This document shows positions 1 to 64,000 of a DNA stretch of 64,000 nucleotides, one piece after another. The notes under the pieces were generated by a model. It saw only the letters and a program-made list of their open reading frames with translations, did not search any database and had not been told where the DNA came from. The position numbers were made by a program, and so were the translations under genes. The stretch spans positions 1 through 64,000 of the forward strand of contig JAQWQF010000019.1 in the NCBI GenBank assembly GCA_029244935.1, given 5' to 3'. Position 1 is the first letter of the stretch; each line of letters opens with the position of its first letter. This DNA is from Methylophilaceae bacterium (GTDB lineage Bacteria; Pseudomonadota; Gammaproteobacteria; Burkholderiales; Methylophilaceae).

Positions 1-246
1 TCCATTTTTTTTCTTTTGAGTTATCAATTGAATGAGACTTTTTATTGTCATTTGGATATTTGCATTTGCTGAGGCTTCTGGATTCCCAACATTTAATTGC
101 CCTTTGTTATCGACAACAAACTTTAATATTAATGCATCTATCTCTAGTTCAATTACTTTGCCACTATAGGGCTTTAGTTTTGTCTGCATCCAATCATTTT
201 GCATTAGTAGATGATTAATTAATTTAGTTTTAAATTGCTCTATCAA
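1..246 (-). CDS. ubiJ: SCP2-domain ubiquinone biosynthesis accessory protein (UbiJ-like), N-terminal part, truncated by window edge
   Basis: My minus-strand translation from a TTG at 246 is open to the window edge (IEQFKTKLINHLLMQNDWMQTKLKPYSGKVIELEI...NIQMTIKSLIQLI). It lies immediately downstream of ubiE and overlaps its stop. Confidence 0.6.
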   Translation of the reverse strand, partial: MIEQFKTKLINHLLMQNDWMQTKLKPYSGKVIELEIDALILKFVVDNKGQLNVGNPEASANANIQMTIKSLIQLITQKKKNG

Positions 247-977
247 AACTTATATCCCTTGTGAATTGCGACAATACCTGCATTTAGATTAATGTAGCTA
301 ACGCGCTCAAATCCTTCTTTGATAATTATTTTTTTTAGTGCATCCTGATCTGGATGCACTCTAATTGATTCAACCAAATATTGGTAACTTGCCTCATCAT
401 TGGCAATTATTTTTCCAAGCTTCGGAACAATATTAAATGAGAATGCATCATATAGCTTATTTAATGGCTGCCAAATTTTTGAAAACTCTAAAATGATTAA
501 TTTTCCTCCAGGACATAACACTCTATACATTTCAGACAATGCCTTATCTTTATGTGTCATATTTCTTAATCCGAATCCTACAGTGACACAATCAAAGTAA
601 TTGGTTGGAAAAGGCAGATTTTCAGCATCACATACTATTGAAGGTAATATGCTCCCATTATCAATTAGCTTTCTTTTGCCTTCCTTGAGCATGGAGTAAT
701 TAATATCAGTGTGAAAAATTTCATAATTCTTTTTTTCTTTAGAAAGGGCTAATGTCAGGTCTGCGGTTCCTGCAGCTATATCTAGTATCCTAGCATTTGA
801 TTTTAGAGGAGTTGTTTCAATTACTATTTTTTTCCAGATTCTATGAAGCCCAAAGGACATAACGTTATTCATTAAGTCATAATTTTTTGCAACAGAATTA
901 AATACTTCCTTAACTTTTTTTACTTTCTCATCCTTATTTACATTTTTAAATCCAAAATTTACCTCATCATTCTTCAT
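243..977 (-). CDS. ubiE: Demethylmenaquinone/ubiquinone C-methyltransferase UbiE
   Basis: SAM-methyltransferase motifs (ILDIAAGTADLTLAL, VTVGFGLRNMTHKDKALSEMYRVLCPGGKLIILEFS). Start set at MKNDEVNFGF because the longer track ORF overlaps the upstream gene. Confidence 0.95.
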   Translation of the reverse strand: MKNDEVNFGFKNVNKDEKVKKVKEVFNSVAKNYDLMNNVMSFGLHRIWKKIVIETTPLKSNARILDIAAGTADLTLALSKEKKNYEIFHTDINYSMLKEGKRKLIDNGSILPSIVCDAENLPFPTNYFDCVTVGFGLRNMTHKDKALSEMYRVLCPGGKLIILEFSKIWQPLNKLYDAFSFNIVPKLGKIIANDEASYQYLVESIRVHPDQDALKKIIIKEGFERVSYINLNAGIVAIHKGYKF

Positions 978-1338
978 TTTTTTTCCTTTGAATTCCTGAT
1001 GCATCAAGCTTTCCAATATATTCTGTCCACAATTCTTCATAGTTTTTTGCAAGCATGTGTAGGTACTGCCATGAATATAATCCCGTATCGTGCCCGTCTG
1101 AAAAGAAAATTTTAATTGCATAATTTCCTACAGGCTCAATATTATCGATACTAACATTTTCCTTACCAACCTGAAGAACTGCTTGTTCTGGGGCATGCCC
1201 CTGAACTTCTGCCGAAGGAGAGTAAACCCTCAGAAACTCACTCGAAAGCATACATTCTGTATTGTCATCAAAAATAATCTCTAGTAGTTTAGATTTTTGG
1301 TGAAATTTAATTTCACTTGGGGTAGGGGTTGTTGCCAT
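967..1338 (-). CDS. DUF971 (gamma-butyrobetaine hydroxylase-like N-terminal) domain protein
   Basis: Protein pattern EIKFHQKSKLLEIIFDDN...LSSEFLRVYSPSAEVQGH...NYAIKIFFSDGHDTGLYSWQYL is typical of DUF971; adjacent to ubiE. Confidence 0.85.
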   Translation of the reverse strand: MATTPTPSEIKFHQKSKLLEIIFDDNTECMLSSEFLRVYSPSAEVQGHAPEQAVLQVGKENVSIDNIEPVGNYAIKIFFSDGHDTGLYSWQYLHMLAKNYEELWTEYIGKLDASGIQRKKNEE

Positions 1339-1394
1339 TTAATTTATATTCACAAATAGTGAATCTTAACAGACTTGCAATTAAAAATTATTTG

Positions 1395-2252
1395 TTATGA
1401 ATTAGGGAGCATAAGCGCTTTAATTTTTTTTAATGCATTCTGCTCTATCTGCCTAATTCTTTCAGCTGAAATCTTATATTTTTTTGCAAGGTCATGTAAT
1501 GTTTCTGATTTATGATCATTAAGCCATCTTGCTTTAACAATTGCTCGACTGCGCTCATCTAATTTCGCTAATGCATTATTTAGTGATTTAGTATCGTTAT
1601 CCTCTGTTTCATCTTTCTCAATTTGAGCTGATTGTTCAAGTGATTTGTCTTGAAGAAAAGATATTGGTCTATAGGAGTCATCTTCAGATTCATCGTCTGA
1701 ATAGTCAATTGCTATCTCTTTACCGGCAAGACGATATTCCATCTCACGCACTTCATCTTCTTTTACATTTAATTCTAATGCTATCTCTGAAATCTCATGA
1801 CTTTTAAGTGGCTGCAAAGTTTTTTTAAGGCTTCTTAGGTTAAAGAATAATTTACGTTGAGCTTTGGTTGTTGCTGTTTTAACAAGACGCCAATTTCTTA
1901 CAACATATTCCTGTATTTCAGCTTTAATCCAATATATTGCAAATGAAACTAAACGAACTCCGCGGTCTGGATCAAATCGCTTTACAGCTTTCATTAGCCC
2001 AATATTACCCTCTTGAACAAGGTCTGCATGTGGAAGGTTATATCCACTATATGATCGAGCAACTTTCATTACCAATTTAAGATGTGAAAGAATTAGTTTT
2101 TTAGCAGCTTCTAAGTCATTGTTATTCTTAAGTTTACTCGCGAGTTCATATTCTTCCTCAGCTGTGAGCGAAGGAATGGTTCTAATGGTATGCTGGTATA
2201 GGCCAATGTCACCAGAAGGATACATCGCAGTTAATGATAAATTATTTGTCAT
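1395..2252 (-). CDS. rpoH: RNA polymerase sigma factor RpoH (sigma32)
   Basis: Sigma70-family regions including the RpoH box (NWRLVKTATTKAQRKLFFNLR); downstream of ftsYEX. Start chosen at MTNNLSL because the track start (2273) lies inside the CIRCE-like operator. Confidence 0.95.
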   Translation of the reverse strand: MTNNLSLTAMYPSGDIGLYQHTIRTIPSLTAEEEYELASKLKNNNDLEAAKKLILSHLKLVMKVARSYSGYNLPHADLVQEGNIGLMKAVKRFDPDRGVRLVSFAIYWIKAEIQEYVVRNWRLVKTATTKAQRKLFFNLRSLKKTLQPLKSHEISEIALELNVKEDEVREMEYRLAGKEIAIDYSDDESEDDSYRPISFLQDKSLEQSAQIEKDETEDNDTKSLNNALAKLDERSRAIVKARWLNDHKSETLHDLAKKYKISAERIRQIEQNALKKIKALMLPNS

Positions 2253-2266
2253 ATTTTTAATATTTT

Positions 2267-2293
2267 TTAGCACTCTTTATATGTGACTGCTAA
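2267..2293 (-). promoter_or_regulatory. CIRCE-like HrcA operator upstream of rpoH
   Basis: Plus-strand TTAGCACTC-TTTATATGT-GACTGCTAA: 9-bp arms with a 9-bp spacer and one mismatch to TTAGCACTC-N9-GAGTGCTAA. Confidence 0.85.
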
Positions 2294-2321
2294 TTTTAAT
2301 TAAAAGTTCGATTAAATACAA
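2293..2321 (-). promoter_or_regulatory. Candidate housekeeping promoter of rpoH
   Basis: Minus strand TTGTAT-N17-TAAAAT; the -10 abuts the CIRCE-like operator. Confidence 0.5.
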
Positions 2322-2325
2322 GGCT

Positions 2326-3237
2326 TTAGTAAGATTTTTCTAATTTTTTTATTGATTGTCTTGCAGCAAAGAAAGATGAAAATAGGCCAATAGTCATAGC
2401 TAAAAGTACAATAATTAGGTAATCGACAGCTGAAAGACCTACAAGAGTTATCGAATTGCCTAGGATATATTCATATTTTTCAGCTACATTGTTAAAGGCA
2501 AATACTATACTTTTTAGGGTACCTACAGTAATTATGCCACCACCAAGCCCATAGATTAATCCAGTATATATAAATGGTCGATGAATAAAGCTATTAGTAG
2601 CCCCTATAAGCTTACTAACTAGAATCTCATTTTGATAGGTTAAGGTTTGCAATCTAATAGTGTTGCCTATTATCACAATTAATACTATAACTAATAATGT
2701 TCCCAGAGAAAATAAACCAATTTTTACCATATAAATAATAGCTCTTAATTTCTTAATCCAGCTACCATCAATTACTATGTTATCTACCCCACTTATTAAC
2801 TTCAAATCTTCAGTTAGTTTTTTTATTTTTACGTTACTTAGCGTGTTTAGTGTAATAAAAAATCCATCAGGAAGAGGGTTTTCTGATATTCCAATATCTA
2901 AAGTGGATAACTTTAATTTGGATTGTAGCTTTTCCCACGCAATTAATTTAGGCTCATAATGAATTTTTTTTATTTCTGAACTATTTTTTAAAGCTAAATC
3001 AATAAAATCAATTTGATCCTGACTGATGTCTTTTTTAAGGAAAATACTAATTTCTGCCTCATGTTGGATTTTTGTTGAGATTTGTCGAACATTTTCAACG
3101 ATTAAATAACCTGCAGATGGAAGACAAAGGGTGATACCAATAATGACAAACATCATTATTGAGGCACTCAGGTTAGATTTAATTCTAATTAAACCTCTAG
3201 AAAAAGCTTGAAAGTGGTTATGAAAGTAGCGGAACAT
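2326..3237 (-). CDS. ftsX: Cell division protein FtsX
   Basis: FtsX-like permease, four TM segments, directly downstream of ftsE. Confidence 0.93.
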   Translation of the reverse strand: MFRYFHNHFQAFSRGLIRIKSNLSASIMMFVIIGITLCLPSAGYLIVENVRQISTKIQHEAEISIFLKKDISQDQIDFIDLALKNSSEIKKIHYEPKLIAWEKLQSKLKLSTLDIGISENPLPDGFFITLNTLSNVKIKKLTEDLKLISGVDNIVIDGSWIKKLRAIIYMVKIGLFSLGTLLVIVLIVIIGNTIRLQTLTYQNEILVSKLIGATNSFIHRPFIYTGLIYGLGGGIITVGTLKSIVFAFNNVAEKYEYILGNSITLVGLSAVDYLIIVLLAMTIGLFSSFFAARQSIKKLEKSY

Positions 3238-3895
3238 ATTTGTCAGAATTACTTATTTGTCCTTTAATTAGATGAATCTGTTTAAATTTTATAGGAGATT
3301 GAGGTAGCTCGTGACAAGACACAATCACCGTAACTCCAACTTGTTGGAAGCTATAGAAAATATTCATTATTTCATCAGCATAACCCTTATCTAAATTACC
3401 TGTTGGTTCATCAGCTATTAAGATTGATGGTCTTGAAACGATAGCTCTTGCAATCGCTAGTCTTTGTTGTTCACCTCCGGATAATGTTATAGGGTTGACC
3501 TTCTCCTTGCTTAATAATCCAACTTTATTTAAGGCAGCCCTAACTCTCCTTGCAGAATCTGTAGGACTAATATCGTTAATCTCCAAAGGTAGCACAACAT
3601 TTTCAAAACAATTACGATCATAGAGTAATTTATGATCCTGAAAAATCATCCCAAATTTTCTTCGAAGAAAAGGCATATCTTTATTTCTTAATTCTGACAA
3701 ATTGGTATTTTCAAAAATAATAGACCCATTAGTGGGTTTTTCTACTGCAGACATTAATTTAAGTAATGTTGATTTTCCAGCACCTGAAGGACCAGTAACA
3801 AATACTAATTCCCCAGATGATATTTCTAGATTGATATCTTGGAGAACATCCATTTCGTTTGGATATTTTTTAAATACCTTATCAAATTTAATCAT
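3218..3895 (-). CDS. ftsE: Cell division ATP-binding protein FtsE
   Basis: ABC ATPase: GPSGAGKSTLL, LSGGEQQR, ILIADEPTGNLD; ftsY-ftsE-ftsX order. Confidence 0.95.
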   Translation of the reverse strand: MIKFDKVFKKYPNEMDVLQDINLEISSGELVFVTGPSGAGKSTLLKLMSAVEKPTNGSIIFENTNLSELRNKDMPFLRRKFGMIFQDHKLLYDRNCFENVVLPLEINDISPTDSARRVRAALNKVGLLSKEKVNPITLSGGEQQRLAIARAIVSRPSILIADEPTGNLDKGYADEIMNIFYSFQQVGVTVIVSCHELPQSPIKFKQIHLIKGQISNSDKYVPLLS

Positions 3896-5004
3896 TCAAA
3901 CATTGCCTCCGCATAATCTTTTGCATTAAATACTCTTAGATCATCTATACCTTCACCAACGCCAATAAAGCGGATAGGAATAGGGAGCTCTTTGGCAATT
4001 GCAGCTACAACTCCGCCTTTAGCAGTTCCATCAAGCTTTGTCATTACTAAACCTGTAATACCTAATGCCTCATTAAATACCTTTAGTTGATTAATTGCAT
4101 TTTGGCCTGTGTTGGCATCTATAACTAAAAGAATTTCCTGTGGCGCTTGATTATGACATTTATTAATAACTCTTTTAATTTTAGTTATTTCGTCAATTAA
4201 ATTTCTTTGTGTAGGAAGCCTTCCTGCTGTATCAGCAATAACAATATCAATATTCTTAGCTTTAGCAGAATTCACAGCATCAAAAATAACTGCACTAGGG
4301 TCTCCTTTTGTTTGACTGATAACCTGAACCTTGTTTCGTTCTCCCCATACATCAAGTTGTTCAGATGCTGCAGCCCTGAAGGTGTCGCCAGCCGCTATCA
4401 GCACGTTATGTTTTTTATCTATTAGTAATTTTGTTAATTTACCGATTGTAGTAGTTTTACCTGTTCCATTAACTCCAACCATCATTATTACAAAGGGATA
4501 AGTATTCTTTACTATCAGTGGGGCTTCAACTTTTTCTAAAAGTTTTGCTATTTCAAGCTTCAATAAATCTTTTAATTTTTTTGGGTCAGATATATTATTT
4601 TCCTTAACTGAAAACTTAACTTTTTCTATAAGAAATGAAGAGGCTGCTATGCCAACGTCGGCAGATAGCAATATCATTTCTAGCTCTTCATAAAAGTTTT
4701 CATCAATTTTGTTGACATGAAATAGGTCGCCTAATTGTGAACTAAGTTTTTCTCTTGTTTTACTTAGACCTGTTTTAATTTTTTCAGCAAACGAGAATAT
4801 CCCAGATTTTTTTTCTATAGGCTTAACTACTTTAGGCTTTTCTACTTTAGGTTTAATTACTTTAGGCTTTATTACTTTAGGCTTTACTACTTTAGGTTTA
4901 ATTACTTTAGGTTTCTTAGATATTGATTTTTTTACAAAGGGGGTTTTCTCGGAAGTTTTTTTCTCTGGAGTTTTTTTTACTAATTTTTTTAGAAATTCAA
5001 ACAT
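3892..5004 (-). CDS. ftsY: Signal recognition particle receptor FtsY
   Basis: SRP GTPase NG domain (GVNGTGKTTTIGKL, DTFRAAASEQL, DTAGRLPTQ, TKLDGTAKGG). Confidence 0.97.
   Translation of the reverse strand: MFEFLKKLVKKTPEKKTSEKTPFVKKSISKKPKVIKPKVVKPKVIKPKVIKPKVEKPKVVKPIEKKSGIFSFAEKIKTGLSKTREKLSSQLGDLFHVNKIDENFYEELEMILLSADVGIAASSFLIEKVKFSVKENNISDPKKLKDLLKLEIAKLLEKVEAPLIVKNTYPFVIMMVGVNGTGKTTTIGKLTKLLIDKKHNVLIAAGDTFRAAASEQLDVWGERNKVQVISQTKGDPSAVIFDAVNSAKAKNIDIVIADTAGRLPTQRNLIDEITKIKRVINKCHNQAPQEILLVIDANTGQNAINQLKVFNEALGITGLVMTKLDGTAKGGVVAAIAKELPIPIRFIGVGEGIDDLRVFNAKDYAEAMFE
4819..4914 (-). repeat. 15-bp in-frame tandem repeat encoding KPKV(I/V/E) pentapeptides in the FtsY N-terminus
   Basis: Protein KPKVIKPKVVKPKVIKPKVIKPKVEKPKVVKP; DNA unit approximately ATTACTTTAGGCTTT on the plus strand. 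Confidence 0.9.
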
Positions 5005-5074
5005 AATTTTTTAGAACTTAATTTTTGGACTATGGTCAATTACCCATTATTATACAAGTAATTATTAAAAAGGA

Positions 5075-6448
5075 TTGCATGTGAATTTCTTAAAGTTGGT
5101 ATTTATTTTTTGTTTAACACCTTTTTTAGCTCAGGCCGATCAAAATGTCCAAGAAATAACACTAAAAAATGGAATGAGAGTGTTGGTAAAAGAAGACCAT
5201 CGTTCACCCGTTGTTGTTTCAATGGTTTGGTATAGAGCAGGAAGCCTTGATGAAGTTAATGGAAAAACTGGGGTTGCTCATGTTCTTGAACATATGATGT
5301 TCAAGGGTACAAAGACAACGAAACCTGGGGAATACTCAGAAATTGTCGCAGCTGCAGGTGGAAGAGAAAATGCATTTACTGGAGCAGATTACACGGCTTA
5401 TTTTCAAAGGTTAGAAAAATCAAAGCTACCCATATCTATGAAGATGGAAGCTGACAGAATGCAAAACTTGGTCATCACAGAAGAAGAATTCAAAAAAGAA
5501 ATTAGTGTTGTAATGGAAGAGCGTCGATGGAGAACTGATGATAAACCAAAGGCTCAGGTTAATGAGTTGTTTAACTCACTTGTATTTAGAGCTCATCCCT
5601 ATGGAAAACCAATAGTTGGTTGGATGAATGACCTTCAAAATATGACATACGAAGACGCAATAGAATGGTATAAAATGTGGTATAGCCCTAGTAATGCAAT
5701 TCTAGTAGTGGCTGGAGATGTAGATACTAAACAAGTTTTCGCTGAAGCAAGAAAGTATTTTAGTAAAATTCCGGCATATGAAATAGCTAAAAGGAAGCCT
5801 CAGTTTGAGCCAATACAGAATGGTTCAAGAAGGGCAGTTCTAAAAGCGCCAAGTAAGTTACCCTACATTCAAATGGGTTACCCTACACCCACATTAGGTA
5901 AGGACGGGATAACTAATAAGAAAGAAGCTTTTGCACTTGAGGTGTTAGTTGGAATTTTATCAGGTACTAGTTCATCCAGGCTTAATCAAAATTTAGTTAA
6001 AAAGACATCAAGAGCAATAAATGTCAATGCAGGCTACAGTATGCTTTCTCGAGGAGGCCAAAGTACATTTGAAATGTATGGGACACCTAGCGAAAAAGTT
6101 TCTGTAGTTGAATTAGAAAAATACCTGAAGCTTGAACTAAAAAATATTGTTGATCATGGAGTAACGGGTATTGAATTAAAAAGAGTCATAACAAGTGTTA
6201 TTGCTGGCGAAGTTTACCAAAAAGACTCTGTTATGGGGGCAGCTATGCAAATTGGACAACTAGAAACTATGGGCTATTCTCATAAGATAGTTGATGATTA
6301 TATTGATAATATAAAGAAAGTTACATCTAAAGATATTCAGGATGTCATTGAGAAATATTTCCATGATGATGCTTTAACAGTAGTTACATTGGATCCACAG
6401 CCTCTAGATAAAAATAAAACACCAAAAGGAAGACCTCATGCCCATTAA
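5075..6448 (+). CDS. M16 family zinc peptidase (catalytic, HxxEH motif), secreted
   Basis: Signal peptide; HVLEHMMFKGT active site; PqqL/Zn-protease family. TTG or nearby GTG start. Confidence 0.93.
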   Translation: MHVNFLKLVFIFCLTPFLAQADQNVQEITLKNGMRVLVKEDHRSPVVVSMVWYRAGSLDEVNGKTGVAHVLEHMMFKGTKTTKPGEYSEIVAAAGGRENAFTGADYTAYFQRLEKSKLPISMKMEADRMQNLVITEEEFKKEISVVMEERRWRTDDKPKAQVNELFNSLVFRAHPYGKPIVGWMNDLQNMTYEDAIEWYKMWYSPSNAILVVAGDVDTKQVFAEARKYFSKIPAYEIAKRKPQFEPIQNGSRRAVLKAPSKLPYIQMGYPTPTLGKDGITNKKEAFALEVLVGILSGTSSSRLNQNLVKKTSRAINVNAGYSMLSRGGQSTFEMYGTPSEKVSVVELEKYLKLELKNIVDHGVTGIELKRVITSVIAGEVYQKDSVMGAAMQIGQLETMGYSHKIVDDYIDNIKKVTSKDIQDVIEKYFHDDALTVVTLDPQPLDKNKTPKGRPHAH

Positions 6449-7730
6449 AGTTATTCTTATTTCAATGCTGATATTTCTTGCAAATTCTGCAAGTGCTGCA
6501 TTGAATATTCAACATTGGAAATCAAGTAATGGGGCAAGTATATATTTTATTGAAAATCACGATTTACCAATAGTAGATATTAATGTTGATTTTAGGGCTG
6601 GAAGCGTTAGGGATACAAAACAAAAAAGTGGACTTGCTTCCCTTACAAATCATATGATGGTTTTGGGATCAGGTGGGATAAATGAAGAAGATTTAGCAAA
6701 TCAGTTTATAGATATAGGTGCGCAATTGAATAGCTCATTTGATCAAGATAAAAGTGGATTTAGTTTACGTACTCTATCTGAGAAAAGACGTGAGGCTATT
6801 GATTTATTTACACTCGTTCTTCATAAACCAAATTTCGACAATCAAACTATTAAAAGAGAAAAGAAAAGATATATTGCAAGTATAACTCAATCAGAAACAA
6901 TGCCTGAGTCAATAGCTTCTAAGGCTTTTATGAAAGTTTTGTATGGCGAACATCCATATGCTCTTCCTGGTTCTGGTGAAGTAGAGACAATAAAAAAAAT
7001 AGGTAAAAAAGACCTACAAGATTTCTATAAAAATAATTATTTGTCAAATGAATTATCAATTGTAATAGTTGGCGATATTTCAAGAGAAGAAGCTGAAGAT
7101 CTTGCTAAAAAAATTAGCATCGGGTTTCCTGGTAGTAAAATAGCTGAGGAAATTCCTTTGGTAAATTACAATGAGCAGCAAGATATTAAAATAAGCCACC
7201 CCTCAAAACAGGCACATTTATATTACGGTGCTCCAATAATCAAAAGAGGAGATCCTGATTTTCTAACACTATATTTAGGTAATTATATTTTAGGTGGTGG
7301 TGGGTTTGTATCGAGATTAACCCAAGAAATAAGAGAAGATAGAGGCTTAGCGTACAGTGTATATAGCTATTTTATGCCATTTCTTGAAGCTGGCCCTTTT
7401 CAAATAGGAATTCAAACAAAGAAGGATCAGGTTGAGGAAGCAAAAAAAATAATACAAAAAACAGTTAGTAATTTTATTAAAAATGGTCCAACTCAAAAAG
7501 AGTTACGAAGAGCAAAAGATTTCATGATCGGTGGATTTCCGCTAAGATTAGATAGTAATAAAAGTATCCTAGAATATGTAAGTATGATGGCTTTTTATAA
7601 GTATCCATTAGATTATCTTGAAACATTTACAACTCGGATTGATAGAATAACAGCTGAAGAAATAAAATCTGCTTTTCAAAGGCGTGTTGATATGAGTAAA
7701 TTTTCTACAGTTATTGTTGGTAGTGAATAG
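6438..7730 (+). CDS. M16 family peptidase-like protein lacking the HxxEH motif (partner subunit)
   Basis: Signal peptide; M16 fold; SLTNHMMVLG in place of the HxxEH motif; overlaps the preceding M16 gene. Confidence 0.92.
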   Translation: MPIKVILISMLIFLANSASAALNIQHWKSSNGASIYFIENHDLPIVDINVDFRAGSVRDTKQKSGLASLTNHMMVLGSGGINEEDLANQFIDIGAQLNSSFDQDKSGFSLRTLSEKRREAIDLFTLVLHKPNFDNQTIKREKKRYIASITQSETMPESIASKAFMKVLYGEHPYALPGSGEVETIKKIGKKDLQDFYKNNYLSNELSIVIVGDISREEAEDLAKKISIGFPGSKIAEEIPLVNYNEQQDIKISHPSKQAHLYYGAPIIKRGDPDFLTLYLGNYILGGGGFVSRLTQEIREDRGLAYSVYSYFMPFLEAGPFQIGIQTKKDQVEEAKKIIQKTVSNFIKNGPTQKELRRAKDFMIGGFPLRLDSNKSILEYVSMMAFYKYPLDYLETFTTRIDRITAEEIKSAFQRRVDMSKFSTVIVGSE

Positions 7731-8262
7731 GAATAGACAAAATACAGTAAAAATTATTGGTGGTTCATGGAAAAGAAAAAATATTTTTTTTTATGACTCT
7801 GATGGTTTGAGGCCTAGTTTAAATCGGATAAGAGATATATTATTTAATTGGTTAGGCCAGGATTTGTCCTATAAAAAATGCCTTGATTTATTTGCTGGAA
7901 GTGGTGTTCTAGGTTTTGAATCTTTGTCTAGGAATGCAGAATCATGTTCTCTTGTCGAAAAAAATAAACTAAATGCTTTAAATCTAACAAATAATAAAAA
8001 AAACTTAAATGCTGAAAATGCTTTCATTATAAATTCAACTGCTGAAACTTTTTTACAGAACAATAATGAATCCTTCGATATAATTTTCTATGACCCTCCA
8101 TTTTCAATGATTAACCCAGACCTGCTTTTAAATGAAATTAAAAAACATTTAAAACCTGAAGGCGTCATATATTTTGAAACAAATCAACAATATTTAGGTA
8201 GTGAATTTAAAATTTTAAAGAATTCTAAGGCAGGAAAGGTATACTTTTATTTATTACAATGA
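7714..8262 (+). CDS. rsmD: 16S rRNA (guanine966-N2)-methyltransferase RsmD
   Basis: IIGGSWKRK, LRPSLNRIRDILFNWL, CLDLFAGSGVLGFESLSR, DIIFYDPPF. Confidence 0.93.
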   Translation: MLVVNRNRQNTVKIIGGSWKRKNIFFYDSDGLRPSLNRIRDILFNWLGQDLSYKKCLDLFAGSGVLGFESLSRNAESCSLVEKNKLNALNLTNNKKNLNAENAFIINSTAETFLQNNNESFDIIFYDPPFSMINPDLLLNEIKKHLKPEGVIYFETNQQYLGSEFKILKNSKAGKVYFYLLQ

Positions 8263-8279
8263 ATAAAAGTATATAAAAA

Positions 8280-9007
<728 letters not shown>

Positions 9008-9019
9008 TTGGAGAGCCCC

Positions 9020-9409
9020 ATGCGTTTATTACATACGATGTTGCGAGTTAATGATCTGCAAGAATCTATAAGCTTTTATGATAAATTTTTTGGTATGAAA
9101 GTCTTAAGGCAGCAAGATTTTCCAGATGGAAAATTTTCATTAGCTTTTGTAGGCTACGGAGATGAAGAAAATAATACAGTAATAGAGTTGACTCATAATT
9201 GGGATACAAATAATTATGACCATGGGGAAGCCTATGGCCATATAGCTATAGAAGTTGATGATGCTTATGAAACATGCGCTAAAATTAAAGAGTTAGGCGG
9301 GAATGTGTTACGAGATGCTGGCCCAATGATGCATGGTAAGACGGTAATTGCATTTATTGAAGATCCGAGTGGGTATAAAGTTGAGCTGATTCAGAAGGGT
9401 ACTTTTTAA
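9020..9409 (+). CDS. gloA: Lactoylglutathione lyase (glyoxalase I)
   Basis: [60 protein letters not shown] at 9020. Confidence 0.95.
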
Positions 9410-10518
9410 TCAAAAAAATCTTTTACCTTATCAACCCATGTTTTATGCCTAGGACTGTGTTTTCCGCTATCTGCTTGATTAAGAGTCTCTAGTTCGGACA
9501 GTAATCTTTTTTGTTCCTCAGTTAACTTTACGGGAGTTTCTATTGATACGTGACAGTGAAGGTCTCCATAATTACTTTCTCTAACTGGCTTTATACCTTT
9601 ACCTTTAAGTCTAAATATTTTGCCTGTTTGTGTTTCTGCAGGAATCTTAATTTTTTCATTACCATCAAGAGTTGGGACATCTAAACTCCCTCCTAGAGCG
9701 GCAGTAGAAAAGCTTATTGGCATCTCGCAATGAAGGTGTGCACCATCGCGCGAAAAAATAGCATGTGGCTTGAGACCAACTACAACATAAAGGTCACCTG
9801 TAGGCCCACCATTTAAACCAGCCTCACCTTCGCCACTTAGTCGAATACGGTCACCTTCATCAACACCTGAGGGTATTTTAACCGACAATGTTTTAGATAT
9901 TTCAGTCGTCCCAGAGCCTCTGCAGTCTAAACATGGATCCTTAATAATTTTTCCAGTTCCCTCGCAGTGTGGACAGGGTTGCTGAACAGAAAAAAATCCT
10001 TGTTGCATTCTAACTTGACCATGTCCTTTGCAAGTTTCACAAGAAGAGGGTTGCGTACCTTTTTTTGCACCTGAACCACTACATGGTTTACATGTCGACA
10101 TTACAGGAATTGTAATCTTTTTTTCTGTTCCGCTTGCAGCCTGCTCTAATGAAATTTGCATATTATATCTAAGGTCAGCTCCTCGATAAACATTAGATCT
10201 TTGATTGCTTCTGCCTCCACCAAAAATATCCCCAAAGATATCTCCAAAATCACCAAAATCTGCTGCACCTGCTCCACCACCCATAGCTTGATCTACTCCG
10301 GCATGACCATATTGATCGTACATAGATTTTTTTTCAGGATCAGATAGAACATCATAAGCTTTTTTAACTTCTTTGAAGGTTTCGGTAGATTCTGGATTCC
10401 CATCATTCCGATCAGGATGATGTTTCATTGCAAGTTTTTTATAAGCTTTTTTAATTTCAACATCAGAAGCTTGTTGATTTAAACCTAGCGTATCGTAGTA
10501 ATCTTTTTTATCGGCCAT
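9406..10518 (-). CDS. dnaJ: Chaperone DnaJ
   Basis: J domain with HPD, G/F region, four CxxCxGxG-type zinc motifs. Confidence 0.98.
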
Positions 10519-10529
10519 AGGGAGTTAAG

Positions 10530-10557
10530 AGTAGAGGTAACTTTTATTACCTCTACT
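10530..10557 (-). other. Perfect 11-bp inverted repeat (hairpin) between dnaK and dnaJ
   Basis: AGTAGAGGTAA-CTTTTA-TTACCTCTACT; no adjacent U-tract. Confidence 0.85.
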
Positions 10558-10580
10558 ATATATAGTTATTTATAGAATTT

Positions 10581-12521
10581 TTATTTTTTCTTACTGTCTT
10601 TCTTGTTGTCTTTCTTTACTTCTTCATATTCAGCATCAACAACGTCTCCTTCGACTGTCTTCTCCTTGGTTTTACTATCTTCTTTTGGTTCAGCTTGACC
10701 TGCTTGTTGGTCTGCATGTATTTTTTCAGTAAGTTTTTGTGATACTTCAGCCAGTGTTTTATTTTTAGCTTCAATGTCATCTTTATTATCACTCTTTAAA
10801 GACTCTTCAAGGTCACTAATAGCTTTTTCTATTTTTTCTTTCTCATCCTTTTCAATTTTATCAGGATTATCAGCCATCATTTTTTTAACTGAATGAATCA
10901 TACCCTCAGAAAGGTTTTTTGCATCTACTAATTCCCTTAATTTTTTATCTTCTTCAGCATGAATTTCAGCATCATCTTCCATCTTTTTAATTTCTTCTTC
11001 ACTAAGGCCACCACTAGATTTGATAACGATTTTATTTTCTTTTCCAGTAGTTTTATCCTTGGCATTAACGTGCAAGATACCATTTGCATCAAGATCAAAT
11101 GTAACTTCTATCTGAGGTTTTCCTCTTGGCGCTGGTGGTATTTCATCTAAATTAAATTGCCCTAAACTTTTATTTCCAGCAGCCATTTCTCTTTCCCCCT
11201 GAAAGACGTTAATTGTAACTGCGCTTTGGTTATCTTCAGCAGTGGAAAATGTTTGTGATTCTTTTGTTGGGATCGTAGTATTTTTTTTAATTAATTTTGT
11301 CATAACACCACCCATTGTTTCAATTCCTAGACTCAGTGGAGTAACATCTAACAGTAAAACATCCTTCACATCACCTTGAAGAACTCCGCCCTGTATTGCA
11401 GCACCAACTGCAACTGCTTCATCAGGGTTAATATCTTTTCTTGGTTCAACTCCAAAAATCTCTTGTACTTTTTCCTGAACTTTAGGCATTCTAGTTTGAC
11501 CACCCACAAGGATTACATCAGCAATCTCATTTGATGCCCCTGAATCCTTTAATGCTGTTTTACATGGTGCGATAGTTCTTTCTATAAGGTCTTCAACAAG
11601 TGATTCAAGTTTCGCTCTTGTTAATTTAACTACCAAATGCTTTGGTCCAGAAGCATCTGCAGTTAAGTATGGTAAATTTACTTCTGTTTGTGTACTGCTT
11701 GATAGCTCAATCTTAGCTTTTTCTGCAGCTTCTTTGAGTCGCTGCTTAACAAGCACATCCTGACTTATATCTACTCCATTTTCTTTTTTGAATTCTTCAG
11801 CAAGAAAATCAATTATTCTGTTGTCAAAATCCTCTCCACCTAAAAAGGTATCTCCGTTTGTTGATAAAACCTCAAACTGATGTTCACCATCTACACTTGA
11901 TATTTCAATAATAGAAATATCAAAGGTACCACCACCTAAATCATAAACAGCTATCTTTCTGTCTCCTTCTTGTTTATCTAGACCAAAAGCTAATGCAGCT
12001 GCAGTCGGTTCGTTGATAATTCTTTTAACATCTAAACCTGAAATTTTACCTGCATCCTTTGTAGCTTGTCGTTGACTATCATTAAAGTATGCTGGAACAG
12101 TAATTACTGCTTCAGTTACTGTTTCTCCAAGATAGTCCTCTGCAGTTTTTTTCATTTTTCTTAATGTTTCTGCAGATATTTGAGGAGGCGCCATTTTTTC
12201 ACCATGGACCTCTACCCAAGCATCACCATTATCAGCTTTAGCGATTGTGTATGGCATTAAATCAATATCTTTTTGGACCTCATCTTCTTCAAATTTTCGC
12301 CCAATAAGTCTCTTAACAGCATAAATAGTATTTTTTGGATTCGTGACAGCCTGACGTTTCGCAGGGGCACCAACCAATGTTTCTTCGCCCTCCTGATAGG
12401 CAATGATGGATGGAGTTGTTCGAGCTCCTTCTGCATTTTCTATTACTTTAGGCTTACCATTCTCCATAACTGAAACACATGAATTTGTAGTTCCTAAATC
12501 AATCCCAATTATTTTTGACAT
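10581..12521 (-). CDS. dnaK: Chaperone DnaK (Hsp70)
   Basis: [19 protein letters not shown] and full Hsp70 sequence. Confidence 0.99.
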
Positions 12522-12546
12522 TTTGTTTTCCTTTAATATGTTTAAT

Positions 12547-13050
12547 TTATTTTTGTTTTGATACTGTAACTAGTGCTGGTCTCAGAACACGATTGTTTAA
12601 TTTGTATCCTTTTTGCATTACTGAAAGCACTTTATTTGGTTCATCTTCTGTTTCTATAATTGACATAGCTTGGTGATAGTTCGGATCAAATGACTCCCCA
12701 GTTGGATCAATTTCTTCAATACCAAATTTTCCAAAAATATCAATTAATTGTTTTTTTGTTAATTCCATTCCATTTTTATAGTCGTCTAATGTTGCTTTCT
12801 CAATTATTAGAGCAGCATCTAAACTATCCTTAACAAGCAGAATTTCTTGACTAAATCTTTCAACAGCAAATTTTCTTGATTTTTCAATTTCTTCTAAAGA
12901 TCTTTTTCTTTGGTTTTCTGCCTCTGCTTTTGTATAAAGAATATCTGCTTCAAGTTTTAATAACTTTTCTTTAAGTTCATTTATTTCTTTTGTAGAACTA
13001 ATAGCTTTCTTAGCTGGTTTCGCTTGTCTTTTTGTTTCGTTATTTGCCAT
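12547..13050 (-). CDS. grpE: Nucleotide exchange factor GrpE
   Basis: Coiled-coil followed by GrpE core ([28 protein letters not shown]...[22 protein letters not shown]). Confidence 0.96.
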
Positions 13051-13087
13051 ATAGTAATAATTTTAAAAAATTTTAGATAAAACCAAT

Positions 13088-13113
13088 ATGGAGTTACTTT
13101 TATTTTTTTCAAC
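13088..13113 (-). promoter_or_regulatory. Candidate sigma32 heat-shock promoter for grpE-dnaK-dnaJ
   Basis: Minus strand GTTGAAA-N13-CTCCAT, compared with CTTGAAA-N13-CCCCAT. Confidence 0.65.
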
Positions 13114-13198
13114 CCCTAATTTTATTTTTGTTTGAAGATTTGACTTGTTATAGTTCTTTAACTGATAATGGCTGGCTTAGACAATAGAAATAAATAAT

Positions 13199-15016
13199 AT
13201 GAAAAATTCAATTATAGAAATAACTGAACGAATTAGAGAGAAAAGTAAACCAACCCGCACAGCATACCTTGAGCGAGTTAAATCTATGAAGCAAAGACAA
13301 CGGGGTGCAGATAGAATGGGCTGCGCTAATGTTGCTCATGCTATTGCAGCGCTGCCTCAGAATGACAAATTAAAAATTGTTGAAAAAAAATCCCCAAATA
13401 TTGGCATTGTTACAGCATATAACGATATGTTATCAGCCCATAAACCTTACGAAAATTATCCTCAGATTATTCGTGAAACAGCATCTAAACTAGGGGCAAC
13501 AGCACAGGTCGCAGGAGGTGTCCCTGCTATGTGTGATGGCGTAACGCAAGGTGAACCTGGAATGGAGCTAAGTTTATTCTCAAGGGATACTATTGCAATG
13601 GGGGCAGCTATTGGTTTATCACATGATGTCTTTGATGGCACATTAATGCTGGGAATATGTGACAAAATTGTACCTGGGCTACTAATAGGAGCCCTACACT
13701 TTGGCCATTTACCAACTATATTTGTTCCCGCAGGACCAATGTCTACCGGAATTGATAACACTAAAAAATCTAAGGTTAGGGAATTGTACGCACAAGGAGA
13801 AGTGGGGCGCGAAGAATTACTTGAATCTGAGTCAGCTGCATACCATGGGGAAGGAACTTGTACATTTTATGGAACAGCAAACAGCAACCAAATGCTTATG
13901 GAGGCAATGGGACTTCATATTCCAGGATCAGCATTTGTTCATCCACATGATAATGTCCGAAAACTCTTAACTGAGGAGTCAGTAAGACAGATAATTCAAA
14001 ATATTGAAGATCCTAATATGGTACCTATTGGCGAATTAGTTGATGAACGAGTTATTATTAATGCAATGGCTGCATTATTGTCTACTGGCGGCTCAACTAA
14101 TCATTTAATACATTGGGTTGCAATAGCAAAAGCTGCTGGCATCATAATTGATTGGTCAGACTTCCATGATCTAGCAAAATCAATTCCATTACTAGCAAGC
14201 GTATATCCAAATGGAACGGCTGATGTTAATCAATTTCAGGAGGCTGGTGGGCCAGGATTCGTTATTAGAGAATTAATTGACTCCGGTTGCATGTTTCCTG
14301 ATGTTGTGACTATTACAAAAGGTGGATTAGCGGAATATGGAAAGGTTCCTGTTGTTGAAGCTGGGAAATTAAAATGGCTAGATCTTCCATCCAAAAGCGG
14401 TGATGAATCAATTGTTAGAAAAGCAGACAATCCATTTAGTGAATCAGGAGGATTAAGGCTCCTAAAAGGGAATATTGGGAGATCAGTAATAAAGATATCT
14501 GCTGTTCCTGAAGAAAGACATATTATTGAAGCACCAGCAATAATTTTTAATAGCCAAGAAGAGTTATTAAATGCATTTGATGAAGGTAGTCTAGAAAAAG
14601 ATTTTATTGCCGTAGTTCGTTTTCAGGGGCCTAAAGCAAATGGAATGCCAGAGCTTCATAAATTAACTCCTCCTTTATCTGTTATTCAAAATAAAGGATT
14701 CAAAGTAGCGATTGTTACTGATGGAAGAATGAGTGGTGCGTCAGGTAAGATTCCTGCTGCAATTCATATGAGCCCAGAAGCTGCAGCGGGCGGAGCAATT
14801 GCAAAAATTCGGGAAGGTGATGTGATTAGAATTAATGCTGTAGTAGGCACATTAAATGTCTTATTAGATGATAATTCTTGGGATGAAAGAGAACCAGTTA
14901 TCATGACTGAGAAAGAAAAAATAAAAAATGGCCACGGAATTGGTAGGGAATTATTTGGCAGTATGCGAAATAATGTGTTGTCTGCCGAAGAAGGCGCTAT
15001 TACTTGGATAAATTAA
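13199..15016 (+). CDS. edd: Phosphogluconate dehydratase (Entner-Doudoroff)
   Basis: IlvD/Edd family; GIVTAYNDMLSAHKPYENYP; directly followed by eda. Confidence 0.97.
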   Translation: MKNSIIEITERIREKSKPTRTAYLERVKSMKQRQRGADRMGCANVAHAIAALPQNDKLKIVEKKSPNIGIVTAYNDMLSAHKPYENYPQIIRETASKLGATAQVAGGVPAMCDGVTQGEPGMELSLFSRDTIAMGAAIGLSHDVFDGTLMLGICDKIVPGLLIGALHFGHLPTIFVPAGPMSTGIDNTKKSKVRELYAQGEVGREELLESESAAYHGEGTCTFYGTANSNQMLMEAMGLHIPGSAFVHPHDNVRKLLTEESVRQIIQNIEDPNMVPIGELVDERVIINAMAALLSTGGSTNHLIHWVAIAKAAGIIIDWSDFHDLAKSIPLLASVYPNGTADVNQFQEAGGPGFVIRELIDSGCMFPDVVTITKGGLAEYGKVPVVEAGKLKWLDLPSKSGDESIVRKADNPFSESGGLRLLKGNIGRSVIKISAVPEERHIIEAPAIIFNSQEELLNAFDEGSLEKDFIAVVRFQGPKANGMPELHKLTPPLSVIQNKGFKVAIVTDGRMSGASGKIPAAIHMSPEAAAGGAIAKIREGDVIRINAVVGTLNVLLDDNSWDEREPVIMTEKEKIKNGHGIGRELFGSMRNNVLSAEEGAITWIN

Positions 15017-15028
15017 CAAAGAGAATAT

Positions 15029-15646
15029 ATGAAAACTATTGAATTAGCTAAGTACGGACCTGTAATACCAGTGATTGTGATTAATCATATTGATGAGGCG
15101 ATACCTCTTGCAGAAGCACTTCTTGAAGGCGGCATAAGAGTATTAGAAGTTACTTTAAGAACTGAATGTGGACTTAAAGCTATTGAAGCAATAGCAAAAA
15201 ATGTTCCAGAAGCAATAGTAGGAGCAGGAACCTTAAGAACACCGGCAGATGCCACTAACGCAAAGCTTGCTGGAAGCCAGTTTGCAGTCAGCCCAGGGTT
15301 TACCTCAGAAATGGGTAAAATTTGTAGAGAGATCGATTTACCATTACTTCCAGGAGTTTCTTCTGGAAGTGAGGTTATGGCTGCAAATAATGAGGGGTAT
15401 AAGTTTTTAAAGCTATTTCCTGCGGTTGCTGTTGGCGGCATTAATCTTCTAAAAGGTTTTTCAGGACCTTTTTCAGACGTAAAGTTTTGTCCTACAGGTG
15501 GTATAACTGTTGACTCTGCAAAAGACTTTTTATTGTTACCTAATGTTCCAGTTTGCGGAGGAACGTGGTTAACGCCAAAAGCTTTAGTAGAGAATAAAAA
15601 ATGGGCAGATATAACTAAGCTTGCAAAAGAAGCTAGCAATATTTAG
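15029..15646 (+). CDS. eda: 2-keto-3-deoxy-6-phosphogluconate aldolase
   Basis: GIRVLEVTLRTECGLKAIEAI, VGAGTLRTP, FKLFPAVAVGG, FCPTGGI. Confidence 0.97.
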   Translation: MKTIELAKYGPVIPVIVINHIDEAIPLAEALLEGGIRVLEVTLRTECGLKAIEAIAKNVPEAIVGAGTLRTPADATNAKLAGSQFAVSPGFTSEMGKICREIDLPLLPGVSSGSEVMAANNEGYKFLKLFPAVAVGGINLLKGFSGPFSDVKFCPTGGITVDSAKDFLLLPNVPVCGGTWLTPKALVENKKWADITKLAKEASNI

Positions 15647-15659
15647 CTACAGAGATTCA

Positions 15660-16319
15660 ATGCAAAATATAAATCAATATTCCACACTCATATTTGATTG
15701 TGATGGGGTGATATTAAATTCTAATTTCCAAAAAATTGAAGCATATAGAAATGCTGCACTCAAATTCGGAGCAGATACTGATCAAGCTGACGCTCTAGTT
15801 AAGTATCATATTGAGCTTACTGGAATTTCAAGAAATATTAAATTCGATTACTTTTTACAGACTATCATGAGGCGAAAGGTCACTGAAAAAGACATGAATT
15901 TCTTAGTTCAGAGCTTAAATACCGAGGTTATTTATCTTTTGAAGAATTGTGAAGTCACATTAGGTTTGGAGGCATTAAAAAAGCAGACCCAAGGTACAAC
16001 ATGGATGATTGCATCTGGGGGAGATCAGGAAGAATTAAGGTTTCTATTTTCAGATAAAAAAATTGATCATTTGTTTGATGGAGGTATATTTGGGAGCCCT
16101 AAATCTAAACACGACATTATCGAAAATTGTATATTGAATAATTCTTTTCTTCCAGCTTTATTTCTTGGCGACTCTCTTTATGATATTGAGACAGCAAAGA
16201 AATATAATTTAGACTTTATTTTTATCTCCGATTGGACTGACTTGGAGGATTGGGAGTTAATATGTAAGCAATATAATGTTGAATCTATAAGAACTGTGAG
16301 TGATTTAATTAAAATCTAA
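15660..16319 (+). CDS. HAD-superfamily phosphatase (phosphoglycolate phosphatase-like)
   Basis: DCDGVILNS motif I, FLGDSLYDIETAKKY motif IV. ATG at 15660 is more plausible than the track start inside eda. Confidence 0.85.
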   Translation: MQNINQYSTLIFDCDGVILNSNFQKIEAYRNAALKFGADTDQADALVKYHIELTGISRNIKFDYFLQTIMRRKVTEKDMNFLVQSLNTEVIYLLKNCEVTLGLEALKKQTQGTTWMIASGGDQEELRFLFSDKKIDHLFDGGIFGSPKSKHDIIENCILNNSFLPALFLGDSLYDIETAKKYNLDFIFISDWTDLEDWELICKQYNVESIRTVSDLIKI

Positions 16320-17767
16320 CTAATTTTTTTAATTATTTTACTTGAACTTCGACCTTGCAATAGGGGAATAAGCTCAACTTTCCCTCCCCATTTTTTAATC
16401 TCTTTATGACCGACAACCTGATTTATAGAATAGTCATTACCCTTAATTAAAAAGTATGGCTTTATTTTTTTTATTAAATTAATAGGAGTATCATCATCAA
16501 AAATAATAACTGCGTCAACTGCTTCAAGACTACATAAAACTCTTGCTCTATCTGATTCATTAATAAATGGTCTATTATTACCCTTAAGCTTTCTAACTGA
16601 TTTATCAGAATTTAAACCTACAATTAGGAAATCTACTTTATTTTTAGCTTGTTCTAAATAAGAAACATGGCCTGCATGAAGAATATCAAAACAACCGTTA
16701 GTAAAGCCTATTTTTTTTTTATTAATATGATGATGACTTAGCTTTTTTAATAAATCTTTTTCTGAAATTAGTTTATTTTTATCTCCATGAAATCCATCTT
16801 CTAACTCATTTATCAATTCATGTTTTTCAATTGGTGTCGTCCCAACTTTACTAATGACTATTCCAGCCGCAATATTTGCAATTTCTAGTGAATCTTGGAG
16901 TGTTAAATTGGCCATCATACCTACTGCTATCGCAGCAATAATAGTATCTCCAGCACCAGATACATCAAATACTTGTTTAAGTTTTGATGCAGGTATAGTT
17001 TGTATTTTTTTCTCAGTAATAAGTTTGACTCCTAAGTCGCCTTGAGTCATTGCTATAAATTCAATATCAAATTCTCGCCTTGCTTTTTTAAGACTTTTCT
17101 CAAGGGCGAGTTCATTTCTATCTTTGTTGTTTGTGAGGGTGCATGCCTCATTTTTGTTAGGAGTTAGTGCAGTAACCCCCTTATATTTTTCTAGATCATT
17201 TCCTTTTGGGTCAGCAATAACGGGAATTTTCATTTTCTTTGCTGTTTTAACTATAGACTTCATTAGCTCTAAAGAAATTAAGCCTTTAGCATAATCAGAA
17301 ATAACAATAATTGAGGGTCTTTGCTTAATTAAATCTAATATTTTTTTTATACTATTTTTATCTAGTGATAATAAAATTTCTTCTTCATCAATTCTGATAA
17401 TTTGTTGTTGCCCACTGATAATTCTAGTTTTGGTAGTAGTTGGGCCCTTACTTTTTATTACTCCTTTAGTAGAAATTAACTTTTCTCTAATAAGTTGAGT
17501 TAAGTTCTCTCCATTTATATCTTTTCCAATTAATCCAGCTATGGTTGTCTTAATACCTAGCCCACTTAGGTTCGCAGCTACATTTGCTGCTCCACCCATA
17601 CGAAATTGTTCGTTACTTTTTTTTAAAATAGGAATAGGTGCCTCAGGTGAAATACGTGTTATTTCTCCAAATATATATCGATCTAGCATTAAGTCACCAA
17701 CAACAAGGCACCATTGATCTTTGTTTGTAAATTTGGTTTTTAATTTTTCGATTAATATTCGTTCCAT
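16316..17767 (-). CDS. hldE: Bifunctional heptose-7-phosphate kinase / heptose-1-phosphate adenylyltransferase HldE
   Basis: PfkB-like N-terminal domain and cytidylyltransferase C-terminal domain (GFTNGCFDILHAGHVSYLEQAK). Confidence 0.95.
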   Translation of the reverse strand: MERILIEKLKTKFTNKDQWCLVVGDLMLDRYIFGEITRISPEAPIPILKKSNEQFRMGGAANVAANLSGLGIKTTIAGLIGKDINGENLTQLIREKLISTKGVIKSKGPTTTKTRIISGQQQIIRIDEEEILLSLDKNSIKKILDLIKQRPSIIVISDYAKGLISLELMKSIVKTAKKMKIPVIADPKGNDLEKYKGVTALTPNKNEACTLTNNKDRNELALEKSLKKARREFDIEFIAMTQGDLGVKLITEKKIQTIPASKLKQVFDVSGAGDTIIAAIAVGMMANLTLQDSLEIANIAAGIVISKVGTTPIEKHELINELEDGFHGDKNKLISEKDLLKKLSHHHINKKKIGFTNGCFDILHAGHVSYLEQAKNKVDFLIVGLNSDKSVRKLKGNNRPFINESDRARVLCSLEAVDAVIIFDDDTPINLIKKIKPYFLIKGNDYSINQVVGHKEIKKWGGKVELIPLLQGRSSSKIIKKIS

Positions 17768-17800
17768 ATATTTTATACCTTAGTTTTAATTCTGAAGAAG

Positions 17801-18784
17801 TTATGCGTATGGATCATTGCTCACTAAATAATTTTGCACATAATCTGATATTCCCTCAGAAAGCGTTTTAAATTTACTTTTAAATCCTACTTCTCTTATT
17901 TTATTAATATTTGCCTCTGTAAAGTACTGATACTTTTCTTTTAGGTCGTTGGGCAAATCGATATATTTAATAGCTGAATTATTTCCACCTAAATTATTTG
18001 CAACAGATTCACCAATAGCTTTAAATGGTTTAGCTTTTCCAGTTCCTACATTAAATAATCCAGAAATATTTCGATTCTTTAATAAATATACTACACACTC
18101 AACAGCATCTTTAACATATATGAAATCTCTTAATTGCATCCCATCATCATAATCTGAATGCTCACTTTTAAAGAGTCTGATCTCCTGCTCTTTTTGGTAT
18201 TGTTTGAATGCATGATAAACAACACTTGCCATTCTTCCCTTATGATATTCGTTTGGACCATATACGTTAAAGAATTTAAGCCCACACCACTGCGGAGGTA
18301 TTTCTGATTGAACCTGAGATTGCTGCAGAACCCATTGATCAAAAAAATGTTTGGAATACCCGTAAGCATTAAGGGGTGCTAAATTGTTTATTTCTTTTTC
18401 GCTGTCATTGTAACCATGTTCTCCTAGCCCATATGTAGCAGCAGAGCTTGCATAAATAAATGGAATATTATTTTTAGCACACCAACACCAAAGCATTTGA
18501 CTGTAGCGAATATTTGAATTTAATAAACGATTAAAATTATTTTCTGTTGTAGTACTTATAGCTCCCATATGAATAACAGCAGAAATCTTATTTTTTTTTA
18601 TTAGATATTTGTTTAGGTCATTCTTATGTATAAATTCAGAAAACTTTCGTTTTGAAATATTTTTTTCTTGATTAGGATTAATCAAATCATCAACAATAAC
18701 AAATTGATCTTCATTAAGAATGGTATTAAGGTGCCATGCAATTATGCTTCCAATCATGCCAGCGCCGCCTGTAAGGATTATCAT
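17801..18784 (-). CDS. hldD: ADP-L-glycero-D-manno-heptose 6-epimerase HldD
   Basis: SDR fold IILTGGAGMIGSIIAWHLN; paired with hldE. Confidence 0.95.
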   Translation of the reverse strand: MIILTGGAGMIGSIIAWHLNTILNEDQFVIVDDLINPNQEKNISKRKFSEFIHKNDLNKYLIKKNKISAVIHMGAISTTTENNFNRLLNSNIRYSQMLWCWCAKNNIPFIYASSAATYGLGEHGYNDSEKEINNLAPLNAYGYSKHFFDQWVLQQSQVQSEIPPQWCGLKFFNVYGPNEYHKGRMASVVYHAFKQYQKEQEIRLFKSEHSDYDDGMQLRDFIYVKDAVECVVYLLKNRNISGLFNVGTGKAKPFKAIGESVANNLGGNNSAIKYIDLPNDLKEKYQYFTEANINKIREVGFKSKFKTLSEGISDYVQNYLVSNDPYA

Positions 18785-19887
18785 ATTGTCTTTTTTATCT
18801 TATCGTATTGTTGCTTAGTCTTTATCGAAGCCCTTTTTTCTTTATCTGCAAGCCATTTATTATCTAACCAACCACTTAGATGATCGCTTAAAATTTTAGA
18901 CATAGCTTTAATCCACATAGGATTATGATTAAGCGCAGGAATATAAAAGTATTTACCACCTCCATGTTCCTTAAAAATAGCTTTTCCTTCAATATTAATT
19001 TCTTCTAATGTTTCTAGACAGTCACTGGAAAAACCAGGACAGATTACATGAACATTTTTTTCTTTATTAGTTCCAAGGCCCTTAATGATATCGGCAAAAT
19101 ATGGCTTTAACCATTCTGCTTTACCAAAACGGGACTGGAAACAAACTTGATACATATCATCTTTAAGATTTAATGCTTCAGCAAGAAGTCGTCCTGTCTT
19201 GTGGCATTCGCAATGGTATGGATCACCTTGCATTAAGGATCTTTTTGGAATTCCATGAAAGCTCATGACCAGTTTTGTTGGTTTTCCATTTTTTTTCCAA
19301 AAATCTAGAATAGAATCCTTTAGTGCATTTATGTATGCTGGATGATCATGATAATTTCTAATTGTTCTGATTGCAGGGACATTTCTTGCCCGCAAAAGAA
19401 TTCGCCATAAGCTATCCATAGAAGATGCAGTTGAAGAGGCAGCATATTGAGGATAGAGGGGGAGTAAAATAATTTTAGTACAATTTTTCCTCTTTAGTTT
19501 TTTGAATGCCTCAGGCATTGAAGGATTTCCGTAACTCATTCCTAATTCCACTTCAATTGGTTCTTTGTAGTCTTTTTTTAATTGCTTTTTTAGTAATAAC
19601 ATTTGTTTTTTTGCATTAACTAATAATGGAGATCCTTCCTTTGTCCAAATCTGTTGATATTTTTTCGCAGAAGCAGATGGCCGAATTACTAAAATAATAC
19701 AGTGTAAAATCCAACACCAAATAAAGCGGGGTATTTCAACTACTCTTCTATCCATAAGAAATTGACCCAGATATTTTCGTAAGGATTTTGCATCAGGGGC
19801 ATCTGGAGTACCAAGATTGGCTAGTATTATTCCAATTCTCGGTGGGTCTCCATGCTTGTAATTTGGTTCAGGTTGGTAATAGCTCAT
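18781..19887 (-). CDS. hemH: Ferrochelatase
   Basis: GIILANLGTPDAPDAKSLRKYL, MSFHGIPKRSLMQGDPYHCEC, CPGFSSDCLETLEEI. Confidence 0.96.
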   Translation of the reverse strand: MSYYQPEPNYKHGDPPRIGIILANLGTPDAPDAKSLRKYLGQFLMDRRVVEIPRFIWCWILHCIILVIRPSASAKKYQQIWTKEGSPLLVNAKKQMLLLKKQLKKDYKEPIEVELGMSYGNPSMPEAFKKLKRKNCTKIILLPLYPQYAASSTASSMDSLWRILLRARNVPAIRTIRNYHDHPAYINALKDSILDFWKKNGKPTKLVMSFHGIPKRSLMQGDPYHCECHKTGRLLAEALNLKDDMYQVCFQSRFGKAEWLKPYFADIIKGLGTNKEKNVHVICPGFSSDCLETLEEINIEGKAIFKEHGGGKYFYIPALNHNPMWIKAMSKILSDHLSGWLDNKWLADKEKRASIKTKQQYDKIKKTI

Positions 19888-19890
19888 ATT

Positions 19891-20910
19891 TTATTTAATT
19901 AATTGAATTGAATTGCTTAACAGTTTAGCAGTGATGTCTACAATCGGAATAACTCTTTCGTATGCCATTCTAGTCGGCCCAATTACACCGATAGTACCTA
20001 AAACTTCGCCGTTAGCATGATATGGCGCAGTAATAACACTACACTCATCAAGGGCCTGGTAGCCTGATTCCTGTCCGATAAAAATTTGCATGCCATCTGC
20101 TTGGTAGCTTTTATCTAGAAGGTTAAGTAATGCAGATTTTTTTTCAAATACTTCTATAATTTTTTTTATGCTGGTAACGTTTTGAGATAATTCATTAGAC
20201 CCCAATAAATTGCCTTGGCCAGATATAACAATATTGTCATTTTTTATCTCATCTGAAGACGTTTCAATTGCTGCTGTCATTAAATTTATCATTTCTTTTT
20301 TCATATTATTTAGTTCATTTGAAATTTTTATTTTTGTATCTTCAATTGAATGCCCTTCAAATTTATGATTAAAATAATTTGATGCTTCTAAAAGTGTTCC
20401 TTGGTCATAATTTTGATCTGTGAAAAGTACTCGATTCTGAACGTTACCATCATCTGTCACAATTATTACTAAAACTCTTTTATCTGAGAGACTTAAAAAT
20501 TCAATATGTTTGAAGGTAAGTTTCTTTGCTTTAGGAATCATTACTACCCCAGCAAATTTAGTTAATTCAGAAAGTGCCTCAGAAACAGAACTTCCAAGAT
20601 GCTTATTATCAGAAAGTATTAATTGTTTTTTTAGCAGAGAAAGCTCTTTTTCATTAGGTGACTGCATTGTCAATAGGCTGTCTACGAAGAAGCGATAACC
20701 CATTTGCGTTGGGACTCTTCCCGATGATGTATGTGGACTTAGAATAAAACCAGCATCCTCAAGGTCTTTCATAACTCCCCTAATTGAAGCCGAACTAAGT
20801 GCAAGGCCAGATGAGGACGCAAGTGATTTAGAGGCTACGGGCTGCCCATCTTTAATATGCTGCTTTATTAATGCTCTTAATAGAGTTTGTGCCCTGATAT
20901 CTAAGCTCAT
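19891..20910 (-). CDS. hrcA: Heat-inducible transcription repressor HrcA
   Basis: Winged HTH N-terminus (LLRALIKQHIKDGQPVASKSLA...SSGRVPTQMGYRFFVD) and C-terminal ALDECSVITAPYHANGEVLGTIGVIGPTRMAYERVIPIVD. Confidence 0.95.
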   Translation of the reverse strand: MSLDIRAQTLLRALIKQHIKDGQPVASKSLASSSGLALSSASIRGVMKDLEDAGFILSPHTSSGRVPTQMGYRFFVDSLLTMQSPNEKELSLLKKQLILSDNKHLGSSVSEALSELTKFAGVVMIPKAKKLTFKHIEFLSLSDKRVLVIIVTDDGNVQNRVLFTDQNYDQGTLLEASNYFNHKFEGHSIEDTKIKISNELNNMKKEMINLMTAAIETSSDEIKNDNIVISGQGNLLGSNELSQNVTSIKKIIEVFEKKSALLNLLDKSYQADGMQIFIGQESGYQALDECSVITAPYHANGEVLGTIGVIGPTRMAYERVIPIVDITAKLLSNSIQLIK

Positions 20911-21018
20911 TTAAATTGAATTAATTCTTTCCTTAGAAGATGAATCGATTAAAATAGATTTTATAATATGTTTTATTTTACTAATTCAAAACTAATATAG
21001 CTAGAATAAAAAACAATA

Positions 21019-21885
21019 GTGAGTAAATTTAATAAAATTGCTGTAATTGGAAAGTATCCCTCCTTTGAGGAGGTTGGTGATTTTCACTCGCAATTAATTC
21101 AGTTAGTTGGTCATTTAAGCAATAAAAATGTTGAATTAATTATCGAGGAAAAAACTCAACAACAGATTAATTTAGATCAGTTTAAATCTTTACCCCTTAA
21201 AGATATCGGCCCTCAAGTTGATGTGGCTATTATTGTAGGTGGTGACGGAACAATGCTAGGTGTTGCCAGATCATTAGTAGACTCTCAAATTCCTTTAATA
21301 GGTGTCAATAGAGGAAGGTTTGGTTTCTTAGCAGATTTAAATATTAATACCATGTTTGCAAATATTGATATGATTTTAGATGGCGATTATATCCGCGACG
21401 ATAGAATGTTAATTGATACTAGAATTATTAGATCTGATAAAGTAATTTATAAGTCTCAATCTCTAAATGATGTTGTCATTAAAAGTGGTTTAAAATTAAT
21501 TGAATTAGAGGTTACTATTGACGATCGCTTTGTTCACACACAAAGATCAGACGGCATAATTGTAAGCACTCCGACAGGCACAACTGCCTATGCTTTGTCA
21601 GCAGGAGGGCCTATTCTCCACCCTAATTTAGATGCAATTTCAATAGTACCAATTAACCCCCATACTTTAAGCAACAGACCAATTGCTGTTAGTGGAAATA
21701 GTAAAATAGTAATTAAAATAATTCATATAGATGAGGCGTATGCAAGTATCGATGGGCAAATTAAGTTTCCCTTAGACCTAAGAGATCGTATTGAAATTCA
21801 AAAAGCAAAGCAAAGCATATCTATTCTCCATCCGAATAATTATTGTTATTTCGAAATGTTAAGAAATAAGTTAAATTGGGGCTAG
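21019..21885 (+). CDS. nadK: NAD kinase (GTG start)
   Basis: GGDGTMLGVAR, RSDGIIVSTPTGTTAYALSAGGPI. Confidence 0.95.
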   Translation: MSKFNKIAVIGKYPSFEEVGDFHSQLIQLVGHLSNKNVELIIEEKTQQQINLDQFKSLPLKDIGPQVDVAIIVGGDGTMLGVARSLVDSQIPLIGVNRGRFGFLADLNINTMFANIDMILDGDYIRDDRMLIDTRIIRSDKVIYKSQSLNDVVIKSGLKLIELEVTIDDRFVHTQRSDGIIVSTPTGTTAYALSAGGPILHPNLDAISIVPINPHTLSNRPIAVSGNSKIVIKIIHIDEAYASIDGQIKFPLDLRDRIEIQKAKQSISILHPNNYCYFEMLRNKLNWG

Positions 21886-21894
21886 GCTCAAATT

Positions 21895-23550
21895 ATGCTT
21901 GAAAGTTTATCTATTACAAATTTTGTTATTGTTGACCAACTTGAATTAAATTTTAATGGTGGATTTACTGCGCTTACTGGTGAAACTGGGGCAGGTAAGT
22001 CAATTCTTATTGATGCACTTTCATTAGCATTGGGAAGTAGAAGTGAGAGTGGTATTGTCAGAAATGGTTGTGAAAAGTCAGAAATTTCAGCATCTTTTAA
22101 TATTGTTAACAATCGTGATGCTAATGAATGGTTAAATAATCATGATATTGAAACAGAAGGTGAACTACTTCTTAGGCGTGTAGTTTTTTTAGATGGAAGA
22201 TCTAAAGCCTATATCAATGGGTCATCTTCTACTATTAATCAGTTACGTGAACTTGGAGAATTATTGGTAGATATCTACAGTCAAAACTCTCATCATTCAT
22301 TATTAAAAGTTTCAACTCAGAGAGATATTCTTGATAATTTTTCTAATCTTAAAAGTAACGTAAGTTTAGTGAAGAAATTATATAAGACATGGCATCAATT
22401 ATTTATAGAGCATGAAAATTTTGAAAAAAATCGTGAGTCATATCGACTAGAGTTAGAAGAATTAAATGAAAAATTTACTCAATACCAACCACTCGAATTT
22501 TCATTGGAAAATTGGGAAAGTATTCAACAGCAACACAAGGCTTTAAATAATCGCACTGAATTAATTTTAGGCACTCAAAAAGTGTTATCTATTCTTAATA
22601 ACGAAGAATCACTAGCAATTAATAAGCAACTTACAGATCTAAATAGTCATTTAACTAGCCTGGTCCAACTTGATGATTCACTAAATATTCATATTAAGAC
22701 ATTAGATGCAGCAACACTTGAGCTGGCAGAAATGGCCAGAGAATTGAATCGCTATGCTCAATCCTTAGAAGAAAACCATGAATTACAAAAAGAAATTGAA
22801 AAGAAAATTCAGCTTACATTTGATTTTCTTAGAAAGTACAGATTGAAACCTGACGAGTTAGAAGATGCCAGTAAATTATGGCAAGAGAGAATTACACTTT
22901 TAAATAATATTTTGGGAGAGTCTGGGATTGAAGTTGCTTTAAATCAAGCAAAAGATGATTATGATAAAGCGGCATTAGAGCTATCTAAACTTAGATCAGT
23001 TGCTTCAAAAACTCTCAGTAATGAAATTACAGATAAATTAAAACAACTTTCGTTTACACATGGAAAATTTTTAGTGAATTTAAAACCAGTTGAGCCAAGT
23101 CAGTTTGGAAACGAGCAAGTTGAATTTTTGATATCAACTTATCTAGGCGCTGAGCTGAGGCCTATCCAAAAAGTCGCGTCAGGTGGTGAGTTATCTCGTA
23201 TCAGCCTAGCCATAAGAGTTTGCTCTATTGCAGATGCAAATATACCTTCAATGATTTTTGATGAGGTTGATGTTGGTATTGGGGGAGGAGTTGCTGAAAT
23301 TGTTGGAAAACTATTAAAATCATTAGGTGAATCTAATGAGAGACAAATTTTTGTTATTACTCATTTACCACAAGTCGCTGCTCAGTCTAAGTATCATTTT
23401 AAGGTTTCAAAAAACCAGGTTAATAATCAAACAATTAGCCATATTGAATTGCTTAATGAAAAAGATCGAGTAAATGAAGTTGCTCGAATGTTGGGAGGAA
23501 TTGAAATTACAACAAAAACATTAGATCACGCCAAAGAAATTTTAAGCTAG
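21895..23550 (+). CDS. recN: DNA repair protein RecN
   Basis: SMC-like ATPase: TGETGAGKSILIDALSLALG, ASGGELSRISLAIRV, FDEVDVGIGGGVAEIVGKLL. Confidence 0.96.
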   Translation: MLESLSITNFVIVDQLELNFNGGFTALTGETGAGKSILIDALSLALGSRSESGIVRNGCEKSEISASFNIVNNRDANEWLNNHDIETEGELLLRRVVFLDGRSKAYINGSSSTINQLRELGELLVDIYSQNSHHSLLKVSTQRDILDNFSNLKSNVSLVKKLYKTWHQLFIEHENFEKNRESYRLELEELNEKFTQYQPLEFSLENWESIQQQHKALNNRTELILGTQKVLSILNNEESLAINKQLTDLNSHLTSLVQLDDSLNIHIKTLDAATLELAEMARELNRYAQSLEENHELQKEIEKKIQLTFDFLRKYRLKPDELEDASKLWQERITLLNNILGESGIEVALNQAKDDYDKAALELSKLRSVASKTLSNEITDKLKQLSFTHGKFLVNLKPVEPSQFGNEQVEFLISTYLGAELRPIQKVASGGELSRISLAIRVCSIADANIPSMIFDEVDVGIGGGVAEIVGKLLKSLGESNERQIFVITHLPQVAAQSKYHFKVSKNQVNNQTISHIELLNEKDRVNEVARMLGGIEITTKTLDHAKEILS

Positions 23551-23575
23551 TCTTTTTTAGGGGACTTATAATATA

Positions 23576-24031
23576 TTATCTATTTTTTTTATCTATGCGA
23601 CGGCTGCAAGCTTTTTTTGTACAATCAGCAGATATATACAATGAATGATCAATTATTTTAAAGTCTAATGAATTGGCAACTTGTTCTTGAATTCGTTCAA
23701 TATCATTATTCAAAAATTCTTGTACGTAGCCACATTGCGTACATACAATATGATCATGATGAGATTTTTGATTAAGTTCGAATACAGCTTTCCCAGACTC
23801 AAAATGATGCTTTATTAATAAGCCAGCTTGTTCAAATTGGGTTAAAACCCTATAAATTGTTGCAAGACCAACTTCATCCCCAGAAGATATCATTACTTTG
23901 TATACATCTTCAGCTGATAAATGTCTATCTTTTGAATTTTCAAATATGCTGAGGACTTTTAATCTCGGAAGCGTTGCCTTTAATCCGGTCTTTTTCAGAT
24001 TTATATGATCATCCATAATGGTTTCCTCCAA
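23576..24031 (-). CDS. fur: Ferric uptake regulator Fur
   Basis: LKATLPRLKVLSIFENS, SAEDVYKVM, GLATIYRVLTQFEQAGLL, HHDHIVCTQCGYVQEF. Confidence 0.95.
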   Translation of the reverse strand: MEETIMDDHINLKKTGLKATLPRLKVLSIFENSKDRHLSAEDVYKVMISSGDEVGLATIYRVLTQFEQAGLLIKHHFESGKAVFELNQKSHHDHIVCTQCGYVQEFLNNDIERIQEQVANSLDFKIIDHSLYISADCTKKACSRRIDKKNR

Positions 24032-24093
24032 AATTAAATAAACCTAATAATCACATGGTATATTATCAATCTTTTTAAATAAAGCCATATCTA

Positions 24094-24831
24094 ATGAGAT
24101 TAGTAGTAATTCTATCTATTTTTTTATTATCCTGTAGCTTTCAGAATCCAATTGATATTCCTACTAAGGTTTATAAGCTAGATATTAAGCAGGGTAATGA
24201 GATAGATTCTGAGATGCTTCTTCAGCTAAAGCCAGGAATGACAAAGTCGCAGGTTAGGTTTGTCCTAGGAACTCCATTGATTCAGGATAGTTTTCATAAC
24301 CAACGCTGGGATTATCTTTATATAATGAGAAAAAATGGAAAATTGATAGATAAACGCCATGTTATTGTTAATTTTGAAAAAGATTTATTAAAGAGCATCA
24401 CAGGGGAAGTCATCACAAAAAATGAAAATGGAGAATTTATTAGTAATGAAAAATATGAGGAGCCTAGCCATAGTCAAGTTGTAAATAAAGACGAAGCTGA
24501 TGAATCATCTTGGTTGGAAAAATTAAAATTCTGGGAAGAAAAAACTGAAGATGAAAATGATACAAATAGCTTAAATAACAAAGCACCTAAAGAGTCAGAT
24601 AAAGCTGATATATCAAATAATACTGATGTTATGAAAAAGACTGATATCAAAGAATCGATTAATGAGGCAGTTAGGGCTGATATAAAAAATAAAGAATCAG
24701 AAGATTTATTAAACGGTGATATAAGAGATAAGAAATCACCAACAAAAGATAAAGAAGATATAATAAATTCAGATACAGACTCAGAAGAGTCAGATTACTT
24801 TAACTTGCTATTAGAAAAGATTGGATTTTAA
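24094..24831 (+). CDS. bamE: Outer membrane assembly lipoprotein BamE with an unusual long charged C-terminal tail
   Basis: Lipobox LLSC; SmpA/OmlA domain LKPGMTKSQVRFVLGTPLIQDSFHNQRWDYLY; divergent from fur. Confidence 0.9.
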   Translation: MRLVVILSIFLLSCSFQNPIDIPTKVYKLDIKQGNEIDSEMLLQLKPGMTKSQVRFVLGTPLIQDSFHNQRWDYLYIMRKNGKLIDKRHVIVNFEKDLLKSITGEVITKNENGEFISNEKYEEPSHSQVVNKDEADESSWLEKLKFWEEKTEDENDTNSLNNKAPKESDKADISNNTDVMKKTDIKESINEAVRADIKNKESEDLLNGDIRDKKSPTKDKEDIINSDTDSEESDYFNLLLEKIGF

Positions 24832-24832
24832 T

Positions 24833-25651
24833 ATGACAAAACCTATTAGAATAGTTGTTGTTGGTGCCACGGGGAAAATGGGGCAAACCTTGATCCAGGA
24901 AATTGTTAACGATAATGAGTTGCTCTTATCTGGAGCGATAGATGCACCATCATGCTCTTTCATTGGGAGTGATTCTGGTTCATTATTAGGACTTAATACC
25001 GGTGTTTTGATCTCAGAATCATTGTCAGAAGAGCATGTAGAAAGCGACATACTAATTGACTTTACAAGGCCTGAGGCTAGTCTTGTGTATTTAGATTTTT
25101 GTATTGCGCATGGTATTAATTATGTCTTAGGAACAACTGGATTTAATGAGGATGAAAAAGAAAGAATTTATGCTGCTGCAAAAAAAATAGCAATATGTTT
25201 TGCTCCTAATATGAGCGTAGGAGTTAACCTTTTAATATCTCTAGTAGAAGCGGCAACAAAAGTTCTGCATAATGAATTTGATATTGAAATTATTGAAGCT
25301 CATCATCGGCATAAGGTAGATTCTCCTTCAGGAACTGCTCTAAGACTTGGAGAGGTCGTAGCGAAATCTGCAGGTTTATCTTTAAAGGAAAATAGTATTT
25401 TTCACCGAGAAGGTAATATTGCTCCTAGAAAAGCTAAAGAAATTGGTTTTTCAACTATTCGTGGTGGTGACATTGTTGGTGACCATACTGTTTTATTTGC
25501 TGGAGATGGGGAAAGAGTTGAACTGACTCATAAGGCTAGCAGTCGAAAAACCTTTGCCAAAGGAGCAATCCGCGCTTCGAAATTTATTACAGGTAAAAAT
25601 TCTGGGTTATTTGATATTTTAGATGTATTAAATTTAAAAAATATTGATTAA
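24833..25651 (+). CDS. dapB: 4-hydroxy-tetrahydrodipicolinate reductase
   Basis: VVVGATGKMGQTLIQEI, EAHHRHKVDSPSGTALRLGE; ATG at 24833. Confidence 0.96.
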   Translation: MTKPIRIVVVGATGKMGQTLIQEIVNDNELLLSGAIDAPSCSFIGSDSGSLLGLNTGVLISESLSEEHVESDILIDFTRPEASLVYLDFCIAHGINYVLGTTGFNEDEKERIYAAAKKIAICFAPNMSVGVNLLISLVEAATKVLHNEFDIEIIEAHHRHKVDSPSGTALRLGEVVAKSAGLSLKENSIFHREGNIAPRKAKEIGFSTIRGGDIVGDHTVLFAGDGERVELTHKASSRKTFAKGAIRASKFITGKNSGLFDILDVLNLKNID

Positions 25652-25666
25652 ATGCTGTTATTTAAA

Positions 25667-25695
25667 TTGAAGTACATCCTCGATTCATTTATAAT
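25667..25695 (+). promoter_or_regulatory. Candidate housekeeping promoter of carAB
   Basis: TTGAAG-N17-TATAAT upstream of the carA start. Confidence 0.6.
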
Positions 25696-25764
25696 CTCGT
25701 AAACCGGCCGGACCAAAATCGACCCGTTTGTTCTATCTAGTTAAAATTACCTTGGGAGTGTTTC

Positions 25765-26901
25765 TTGTCGAGTAAAATGCCGGCCATCTTAGTGCTTGCA
25801 GACGGAACAAAGTTTCGAGGATATTCAATTGGTATAGAGGGTAATGCTTCTGGAGAGGTTGTTTTTAATACAGCCATGACAGGATATCAAGAGATTTTAA
25901 CCGACCCCTCATATACAGAGCAACTTGTTACATTAACCTACCCACACATTGGTAATACTGGAATAAATTCTGAAGATAGCGAATCGCATAAGATTTTTGC
26001 AAAAGGTTTAATTATTCGCGATTTACCTATAATTGAATCAAATTTTAGAAGTTCCTGTTCACTCTCAGATTTTTTAGTCTCAGAAAAAATAATCGCAATT
26101 GCAGGAATAGATACTAGGCAACTTACTAAACATATCAGAATGCATGGAGCTCAGCCTGGATGTATCGCTGCTGGAATTTTTGATGAGAAGGATATTGCTC
26201 GAAATGCTAATGAATTTCCAGGCTTATCAGGCATGGATCTAGCAAAAGTTGTCACAACAGATAAAGAATATTTATTTAATGAGGGGGAGTGGGTATTAGG
26301 TTCTGGTTTTGAGAGCATAAAGAACACTTCTTACAATGTTGTCGCCTATGATTATGGAGTTAAAAAAAATATATTAAGAATGTTGGCTTCCAGAGGATGT
26401 CGTGTCAATGTTGTGCCGGCTAATATGCCGGCTAATGAAGTGCTTGCGCTTAAGCCCGATGGTATTTTTTTATCAAACGGCCCTGGAGATCCTGAGCCAT
26501 GCGATTATGCTATTAAAAATATTCAGACTTTAATTAATGGAAAAATTCCTATTTTTGGTATTTGTCTTGGGCATCAGCTACTAGGATTAGCAAGTCATGC
26601 TAAAACACACAAGATGAAATTTGGTCATCATGGTGCTAATCATCCTGTTCAGGATTTAGAAACTGGAAAAGTCTTTATTACAAGTCAGAATCATGGTTTC
26701 GCAGTCGATGAAAAAACATTACCGGCTAATCTTAAGGCTACTCACCGATCACTTTTTGATGGTTCGCTTCAGGGGATTTCGAGAACAGATTCTCCTGCAT
26801 ATAGTTTTCAAGGGCACCCAGAAGCAAGCCCTGGACCTACTGAGATGAGCTATCTCTTTGATAAGTTTATTAACATGATGATTAAAGCGAAGAAGAAATA
26901 A
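25765..26901 (+). CDS. carA: Carbamoyl-phosphate synthase small subunit (TTG start)
   Basis: [32 protein letters not shown]; GATase [13 protein letters not shown]. Confidence 0.97.
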
Positions 26902-29900
26902 TGGCAAAGCGAAAGGACATAAAATCTATACTAATAATTGGTGCAGGACCAATTATTATTGGCCAGGCGTGTGAGTTTGATTATTCAGGTGCGCAGGCTT
27001 GTAAGGCATTAAAAGAAGAGGGTTATAGAGTTATTTTAGTAAACTCTAATCCTGCGACTATTATGACTGATCCAGAATTAGCAGATGCAACTTATATCGA
27101 ACCAATTCAGTGGCAAGTTGTAAGTAGGATTATAGAAAAAGAAAAGCCCGATGCAATCTTACCCACAATGGGAGGACAAACGGCTTTAAATTGCGCATTG
27201 GATTTAGATAAGCATGGCGTGCTGAAGAAATTTAATGTTGAGTTGATAGGTGCATCAAAAGAGTCTATAGATAAAGCAGAAGACCGACAAAAATTTAAGG
27301 AGGCGATGGATCGAATTGGTTTGGCCTCAGCACGATCAGTAATTGCTCATAGTATCGAGGAAGCAATTCAGGTTCAGGCTGGAATTGGATATCCTTCAAT
27401 CATTAGACCTTCATTTACTATGGGCGGCAGTGGCGGTGGTATTGCCTATAATAGAGAGGAGTTTTTAGAAATATGTGAACGTGGCTTAGATGCTTCACCT
27501 ACAAATGAATTATTGATCGAGGAGTCTTTACTGGGTTGGAAAGAATACGAAATGGAGGTTGTAAGAGACTCTAAAGATAATTGTATTATTATTTGCTCGA
27601 TTGAAAATTTAGATCCAATGGGGGTTCATACTGGAGATTCAATAACTGTTGCTCCAGCACAAACATTAACCGATAAAGAATATCAAATTATGCGAACAGC
27701 ATCGATTAATGTTTTAAGGGAAATCGGGGTCGATACTGGAGGGTCAAACGTTCAGTTTTCTATTAATCCAGAAGATGGTCGCATGGTAGTCATTGAAATG
27801 AATCCAAGAGTTTCACGGTCATCAGCTCTTGCCTCAAAGGCAACTGGTTTTCCTATTGCAAAAATTGCTGCAAAATTAGCTGTAGGTTTTACATTAGACG
27901 AGCTAAAAAATGATATTACTGGCGGACAAACACCTGCATCATTTGAACCTACAATAGATTATGTAGTTACTAAAATTCCTCGCTTTGCATTTGAAAAATT
28001 TCCCCAATCTGATTCTCGTTTAACGACTCAGATGAAATCTGTTGGTGAAGTAATGTCAATTGGAAGAACTTTCCAGGAATCATTTCAAAAGGCATTACGA
28101 GGATTAGAAACTGATGCGGATGGTTTGGTTGAATATTCGAATAATATTGATGAGATTATAAAAGAGCTCAGAGAGCCTGGCCCTAATCGCATTTGGTATG
28201 TTGGAGACGCTCTCAGATGTGGTTTATCGATTGACGATGTTTTTCAACATTCAAAAATTGATCTTTGGTTTCTATATCAAATAAATGATTTAATTCAAAC
28301 TGAGCAAGAGATAAAAAGATTTTCAATTTCATCGTTAAATACTGAACAAATTTTTGATGTGAAGAGAAAAGGTTTTTCAGATAGTCGTATTGCAAATTTG
28401 ATGGGTTGTACTGAGGAAGAGATTCGTAATTATAGACATTCTATAAACATGCATCCTGTCTACAAAAGAGTAGATACATGTGCTGCAGAATTTGAAACTA
28501 AAACAGCTTATTTATATTCAACATACGAAGAAACTTGTGAATCTGATCCATCAAATAATAAGAAAGTCATTATTATAGGTGGTGGACCTAACCGAATTGG
28601 ACAAGGTATAGAATTTGATTATTGTTGCGTCCATGCATCCCTTGCTCTTAGAGAGAGTGGATTTGAAACTATAATGATCAATTGTAATCCTGAAACCGTT
28701 TCGACGGATTATGATATATCAAATAGACTCTACTTTGATCCAGTTACCCTAGAAGATGTTTTAGAAATAGTCCACAAAGAAAAGCCCTGGGGAGTGATTG
28801 TTCAGTACGGTGGTCAAACCCCATTAAAACTAGCGAAAGGACTTGCAAAGCAAAATGTACCTATAATAGGAACTTTACCAGATGATATTGATGCAGCAGA
28901 AGATAGAGAGCGTTTCCAAAAAATTTTAGTAGATCTTGGTTTACGTCAGCCACCCAATAAAACTGCTAGAACGCCGGAAGAGGCAATTATGCTTGCTGAG
29001 GATATAGGATACCCATTAGTTGTAAGGCCTAGTTATGTTTTAGGGGGGCGGGCTATGGAAATAGTACATGAACAATCTGATCTGGAGAGGTACATGAGAG
29101 AAGCTGTAAAAGTCTCGAATGATTCTCCGGTTCTCTTAGATAGATTCTTGAATGATGCATTAGAAATTGATGTTGATGCAATATCTGATGGAGTTGACAT
29201 TGTGATTGGTGGCATTATGGAGCATATTGAGCAAGCTGGAGTTCATTCAGGTGACTCTGCATGTTCATTACCACCGTATAGCCTCTCAAATGAAGTTCAA
29301 CAAGAAATTGTTCTTCAAACTAAGAAAATGGCTAAAGCGTTAAATGTAATAGGTTTAATGAACGTTCAATTTGCCGTTCAAGGAAAAAATATTTTTGTTC
29401 TTGAGGTTAATCCAAGAGCCTCAAGAACTGTTCCCTTTGTTTCAAAAGCAATAGGTAGACCACTTGCTATGATAGCGGCCAATTGTATGGCAGGTAAAAC
29501 GTTAGCGCAGCAGAATATGACGAAGGAAATTACCCCCCCTTTCTTTTCAGTTAAGGAAGCAGTCTTCCCTTTTATAAAATTTCCTGGAGTTGACCCTATT
29601 TTAGGTCCAGAAATGAAGTCTACAGGCGAGGTTATGGGAGTTGGTAAGACATTTGCTGAAGCATTTATTAAGTCACAATTAGGGTCTTCTGTGACTTTAC
29701 CGAAAGGAGGAAAAGCATTCCTTAGTGTAAGAAAAGAAGATCACTTAAAAGTACTTGATATTGCAACATCACTAATAAATCTTGGCTTTAAATTAGTTGC
29801 AACGAAAGGAACGGCAGGGGCTATAAAAAATCACGGTTTAAAAGTTGAGGCGGTAAATAAGGTTGCAGAAGGACGACCACATGTTGTTGATATGATTAAA

Positions 29901-30104
29901 AATGATGAAATTGATTTCATTGTAAATATTACAGAAGATAAAAGAGCAATTGCTGATTCCTACGAAATTCGAAGAAATGCCCTACAAAATAAGGTAACTT
30001 ATTACACTACGATTGCAGGAGCGAGAGCCGCCTGCGTTGGCATGAATTACGGTGAAGAACTCAATGTAGCATCACTTCAATACTTGCATAAGACATCGTC
30101 TTAA
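26901..30104 (+). CDS. carB: Carbamoyl-phosphate synthase large subunit
   Basis: Duplicated ATP-grasp halves, 1067 aa, follows carA. Confidence 0.99.
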
Positions 30105-30169
30105 AATAAACTCATTCCAATAAACAGTATTATCCAAAAGTTAAATTATTTTATAATAAAGGAAGTGAA

Positions 30170-30646
30170 ATGAACCAAATCCCAATAACACGCAAAGGGC
30201 ATGAATTGCTAAAGAAAGAATTACAGCAATTAAAAAGTAAAGATCGCCCGAGTGTTATTCAAGCTATTGCAGAAGCAAGATCACATGGTGATCTTTCAGA
30301 AAATGCAGAATATGATGCAGCAAAAGAAAAGCAAGCCTTTATTGAAGGGCGATTAGCAGAGATTGAATCAAAATTATCTCAGGCAATTGTAATTGATCCT
30401 GCTTCCCTTAATGGCGAAGGAAAATGTGTTTTTGCATCTACTGTAACTATTGAGGATCTAGATAGTGAAATAAAGTCGATTTATCAGATTGTTGGTGATG
30501 ATGAGTCAGATATTAAACAAAATAAAATCTCTATTAATTCTCCACTAGCAAAAGCATTGATTGGTAAAGAAGAGGGTGATGTAATTGAATTCGAATCTCC
30601 TGGGGGCATAAAGTCATTTGAAATACTGAAGGTAGATTACATATAA
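30170..30646 (+). CDS. greA: Transcription elongation factor GreA
   Basis: IPITRKGHELLKKELQQLK...IAEARSHGDLSENAEYDAAKEKQAFIEGRL. Confidence 0.97.
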   Translation: MNQIPITRKGHELLKKELQQLKSKDRPSVIQAIAEARSHGDLSENAEYDAAKEKQAFIEGRLAEIESKLSQAIVIDPASLNGEGKCVFASTVTIEDLDSEIKSIYQIVGDDESDIKQNKISINSPLAKALIGKEEGDVIEFESPGGIKSFEILKVDYI

Positions 30647-30651
30647 AAAGT

Positions 30652-31107
30652 ATGGAAAATTTGGTAAAATTTTTTTCTATAGCATTAACAACAATATGGG
30701 TAGGAAGTCTATGGTCCATGCTAATGGTAACCTCTGTGCTGTTTAATAAAATACCTAGTGCTTACCTAGCAGGGGTTCTTGTTGAAGATATGTTTTTGTA
30801 TATTAATTATTTTGGAATATTTACTGCCTTATTTCTAGTATTTTTTGGGTTTAAAAAGAGCGGTATTAGATTATTTCAGAAATCATACTTTTGGATTATT
30901 TTTTTGATGCTAATTGTAATTATGATTAATTTTTTTGGTATTCACTCAGTTCTTGAAACATTAAAAATAGAAGCGCTTTCTAAAGAAGTTATGGAGAGTG
31001 TTTTTTCTGAGCGTTATCGAACATGGCATGGAATTGCAAGCATAGCTTATTTACTTGAATGTTTCTTGGGTATTATCCTTGTTTTAAAGGTAAGGACAGT
31101 AAATTAA
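30652..31107 (+). CDS. DUF4149 family membrane protein
   Basis: Four-TM hydrophobic protein (TTIWVGSLWSMLMVTSVLF...); downstream of greA. Confidence 0.75.
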   Translation: MENLVKFFSIALTTIWVGSLWSMLMVTSVLFNKIPSAYLAGVLVEDMFLYINYFGIFTALFLVFFGFKKSGIRLFQKSYFWIIFLMLIVIMINFFGIHSVLETLKIEALSKEVMESVFSERYRTWHGIASIAYLLECFLGIILVLKVRTVN

Positions 31108-31391
31108 GGTAAAACTATTTTTGTATTTTCGCTTTCCTTGAAGATGACTATTTGCTTACCTATATGATTAATTGACTCAGCTTCAACTTTTTCACATATA
31201 GAAGTTAAAATATGAACCCGTTTCGCTTTGTCATTCTCTTGAACATTTATTTTAATAAGCTCGTGAGCCTTAAGGTTTAATTTAATTTCATTAATTACTG
31301 AATCAGATAATCCTTTATTGCCAATTTGAACAACAGGCTTAATTCCATGCGATAGAGATTTAAGATGTGCAATTTTTTTTGAATTAAGCAT
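31104..31391 (-). CDS. yhbY: YhbY-family CRM-domain ribosome-associated RNA-binding protein
   Basis: LKSLSHGIKPVVQIGNKGLSDSVINEIKLNLKAHELIKINV; divergent from rlmE. Confidence 0.93.
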   Translation of the reverse strand: MLNSKKIAHLKSLSHGIKPVVQIGNKGLSDSVINEIKLNLKAHELIKINVQENDKAKRVHILTSICEKVEAESINHIGKQIVIFKESENTKIVLP

Positions 31392-31432
31392 AATTGATTT
31401 AAACGAAAATTAATTTGGGTGAATCATAACAG

Positions 31433-32059
31433 ATGAAAAGATCTAGAACCAGTAAAAGCTGGATGAATGAACATGTTAATGATAATTATGTAAAACAGGC
31501 TCATTCGGACGGATATCGTTCAAGAGCCGCTTATAAGCTCATTGAAGCAAATCAAAAATTCAAATTATTGTCAAAAAATATGATAGTAGTTGACCTTGGA
31601 TCTTCTCCTGGAAGCTGGTCTCAGGCTGCCGGAAATATTATAGGTAGCCAAGGAAAAATATTTGCTTTAGATATTTTGGAAATGCAGCCTATTAGGAATG
31701 TTACATTTATTAAAGGTGATTTTAGAGAGGAGCTTGTTCTCCATACCTTGGAAAATAAATTAGGAGATTTAAAGGTAGACCTTGTTATTTCAGATATGGC
31801 CCCCAATATAAGTGGTATAAAGACAAAAGATCAGGCAGGAATTATTCACCTAAATGAATTGGCTCTTGATTTTTCTAAGAATTGGATGAAACCGAATGGC
31901 AGTTTGTTGGTCAAATCTTTCGTTGGTGGACAGTATGAGGATTTTATTGGGGAAGTCAGAAAAGCTTTTAATAGAGTTGTGACTTTTAAGCCAAAATCTT
32001 CAAGGGACAGAAGTTCAGAAATTTTTATTTTAGGACAAAAAATGAAGAATGTGGGGTAA
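31433..32059 (+). CDS. rlmE: 23S rRNA (uridine2552-2'-O)-methyltransferase RlmE/FtsJ
   Basis: SRAAYKLIEANQKFKLL, VVDLGSSPGSWSQAA, DLVISDMAPNISG. Confidence 0.96.
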   Translation: MKRSRTSKSWMNEHVNDNYVKQAHSDGYRSRAAYKLIEANQKFKLLSKNMIVVDLGSSPGSWSQAAGNIIGSQGKIFALDILEMQPIRNVTFIKGDFREELVLHTLENKLGDLKVDLVISDMAPNISGIKTKDQAGIIHLNELALDFSKNWMKPNGSLLVKSFVGGQYEDFIGEVRKAFNRVVTFKPKSSRDRSSEIFILGQKMKNVG

Positions 32060-32114
32060 TTTAATCATTCTAGTTTAGAATAATATTTAACTACTAATAC
32101 TTAGAGGTAAAGCA

Positions 32115-34010
32115 TTGAATAACAATACATTAAAAACGATTGCAGTTTGGATTGCACTTGGTCTTATTATGATGACCATTTTTAATCAATTTTCAGGTTC
32201 TTCAAGATTTGAGAATAAGTTAGTTTATTCGGAATTTATGGCCGAGGTTAAGGCGGGAAATATTTCTAAGGTTGAAATTAATGACCATAATCTTACTGGA
32301 ACAACTGCAGAGGGTAAGAGATTTACGACTTATGCACCAACAGATCCTTGGCTTGTATCTGACCTTCTTAAGAATAATGTTATTGTTGACGCAAAACCGA
32401 AAGAGCAACAATCTCTCTTTATGAGTATCTTTATTTCATGGTTTCCGATGATCCTTTTAGTCGGCGTATGGATATTCTTTATGAAGCAAATGCAAGGGGG
32501 TGCTGGAAAAGGTGGTGGTCCATTTTCATTTGGAAAAAGTAAGGCAAAACAACTCGATAAAACTAATAACAAGACAACATTTGCTGACGTTGCCGGATGC
32601 GACGAAGCAAAGGAAGAGGTTGCAGAGATTGTTGATTTCCTAAAAGAACCATCAAAATTTCATAAATTAGGCGGAACAATACCTAGAGGCGTATTAATGG
32701 TAGGGCCTCCAGGAACTGGTAAAACATTATTAGCTCGAGCAATTGCTGGTGAAGCTCAGGTCCCTTTTTATACTATCTCTGGTTCAGATTTTGTTGAGAT
32801 GTTTGTAGGAGTTGGTGCCGCACGTGTTCGCGACATGTTTGAACAAGCTAAAAAAAATTCACCATGTATTATATTTATTGATGAAATTGATGCTGTAGGT
32901 CGTCATCGTGGTGCAGGAACAGGTGGTGGAAATGATGAGCGAGAGCAAACACTTAATCAGTTACTTGTAGAATTAGATGGTTTTGAAGCAAATTCAGGAG
33001 TAATTGTAATTGCTGCAACCAATCGCGCGGATGTTTTAGACAAGGCCTTATTGCGACCTGGAAGGTTTGATCGTCAAGTTTCTGTTAGCCTCCCTGATAT
33101 AAAAGGTAGAGAAGAAATTTTAGTTGTACATATGAGAAAAATTCCCATGGATGTTGATGTAAAGGCAAATATAATTGCTAGAGGAACCCCTGGCTTTTCT
33201 GGGGCCGACTTGGCTAATTTAGTAAACGAGGCAGCATTATTCGCGGCACGTCTAAATAAAAAAAATGTAGATATGGAAGACTTTGAGCAAGCTAAAGATA
33301 AAATTTATATGGGGCCAGAAAGAAAATCTATGATTATGCGGGAAGAAGAAAGACGAAATACTGCATATCATGAATCTGGACACGCTGTAGTTGCTAAATT
33401 ATTACCTAATGCAGATCCTGTCCATAAGGTAACAATAATGCCAAGAGGCTGGGCATTAGGCTTAACATGGCAGCTCCCTGAGTTTGATAGGTTTAGTAAT
33501 TTTAAGGATAAAATGCTTGAGGAAATAGCAATTTTATTTGGAGGAAGAATTGCCGAAGAAATTTTTATGAAGAAGATGTCGACTGGGGCTGGGAATGACT
33601 TTGAGCGAGCAACAAAACTTGCCAGAGATATGGTTACTCGTTATGGTATGTCAGATAAATTGGGAACAATGGTTTATGCCGACGATAATCAAGACTCATT
33701 TATGCCAATGTCCTCAAAGTCAATCTCAGAGGCTACTCAACAAAAAGTAGATAATGAAATTAAATTTATTCTTGACCAGCAATATTCCGTTGCGCGTAAA
33801 CTAATTGAGAAAAATAAGAAAAAAATTGAGGCAATGACGAAGGCTCTACTAGAATATGAAACAATTGATAGCAATCAAATCAATGATATTATGGCAGGAA
33901 AAAAAGTTAGACCGCCAAAGCCGTCAAGAGGAACAACACCTAAAAATGGTGGTTCAGGATCAGGATCTACTTCGCCCATCACAGCCCCACAACCATCAGC
34001 CAAGAAATGA
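32115..34010 (+). CDS. ftsH: ATP-dependent zinc metalloprotease FtsH (TTG start)
   Basis: AAA domain [26 protein letters not shown] zinc motif. Confidence 0.98.
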
Positions 34011-34012
34011 TT

Positions 34013-34035
34013 AAGGGGGTATTTGCCCCTTTTTT
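34013..34035 (+). terminator. Hairpin/U-tract terminator between ftsH and folP
   Basis: AAGGGG-GTATTTG-CCCCTT followed by Ts, ending directly at the folP ATG (34036). Confidence 0.75.
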
Positions 34036-34851
34036 ATGCAAACACTCAAACATCTCATTAGTAAAAATAAAAGCCCATTGATTATGGGTATTTTAAATGT
34101 TACTCCTGACTCATTCTCCGACGGAGGAAAATATTTAAATGTAGGAGCTGCAGTTGATCATGCAATTAGTATGATTGATGAGGGAGCATTAATAATTGAT
34201 ATTGGTGGTGAATCAACACGTCCAAATGCGGAGGAGGTTTCATTAGAAACGGAAAAATCTCGCATTGAACCAGTTATAAAAGCACTAAGAAAGCTATCTG
34301 ATGTATACATATCCCTTGATACAAATAAGCCTGAGCTTATGCGGATAGGTGTTGATTTAGGTGTAAATATGATTAATGATATTTATGCCCTACGAAAACC
34401 TGAGTCAATAAGTATTTTATCAGAATCAAAAGTAGATGTATGTCTTATGCATATGCAAGGTACCCCTAAAACGATGCAGAAAAATCCTAAATATGGGGAA
34501 GTGGTAAGTGATGTAAAATGTTTTCTAGATAATCAAATTGAAAATTGTATTAATAACGGAATTGAACCATCAAGAATAATGATTGATCCTGGATTCGGAT
34601 TTGGAAAAACACATAAAGATAATCTGTCTATATTTAGTGCAATTGAAGAGCTTTCTCACAGTCAATGTCCACTAATGGTAGGGATATCAAGAAAATCTAC
34701 AATAAAAAAATTAGTAGGGGAAAATGAAGATGCTATTATTCAAGCTAGTGCATTAATGGCAGCAATTGCGTCGAAGAAGGGGGCAAAAGTTGTTCGAGTT
34801 CATGACGTAAGACCAACAAAAAATGCAATTGAATTGTTAAAGTATTTATAA
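34036..34851 (+). CDS. folP: Dihydropteroate synthase
   Basis: MGILNVTPDSFSDGGKY, IDIGGESTRPNA. Confidence 0.96.
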   Translation: MQTLKHLISKNKSPLIMGILNVTPDSFSDGGKYLNVGAAVDHAISMIDEGALIIDIGGESTRPNAEEVSLETEKSRIEPVIKALRKLSDVYISLDTNKPELMRIGVDLGVNMINDIYALRKPESISILSESKVDVCLMHMQGTPKTMQKNPKYGEVVSDVKCFLDNQIENCINNGIEPSRIMIDPGFGFGKTHKDNLSIFSAIEELSHSQCPLMVGISRKSTIKKLVGENEDAIIQASALMAAIASKKGAKVVRVHDVRPTKNAIELLKYL

Positions 34852-34857
34852 GAAAAT

Positions 34858-36198
34858 ATGAAGAAATTTTTTGGTACAGACGGTATTCGAGGAAAAACGG
34901 GTGAGTATCCAGTTACTCCAGATTTTTTTGTCAAGCTTGGGTATGCAGCAGGTTTGGTACTGACAAAAAATATAAAGGGAAATAAAAAGCCTTCTGTAGT
35001 TATAGGAAAGGATACAAGAATTTCTGGGTATATGTTGGAATCCTCTTTGGAAGCCGGCCTTTCGTCTGCAGGAGTTGACGTCTACTTAACCGGTCCAATA
35101 CCTACGCCGGCGATTGCATTTCTCACCCAATCCTTAAATGCTGATATTGGTATTATGATTACAGCCTCTCATAATCCATATGAGGATAATGGAATTAAAT
35201 TATTCTCTAGTAGTGGAACTAAACTTTCTGATGAAGTTGAAAATGAAATAGAAGAGATGATAGAAGGTGAGATTAAATGCGTAGAACCAAGTAAGCTTGG
35301 AAAAGCGAGACGGCTTGATAACGCGAAAGCGCAATATATTGAGTTTTGTCTTACAACTATCCCAAATGAAATGAATTTGAAGAACTATAAAATCGTTCTT
35401 GATTGTGCTCATGGAGCGACATACCAAGTTGCCCCTGAAATATTTAAATTTTTAGGCGCCGATATTGTATTAATGAATCATGAGCCCGATGGATTAAATA
35501 TTAATTTTAATGCAGGATCAACTTATCCTAAGTCTTTAATTGAAAATGTTAAAACTCATAAGGCTGATTTAGGAATTGCTTTTGACGGGGATGGTGATCG
35601 TCTAATTATGGTTAGCGAGCGAGGTGAGCTAGTTGATGGAGATCAGATTTTATATTTGATTATGGACTATTATCATAACCAAAATAACCTGAATGGTGGA
35701 ATTGTTGGAACGTTAATGACTAACTTAGCTTTGGAAGAAAAATGTAAATCACTTGATATTCCATTTGCAAGAACAAATGTAGGTGACCGCTATGTGTCAG
35801 AAATGCTTCGTAAGAATGCATGGGAGGTTGGAGGAGAAAATTCTGGTCATATAGTCTTATTAAATTGTCATTCAACTGGCGATGGAATTATTTCTTCATT
35901 ACAAGTTATCTCAGCTTTATTAGCAAAAAGAAAAAAAATAAGTGAAGCATTGAAAGAGATGCCTTTGTATCCTCAGGTGCTAATTAATATTCCTCTCATT
36001 AATAAAATTGATATTAACTCGACATACATTCAAGAAATTAAATTAATAGCTGAAGAAATGATGAATGGGTTAGGAAGAGTCTTGATTAGAGCATCAGGAA
36101 CGCAGCCTTTATTGAGAATAATGACCGAGGGACCAAATAAAGAATTAACAGAAAAGGCAGCGAATTTTCTAGTTGAGAAAATTAAACCAATTAGTTAA
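34858..36198 (+). CDS. glmM: Phosphoglucosamine mutase
   Basis: FFGTDGIRGKTGEYPVTPDF, ITASHNPYEDNGIK, FDGDGDRLIMV. Confidence 0.97.
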   Translation: MKKFFGTDGIRGKTGEYPVTPDFFVKLGYAAGLVLTKNIKGNKKPSVVIGKDTRISGYMLESSLEAGLSSAGVDVYLTGPIPTPAIAFLTQSLNADIGIMITASHNPYEDNGIKLFSSSGTKLSDEVENEIEEMIEGEIKCVEPSKLGKARRLDNAKAQYIEFCLTTIPNEMNLKNYKIVLDCAHGATYQVAPEIFKFLGADIVLMNHEPDGLNINFNAGSTYPKSLIENVKTHKADLGIAFDGDGDRLIMVSERGELVDGDQILYLIMDYYHNQNNLNGGIVGTLMTNLALEEKCKSLDIPFARTNVGDRYVSEMLRKNAWEVGGENSGHIVLLNCHSTGDGIISSLQVISALLAKRKKISEALKEMPLYPQVLINIPLINKIDINSTYIQEIKLIAEEMMNGLGRVLIRASGTQPLLRIMTEGPNKELTEKAANFLVEKIKPIS

Positions 36199-36214
36199 CT
36201 ATTAGAGAACTCTC

Positions 36215-37006
36215 TTACCCAAACTTACCTGTAATGTAGTCTTCTGTTTCTTTTTTAGAGGGATTTGTAAATATTTTATTTGTATCGTCATGCTCAACTA
36301 GTTCCCCAAGATACATGTAGGCAGTGTAATCAGAAATTCTGGCTGCCTGTTGCATGTTGTGTGTCACTATTAGTATGGAAAGCTTTTTCTTTAATTCAGA
36401 CATTAATTCTTCGATATTAACAGTAGCAATTGGATCTAATGCTGAAGTTGGTTCATCAAAAAGCATAATTTCTGGCTCAGTTGCAAGTGCTCTCGCTATG
36501 CACAGCCTTTGCTGTTGCCCACCTGATAAATTAAATGCTAAGTCATGCAATCGATCTTTCACTTCATTCCATAAGGACGCACCCTTTAGTGCATCTTCAA
36601 CCTTATCATCTAGCATTCTTTTATTGCTCTCACCTCTAACTCTTAAGCCATAAGCTACATTTTCAAAAATAGACTTAGGAAAAGGATTAGGTTTTTGGAA
36701 TACCATACTAATCCGCATTCTTACTTCTATAGGATCAACTTTTTTGTCTAAAATATTTGTATTATCTGGGTAGAGAATAATTTCACCTTCATATTTGTTA
36801 CCAGGATATAAATCATGCATACGATTAAATGACCTTAAGAAGGTCGACTTCCCACACCCAGAAGGTCCTATAAGCGCTGTAATTTTATTTTCATAAACTG
36901 GAAGATTAATCTTTTTTAAAGCCTGTGTTCCGTCAGCATAAAAAAAGTTTAGATCCTTAGATTCAGCTTTGACAATTTCATTGTGTTTATTTTTTTCCGT
37001 TACCAT
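36215..37006 (-). CDS. pstB: Phosphate ABC transporter ATP-binding protein PstB
   Basis: [39 protein letters not shown]. Confidence 0.97.
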
Positions 37007-37968
37007 TTAATTTTCTTCCTAATGTTATACCTAAGTTTAATCGCTGCACCGTTCATTAATGCCGTTAAGATAATAATTACTGCGCCTGTTGCTGCTGCAT
37101 TAATATGAAAAGCATGTTGCGGTCTTGATATCCAGTTGAACATTTGTATTGGTAGGACAGTGAATCCAGCATTCAACCACTCTAAATTAAGGAAAGGGGG
37201 CTCAATTGTGACCGGTGATGGTGGCAAAAAGGCAATAAATGTGAGTGCACCAATAGTTATTAATGGAGCTGTCTCTCCAATTGCTCGAGCCATACCGATA
37301 ATAACTCCTGTCAAGATACCTCCATAGGAGTACTGAACAATATGATTTATTACTACCTGCCATTTTGTTGCACCGACTGCATATGCAGCCTCTCTTATAT
37401 GAACAGGAATTGCTCTAATTGCTTCTCGGGTTGAGACAATTACAATAGGTAACATCAAAAGGGCCAGTGTTAAACCAGCGGTTAATATACTTTGCCCTAA
37501 CCCAAAACTATATACAAATAACCCCAATGCTAGTAAACCATAAATAATTGAAGGGACCCCTGCTAAGTTAGAAACATTAATTTCAATAATGTCTGCAAAC
37601 CAATTCTTTTTTGAGTACTCTTCAAGATAAACACCTGCTGCAATACCTAGTGGAACTGCAACAAAAAAAGTAACAATTAAAACTAATGAGGAACCTACCC
37701 ATGCAGACAGAATACCGGCTCTTGCTGCTCTCCGTGATGGGAAATTTCCAAAGAAGTCTAGGGTAAATTTTGGGTAACCATCTAATACAAGGTCTAAGAA
37801 AAGAACAATTAATGTAATAGTGAGGCTAGCAATCACAAACATACCTAAAGCTGCGAAAGCTAAATCATTTTTTTTATGTCGCTTTATCATTTCCCGAATA
37901 GTTTGCAGGTCATTTAAAGCTGATAATTTTTTCTTATTTAATGCCATAATTTTAATAACGCTCCGCAA
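37000..37968 (-). CDS. pstA: Phosphate ABC transporter permease PstA
   Basis: BPD permease with PstA-like sequence; pstC-pstA-pstB order. Confidence 0.95.
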
Positions 37969-38869
37969 ATTTCTTACGAGTCATATGACCTAGTATATTT
38001 AAAAGCAGAGTCATAACTAATAATGTTAGACCAGCTGCAAAAATACTCTGGTAGCCAATACCTCCATGTTCAAGATCGCCCAAGGCAACAGAAACAATAT
38101 ATGACGTAATAGTTGCTGCACTTTCAACTGGATTAAAAGTAAAATTTGGCTGCTGGCCTGCTGCAATTGCAACAATCATTGTTTCGCCTACTGCTCGACT
38201 AATAGCTAGGATATAAGCAGCTACAATACCTGATATTGCTGCCGGGGTAATAACTCTAATAGAAGTTTGAAATCTTGTTGCTCCCATTGCATAGGCTCCC
38301 TCCCTCATAGCCATTGGAACAGCTCGCATTGAGTCTTCAGCAAGAGATGCGATATATGGAACAATCATTACTCCCATAACAATACCAGGGCCTAACATGT
38401 TGAATGTTGTCAGATCAGGATATATTTTTTGAAGCATTGGAGTGACTAGCATTAATGCAAAATAACCAAAGACAACTGTTGGGACTCCAACTAATAATTC
38501 TAGTATAGGCTTAATGGTTTCTCTAACCTTATGTGTGGCAAATTCTGATAGATATATAGCGGTAATTGTTCCTAATGGAACTGCAACAATTAATGCTATA
38601 AATGTAGTTGTTAATGTACCAGAGACTAGGGGTAGTATTCCGTAATGTTTTATTGAGTAGTTTGGAGTCCATACTGTATCAGTTAGGAATTCATAAATAC
38701 TGACATGCTGAAAAAAAGGAATAGCTTCAGAAACTAAAACATAAACAATGGCAGATGTAATAAAGACTGCAAAAGCTGCAGAGCATAGAAGAGAAAATTC
38801 AATGAATCTCTCCATAATATTTCTTCGAAAATTTTTAGACAATCTTGCGCTTATTATTGGTTCAGACAT
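37952..38869 (-). CDS. pstC: Phosphate ABC transporter permease PstC
   Basis: GTITAIYLSEFA, LLVGVPTVVFGYFAL, RAVGETMIVAIAAG. Confidence 0.95.
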   Translation of the reverse strand: MSEPIISARLSKNFRRNIMERFIEFSLLCSAAFAVFITSAIVYVLVSEAIPFFQHVSIYEFLTDTVWTPNYSIKHYGILPLVSGTLTTTFIALIVAVPLGTITAIYLSEFATHKVRETIKPILELLVGVPTVVFGYFALMLVTPMLQKIYPDLTTFNMLGPGIVMGVMIVPYIASLAEDSMRAVPMAMREGAYAMGATRFQTSIRVITPAAISGIVAAYILAISRAVGETMIVAIAAGQQPNFTFNPVESAATITSYIVSVALGDLEHGGIGYQSIFAAGLTLLVMTLLLNILGHMTRKKFAERY

Positions 38870-38938
38870 AACCGATGCATTCTAATTGTAATCCTTGCAA
38901 TACTACTTTAATTTAACTCTAATTAAAATTACTAGAGT

Positions 38939-38971
38939 GAAAAAAAGGACAATTAAATTGCCCTTTTTATA
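38939..38971 (-). terminator. Terminator/attenuator between pstS and pstC
   Basis: Minus strand AAAAAGGGCAATTTAATTGTCCTTTTTTT: stem-loop with U-tract. Confidence 0.75.
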
Positions 38972-38988
38972 ATTTAACTAATAGTAGA

Positions 38989-39993
38989 TTATTTAGTCGC
39001 TGCTGATAGCTCTAACATTTCCTTCACCGATAAACCAATTGAATGTTTTTCGAATGCAGTACCTGTTTTAAGAGTTTTATAGTGATTTTCAATCATTTTG
39101 TATTCTTCAGAGCTGAATGGTATGTAGCCAACTTCTGTTGCCAGTTCTGCTGCATATTTTAGATAAAAATCTATAAATTTTCTTACGTTTGGATCAAACG
39201 CTGCTTTTGTTGAATTAAGGTAAATAAATAGAGGTCTTGCAAGGGGGTTGTATGTACCATCCATTGTTGTTTTAAGTGATGGTAATATAAAATTTCCCGC
39301 ATCATTCTTTACTGCTACAGCATCTAATTTATTTTTATTTTCAGCATAATATGCTAAACCAAAGTAGCCAATGCCACCTTTATCTCCTGCTACTCCTTGA
39401 ACTAAAACATTATCGTCTTCTGATGCTGTAAAGTCGCCACGAATAGCTTTTGATTTTTCGATAATGGATTCTGTGAAATAATCAAATGTTCCTGAATCCG
39501 CACCTGGGCCATAAAGTCTTAGGGATTGATCAGGGAAGTCAGTTCGTATTTGATTCCAATTCATAATCTTTCCTTGTGCTGCCGGTTCCCACATTTTCTT
39601 GAGTTCTGCAGGAGTCATTTCTTTTGCCCAGTCATTTTTCTTGTTAATTACAATAGTTAAAGCATCAAATGCAATAGGAAGTTCAATAAACTTAATACCA
39701 GCATCTGCACATTTCTTCCGTTCTTTTGCTTTAATTGGACGTGATGCACCTGAGATCACAGTATCGCCACGACAAAACTTTTTCAAACCACCTCCAGTTC
39801 CCGAAACCCCTACAGTAACTTTAATTCCAGTTTCAATTTGAAATTCTTCAGCAACAGCTTCAGTAATTGGATATACCGTACTTGAACCATCAATCTTAAT
39901 AATGTCCACAGCTGCATATGTTGGAGCTGAGAAAGCAAATATGCCAAAAAAAAATACAGCAAGACTTAATTTTATTAGTTTTAATTCTTTCAT
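38989..39993 (-). CDS. pstS: Periplasmic phosphate-binding protein PstS
   Basis: Signal peptide; IKIDGSSTVYPITEAVAEEFQ, SGTGGGLKKFCRGDTVISGASRPIK. Confidence 0.97.
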   Translation of the reverse strand: MKELKLIKLSLAVFFFGIFAFSAPTYAAVDIIKIDGSSTVYPITEAVAEEFQIETGIKVTVGVSGTGGGLKKFCRGDTVISGASRPIKAKERKKCADAGIKFIELPIAFDALTIVINKKNDWAKEMTPAELKKMWEPAAQGKIMNWNQIRTDFPDQSLRLYGPGADSGTFDYFTESIIEKSKAIRGDFTASEDDNVLVQGVAGDKGGIGYFGLAYYAENKNKLDAVAVKNDAGNFILPSLKTTMDGTYNPLARPLFIYLNSTKAAFDPNVRKFIDFYLKYAAELATEVGYIPFSSEEYKMIENHYKTLKTGTAFEKHSIGLSVKEMLELSAATK

Positions 39994-40073
39994 TTTTTTT
40001 AGTGCCCCTTAGTAGTTTTAGTTTAATTTAATACCATTTTTATTCTAAGCTTTTATAAGGTTAATGCTTAATT

Positions 40074-40091
40074 ATGACACTTTAATGACAC
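40074..40091 (-). promoter_or_regulatory. PHO box (PhoB site) upstream of pstS
   Basis: Minus strand GTGTCATTAAAGTGTCAT, compared with CTGTCATAAAWCTGTCAT: two TGTCAT repeats with 11-bp periodicity. Confidence 0.85.
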
Positions 40092-40150
40092 ATTATTGAT
40101 TGATAATTTTAGGTATAATATCGTTAATACATATAAGAAAGATAAACAAG

Positions 40151-41255
40151 ATGGAACAGGAAGAGATTTTGCTACTAAAACAGACTATTACTGCTGTTAA
40201 TGAAAAATTTACAGTACTGCGGAGGTATCTTTGACCTTGATGAAAAAATAGAAAGAATTCAAGAATTAACAACAAAACAAGAAGATCCAGCGACCTGGTC
40301 AGATAGAGCTTTAAGTCAAAAAATTGGTAAGGAAAAGAAGGTGCTCGAGGAAATTGTAAATCAGGCTCAACAATTAACTCATCAGCTAAGTGACAATGAA
40401 GAGCTTTTTGAAATGGCTTTAGCTGAAAATGATAGTGATACTTTAATAACTATAAAAAAAGATACTGATCAATTAGAACAAAAAGTTGATGATATTGAAT
40501 TTAAAAGAATGTTTTCTAATCCCATGGACCCTAATAATTGTTTTATTGACTTTCAATCAGGTAGTGGAGGAACTGAAGCTCAAGATTGGGCAAATATGTT
40601 GTTTCGAATGTATATGCGTTATGCAGAAAGAAAAAATTTTAAGGTAGAAATATTAGAATTTTCTGAAGGGGAGGTAGCCGGAATAAAAGGGGCAACTCTT
40701 AAAATTACGGGTGATTATGCCTTTGGTTATTTTAGAACAGAAACAGGGATACATAGATTAGTAAGAAAGTCTCCATTTGATTCAGGTAGTCGGCGGCATA
40801 CTTCTTTTGCTGGAGTAAATGTTTATCCAGAAATTGATGACTCGATTGATATTGAAGTGAATCCTGCAGAATTAAGAATTGATACATATCGAGCATCTGG
40901 TGCTGGAGGTCAACATATCAATAAAACAGATTCTGCTGTTAGAATTACACATTTACCAACTAATACTGTTGTTCAATGTCAAAATGATCGTTCTCAGCAT
41001 CGAAATAAAGCAGAGGCGATGAATATGCTAAAAGCCCAACTTTATGCTATGGAACTTAATAAGCGTAATGAAGAGAAACAGGCAGTCGAAGATGCAAAGA
41101 CTGATATTGGTTGGGGGCATCAGATTAGAAGTTATGTGTTGGATCAGTCTCGAATTAAGGACCTAAGAACCAATATTGAGGTTGGAAATACACAGGGGGT
41201 TCTAGATGGTGATTTAGACCCATTTATCAGTGAGAGTTTAAAGCAAGGGGTATAG
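40151..41255 (+). CDS. prfB: Peptide chain release factor 2, with +1 programmed frameshift at CTT TGA (40229-40234)
   Basis: ATG at 40151 reads 26 codons to CTT TGA C, preceded by GGAGGT; the +1 frame continues as [12 protein letters not shown]...[18 protein letters not shown]...[18 protein letters not shown]. The track start at 40200 is spurious. Confidence 0.95.
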
Positions 41256-41256
41256 T

Positions 41257-42771
41257 TTGAGTGAAGAAAAACAGCCTGTAATTCAGGATGAAAATTCGAT
41301 AATTTTAGAGCGACGAGCTAAACTAAAAGAGCTTCGTGAAAAGGGCGTGGCTTTTCCAAACCAGTTCGCTCCAGATGCTTTTTCCAGAAAATTACATCAA
41401 GATTACGACGGACTTGATAAGGAAGCCTTAGAAGAAAAATCGATGGTGGTCTCAATTGCAGGGCGAATGATATTAAAGCGCGTGATGGGGAAGGCGAGTT
41501 TTGCAACTATTCAAGATTCAACTGGGCGCATACAGCTTTATGTATCTCGGGACTTAATAAATAATGAAGATAATCCTGAGCTATATTCTTCTTTTAAACG
41601 CTGGGATTTAGGTGACATAATTTGGGCGAAAGGAACATTATTTAAAACAAAAACTAATGAGCTTTCATTGCATGTTACTGAGATTAATTTATTGACTAAA
41701 TCCCTAAGGCCCTTACCAGAAAAATTCCATGGTCTATCAGATCAAGAAACAAAATATCGTCAGCGATATGTCGATTTAATTGTAAATGAAGATACTCGAG
41801 ATACATTTTTAAAGCGGAGTCAGATTGTCGCAGGTATTCGTGCTTTTATGACAGATCATCAATTCTTAGAAGTAGAAACTCCAATGTTGCATGCAATTCC
41901 TGGGGGTGCTACCGCAAAACCATTCGAGACACATCATAATGCTTTGGATATGGATATGTTTTTAAGGATTGCTCCAGAGCTCTATCTAAAAAGGTTGGTT
42001 GTTGGGGGATTTGATCGAGTATTTGAGATAAATAGAAATTTTCGGAATGAAGGGTTAAGCGTTAGACATAATCCTGAGTTTACTATGATGGAGTTCTACG
42101 CAGCTTATACTGATTATCATTGGCTAATGAATTTTACAGAAAATTGTATTCGTAATGTAGCAGAACTAACAACTGGATCAATGGTAGTTCAGTACCAAGG
42201 AAAGCCAATTGATTTTAGTAAGCCATTTGACAAGCTAACTTTGGTTCAGGCAATCATGAAGTATTCTGATCGTTTTAAAGATAGTGAGCTTATTGATAAA
42301 GGATTCATTAAGAATACTTTATCAAAGACAGGAATTTCTCTAACAGAAAATGCAGGGTTAGGCGCATATCAGTTAGCACTTTTTGAGACTGTTGCTGAAG
42401 AGCATTTATGGGATCCGACTTATATCATTGATTACCCTATTGAGGTTTCTCCATTAGCAAGAACTTCTGATACTAACCCAGAGATCACAGAGCGATTCGA
42501 GTTGTTTATTGCCGGACGTGAGATTGCAAATGGCTTTTCAGAGTTGAATGATGCAGAGGATCAAGCAGCACGTTTTAAAGCTCAAGCCCAAGCTAAAGAG
42601 GCGGGGGATGAAGAGGCCATGTTTTATGATGCTGATTTTATTCGTGCATTAGAGTACGGCATGCCACCAACAGGTGGTTGTGGTATTGGAATAGATCGAT
42701 TAGTGATGTTAGTTACTGACAGCCCGAGTATCCGAGATGTAATTTTATTCCCTCACATGAGAGCAGAGTAA
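41257..42771 (+). CDS. lysS: Lysyl-tRNA synthetase (class II, TTG start)
   Basis: Class II aaRS motifs; [23 protein letters not shown]; follows prfB. Confidence 0.98.
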
Positions 42772-42776
42772 AAATC

Positions 42777-43421
42777 ATGAATAAATATTCAAGTTACGAT
42801 CGTGATTTAATGAGCCCTAAAGATGCACTCCAAGTTTTAGTCGAAGGAAATACTCGTTTCGTTAATAACGACAAACGTCAGTATGATGTGTTAATAACTA
42901 GGAATGAAACTAAAGATAAACAACAGCCTTTTGCTTCCATTTTAGGCTGCAGTGATTCTAGAGCTTCAGTTGAGTTTATTTTTGATCAGAATTTGGGTGA
43001 TTTATTTAGTGTGAGGCTCGCAGGAAATATTGCATCAAAAGAGGCAGTTGGAAGCCTTGAATTTTCAACCAAACACCTAGGTTCTAAAATTATTGTTGTT
43101 ATGGGCCATACAAATTGTGGTGCAATTAAGGCAGCATGTGATCAATATTATGAAGGAAACATTGGTGAAATTATTCGACTTATTGAGCCAGCTGTTGCTG
43201 CTGAGAAAAATATACTTTCTAAAAAAGATAGGGGTTCACATAACGAAATATTTGTTGAGAAGGTTTGCTTCCATAATATTCAGTATCAAATAGATCAGAT
43301 TTTAAAGCAAAGCAGTATTATTAGAGACCAATTAAAAGAAAAAAAAGTTGCTCTCATTGGTGCCGTCTATAACTTAAGCACAGGCATAGTTGAATTCGAT
43401 TTAGATAATGTTCAAATGTAA
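42777..43421 (+). CDS. Beta-class carbonic anhydrase
   Basis: Zinc site CSDSRAS...GHTNCGAIKAA; SVRLAGNI. Confidence 0.93.
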   Translation: MNKYSSYDRDLMSPKDALQVLVEGNTRFVNNDKRQYDVLITRNETKDKQQPFASILGCSDSRASVEFIFDQNLGDLFSVRLAGNIASKEAVGSLEFSTKHLGSKIIVVMGHTNCGAIKAACDQYYEGNIGEIIRLIEPAVAAEKNILSKKDRGSHNEIFVEKVCFHNIQYQIDQILKQSSIIRDQLKEKKVALIGAVYNLSTGIVEFDLDNVQM

Positions 43422-43508
43422 TCACGTTGTTTTCATACAACATCTCTTAACCCATTAGTTCCAAAGCTTTTAATAAAAAATATCCTCGAACAGAATTTAA
43501 TCTCTTGT

Positions 43509-43526
43509 TTGTCATTAATTTGTCAT
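43509..43526 (+). promoter_or_regulatory. Candidate PHO box upstream of an outer-membrane protein gene
   Basis: TTGTCATTAATTTGTCAT: two TTGTCAT repeats 11 bp apart, like the pstS box. Confidence 0.7.
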
Positions 43527-43657
43527 ATTTATTTTTAATAATAGTCACAAGTTCTGAAAATTTATTGGCTTGAAGATTTTAAAACTATTAATTTAAAAAA
43601 TAATTTAGAGGCAAAAATAATATGAAATCAAATATAATAGATAATAGAATCATAAAC

Positions 43658-44215
43658 ATGAAAAAAATTATCTTAATTATTCTGTTGTTAATGACAAAAG
43701 AGATTATGGCGGAAGATTATTATGGAAAAATCTCTCTGGGACAACAAAATGGTAAAGATGGTGGGCAAGACGCAACTGAAGGTGGATTTGTATTAGGTCT
43801 GAAATGGAATAGTAATGTTTCAACTGAATTTAAAGCTGTTCATAAACAAAAAGACACTAAAGGATTTAGTACAAGAATAGGTGTAGGAATTATTAGTAAG
43901 ATTAAATTATCTGATAATCTAAGTGCATATACAAGAGTCGGTGCTGGTAACAAAAAAACAAATACAAAGACTTTTAATTTTTGGGCTATTACCCCAGGTT
44001 TGAAATATAAAATTGATGATAAATGGTCAATTAAGGGTGGCGTAAGATTTCGTGATGCATTTGATAGTGATAAATACCGTGATTATACAAAGACATATAA
44101 AGCGGGTATTGGTTATAAGCTTTCTAAGGACACTTCAGTATCAATAGGAATTAAAAGAAAAGTAGGTGACAGTGAATATAATGCAATTGGACTTGGGTAT
44201 GGAGTTAGTTTTTAG
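43658..44215 (+). CDS. Small outer-membrane beta-barrel protein of unknown function
   Basis: Signal peptide MKKIILIILLLMTKEIMAE; alternating amphipathic strands; C-terminal Phe. Start placed at the internal MKKIIL; the track start is 43622. Confidence 0.75.
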   Translation: MKKIILIILLLMTKEIMAEDYYGKISLGQQNGKDGGQDATEGGFVLGLKWNSNVSTEFKAVHKQKDTKGFSTRIGVGIISKIKLSDNLSAYTRVGAGNKKTNTKTFNFWAITPGLKYKIDDKWSIKGGVRFRDAFDSDKYRDYTKTYKAGIGYKLSKDTSVSIGIKRKVGDSEYNAIGLGYGVSF

Positions 44216-44222
44216 CTCCCCA

Positions 44223-44558
44223 TTATCCTTCACTAGCTAAATTAATTGTATATTTTGGAATTTCAATAGTAAGATCTTTGTCTTTTAAGATAGATTGACA
44301 AGATAGTCTAGATTGCGGGCATAATCCCCAAGCCTTATCGAGCATATCATCTTCATTTTCATCCGAAGGATCTAGGGATTCAAATCCTTCTTTAATCACT
44401 ATATGACAAGTAGTACAAGCACAAACTTGATCGCATGCATGTTCAATCGGAATATTATTTTTTAATAATGCATTACAAATTGATTCTCCGGATTTTGCCT
44501 CAATGACATCGCCTTCTGGACATAAATCTTGGTGAGGTAATATAATAATTTTCGGCAT
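44223..44558 (-). CDS. fdx: [2Fe-2S] ferredoxin (Isc-type)
   Basis: HACDQVCACTTCHIVI...LCPQSRLSCQ; end of the isc operon. Confidence 0.96.
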   Translation of the reverse strand: MPKIIILPHQDLCPEGDVIEAKSGESICNALLKNNIPIEHACDQVCACTTCHIVIKEGFESLDPSDENEDDMLDKAWGLCPQSRLSCQSILKDKDLTIEIPKYTINLASEG

Positions 44559-46412
44559 TTATAGTTCCAGTGAGTTTATAGTTTTTCCAGATAAAGCCTT
44601 CTGAATAGATTTATCCATTCTTTTAGATGCTAAGACTTCGGTGGTGCTATTAAGTTTTTCTGTTAATTCACGAATCACAATTCGATCATTGGTTTTTATG
44701 GACTTCTTGAGTAAGCTTAAATCCTTCTCAATTAATTTTATTTCACTTGATGCCAGTAGGCTCTTATCTGAATTTAGTGCATTTTTTGTCATTTCAACTA
44801 ATTGTGTTGCTTCTGTTTTTGCTTCCGCTAATGCTCTTGACTCCTTATCATCTTCTGCTGATGCATAGGAACTTTCAAGCATTAATGCAATTTGATCTTC
44901 TGATAAACCATAAGAGGGTTTTACCTCAATTGATGCTTCAATATTTGTTGAAAGTTCTTTGGCACTGACCGACAGAAGACCGTCTGTATCTACTTGAAAG
45001 CTAACACGGATCTTTGCGGCCCCTGCAACCATTGGAGGAATACCTTTAAGCGTAAATTTTCCAAGTGATCGACAATCCTTCACTAAGTCACGTTCTCCCT
45101 GAACAACATGGATGATCATTGCCGTTTGACCATCTTTATAAGTTGTAAATTCTTGAGCCATGGCAATTGGTAGTGTTGAGTTTCTTGGAATTATTCTTTC
45201 GATAATCTCTCCGATAGTTTCAATTCCTAATGAGAGTGGAATAACGTCAAGCAGGAGTATATCGTCATTAGTATTGCCTGCAAGCATATTAGCTTGAATT
45301 GCCGCACCTATAGCTACCACTTCATCTGGATTTAGATTATTTAATAAGGATTGATTAAAGAATCTTTGAACTGACTTTTGAATAGATGGCATTCTGGTTG
45401 ATCCACCAACCATTACAACCCCATCAATGTCCTCAACGTTTATCTCTGCATCTCGAAGAGCTTGTTTTACTGAAGTTAATGTTTTCTCAGTTAATGATTT
45501 GGTTAGTTCGGAAAATTGAGATTGATTAATCTTCTTTTTAATATGAATTGTGCTTGTAATTTTTTCATCTACATGGAAAAAATCTATATTTGTTAAGGAT
45601 TCTTTAACGTGTCTAGCAATCTTTAATAATGATTCTTTAACTTTAGGATCATTGTTAATAACATCCTCATTTACTAGCCATTCAGCGAGTATTTGGTCAT
45701 AATCATCTCCACCTAATTGAGCATTACCATGTGTTGAGAGAACCTCAAATAATCCTTCTGATAGTCTTAATATGGAGACATCAAAGGTCCCACCACCTAA
45801 ATCATAGATCACAAAGTTACCTTCTATTTTTTGCTCTAATCCGTAAGCAACTGCTGCTGCTGTCGGTTCATTGATTAATCTTAATACATTAAGTCCGGCA
45901 AGTTTGGCGGCATCTTTAGTTGCCTGACGTTGAGCTTCATCAAAGTAGGCAGGTACAGTTATAACTGCTCCCATAAGCTCACCTCCAAGTCGATCTTCAG
46001 CTATATTCTTTAAATACTTTAAAATCTCTGATGAGATCTCGATTGGAGTTTTTATGCCCTGTATTGTTTTAATTCCGATAGTATTTTCATGATTTTTTAA
46101 TATTAAAGAAAATGACTCTGGGTTAATGTCATCTATATTTTTCCCAACAAGCCTTTTAACTGAACTTACCGTATTCTCCGGATCAATGATTTGATTCTTT
46201 ATTGCGTCAGTTCCAACAAGAGCAGGGCTTTTACTATAACTGACTACAGAGGGAATAATTTTTTCATTAAAAGAATTTTCTACTACAGTTGCTTGACTAC
46301 TTATTATTGTGGCAACTAGTGAATTCGTGGTTCCAAGATCTATTCCAACAGCCCGACGATGTTCATGAGGAATGGTACTTTTGCCTGGTTCTGAAATTTG
46401 AAGGAGTGCCAT
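44559..46412 (-). CDS. hscA: Fe-S assembly chaperone HscA
   Basis: Hsp70 family [16 protein letters not shown], between hscB and fdx. Confidence 0.97.
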   Translation of the reverse strand: MALLQISEPGKSTIPHEHRRAVGIDLGTTNSLVATIISSQATVVENSFNEKIIPSVVSYSKSPALVGTDAIKNQIIDPENTVSSVKRLVGKNIDDINPESFSLILKNHENTIGIKTIQGIKTPIEISSEILKYLKNIAEDRLGGELMGAVITVPAYFDEAQRQATKDAAKLAGLNVLRLINEPTAAAVAYGLEQKIEGNFVIYDLGGGTFDVSILRLSEGLFEVLSTHGNAQLGGDDYDQILAEWLVNEDVINNDPKVKESLLKIARHVKESLTNIDFFHVDEKITSTIHIKKKINQSQFSELTKSLTEKTLTSVKQALRDAEINVEDIDGVVMVGGSTRMPSIQKSVQRFFNQSLLNNLNPDEVVAIGAAIQANMLAGNTNDDILLLDVIPLSLGIETIGEIIERIIPRNSTLPIAMAQEFTTYKDGQTAMIIHVVQGERDLVKDCRSLGKFTLKGIPPMVAGAAKIRVSFQVDTDGLLSVSAKELSTNIEASIEVKPSYGLSEDQIALMLESSYASAEDDKESRALAEAKTEATQLVEMTKNALNSDKSLLASSEIKLIEKDLSLLKKSIKTNDRIVIRELTEKLNSTTEVLASKRMDKSIQKALSGKTINSLEL

Positions 46413-46414
46413 AA

Positions 46415-46945
46415 TTAATTATCAGAGAATGTATAGCTTAGCTCGGTTGTTTTTTTGAGCAGATTAGTTAGAAATTTTAATTGGCCAAGACTAGTTTGGG
46501 CTTCTTCCCAATTCTTATCCTGGTCAAGTAACTTTGAAAGTCTTGTTGTTTCTGTTTGTACGTTCATTTTAATATTTTCTTTAAATACAATTAACGGTTC
46601 TATTCCTTCAATTTCTTCCAATTCTTCTTCCCACTCCATTTGCTGCATTAAAAAAGCTGATGATAATGGGAGAGGTTCGTTTTCATAATGAAGCCCAATT
46701 AAATACTTAGCCCTTAATAAATTATTTTTTAGTGTTTGATAGGCTTCATTAATCTCAGTCGATTTTATCAAGGATTGTTCTTTTTCTACCTTAGTCGCTG
46801 CTGTAAATCTATCAGGGTGAATACTTTTTTGAATTTCGCCATAGCGATCATGAAGATTCTTTAAATCAATTTTAAACTCGGCTGGTATGTTAAAAATTTC
46901 ATAGTAATTTAAGCTCAAATGGTAAAGCTCTCCCCGCAACCGCAA
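46415..46945 (-). CDS. hscB: Fe-S assembly co-chaperone HscB
   Basis: J-domain protein [36 protein letters not shown]; the true start may be TTG near 46921. Confidence 0.95.
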
Positions 46946-47238
46946 CTATCCTTAACATTTGGATTATGAAATTCAAACCCTTCATTTAATCCTTCTCTTT
47001 TAAAGTCAAGTTCGGTGCCATCAATATAAATTAGACTTTTTGGATCTACTAAAATCTTTACACCATGACTCTCAAATACCTGGTCTTCAGATGAAGCTTT
47101 ATCTACAAATTCTAATACATAAGCCATACCAGAGCATCCAGTTGTTTTAACTGCTAGCTTTAGGCCAATACCTTTCCCTCGAGACTCAAGATATTTCTCG
47201 ACACGCTGTGCAGCTTTCTCTGTAAGAGTAATAGCCAT
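46915..47238 (-). CDS. iscA: Fe-S assembly protein IscA
   Basis: HesB family; [22 protein letters not shown]. Confidence 0.96.
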
Positions 47239-47618
47239 TATTTTTGCTTTGATTTTAGGTCAGAAACAGCAGCTTTAATTGCATCTTCTGCTAATACAGA
47301 GCAATGAATTTTCACAGGAGGTAGCGCCAATTCTTCTGCAATGGCTGAATTTTTAATTTGTGATGCTTCGTCTAGTGATTTCCCTTTTAGCCATTCTGTG
47401 ACTAATGAGCTAGATGCTATTGCCGAACCACATCCATAGGTTTTAAATTTGGCATCTTCAATAACGCCATCTGTACCAACTTTTATTTGTAATTTCATTA
47501 CGTCACCACAAGCGGGAGCTCCCACCATACCAGTACCTACTTTAGGGTCTTTCTTATCGAAGGAACCTACATTTCTTGGATTTTCATAATGATCTAGTAC
47601 TTTATCGCTATAAGCCAT
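47238..47618 (-). CDS. iscU: Fe-S scaffold IscU
   Basis: [48 protein letters not shown]. Confidence 0.98.
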
Positions 47619-47637
47619 AATTTAATTCTCCAGTAAT

Positions 47638-48861
47638 TTAGTGTTCTGCCCATTCAACTTTTTCAAGGTCAACACCTTCTTGAAACATTTCCCAAAGTGG
47701 GGATAAATCTCGTAATCTATCAATTTTGTCTTTTAGTAATTTTATTGCGAAGTCAATATCTGATTCTTGAGTAAAGCGTCCAATTGAAAAACGTATTGAA
47801 CTATGAGCTAATTCATCTGAGCGTCCTAATGCACGAAGAACGTAACTAGGCTCTAGACTTGCAGATGTGCAGGCGGAGCCACTTGATACAGCTATGCCTT
47901 TTATAGCCATAACCAGTGATTCACCTTCAACATAGTTAAAACTTACATTAAGGTTATGAGGAACACGTTTTTTCATATCCCCATTGACGTAGGTTTCATC
48001 AATTTCTGTTAGACCTTTTAAAAGCCTTTCTTGTAAAGCTTTAATTCGAGAACACTCTGATTCCATTTCTAATCTTGCAATCCTAAATGCTTCTCCCATC
48101 CCTACAATCTGGTGTGTTGCTAATGTTCCTGATCTCATACCTCTTTCATGACCGCCACCATGCATTTGCGCCTCTATTCGGATGCGTGGCTTACGCCTAA
48201 CATAAAGTGCACCAACACCTTTTGGCCCATATGTTTTGTGAGCTGAGAAGCTCATCAAATCTACAGGTAATTCATTTAAATCAATTTTTACCTTTCCTGT
48301 TGCTTGTGCTGCGTCTACATGAAAAATAATTTGTTGTTCGCGACATATATTACCAATAGCCGTAATATCTTGAATAACACCAATCTCATTATTAACTAGC
48401 ATTACTGATGCTAAAACTGTATCTGGCCGAATTGCCGCCTTAAATTTTTCAATACTAATTAATCCGTCTGGCTCAGGTTCGATGAATGTAGTTTCAAAAC
48501 CAAGCCTTTCCATTTCTCGTACAGCATCTATAACAGCTTTGTGTTCAGTGGCAACGCTAATAATATGTTTCCCTTTTGCTGAATAAAAGTTTCCTGCACC
48601 TTTTATTGCTAAATTATTTGATTCTGTTGCTCCTGAGGTCCAGATAATTTCTCTAGGATCTGCATTGACTAATTTGGCAACTTCTTGCCTTGCATTTTCT
48701 ACAGCTTTTTCAGCTGCCCAGCCGAATGGATGGCTACGAGAAGCAGGATTGCCATAACTTTCTGTGATAAATGGAATCATTTTTTCAGCAACTCTAGGGT
48801 CTACTGGAGTTGTTGACGAGTAGTCCATATAAATAGGCATGTTTAATGTTTCTGTTGTCAT
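47638..48861 (-). CDS. iscS: Cysteine desulfurase IscS
   Basis: [50 protein letters not shown]. Confidence 0.98.
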
Positions 48862-48877
48862 AATTTCCTCTAAATAT

Positions 48878-50017
48878 TTATGCGGCGATCGCAGTTAATT
48901 GTTTTAATCTTTCAAGCTCACTTTTTAGTGCTATTAAAAATGTGTCAACCTCATTTTTATTACTATTAATACCTAAACTAATTCTTATAGCCCCCTGTGC
49001 AATTTCTTCACTAACTCCCATTGCTATTAAAACATGGCTTGGTTCGCTGTTATTACTTGAACAGGCTGAGCCACTTGCTAAAGCAAAACCTTTTCTATCT
49101 AATGCTGTTAGTAAAGTACTGCCGTCAATACCCTTAAATGTAAAAAAAACAGTATTATTAAGCCGTTCTGAATTTTCTCCGAAAATTAAGGCACCCATTT
49201 TCTTTAATTCTGAAATTAGCTGAACCTGAAGGGGCTTAATATTTCTATTAAGAAGGACCATATGTTCCTTAGTTCGTTCACATGCTTTTCCAAAGCCAAT
49301 AATTGCTGCAATATTTTCAGTCCCACTTCTCAAACCTTTTTCTTGCCCACCCCCCATAATAAAAGCTGACATATCAATTTTTTTATTAAGAATAAGTGCA
49401 GCAACTCCTTGTGGCCCATAAATTTTATGGCTCGAGATTGTCATTGCATCGACCTCAAGCATCTCAAAGTCGACAGTAATTTTACCTAGAGCCTGAACTG
49501 CGTCAGTATGAGTTATTATTTTTTTTAACTTTGCCCATTCAATTATTTTTGGCAAATCCTGGATAATACCAGTTTCATTGTTAGCCATCATTACGGATAG
49601 AAATGAGATGGGATTTTTAGAATCATTCTCTATTTTATCAAGATCCAACATACCTTGGCTGTCAACTGGAATTTTGGTTGTAACGAAACCTTTTTTAGAG
49701 AGGGACTTAATTGGTTCACTTATACAGGGGTGCTCAATTGCACTATAAGCAAAATGCGTTTCTGGATAGTTCTGAGCAATTCCATTAATAATAGTATTAT
49801 TAGATTCTGTACCGCTAGCTGTAAATATTACTTGAGATGGATGCGCATTAACAGAGCAAGCTACCTTCTCGCGTGCCTCTTCTATTGCAGTTTGAGCACG
49901 TCGGCCAAATTTATGATTTGACGCAGGATTACCTTGTTGATTTGATAAAAAAGGAATCATCTCATTTAAAACTTCGGGATGAATAACGGTGGTTGCATTA
50001 TAGTCAAAGTAAATCAA
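48878..50017 (-). CDS. Second cysteine desulfurase, NifS/IscS-like
   Basis: [52 protein letters not shown]; lies between iscR and iscS. Confidence 0.93.
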
Positions 50018-50018
50018 T

Positions 50019-50492
50019 TTAAATTAACCTCGTCTTTAATGATTGTGCTTGTTTTTTTTTAAAATCAAATTTAATTGTTTTCTTTTTGTTGTGTTGGCTC
50101 TCAACTAGATTAGCAAGCGTCAATCCATCTAGATAGTCAAAAATTTTATTATTTAATGATGCCCATAAGTCATGTGTGATACAACGATCTCCATCCTTAC
50201 AGTTTTCTCGTCCACCACATTGGGTTGAATCAATTTGCTCGTCAACTGAGGTGATAATTTTTTTTATGGTGATAGCATCATAATCCATGGCTGTATGGTA
50301 GCCACCACCTGGCCCCCGAATGCTTTTTACTAGACCCACACGGCGCATACGGCTAAAAAGTTGCTCTAAATATGAAAGAGATATAGATTGACGATCACTA
50401 ATTTCACTTAGTGTGACAGGATTACTAGCCTCATTTAGCGCTAAGTCTAACATCGCAGTTACTGCGAATCGCCCTTTAGTAGTAAGTTTCAT
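50019..50492 (-). CDS. iscR: Fe-S responsive Rrf2-family regulator IscR
   Basis: MKLTTKGRFAVTAMLDLAL; cluster ligands CGGRENCKDGDRC. Start at 50492; the track start is spurious. Confidence 0.97.
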   Translation of the reverse strand: MKLTTKGRFAVTAMLDLALNEASNPVTLSEISDRQSISLSYLEQLFSRMRRVGLVKSIRGPGGGYHTAMDYDAITIKKIITSVDEQIDSTQCGGRENCKDGDRCITHDLWASLNNKIFDYLDGLTLANLVESQHNKKKTIKFDFKKKQAQSLKTRLI

Positions 50493-50507
50493 ACCAAATA
50501 TTCTACA

Positions 50508-50532
50508 ATACCTGACTAAATCAATCAAGTAT
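50508..50532 (-). promoter_or_regulatory. IscR type-1 binding site upstream of iscR
   Basis: Minus strand ATACTTGATTGATTTAGTCAGGTAT matches 24 of 25 positions of ATASYYGACTRWWWYAGTCRRSTAT. Confidence 0.85.
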
Positions 50533-50550
50533 TAAACTATATAAAATAAA

Positions 50551-51219
50551 TTATTTATTTTTTGGAGTGATTAGAGCTTTTTCAAGGCTCTTAATTTTTT
50601 CATCTTGGCTATTAATTTGTTTAATTAATTCCTGAATAGATTGGACCATTGGATCATCTTCATCTTTCCCAACAGCATACGGACTGAAGGAATTAGTTTT
50701 TTGAGTACTTTCATCAACTAAGCGTGCCGGAATTCCAACTGCCGTAGCATTTTTGGGTATATCTTTAACGACTACTGCATTAGATCCAATTTTTGCACCG
50801 CTACCTATAGTAATAGGCCCAAGTATTTTAGCACCAGCACCAATAACTACTTTATCTTCAAGAGTAGGGTGTCGCTTCCCTTGTTTCCAGGAAGTTCCAC
50901 CTAGTGTAACTCCATGATAAATAGTGCAGTCATCACCAATAATTGCTGTTTCTCCTATTACCACTCCCATGCCATGGTCAATAAAAAATCGACGTCCGAT
51001 TACCGCCCCAGGATGAATTTCTATTCCGGTTATTATTCGTGATAAATATGAAGTGGCTCTGGCTACCCAATAAAGTTTAACTCGCCAAAAAAGATGAGCT
51101 AATCTATGAAAAAGAATGGCGTGAACTCCTGGATAGGTTGTGATAATTTCAATATAGGATCTTGCTGCAGGATCTCTATCGAATACGATGGAGAGATCAG
51201 ATTTTATTTTTTGAAACAT
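50551..51219 (-). CDS. cysE: Serine O-acetyltransferase
   Basis: Hexapeptide repeats; [41 protein letters not shown]. Confidence 0.96.
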
Positions 51220-51301
51220 ATTTATAATTTCATTTAAGGTTTTAAGAAAAATATTATCTCATGAAAACTAAAACTTGACTATTTAACTCAAGTAAAGATT
51301 G

Positions 51302-52039
51302 TTATAGTTTTTTTTGTATTTCAGAGAGAATGCCTCTTAGAATATTAACCTCATCCTTATCTAAATTTGATCTATTAAACAAAAGTCGCAACCTTTGCAT
51401 AAGGCGTTCAGCTTGAATTTTTTTTAGAAAACCAATTTGATCTAAAACGGATTCTAAGTGATCAAAAAAACTATTAAGAACATTGTGCGATACATATTTT
51501 GCAGGAATTACTTTTGTAATATCATTATGAAGATATAGATCAGTCATCATTCTAATCTCATGACACACAATTTGAACTGCTTGTGATAAATTAAGTGAAG
51601 AGTAGTCTTTATTTGCGTCAATAAAACTAAGTTTTTGACAATGTTTAATCTCATCATTAGAGAGACCATTTTTTTCGTTGCCAAATAATAAGGCTACTTC
51701 ATTTTTTTCTGCCACAGGAAGTATGTTTGTTGCTGTTAATCGAATATTTTCGTGTGGTTGGGTTAACTCTCTTTTTCTAGCTGTAAAACCAATTGTAAAG
51801 TTTACCCCAATCAGGGCATCCTCCAAAGATTCAACAACAATGGCATCCCTAAGAACGTCATCTGCCCCTGATGCTAAGGAACTTGCCTCAGCGCTTGGAA
51901 AGTTATTCGGCTTAACGAGGTATAATCTAGAAAATCCCATGGTTTTAAGTGCACGCGCTGATGAACCAATATTTCCAGGATGGCTAGTTCGACATAGAAT
52001 AATTCTAAATTTTTTCAGTAGATTTGATTTGGTTTGCAC
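51302..52039 (-). CDS. trmJ: tRNA (cytidine/uridine-2'-O-)-methyltransferase TrmJ
   Basis: SpoU family: RIILCRTSHPGNIGSSARALKTMGFSRLYLV, FGNEKNGLSNDEIKHC, SSLNLSQAVQIVCHE. Confidence 0.93.
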   Translation of the reverse strand: MQTKSNLLKKFRIILCRTSHPGNIGSSARALKTMGFSRLYLVKPNNFPSAEASSLASGADDVLRDAIVVESLEDALIGVNFTIGFTARKRELTQPHENIRLTATNILPVAEKNEVALLFGNEKNGLSNDEIKHCQKLSFIDANKDYSSLNLSQAVQIVCHEIRMMTDLYLHNDITKVIPAKYVSHNVLNSFFDHLESVLDQIGFLKKIQAERLMQRLRLLFNRSNLDKDEVNILRGILSEIQKKL

Positions 52040-52109
52040 GGGTTTTCTCTGTAAAATGTTATTTTAACAAGTTCACGCTAGTCTTTTCCAATTATTTTTA
52101 GGTTTATTT

Positions 52110-52907
52110 ATGCACCCAATGCTAAACATAGCAGTAAAAGCAGCTCGTCGTGCCGGCTCCATTATTACTCGTGCCTCAGAAGATATTGGTGTCTTGACTG
52201 TAAATGACAAAGGATATAACGATTTTGTTAGCGAGGTAGATTTAGCATCAGAGAAGACTATTATAGAGGTTTTAAGTAAGGCTTACCCAGGTCACGCATT
52301 TTTAGGTGAAGAGTCAGGGCTAAGTGGAGATGGAGAGAATGTTTGGATTATTGATCCATTGGATGGGACCACAAACTTTCTTCATAGTTATCCCCAATAC
52401 TCAATCTCAATTGCCCTACAGTACAGGGGAGAAATTACGCAAGCTGTTGTTTACGACCCGAATAGCAATGAGCTTTTTACTGCTTCTAAGGGACAGGGTG
52501 CTTATCTTAACGATCGTCGAATTAGAGTGTCAAAAAAAACTAAAATGAAAGAATGTTTGATTGGAACAGGATTTCCATTTCGAGACTTTACCCACTTACC
52601 ATGCTATTTAAAAATATTTGAACAACTAGTACGCGAGACTTCAGGTATTAGGAGACCTGGAAGTGCAGCATTAGATTTAGCATATACAGCAGCAGGGCGA
52701 TTTGATGGTTTCTTTGAGATTGACTTATCAAAATGGGATATTGCAGCAGGAGGCTTATTAATTAAAGAAGCCGGAGGTATTGTTAGTGACTTCAGTGGTA
52801 AGGATGATTGGATTAACTCGGGCAATATTATTGCCTCTACACCAAAGATTTATGAGCCTTTTATTAAGATTATAAGTAAGCATTTAAGCAAAGAATTAAA
52901 AAGTTAA
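52110..52907 (+). CDS. suhB: Inositol-1-monophosphatase family protein SuhB
   Basis: GEESG, WIIDPLDGTTNFLHSYPQYSISIAL, SKWDIAAGGLLIKEAGG. Confidence 0.95.
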   Translation: MHPMLNIAVKAARRAGSIITRASEDIGVLTVNDKGYNDFVSEVDLASEKTIIEVLSKAYPGHAFLGEESGLSGDGENVWIIDPLDGTTNFLHSYPQYSISIALQYRGEITQAVVYDPNSNELFTASKGQGAYLNDRRIRVSKKTKMKECLIGTGFPFRDFTHLPCYLKIFEQLVRETSGIRRPGSAALDLAYTAAGRFDGFFEIDLSKWDIAAGGLLIKEAGGIVSDFSGKDDWINSGNIIASTPKIYEPFIKIISKHLSKELKS

Positions 52908-52927
52908 CTATTAGACTTATTATTTAT

Positions 52928-53611
52928 CTAATCTAAATCCATTCCATTACAGGTTCTTTTTTGTATTTTTAACCAGTTTTCTGCCATTGAGGTTTTTCTG
53001 TAATCCTTAAAACATGGAGCCCCTAGGGTGTAATGTATAAGTTTTGCTGAAGGGTTTTTCGGATATTCGATAGCTAACCAATTCCATTCAATAGGAAGTT
53101 CACCTATTTCTTCATCCTCAAGCCATGAAAAACGATGTAAGAACTTCCCTGTTTGTTTGTTAATGAAGTCTGGGGTTAAAATTTTGTGCTTGGGGTGGGA
53201 GCAGTTCCATAAAATAACACTTGACCAATTTTTTCTTGGATAATTTTCATTTTTGTTATCAAGATATTTATTCTCGGCTTTTGTTTTGTAGTCGTGTTTA
53301 ACAACTTGAACAGCTTTAGTTTTATCCCTAAGAGCTAATAATTCCTTAATATCTGCTTGGCAGATCATGTCACCATCAACATAGATAGACCATCCCTCAA
53401 AGTTAGACATAAAGGGAGTTAAGAATCTTGAGTAGACAAAGTCATTACTTTTATCTTTATGAGTTTCTTCATAAAAATTTAGTGTACTCACAGCCAGTGG
53501 CGTAATTTCGATAGGCAGTGTAGCTTTTTCAATTAGACTTTGAATAAAGGTATGATAGACAACAGATTCTCTCGGGTCGAAGCCTACAAAGAGTTTTACT
53601 TTAGATATCAT
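52928..53611 (-). CDS. Glycosyltransferase-like protein (DxD motif, function unknown)
   Basis: KVKLFVGFDPRESVVYHTFIQSL...FEGWSIYVDGDMICQADIKELLAL; YVDGD resembles GT-A DxD. Confidence 0.55.
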   Translation of the reverse strand: MISKVKLFVGFDPRESVVYHTFIQSLIEKATLPIEITPLAVSTLNFYEETHKDKSNDFVYSRFLTPFMSNFEGWSIYVDGDMICQADIKELLALRDKTKAVQVVKHDYKTKAENKYLDNKNENYPRKNWSSVILWNCSHPKHKILTPDFINKQTGKFLHRFSWLEDEEIGELPIEWNWLAIEYPKNPSAKLIHYTLGAPCFKDYRKTSMAENWLKIQKRTCNGMDLD

Positions 53612-53628
53612 TTCTATCTTTTTTTTGA

Positions 53629-54108
53629 TTAATGATGATGACCACCTTCTTCATGAACATGCTTATGTGTAACCTCTTCTTTACTTGCATCTCTGACATC
53701 CTTAATCATTGCTTCAAAAATAACCTTCTGACCTGCCCAAGGATGGTTACCATCTACAACAACCTTGCCGTCTGCAATATCTGTTATGGTATAAACAATA
53801 ACTTCTCCTGAACTATCTTCACCTTCAAACTGCATTCCTTCTTTAAGGCTCTTTTCTGGAAATGCACTAGCGGGTTCCATTTGAACCAGCTCTTCATTAT
53901 AGTCTCCAAAAGCATCCACTGGTTCTAATGCTACAACAACTTTATCACCAATTTTTTTACCATGAATTGCTTCTTCTACCTTAGGAAAAATATTGTCATG
54001 CCCACCATGCAAATAGGTTACTGGTTCTTTAGTAGACTCTAAAATATTTCCATCAGCATCTTTCAGGTCAAATGTAATACTTACAACGGTATTCATTTTA
54101 ATTTTCAT
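53629..54108 (-). CDS. slyD: FKBP-type peptidyl-prolyl isomerase SlyD
   Basis: VSITFDLKDADGNILEST, YLHGGHDNIFPKVEEAIHGKKIGD, His-rich C-terminus HVHEEGGHHH. Confidence 0.92.
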   Translation of the reverse strand: MKIKMNTVVSITFDLKDADGNILESTKEPVTYLHGGHDNIFPKVEEAIHGKKIGDKVVVALEPVDAFGDYNEELVQMEPASAFPEKSLKEGMQFEGEDSSGEVIVYTITDIADGKVVVDGNHPWAGQKVIFEAMIKDVRDASKEEVTHKHVHEEGGHHH

Positions 54109-54196
54109 ATTTAAACAAGACCTTAAAAATTTGAATTTCTATAATTTAAGATTTTACCTTAGAGCGCCGTTATTAATAAACTTTTTTCTTGCGGTT

Positions 54197-55804
54197 TTAG
54201 CCCTCAGATTTTACATATATATCAGTTGGGCTTATGACAGTAATTTTTTTGGTTGCTGAGATTTTTGGAAAGTCCTTACTAAAATGGAGACCTCGACTTT
54301 CATCTCTTTTAATTGCAGACAGGACAATTAGTTCAGCTACTTGTAAAAGATTACGCAGTTCGATTAGATTATTACTAATTTTAAAATTGGTATAGAACTC
54401 ATCAACCTCGTCACGAAGCATGTTTATTCGATGTAATGCTCTAGCAAGTCTTTTATTGGTTCTAACGATTCCTACGTAATTCCACATAAATCGACGTAAC
54501 TCATTCCATGTGTGAGTAATCAATACCTCCTCATCTGAATCGGTAACCCGACTTTCGTCCCATGACGGCAATAAATATGTTTGATAATTTTTTTCTAAAA
54601 GAATAGCTTTAGTTGCAGTATCTGAAAAAACCAAACATTCCAAAAGCGAGTTGCTTGCTAAGCGATTTGCACCGTGCAGACCCGTATATGCTGCTTCACC
54701 AATTACATAAAGCTGCTCAATATCTGTTTTTGCATCAAGATTTGTCATCACCCCACCGCAGCTATAATGAGCAGCGGGTACAACAGGTATAGGCTCTTTT
54801 GTAATATCAATATTCAAATCTAAACAGCGCTGATAGATAGTAGGAAAACGTTCCAGGAGAAAAGATTTTGGTTTGTGACTAATATCAAGGTAAACACAAT
54901 CCAAACCTCTTTTTTTCATTTCAAAATCAATTGCACGAGCAACAATATCGCGAGGCGCTAGCTCTTTTCTTTGGTCGTAAAGGTGCATAAAGGTATGACC
55001 ATCAGGTAATTTTAAAATACCACCTTCGCCACGAAGTACCTCTGAAATTAAGAACGATTTCGCATGAGGATGAAATAAACAGGTTGGGTGAAATTGAACA
55101 AACTCCATATTAGCTACACGACATCCGGCTCTCCAAGCCATTGCAATTCCATCACCTGTACTTACATCAGGATTAGTAGTGTAGAGATATACTTTACTTG
55201 CTCCACCTGTTGCTAATATAGTAATTTTTGAGGAAAAAGTTAGTATATTTCCTGTTTTATTTTCTAAGACATATGCACCTAAGCAGGAATTTTTATGGTT
55301 AGTTTTTACTTCAATTTTATTGGAAGTAATTAGATCTACCGCAATATGGTCTTCAAAAATAGTAACATTAGGATGCTCCTTGATTTTATTGATTAAAACA
55401 TTCTGAACTGCTCTGCCTGTTGCGTCAGCCACATGCGCAACACGACGATAGGAATGGCCACCTTCTTTTGTGAGGTGAAGGTCATTTTTGATTTGATCTT
55501 TAGTAAAATCTACTCCGATTTCAGCAAGCCATTTGAGTGCTTCTTGACTCCGATTAGCAACAAAAGAGACGACCGCCTCATCACAAAGTCCTGCTCCAGC
55601 TGAAAGGGTGTCATTTATATGCGCGGCTACAGAATCTTCTTCGGAAATTGCGCTTGCTATACCACCTTGTGCCCATTGGCTTGAGCTCACTGATAATTCT
55701 TTTTTGCTAATAATAGCAATTTTTTTATTATCAGCTAGCTTTATTGCTGAACTAAGTCCAGCTAGACCGCTACCTATGATCAGCACATCAAAATTTAACA
55801 TCAT
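54197..55804 (-). CDS. nadB: L-aspartate oxidase
   Basis: LIIGSGLAGLSSAIKLADNK, HSYRRVAHVADATGRAVQ, MEFVQFHPTCLF, GEAAYTGLHGANRLASNSLLECLVF. Confidence 0.97.
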   Translation of the reverse strand: MMLNFDVLIIGSGLAGLSSAIKLADNKKIAIISKKELSVSSSQWAQGGIASAISEEDSVAAHINDTLSAGAGLCDEAVVSFVANRSQEALKWLAEIGVDFTKDQIKNDLHLTKEGGHSYRRVAHVADATGRAVQNVLINKIKEHPNVTIFEDHIAVDLITSNKIEVKTNHKNSCLGAYVLENKTGNILTFSSKITILATGGASKVYLYTTNPDVSTGDGIAMAWRAGCRVANMEFVQFHPTCLFHPHAKSFLISEVLRGEGGILKLPDGHTFMHLYDQRKELAPRDIVARAIDFEMKKRGLDCVYLDISHKPKSFLLERFPTIYQRCLDLNIDITKEPIPVVPAAHYSCGGVMTNLDAKTDIEQLYVIGEAAYTGLHGANRLASNSLLECLVFSDTATKAILLEKNYQTYLLPSWDESRVTDSDEEVLITHTWNELRRFMWNYVGIVRTNKRLARALHRINMLRDEVDEFYTNFKISNNLIELRNLLQVAELIVLSAIKRDESRGLHFSKDFPKISATKKITVISPTDIYVKSEG

Positions 55805-55821
55805 TTTACTTAATTATTTTT

Positions 55822-55850
55822 GGAACTTATTTATTATGTATTAGGTCACG
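55822..55850 (+). promoter_or_regulatory. Candidate sigmaE promoter of rpoE
   Basis: GGAACTT (55822-55828), N17, TCACG; the -35 is the canonical sigmaE hexamer. Confidence 0.55.
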
Positions 55851-55896
55851 TTATTGTATAGATAATGAATGAAACTAACAAAAATTATAAACTTTT

Positions 55897-56601
55897 TTGA
55901 AAGATACCATCATGCAACCATTAAAAATAGTTCAAAGTGCTAACCCGATGTACAATACTGCGATAATGGAAAAAAAAGCTATCACATCAGTTCAAAAGCC
56001 AGTTAACCCTGAGCGTGCTATAGATCAAATTCTTGTTGAAAAAGCACAAAAAGGAGATAAGAAGGCTTTCAGTATATTGGTTGAAAAATATAACAAAAAA
56101 CTGTTTCGTCTTTTGAGTAGGATGGTTAGAGACCAGTCTGAAATAGAGGATATTGTCCAGGATTCTTTTATTAAGGCCTACCGAGCAATAAACAATTTCC
56201 GTGGTGATAGTGCCTTTTATACCTGGTTATATCGAATTGGTATTAATACGGCAAAAAATCATTTGGTTGCTTTAGGAAAGCGTCCCAAGGCAATGGACGA
56301 AGTTGAGATAGAAGACATAGAAAATTTTGAGACTGGAAATGAAATGAGAAATTATGACACTCCAGAGAATACTATGATGAACAAGGAAATTGTTTCTGCT
56401 GTAAGTGAAACAATTGAAATACTCCCAGAAGAACTTAAAGAAGCAATTGCTTTAAGAGAGATGGACGGATTAAGCTATGAAGAAATTGCAGAAATAATGC
56501 AATGCCCAATAGGAACTGTAAGATCGAGAATTTTTAGGGCGAGAGAAGCTATAGCAGAGAAACTAAAACCTTTAATCGAAGAAAGTAACAAACGTTGGTA
56601 A
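55897..56601 (+). CDS. rpoE: RNA polymerase sigma-E factor (start uncertain; ATG at 55912 or 55966 region possible)
   Basis: DQILVEKAQKGDKKAFSILVEKYNKKLFRLLSRMVRDQSEIEDIVQDSFIKAYRAI; followed by rseA-rseB-degP. Confidence 0.94.
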   Translation: MKDTIMQPLKIVQSANPMYNTAIMEKKAITSVQKPVNPERAIDQILVEKAQKGDKKAFSILVEKYNKKLFRLLSRMVRDQSEIEDIVQDSFIKAYRAINNFRGDSAFYTWLYRIGINTAKNHLVALGKRPKAMDEVEIEDIENFETGNEMRNYDTPENTMMNKEIVSAVSETIEILPEELKEAIALREMDGLSYEEIAEIMQCPIGTVRSRIFRAREAIAEKLKPLIEESNKRW

Positions 56602-56616
56602 ATTAGGAAAATTAAA

Positions 56617-57066
56617 ATGACAGAAAAAAACTCATCATTGTTTGACAATGAAATAAATGAAGAAGATATTGAATCTTTAATCACAACTGAGATTAAAAAA
56701 CCCAATATCCGTAATCAATGGCTTTACTATCAAACCATACGCGACGTAGTTCGAGGTGAATATAGTGGCCCAAGAAATTTATCTAAAAAGATTATGGAAG
56801 CAATAGATGAAGAGCCAACTCAAATCAGAGGCTATAGACCAGCAAAAGAGCTTTCTATTAATTTGAATTCATATAACTGGCAATTGGTTTTAGGTTTTTC
56901 TATTTTGTTTGCGGTTGCTTTTGTAGGCTTTAATTCTAAAACTGAAAATACTGTTGCGCCTGTTCAGCTAGTTTATGAGGAAATGCCTACTGAAATCATG
57001 AACGCACATTATGCAAATACATCATCGACGGCCAATTATTTTGTTCAAACAACTTTTGTAGATTAA
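56617..57066 (+). CDS. rseA: Anti-sigma-E factor RseA
   Basis: Short cytoplasmic N-terminus plus one TM segment (LVLGFSILFAVAFVGF); location between rpoE and rseB. Confidence 0.85.
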   Translation: MTEKNSSLFDNEINEEDIESLITTEIKKPNIRNQWLYYQTIRDVVRGEYSGPRNLSKKIMEAIDEEPTQIRGYRPAKELSINLNSYNWQLVLGFSILFAVAFVGFNSKTENTVAPVQLVYEEMPTEIMNAHYANTSSTANYFVQTTFVD

Positions 57067-58017
57067 ATGATAAAGTATTTTAGCCTGATTTTATTTCTTC
57101 TAACTTCGGTTAAAACACCTCTGTTAGCTGAACAGAATCCATGGGAAATAATTGAGAAATGTCAAAAAGCTAGCCAAAATCTTAATTATAAGGGTATTTA
57201 TATATCTCAGCATGGACATGACTTAAAGTCTGTCGAAATTACTCATGTTCTTCATGGGAGTGAGCAATTTACCAGAATTAATTTATTGGATGGCAATGCC
57301 GACGAGGTTTTATCCCAGGGTAAAAATGTTGTGATTTATCATAAGCAAGATAATAATGTTGTGATTCAAAAAAGAGAGCAACAACATTTTTTCCCTGCTA
57401 TTTTTCCTGGTGACATTAGTGAAATCAAAAAGTATTATTTACTAAGTTTTGGAATGTCAGAGAGAGTTGCAGGACGAATGACCCAAAGAGTTAATTTAAC
57501 TCCTACAGACGGCTTTAGGTATGCTTATAATTTTTGGTTGGACCAGGAAACATTACTTCCTCTTAAGATGATTATTAGCAATCTTGATAAAAATATTTTA
57601 GAGCAATCTGCTTTTAATAAAATTCAATTTAATAAAGTAACTGATCTTAAATGGTTTACTCCAACTTTGGATGATTCAAAAAAATATCATATTGATGAAA
57701 ATATTACCAAGGAAATAAATATTAACCGATTTTGGAGGGCTAAAAATATCCCACCAGGATTCAAGGAAGTAAATTTTATAGTATCAAAAATGCCAGATAT
57801 AAACTTGGTTGGTAATCATTCGATATATACAGATGGTCTTTCTTATATTTCGTTATTTGTACAGCCGGTTCGTAAGGGCCAAAAACCGAAAGTAGGAGAT
57901 CTTAGTTTTAATTCAACTAATGTATCAGCTCGATATTATAGAGGATATCAAATTATGGCAGTTGGTTCGGTTCCTCTTAAAGCAGTAAAAACCTTAATCG
58001 ATTCAGTAGAATTTTAA
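57067..58017 (+). CDS. rseB: Sigma-E regulatory protein RseB/MucB
   Basis: Signal peptide; NLNYKGIYISQHGHDLKSVEITHVLHGSEQFTRINLLDG. Confidence 0.92.
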   Translation: MIKYFSLILFLLTSVKTPLLAEQNPWEIIEKCQKASQNLNYKGIYISQHGHDLKSVEITHVLHGSEQFTRINLLDGNADEVLSQGKNVVIYHKQDNNVVIQKREQQHFFPAIFPGDISEIKKYYLLSFGMSERVAGRMTQRVNLTPTDGFRYAYNFWLDQETLLPLKMIISNLDKNILEQSAFNKIQFNKVTDLKWFTPTLDDSKKYHIDENITKEININRFWRAKNIPPGFKEVNFIVSKMPDINLVGNHSIYTDGLSYISLFVQPVRKGQKPKVGDLSFNSTNVSARYYRGYQIMAVGSVPLKAVKTLIDSVEF

Positions 58018-58077
58018 TTTTATTTTATAATTAAGCTCTTTACTCAAAATTAAAACTTAAATTAGGAAACATAAATA

Positions 58078-59481
58078 ATGATAAATAAATTACGGATATT
58101 TTTTATTTTTATAATAGTTTGTCTTAACTCAGCTTTTGCTGTTGAGCTTCCAGATTTTGCCGTTCTAGCTGAAGAGCAAGGCAGTAAAGTAGTTAATATT
58201 AGCGCCTCAAAAGAAGTTGTATCCAATTATCATGGTGGTCCCTCTGTACAAGACGAAAGAATGCAAGAATTCTTTAAGAGATTTGGAATACCTGGCTTAC
58301 CAGGAATGCCTCCTAGCGGTCATGGTAGTCAGCCACCAGAAAAGCAAAGTGCGACTGGTTCAGGATTTATTATTGATACTAAGGGCTTCGTAATTACAAA
58401 TGCACATGTTGTAGCAGATGCAGATTTAGTAACTGTAAAACTAGCCGATAAACGTGAATTTGAAGCAAAAATTTTGGGTGTTGATCGAAGAACTGATGTT
58501 GCTTTACTTAAAATCAAGGCATCTAATTTACCAGCCGTAAAATTTGGAGATCCAGAAAAAGTTAAAGTAGGTCAATGGGTTGCTGCCATTGGGTCTCCTT
58601 TTGGTCTTGAAAATACTATGACAGTAGGAGTTGTTAGCGCAAAAGGTCGAGCTTTACCTCAAGAAACTTTTGTGCCTTTTATTCAAACAGATGTTGCAAT
58701 TAATCCTGGCAATTCTGGAGGGCCATTATTTAATACAGAAGGGGAGGTTATAGGGATTAATTCTCAAATTTATAGTAGAACAGGAGGTTATATGGGCCTG
58801 TCTTTTGCAATACCTATTGACGTTGCGATAAATGTAGCTGAGCAACTAAAATTAAATGGTAAGGTAATTAGAGGTTGGTTAGGTATAGCTATACAAGAAA
58901 TTACTAAAGAATTATCTGAATCTTTCAAAATGGAAGATACAAAAGGGGCTCTAATTGCAAATGTAGAAAAAGGCTCCCCAGCAGAAAAAGGGGGATTATT
59001 ATCAGGAGATATTATTTTAAGATTTAATAAAAATGTGATCGTTGTTTCATCTGATCTTCCTAAATATGTTGGCACGACAAAACCCTTTACAAAAGTACCC
59101 GTTGAAATTCAAAGAGATGGAAAAAAAATAGTATTAAATCTTGCAGTAGGTCAAATGCCAACTGATGCGAGGATAGCTAAAAAAAATAAAAATGATTCTA
59201 AAAAGGTTAATCGTATTGGGCTTGCATTAAAACAACTTAGTCCCGACGATATGAAAAAGATTAACGGCAGGAACGGGCTATTAGTTTTATCTACTCAGGG
59301 TAAATCAATAGCTGCCGGCATTAGACCCGGTGATGTTATTCTTGCTCTAAATAATTCTGCTGTTAAAACTGTTGCATCATTTAATCAAAAATTAAGAAGG
59401 ATCCCAAAAGGAAAACTTATTGCATTACTTATATATAGAAAAGGTGACACGCTATATGTCCCTATTCGCATTACAGATTAA
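58078..59481 (+). CDS. degP: Periplasmic serine protease, DegP/MucD (Do family)
   Basis: Trypsin-like triad (TNAHVV, DVALLK, NPGNSGGPL) and two PDZ domains. Confidence 0.95.
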   Translation: MINKLRIFFIFIIVCLNSAFAVELPDFAVLAEEQGSKVVNISASKEVVSNYHGGPSVQDERMQEFFKRFGIPGLPGMPPSGHGSQPPEKQSATGSGFIIDTKGFVITNAHVVADADLVTVKLADKREFEAKILGVDRRTDVALLKIKASNLPAVKFGDPEKVKVGQWVAAIGSPFGLENTMTVGVVSAKGRALPQETFVPFIQTDVAINPGNSGGPLFNTEGEVIGINSQIYSRTGGYMGLSFAIPIDVAINVAEQLKLNGKVIRGWLGIAIQEITKELSESFKMEDTKGALIANVEKGSPAEKGGLLSGDIILRFNKNVIVVSSDLPKYVGTTKPFTKVPVEIQRDGKKIVLNLAVGQMPTDARIAKKNKNDSKKVNRIGLALKQLSPDDMKKINGRNGLLVLSTQGKSIAAGIRPGDVILALNNSAVKTVASFNQKLRRIPKGKLIALLIYRKGDTLYVPIRITD

Positions 59482-59526
59482 ATTTATTCTTCATGTTTTA
59501 AGTCAATAAGGTAAAATCATTTCTTT

Positions 59527-59551
59527 GTAAAGGCGCCCATAGCGCCTTTAC
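59527..59551 (+). terminator. Strong hairpin between degP and lepA, probable terminator
   Basis: Perfect 10-bp stem GTAAAGGCGC-CCATA-GCGCCTTTAC; the U-tract is weak (CTATTTCT). Confidence 0.6.
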
Positions 59552-59586
59552 CTATTTCTAATATTTGATTCGGGCACCAAATTTAA

Positions 59587-61377
59587 ATGAATAACATCAG
59601 AAACTTTTCTATTATTGCTCATATTGATCATGGTAAATCAACCTTAGCTGATCGTATTATTCAATTTTGTGGCGGTCTTCAGGATCGTGAAATGGAAGCT
59701 CAGGTGCTTGACTCTATGGATTTGGAGCGAGAACGTGGAATTACGATCAAAGCCCAAACTGTAACTCTTAAATATATCTCTCTTGATGCCGAGGAGTATA
59801 TATTTAATATAATTGATACTCCTGGTCACGTGGATTTTACATATGAAGTTAGCCGATCTTTATCTGCCTGCGAGGGAGGGGTTCTTGTAGTAGATGCTTC
59901 ACAAGGAGTCGAGGCTCAAACAGTCGCAAATTGTTACACCGCTTTAGATCAAAATGTTGAAGTATTTCCTGTCCTAAATAAAATTGATTTAGCATCTGCT
60001 GAAACTGATCGTGTTAAGAAGGAAATAGAGGACGTAATTGGTATTGATGCTAGTGATTCAATTTTATGTTCAGCTAAAACAGGGTTAGGAATCCAAGATA
60101 TTTTAGAGCAGGTTGTTAAGAAAATTCCTGCTCCTCTGGGCGACATAAAAAAACCTTTAAAAGCTTTAATAATTGATGCATGGTTTGATAATTATGTTGG
60201 AGTAGTTATGTTAGTCCGCATAGTTGATGGTGAAATTAAGCCAAAAGACAAAATTCATTTGATGGCAACTAAGGACGAACATCTTTGTGAGCAGGTGGGG
60301 GTCTTTACACCAAAATCCCATGTAAGACAGTCTTTACAGGCAGGGGAAGTAGGTTTTGTAGTTGCAGGCATTAAAGAACTAGCGAGTGCAAAAGTGGGGG
60401 ATACGGTTACCTTAGTTAAGAATAAAGCAAAAGAGCCGCTACCGGGCTTTAAAGAAATAAAGCCTCAAGTTTTCGCAGGACTCTACCCGGTTGAATCGAA
60501 TCAGTTTGATGGGTTGAGAACCGCGTTCGAGAAGTTACAGTTAAATGACTCTTCTTTATCATTTGAACCTGAAAATTCTACTGCCCTTGGGTATGGTTTT
60601 CGTTGTGGATTCCTTGGTTTACTTCATATGGATATTGTTCAAGAACGACTTGAACGTGAGTATGAGATGGAACTTATTACAACCGCTCCCACAGTAATTT
60701 ATGAGTTGCTACTAAAGAATGCTGAAACAGAAATGATTGAGAACCCTTCCCGACTTCCTGATCTTTCAACAATACAGGAAATTAGGGAGCCTATTATTAA
60801 TCTTAACGTATTAATGCCACATGATTATGTTGGGCCTGTTATGACCTTGGTAAATTCTAAACGAGGCATACAAAAAAATATGCAGTATTTAGGAAGACAA
60901 GTAATGATTAGCTACGAAATTCCACTTAGTGAGGTAGTTCTTGATTTCTTTGATAGGCTTAAGTCTGTATCAAGAGGCTATGCCTCAATGGATTATGATT
61001 TTTTAGAGTTTAGAGCAGCAGATTTAGTGAAGCTAGATATTATGGTTAACGGTGAACGCGTAGATGCATTATCATTAATTGTACATCGATCTAATAGCTT
61101 ATTACGTGGAAAAGACTTGGTGACAAAGATGCGCCAATTAATTCCAAGGCAGATGTTTGATGTCGCTATACAGTCAGCGATTGGTGCTAATATTATCGCA
61201 AGAGAGACAGTCAAAGCTATGCGGAAAAATGTTACAGCTAAGTGCTATGGTGGTGACGTAAGTAGAAAAAAGAAATTATTGAGTAAACAAAAAGAAGGGA
61301 AAAAAAGAATGAAACAAGTTGGTAATGTAGAAATTCCTCAAGAAGCATTCTTAGCAATCTTACAGGTAGATGAATAG
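59587..61377 (+). CDS. lepA: Elongation factor 4 (LepA)
   Basis: [23 protein letters not shown], full translational GTPase, 596 aa. Confidence 0.98.
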
Positions 61378-62151
61378 ATGATAGCTGAGATACTATCTTC
61401 ACTTGCTACGTACTTTGAACATATATTAATGGCTGTTACTTTTTTAACAGGCCTCATCTCATTTTTAGATTTAGCCTTTTTAAAATCCAAAAGAAAGCCA
61501 GGAAAAAAAGAAGGGAAGATAGTAGAGCATGCTAAAAGTTTTTTCCCTGTCCTATTAGCCGTATTTGTTATTCGTTCATTTATAGTTGAGCCTTTTAAGA
61601 TTCCTTCTGATTCAATGATGCCAACCTTAATCAACGGTGATTTTATTGCCGTAAATAAATTTAGTTATGGCCTTCGGCTTCCTGTTTTTCATAAAACATT
61701 AATTAAAATTGGTGGTCCAGATAGAGGGGACGTGATCGTATTTCGTTTCCCAGATAATCCAAAAATAAATTATATTAAAAGATTAATTGGGTTACCTGGT
61801 GATGAGGTTCGCTACAAAAATAAACAACTTTATATAAATGGAAAAGCAATAAAAAAAGAATTTAAATCAGATTATCTTTATGATTCGACATTCGGATTAA
61901 AGAATGCAAAACTATACAATGAATCTTTTGGATCTGAGGATCATAGAATTATGACTATGGATATTTATCCTTCTCAGGATGAAACATTTAATGTGCCCCC
62001 TGGCCATTATATGGCAATGGGTGACAATCGCGATAACTCTTCTGATAGTCGCGTATGGGGGTTTGTCCCTGACAAGTATTTGGTGGGAAAAGCATTTGGT
62101 ATTTGGTTTAACTGGTCGGAGCCGAGCCGTATTGGGCAATCGATTAAATAA
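61378..62151 (+). CDS. lepB: Signal peptidase I
   Basis: IPSDSMMPTL, RGDVIVFRFP, IKRLIGLPGDEV, MGDNRDNSSDSR. Confidence 0.97.
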   Translation: MIAEILSSLATYFEHILMAVTFLTGLISFLDLAFLKSKRKPGKKEGKIVEHAKSFFPVLLAVFVIRSFIVEPFKIPSDSMMPTLINGDFIAVNKFSYGLRLPVFHKTLIKIGGPDRGDVIVFRFPDNPKINYIKRLIGLPGDEVRYKNKQLYINGKAIKKEFKSDYLYDSTFGLKNAKLYNESFGSEDHRIMTMDIYPSQDETFNVPPGHYMAMGDNRDNSSDSRVWGFVPDKYLVGKAFGIWFNWSEPSRIGQSIK

Positions 62152-62154
62152 ATT

Positions 62155-62847
62155 ATGACCAGCACATCACAACTTTATCAATTTGAAAATTTGCTTAAGT
62201 ATGAATTTAAGAATAAATCCTTACTTGAATTAGCATTAACTCATCGGAGCTTTAAAGGAAAAAATAATGAGCGTTTAGAGTTTTTAGGTGACAGTATTCT
62301 AAATTTTGTTGTGGCAGAATTATTATTCCAGAAGTTTCCTATGTCAGTTGAGGGAGATTTGAGTCGATTAAGGTCAGAGCTAGTAAAGGCTTCAACGTTA
62401 AGTGAAATTGGAATTGAAATTAATGTGGGTAGTTTTATTAGATTAGGAGAAGGAGAATTAAAAAGTGCTGGCTGGCGAAGACCATCAATTTTAGCTGATA
62501 CAGTTGAAGCTATAATTGGGGCGATTTTCATTGATAGCGGTATAAATGAAGCGCAATCAATTATTAAAAGATGGCTGGATAATCGAATTGAAATGATTGA
62601 CCCAAATAAAATAAAAAAAGATGCTAAGTCATTGCTTCAAGAATTCTTACAATCTAAGAAGATAGAGCTACCTAAATACGAAGTTGGCTCAATTGAAGGT
62701 GAGGCTCATTCACAAAATTTTATTGTTCAATGTCATATTCCTGCATTAGACATTAATGTTAAAGGAGATGGGGATAGTAGAAAAAATGCTGAGCAGACAG
62801 CAGCAAAAAATGCGCTAATTGCTTTAGGAAAACAAAACGATTTATGA
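62155..62847 (+). CDS. rnc: Ribonuclease III
   Basis: NERLEFLGDSILNFVVAE; C-terminal dsRBD. Confidence 0.97.
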   Translation: MTSTSQLYQFENLLKYEFKNKSLLELALTHRSFKGKNNERLEFLGDSILNFVVAELLFQKFPMSVEGDLSRLRSELVKASTLSEIGIEINVGSFIRLGEGELKSAGWRRPSILADTVEAIIGAIFIDSGINEAQSIIKRWLDNRIEMIDPNKIKKDAKSLLQEFLQSKKIELPKYEVGSIEGEAHSQNFIVQCHIPALDINVKGDGDSRKNAEQTAAKNALIALGKQNDL

Positions 62848-63737
62848 GTGAAAACACCAAAGAAAGACGATGTGGAACTATCGCTATTGTTGGTCAGCCA
62901 AATGTTGGTAAGTCGACGTTACTAAATTATTTTGTTGGTACTAAGTTAAGCATTACATCTAAAAAAGCTCAAACGACACGTTATCAGCTCTTAGGTATTC
63001 ATTCAGCTGAAGATACCCAATTCATTTTTGTAGACACTCCGGGCTATCAATTAAAATATCTCAATACTATGAATCGAGGTTTAAATAAAACAGTTTTACA
63101 TGCACTTCGTGAAGTAGATTTAGTTTTGTTTTTAATAGAACCAGGCCTAATGGACAAAATTGATGAAAAAATATTAAGTATGATCTCAGCTGATACTCCT
63201 ATTGTTTTAGTAATCAATAAAGTAGATTTAATGAAAGATAAAGAAAAACTTTTAGGGCTAATAAAGACTTTTGATGCGCTTGAGCGTTTTGAACTCATTG
63301 TACCTACAAGTGTTAAGAAGAAAAGTAATCTAATAGAACTCTTACACTCTTTAAGGTCTTTCTTGCCTATTCAGGACTTTATTTATGAGACGGATGAGAT
63401 TACTGATAAGAATGAGCGGTTTTTAGCTTCAGAAATTATCCGTGAAAAAGTTTTTCGATTAACAGGCCAAGAGTTGCCATATTCAATTGCTATTGAAATT
63501 GAAAAATTCGAGCAAGAGGGAGATACTCGTAGAATTTTTGCTGCCATCATTGTAGATCGTGAATCACATAAACCAATGATTATTGGAAAAAAAGGTTCCC
63601 GTTTAAAAGAAATTTCTATGAGCTCACGACTGGATATGGAGAGATTATTTGGAGGAAAGGTATGGCTAGAAACTTGGGTTAAAGTTAAAAAAGGCTGGGC
63701 CGATGATCAAAGGGCACTTAAGTCCCTAGGACTTTAG
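62844..63737 (+). CDS. era: GTPase Era
   Basis: AIVGQPNVGKSTLLNYFVG, DTPGYQ, KH domain MIIGKKGSRLKEI. Confidence 0.97.
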   Translation: MSENTKERRCGTIAIVGQPNVGKSTLLNYFVGTKLSITSKKAQTTRYQLLGIHSAEDTQFIFVDTPGYQLKYLNTMNRGLNKTVLHALREVDLVLFLIEPGLMDKIDEKILSMISADTPIVLVINKVDLMKDKEKLLGLIKTFDALERFELIVPTSVKKKSNLIELLHSLRSFLPIQDFIYETDEITDKNERFLASEIIREKVFRLTGQELPYSIAIEIEKFEQEGDTRRIFAAIIVDRESHKPMIIGKKGSRLKEISMSSRLDMERLFGGKVWLETWVKVKKGWADDQRALKSLGL

Positions 63738-63741
63738 TTTT

Positions 63742-64000
63742 ATGGCACGCCAATCAACAAAAAAAGAAAATGAAATTGTCTATATATTACACACTTACCC
63801 ATTCAAAGAAACAAGTCTTATTATTGAAATTTTTTCCAAGGTGCATGGACGTATTTCTATAGTAGCAAAAGGCGCACGACGACCTCGATCTCTTGTTAGA
63901 GGAATGTTGCAATCCTTTCAATCATTGCAAGCCACTTGGTCTGGGCAAGGTGAAATGAAAACACTACATTCTATTGATTGGTGTGATGCACTTTTGCAGA
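63742..64000 (+). CDS. recO: DNA repair protein RecO, truncated by window end
   Basis: My translation from ATG 63742: MARQSTKKENEIVYILHTYPFKETSLIIEIFSKVHGRISIVAKGARRPRSLVRGMLQSFQ; follows era. Confidence 0.92.
   Translation, partial: MARQSTKKENEIVYILHTYPFKETSLIIEIFSKVHGRISIVAKGARRPRSLVRGMLQSFQSLQATWSGQGEMKTLHSIDWCDALLQ

Follow-up and report, generated by a model that had tools for sequence, protein, structure and literature searches.

PhoB-controlled porins are well known; PhoE, for instance, is a large trimeric general porin. Porins also often serve as phage receptors. In the marine relative NB0046, the gene for a phosphate-selective O/P porin (NB46_00625) lies near the pst genes (NB46_00628-631), and under a nutrient-deplete regime the pst and porin transcripts shifted in the same way, both being lower (PMC5120137). 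These data agree with a linkage of pst and porin, perhaps with their co-regulation, but they disagree with a simple increase upon starvation; because the transcripts were lower rather than higher, that experiment does not settle the sense of the starvation response.

The locus described here adds a further element: it appears to be an exchange locus at which the PHO box and the gene start are constant and the outer-membrane barrel varies, the barrel in this case being of a type known mainly from phages. It was found in a 64,000-nucleotide stretch of DNA (the window), part of contig C5 of a 1.25-Mb Methylophilaceae genome in 32 contigs. The host is a freshwater methylotroph that we liken, from genome size and gene content, to the freshwater ‘Ca. 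Methylopumilus’ lineage. Around the open reading frame (ORF) of interest, the gene order is pstBACS (minus strand), prfB, lysS, carbonic anhydrase (plus strand), the ORF, and then fdx, hscA, hscB, iscA, iscU and iscS (minus strand). For comparison, we used 31 genomes from the same genus.

An initial annotation of this DNA had proposed that a PHO box with two TGTCAT half-sites and an 11-bp period, resembling that of the window’s pstS, precedes the ORF. Both sites indeed carry the exact pattern TGTCAT-N5-TGTCAT, which has just three occurrences in the 1.25 Mb of the genome, one each before pstS, the barrel ORF and phoB (C2:80360, minus strand). Genus-wide (31 genomes), there were 68 exact occurrences vs. 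one for a reversed control pattern. Many of the genus sites that we examined precede pstS, phoB, the gene at the barrel/porin locus or ppk-like genes; downstream of some other exact sites, no Pho gene is obvious (e.g., L122, L128 and L130). We also employed a position weight matrix (PWM) trained solely on pstS boxes (21 loci from other genomes). The box 5′ of the barrel ORF scored 23.7 bits, ranking second in the 64-kb window, in which the pstS box scored 28.0. The box stands well above both measures of background, i.e. the third-ranked site (12.2 bits) and the top of 20 shuffled windows (16.9 bits).

Downstream of the box, an AT-rich motif similar to the putative −10 element is found at equal spacing in many of the aligned porin-locus and pstS promoters, and the spacing from box to ORF is 95 nt in the window and in the sister genome G005 alike. 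At most porin-gene loci of the genus, the box is at the orthologous position with no more than one mismatch. One exception is G011 (listed as 99% complete), which has both an O/P porin and pstS and in which a search allowing ≤1 mismatch gave no box upstream of these two genes; control by the box is therefore not genus-wide.

Two further observations were made on the boxes of this genus. In several genomes they stand before ppk-like genes (L123:3457, L124:3674, L132:2475 and L125:6496), which suggests that polyphosphate synthesis would belong to the Pho regulon of those genomes. The box of phoB (L035, approximately 1501-1517; C2:80360 in the window genome, G000) ends only a few nucleotides 5′ of the first ATG of the frame. 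This is too near for an ordinary leader, and so the true phoB start may be further downstream.

Features of the porin locus and its surroundings, in coordinates of the window
Feature	Position	Strand	Remarks
pstSCAB operon	36215..39993	-	3′ of the reference PHO box; genes named from their sequences
Reference PHO box of pstS	40074..40090	-	Exact match and PWM
Tract of raised identity to G005/G026, read as recombined flank	40500..43633	.	About 90-100% identity
Beta-carbonic anhydrase gene	42777..43421	+	Flanks the porin locus on the left; conserved
PHO box TGTCATTAATTTGTCAT	43510..43526	+	Two TGTCAT half-sites, 11-bp period; exact match and PWM
Putative −10 element TAATAAT	43536..43542	+	Nine to ten nt 3′ of the box; assigned by position
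Shine-Dalgarno-like AGAGG	43607..43611	+	10 nt 5′ of ATG 43622; common to the G005 porin gene
Small outer-membrane beta-barrel ORF	43622..44215	+	197 aa; 185 aa from the alternative start, ATG 43658
Junction	43633..43634	.	Identical to G005 through codon 4 (ATGAAATCAAAT), unrelated beyond; G005 continues as a Porin_5 gene
Ferredoxin gene fdx (isc cluster)	44223..44558	-	Right neighbour in many genus genomes and in RIS_SAG_48

What, then, usually occupies this slot? In the sister genomes, the carbonic anhydrase gene is followed by the box and then by a gene for a porin of 450-550 aa. Fifteen proteins from the locus were tested, of which 10 matched PF07396 (phosphate-selective porin O/P) and five matched PF16930 (Porin_5). 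In the window genome and in RIS_SAG_48 (G004), an uncultured Methylophilaceae bacterium of another species, a small barrel stands where the sisters have the large porin. The RIS_SAG_48 gene is 79-80% identical to that of the window and, with the same orientation, adjoins fdx; as the contig breaks off within the gene, the comparison covers the coding part and the fdx side. When the window genome was searched with the G009 porin, no copy of the locus O/P porin was revealed. The sole match to the PF07396 profile in that genome was on contig C3, a divergent porin with different neighbours; the genome is thus not free of O/P-type porins.

The small protein itself had been described as a secreted beta-barrel of about 185 aa with amphipathic strands and a C-terminal Phe, a description that has held up. 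By visual inspection, the ORF begins with a signal peptide; the length of 185 aa is obtained from the alternative start, and the mature protein comprises about 167 aa with a pI of 9.7, no Cys and the terminal Phe. The initial annotation could name no family for it, and this point needs revision: the PF13505 (OMP_b-brl) profile, albeit generic, scored 41.7 bits vs. a cut-off of 28.7, with weaker matches to generic porin families besides. PF07396 gave no match to the protein at E ≤ 10. An AlphaFold model calculated from 14 aligned sequences has ten strands along which hydropathy alternates (mean pLDDT 86.3, pTM 0.77). An earlier model, built from three sequences, was poor (pLDDT 57.6); its PDB search was set aside, and its viral search, which returned phage proteins of about 185 aa, was taken as a lead only. 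With Foldseek, the better matches among solved structures included OmpG, OpcA, the designed TMB10 barrels, NanC, KdgM and NspA. A sequence search of solved structures with a four-row profile returned nothing at E ≤ 1.

The predicted interior of the barrel is strongly basic. Strand faces were assigned from hydropathy rather than from the coordinates of the model; on this assignment, the inward face has 64 residues, with 19 Lys/Arg, two Asp/Glu and 18 Gly. The corresponding faces carry 16-17 basic and eight acidic residues in homologues from the genus that lack a box, and 12-13 basic and 13-15 acidic residues in distant host relatives; in the phage copies, the numbers are mostly 18-20 and 6-7, respectively. 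A basic, Gly-rich interior would fit a narrow anion channel.

The barrel family is scarce in sequenced hosts. It was detected in five of 187 Methylophilaceae genomes; a sample of the order gave one weak match, and in a sample of the class the window genome stood alone. Two genomes of the genus, G003 and G016, have relatives of 29-33% identity elsewhere in the genome, next to a quinone-oxidoreductase-like gene and boxless around the start; at the locus, both retain a large porin behind a box (one mismatch). Close full-length relatives beyond the genus came from IMG/VR viral contigs, several of which bear T4-like genes. These viral copies are 28-43% identical to the window barrel over the full length, and more so in fragments. 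The family shares the motifs RFRD and GDSxYNxxG, with R130/R132 and K168-G170-D171-S172 invariant. On three contigs (L139-L141), the barrel gene has T4-type RNase H/DUF6433 genes on one side and PhoH on the other; on L144-L147, it directly precedes the genes for the gp45 clamp and the clamp loader. In a tree whose deep forks were unresolved, the two locus copies formed a branch of their own. The phage and plasmid record collections contained no match to the window protein, and we found nothing directly relevant in the literature on phage-encoded porins or on the Methylophilaceae Pho regulon. No PHO box was detected upstream of the phage copies: in the phage records, matches at two mismatches were, overall, not above the reversed-pattern control. 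It had been proposed to check whether homologues keep the box, and the answer is divided: the locus keeps it, but homologues of the gene elsewhere (G003, G016, phages) are without it.

The viral contigs and the porin locus yielded other observations. On L153 (IMGVR_UViG_3300025120_009955, 72 kb), the barrel is directly preceded, at 797-5588, by genes for a methanol dehydrogenase and a formate-dehydrogenase-like subunit of the molybdopterin type. The methanol dehydrogenase, of the PQQ family, is 91-96% identical to pieces of the gene in the window genome; the contig also encodes Hsp70, Cpn60, ClpP and a tail-fibre-like gene. The contig may stem from a methylotroph virus that carries carbon-metabolism genes, or it may be partly host DNA. 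In two hosts, the vicinity of the porin locus encodes a protein of 69-73 aa that has an MSPEELxxAFE motif and apparently a single membrane segment (L098:7374-7580, L099:5191-5397); a similar protein (32% over 53 residues) is encoded directly before the barrel of a phage (L144:5783-6001).

The boundary of the exchanged gene could be placed by comparison with G005, in which the Shine-Dalgarno-like element and the first ATG of the barrel ORF belong to the porin gene. The 213-bp intergenic stretch is 100% identical between the two genomes. Over pstA-pstS, about 75-90% of positions agree with G005; the proportion climbs through prfB and lysS and reaches 98-100% at the carbonic anhydrase gene and the promoter, the rise starting more than 3 kb upstream of the junction. 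A gradient of this kind is what homologous recombination leaves behind. Flexible islands made by recombination are known in the genomes of these bacteria (PMC10872708); the word “porin” is absent from the main text of that report.

From these comparisons, we lean toward the following interpretation. The locus would be a PhoB-controlled porin-exchange locus, in which homologous recombination swapped the resident phosphate porin gene for a small, phage-associated barrel that is probably a narrow anion channel. The PHO box and the replacement of the porin are the well-supported parts. When phosphate is low, PhoR-PhoB would bind the boxes and jointly induce pstS, phoB and the barrel gene, and the barrel, if its pore is open to anions, would take over from OprO/P in supplying the Pst transporter with phosphate. 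The initial annotation had suggested a phosphate-starvation outer-membrane protein, possibly a functional analogue of OprP; the orthologous box before O/P porins in the sister genomes supports this suggestion. Beyond it, the aligned sequences indicate that a recombining porin locus received this gene as a replacement, its family being otherwise found mostly on phage contigs. The donor would have been a phage, and the direction of transfer from phage to host. A counterpoint to the channel function is that the lumen of a ten-stranded barrel may be blocked; among small barrels already described, several do not act as channels. A bolder formulation holds that the host adopted a phage-encoded barrel as its starvation porin, keeping the PHO box and ribosome-binding site and replacing everything from codon 5 onward, that the product is a minimal ten-stranded anion channel, and that the locus is an exchange site linking phage predation to phosphate uptake. 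Taken whole, we deem this formulation tentative and rather unlikely.

The strongest competing account is that phage predation drove the swap. The starvation porin would have been lost as a receptor, the phage copies might serve the phage itself (e.g., by altering the surface of the infected cell), and the PHO box would be a leftover. Three barrel types at one locus together with a recombination tract, and the presence of the small barrel on viral contigs, several with T4-like genes, would be expected on this account. However, it has no need of the strongly basic, Gly-rich lumen of the two locus copies, and the fact that the genes in the slot are always outer-membrane barrels with the box retained suggests selection for uptake. 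We consider this account possible, though unlikely. Less probable still, and in our estimation doubtful, is that the barrel is a passenger: a general structural or adhesin-like outer-membrane protein that came to lie behind a PHO box by chance and has no role in phosphate acquisition. The boxless homologues of G003 and G016, which leave a large porin at the locus, speak for it, as does the adhesin OpcA among the ten-strand fold neighbours; yet the gene occupies the same place in two species whose proteins have diverged by ~20%, which argues that it was kept, and the charge of its lumen is unlike that of the boxless homologues. Finally, it is very improbable that two metagenome strains were joined in assembly at the box-barrel junction: the 213-bp stretch identical to G005 is a possible branch point for the assembler, but the N-free join at codon 4 needs reads from some real genome that span it, the gradient of identity sets in well before the junction, and the same gene is found in the same place beside fdx in RIS_SAG_48, so the junction likely exists in some real genome.

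On the favored interpretation, that of a PhoB-controlled exchange locus, members of one genus fill a single starvation-controlled slot with at least three types of barrel, one of which T4-like phages also carry. Should the small barrel prove to conduct phosphate, it would be unusually small for a natural channel, and its lumen would be simple and basic. Such a locus would also serve as a natural experiment on nutrient uptake vs. phage exposure in abundant freshwater bacteria that have cultured members.

How does the window protein compare with described barrels? With OprP/OprO (PF07396), it shares the slot and PHO box of sister genomes, an expected control by starvation and a basic lumen. It differs in having only ~167 aa in its mature form and ten predicted strands, whereas the porins of the locus are precursors of 450-550 aa; it has no PF07396 match, and membership in the O/P porins was rejected. 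The likeness to E. coli PhoE, a PhoB-controlled anion porin, consists of a PhoB-type box, an outer-membrane location and a probable preference for anions. The window protein is small, however, and lacks any specific match apart from a generic Porin_4 score barely above the cut-off; homology to PhoE was rejected. Among the OmpA/OmpX-like barrels of PF13505, the profile score, small size and secretion all agree, but the family is generic and the model has ten strands instead of eight. Of the solved structures, TMB10, OpcA, NanC/KdgM and OmpG rank with the nearest in fold (Foldseek E about 1e-7 to 4e-6), although the identities of 10-17% are not meaningful, and OmpG and NanC have more strands. 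The likeness to Pfam PF24653 (phage barrels) is weak. The window protein has full-length similarity, shared motifs and the same predicted fold in common with the barrels of tailed phages, T4-like ones included (IMG/VR; porin-like entries in BFVD); the neighbours of those phage genes are RNase H, PhoH or gp45-gp44 genes, a PHO box is absent, and the predicted lumens of their products contain more acidic residues.
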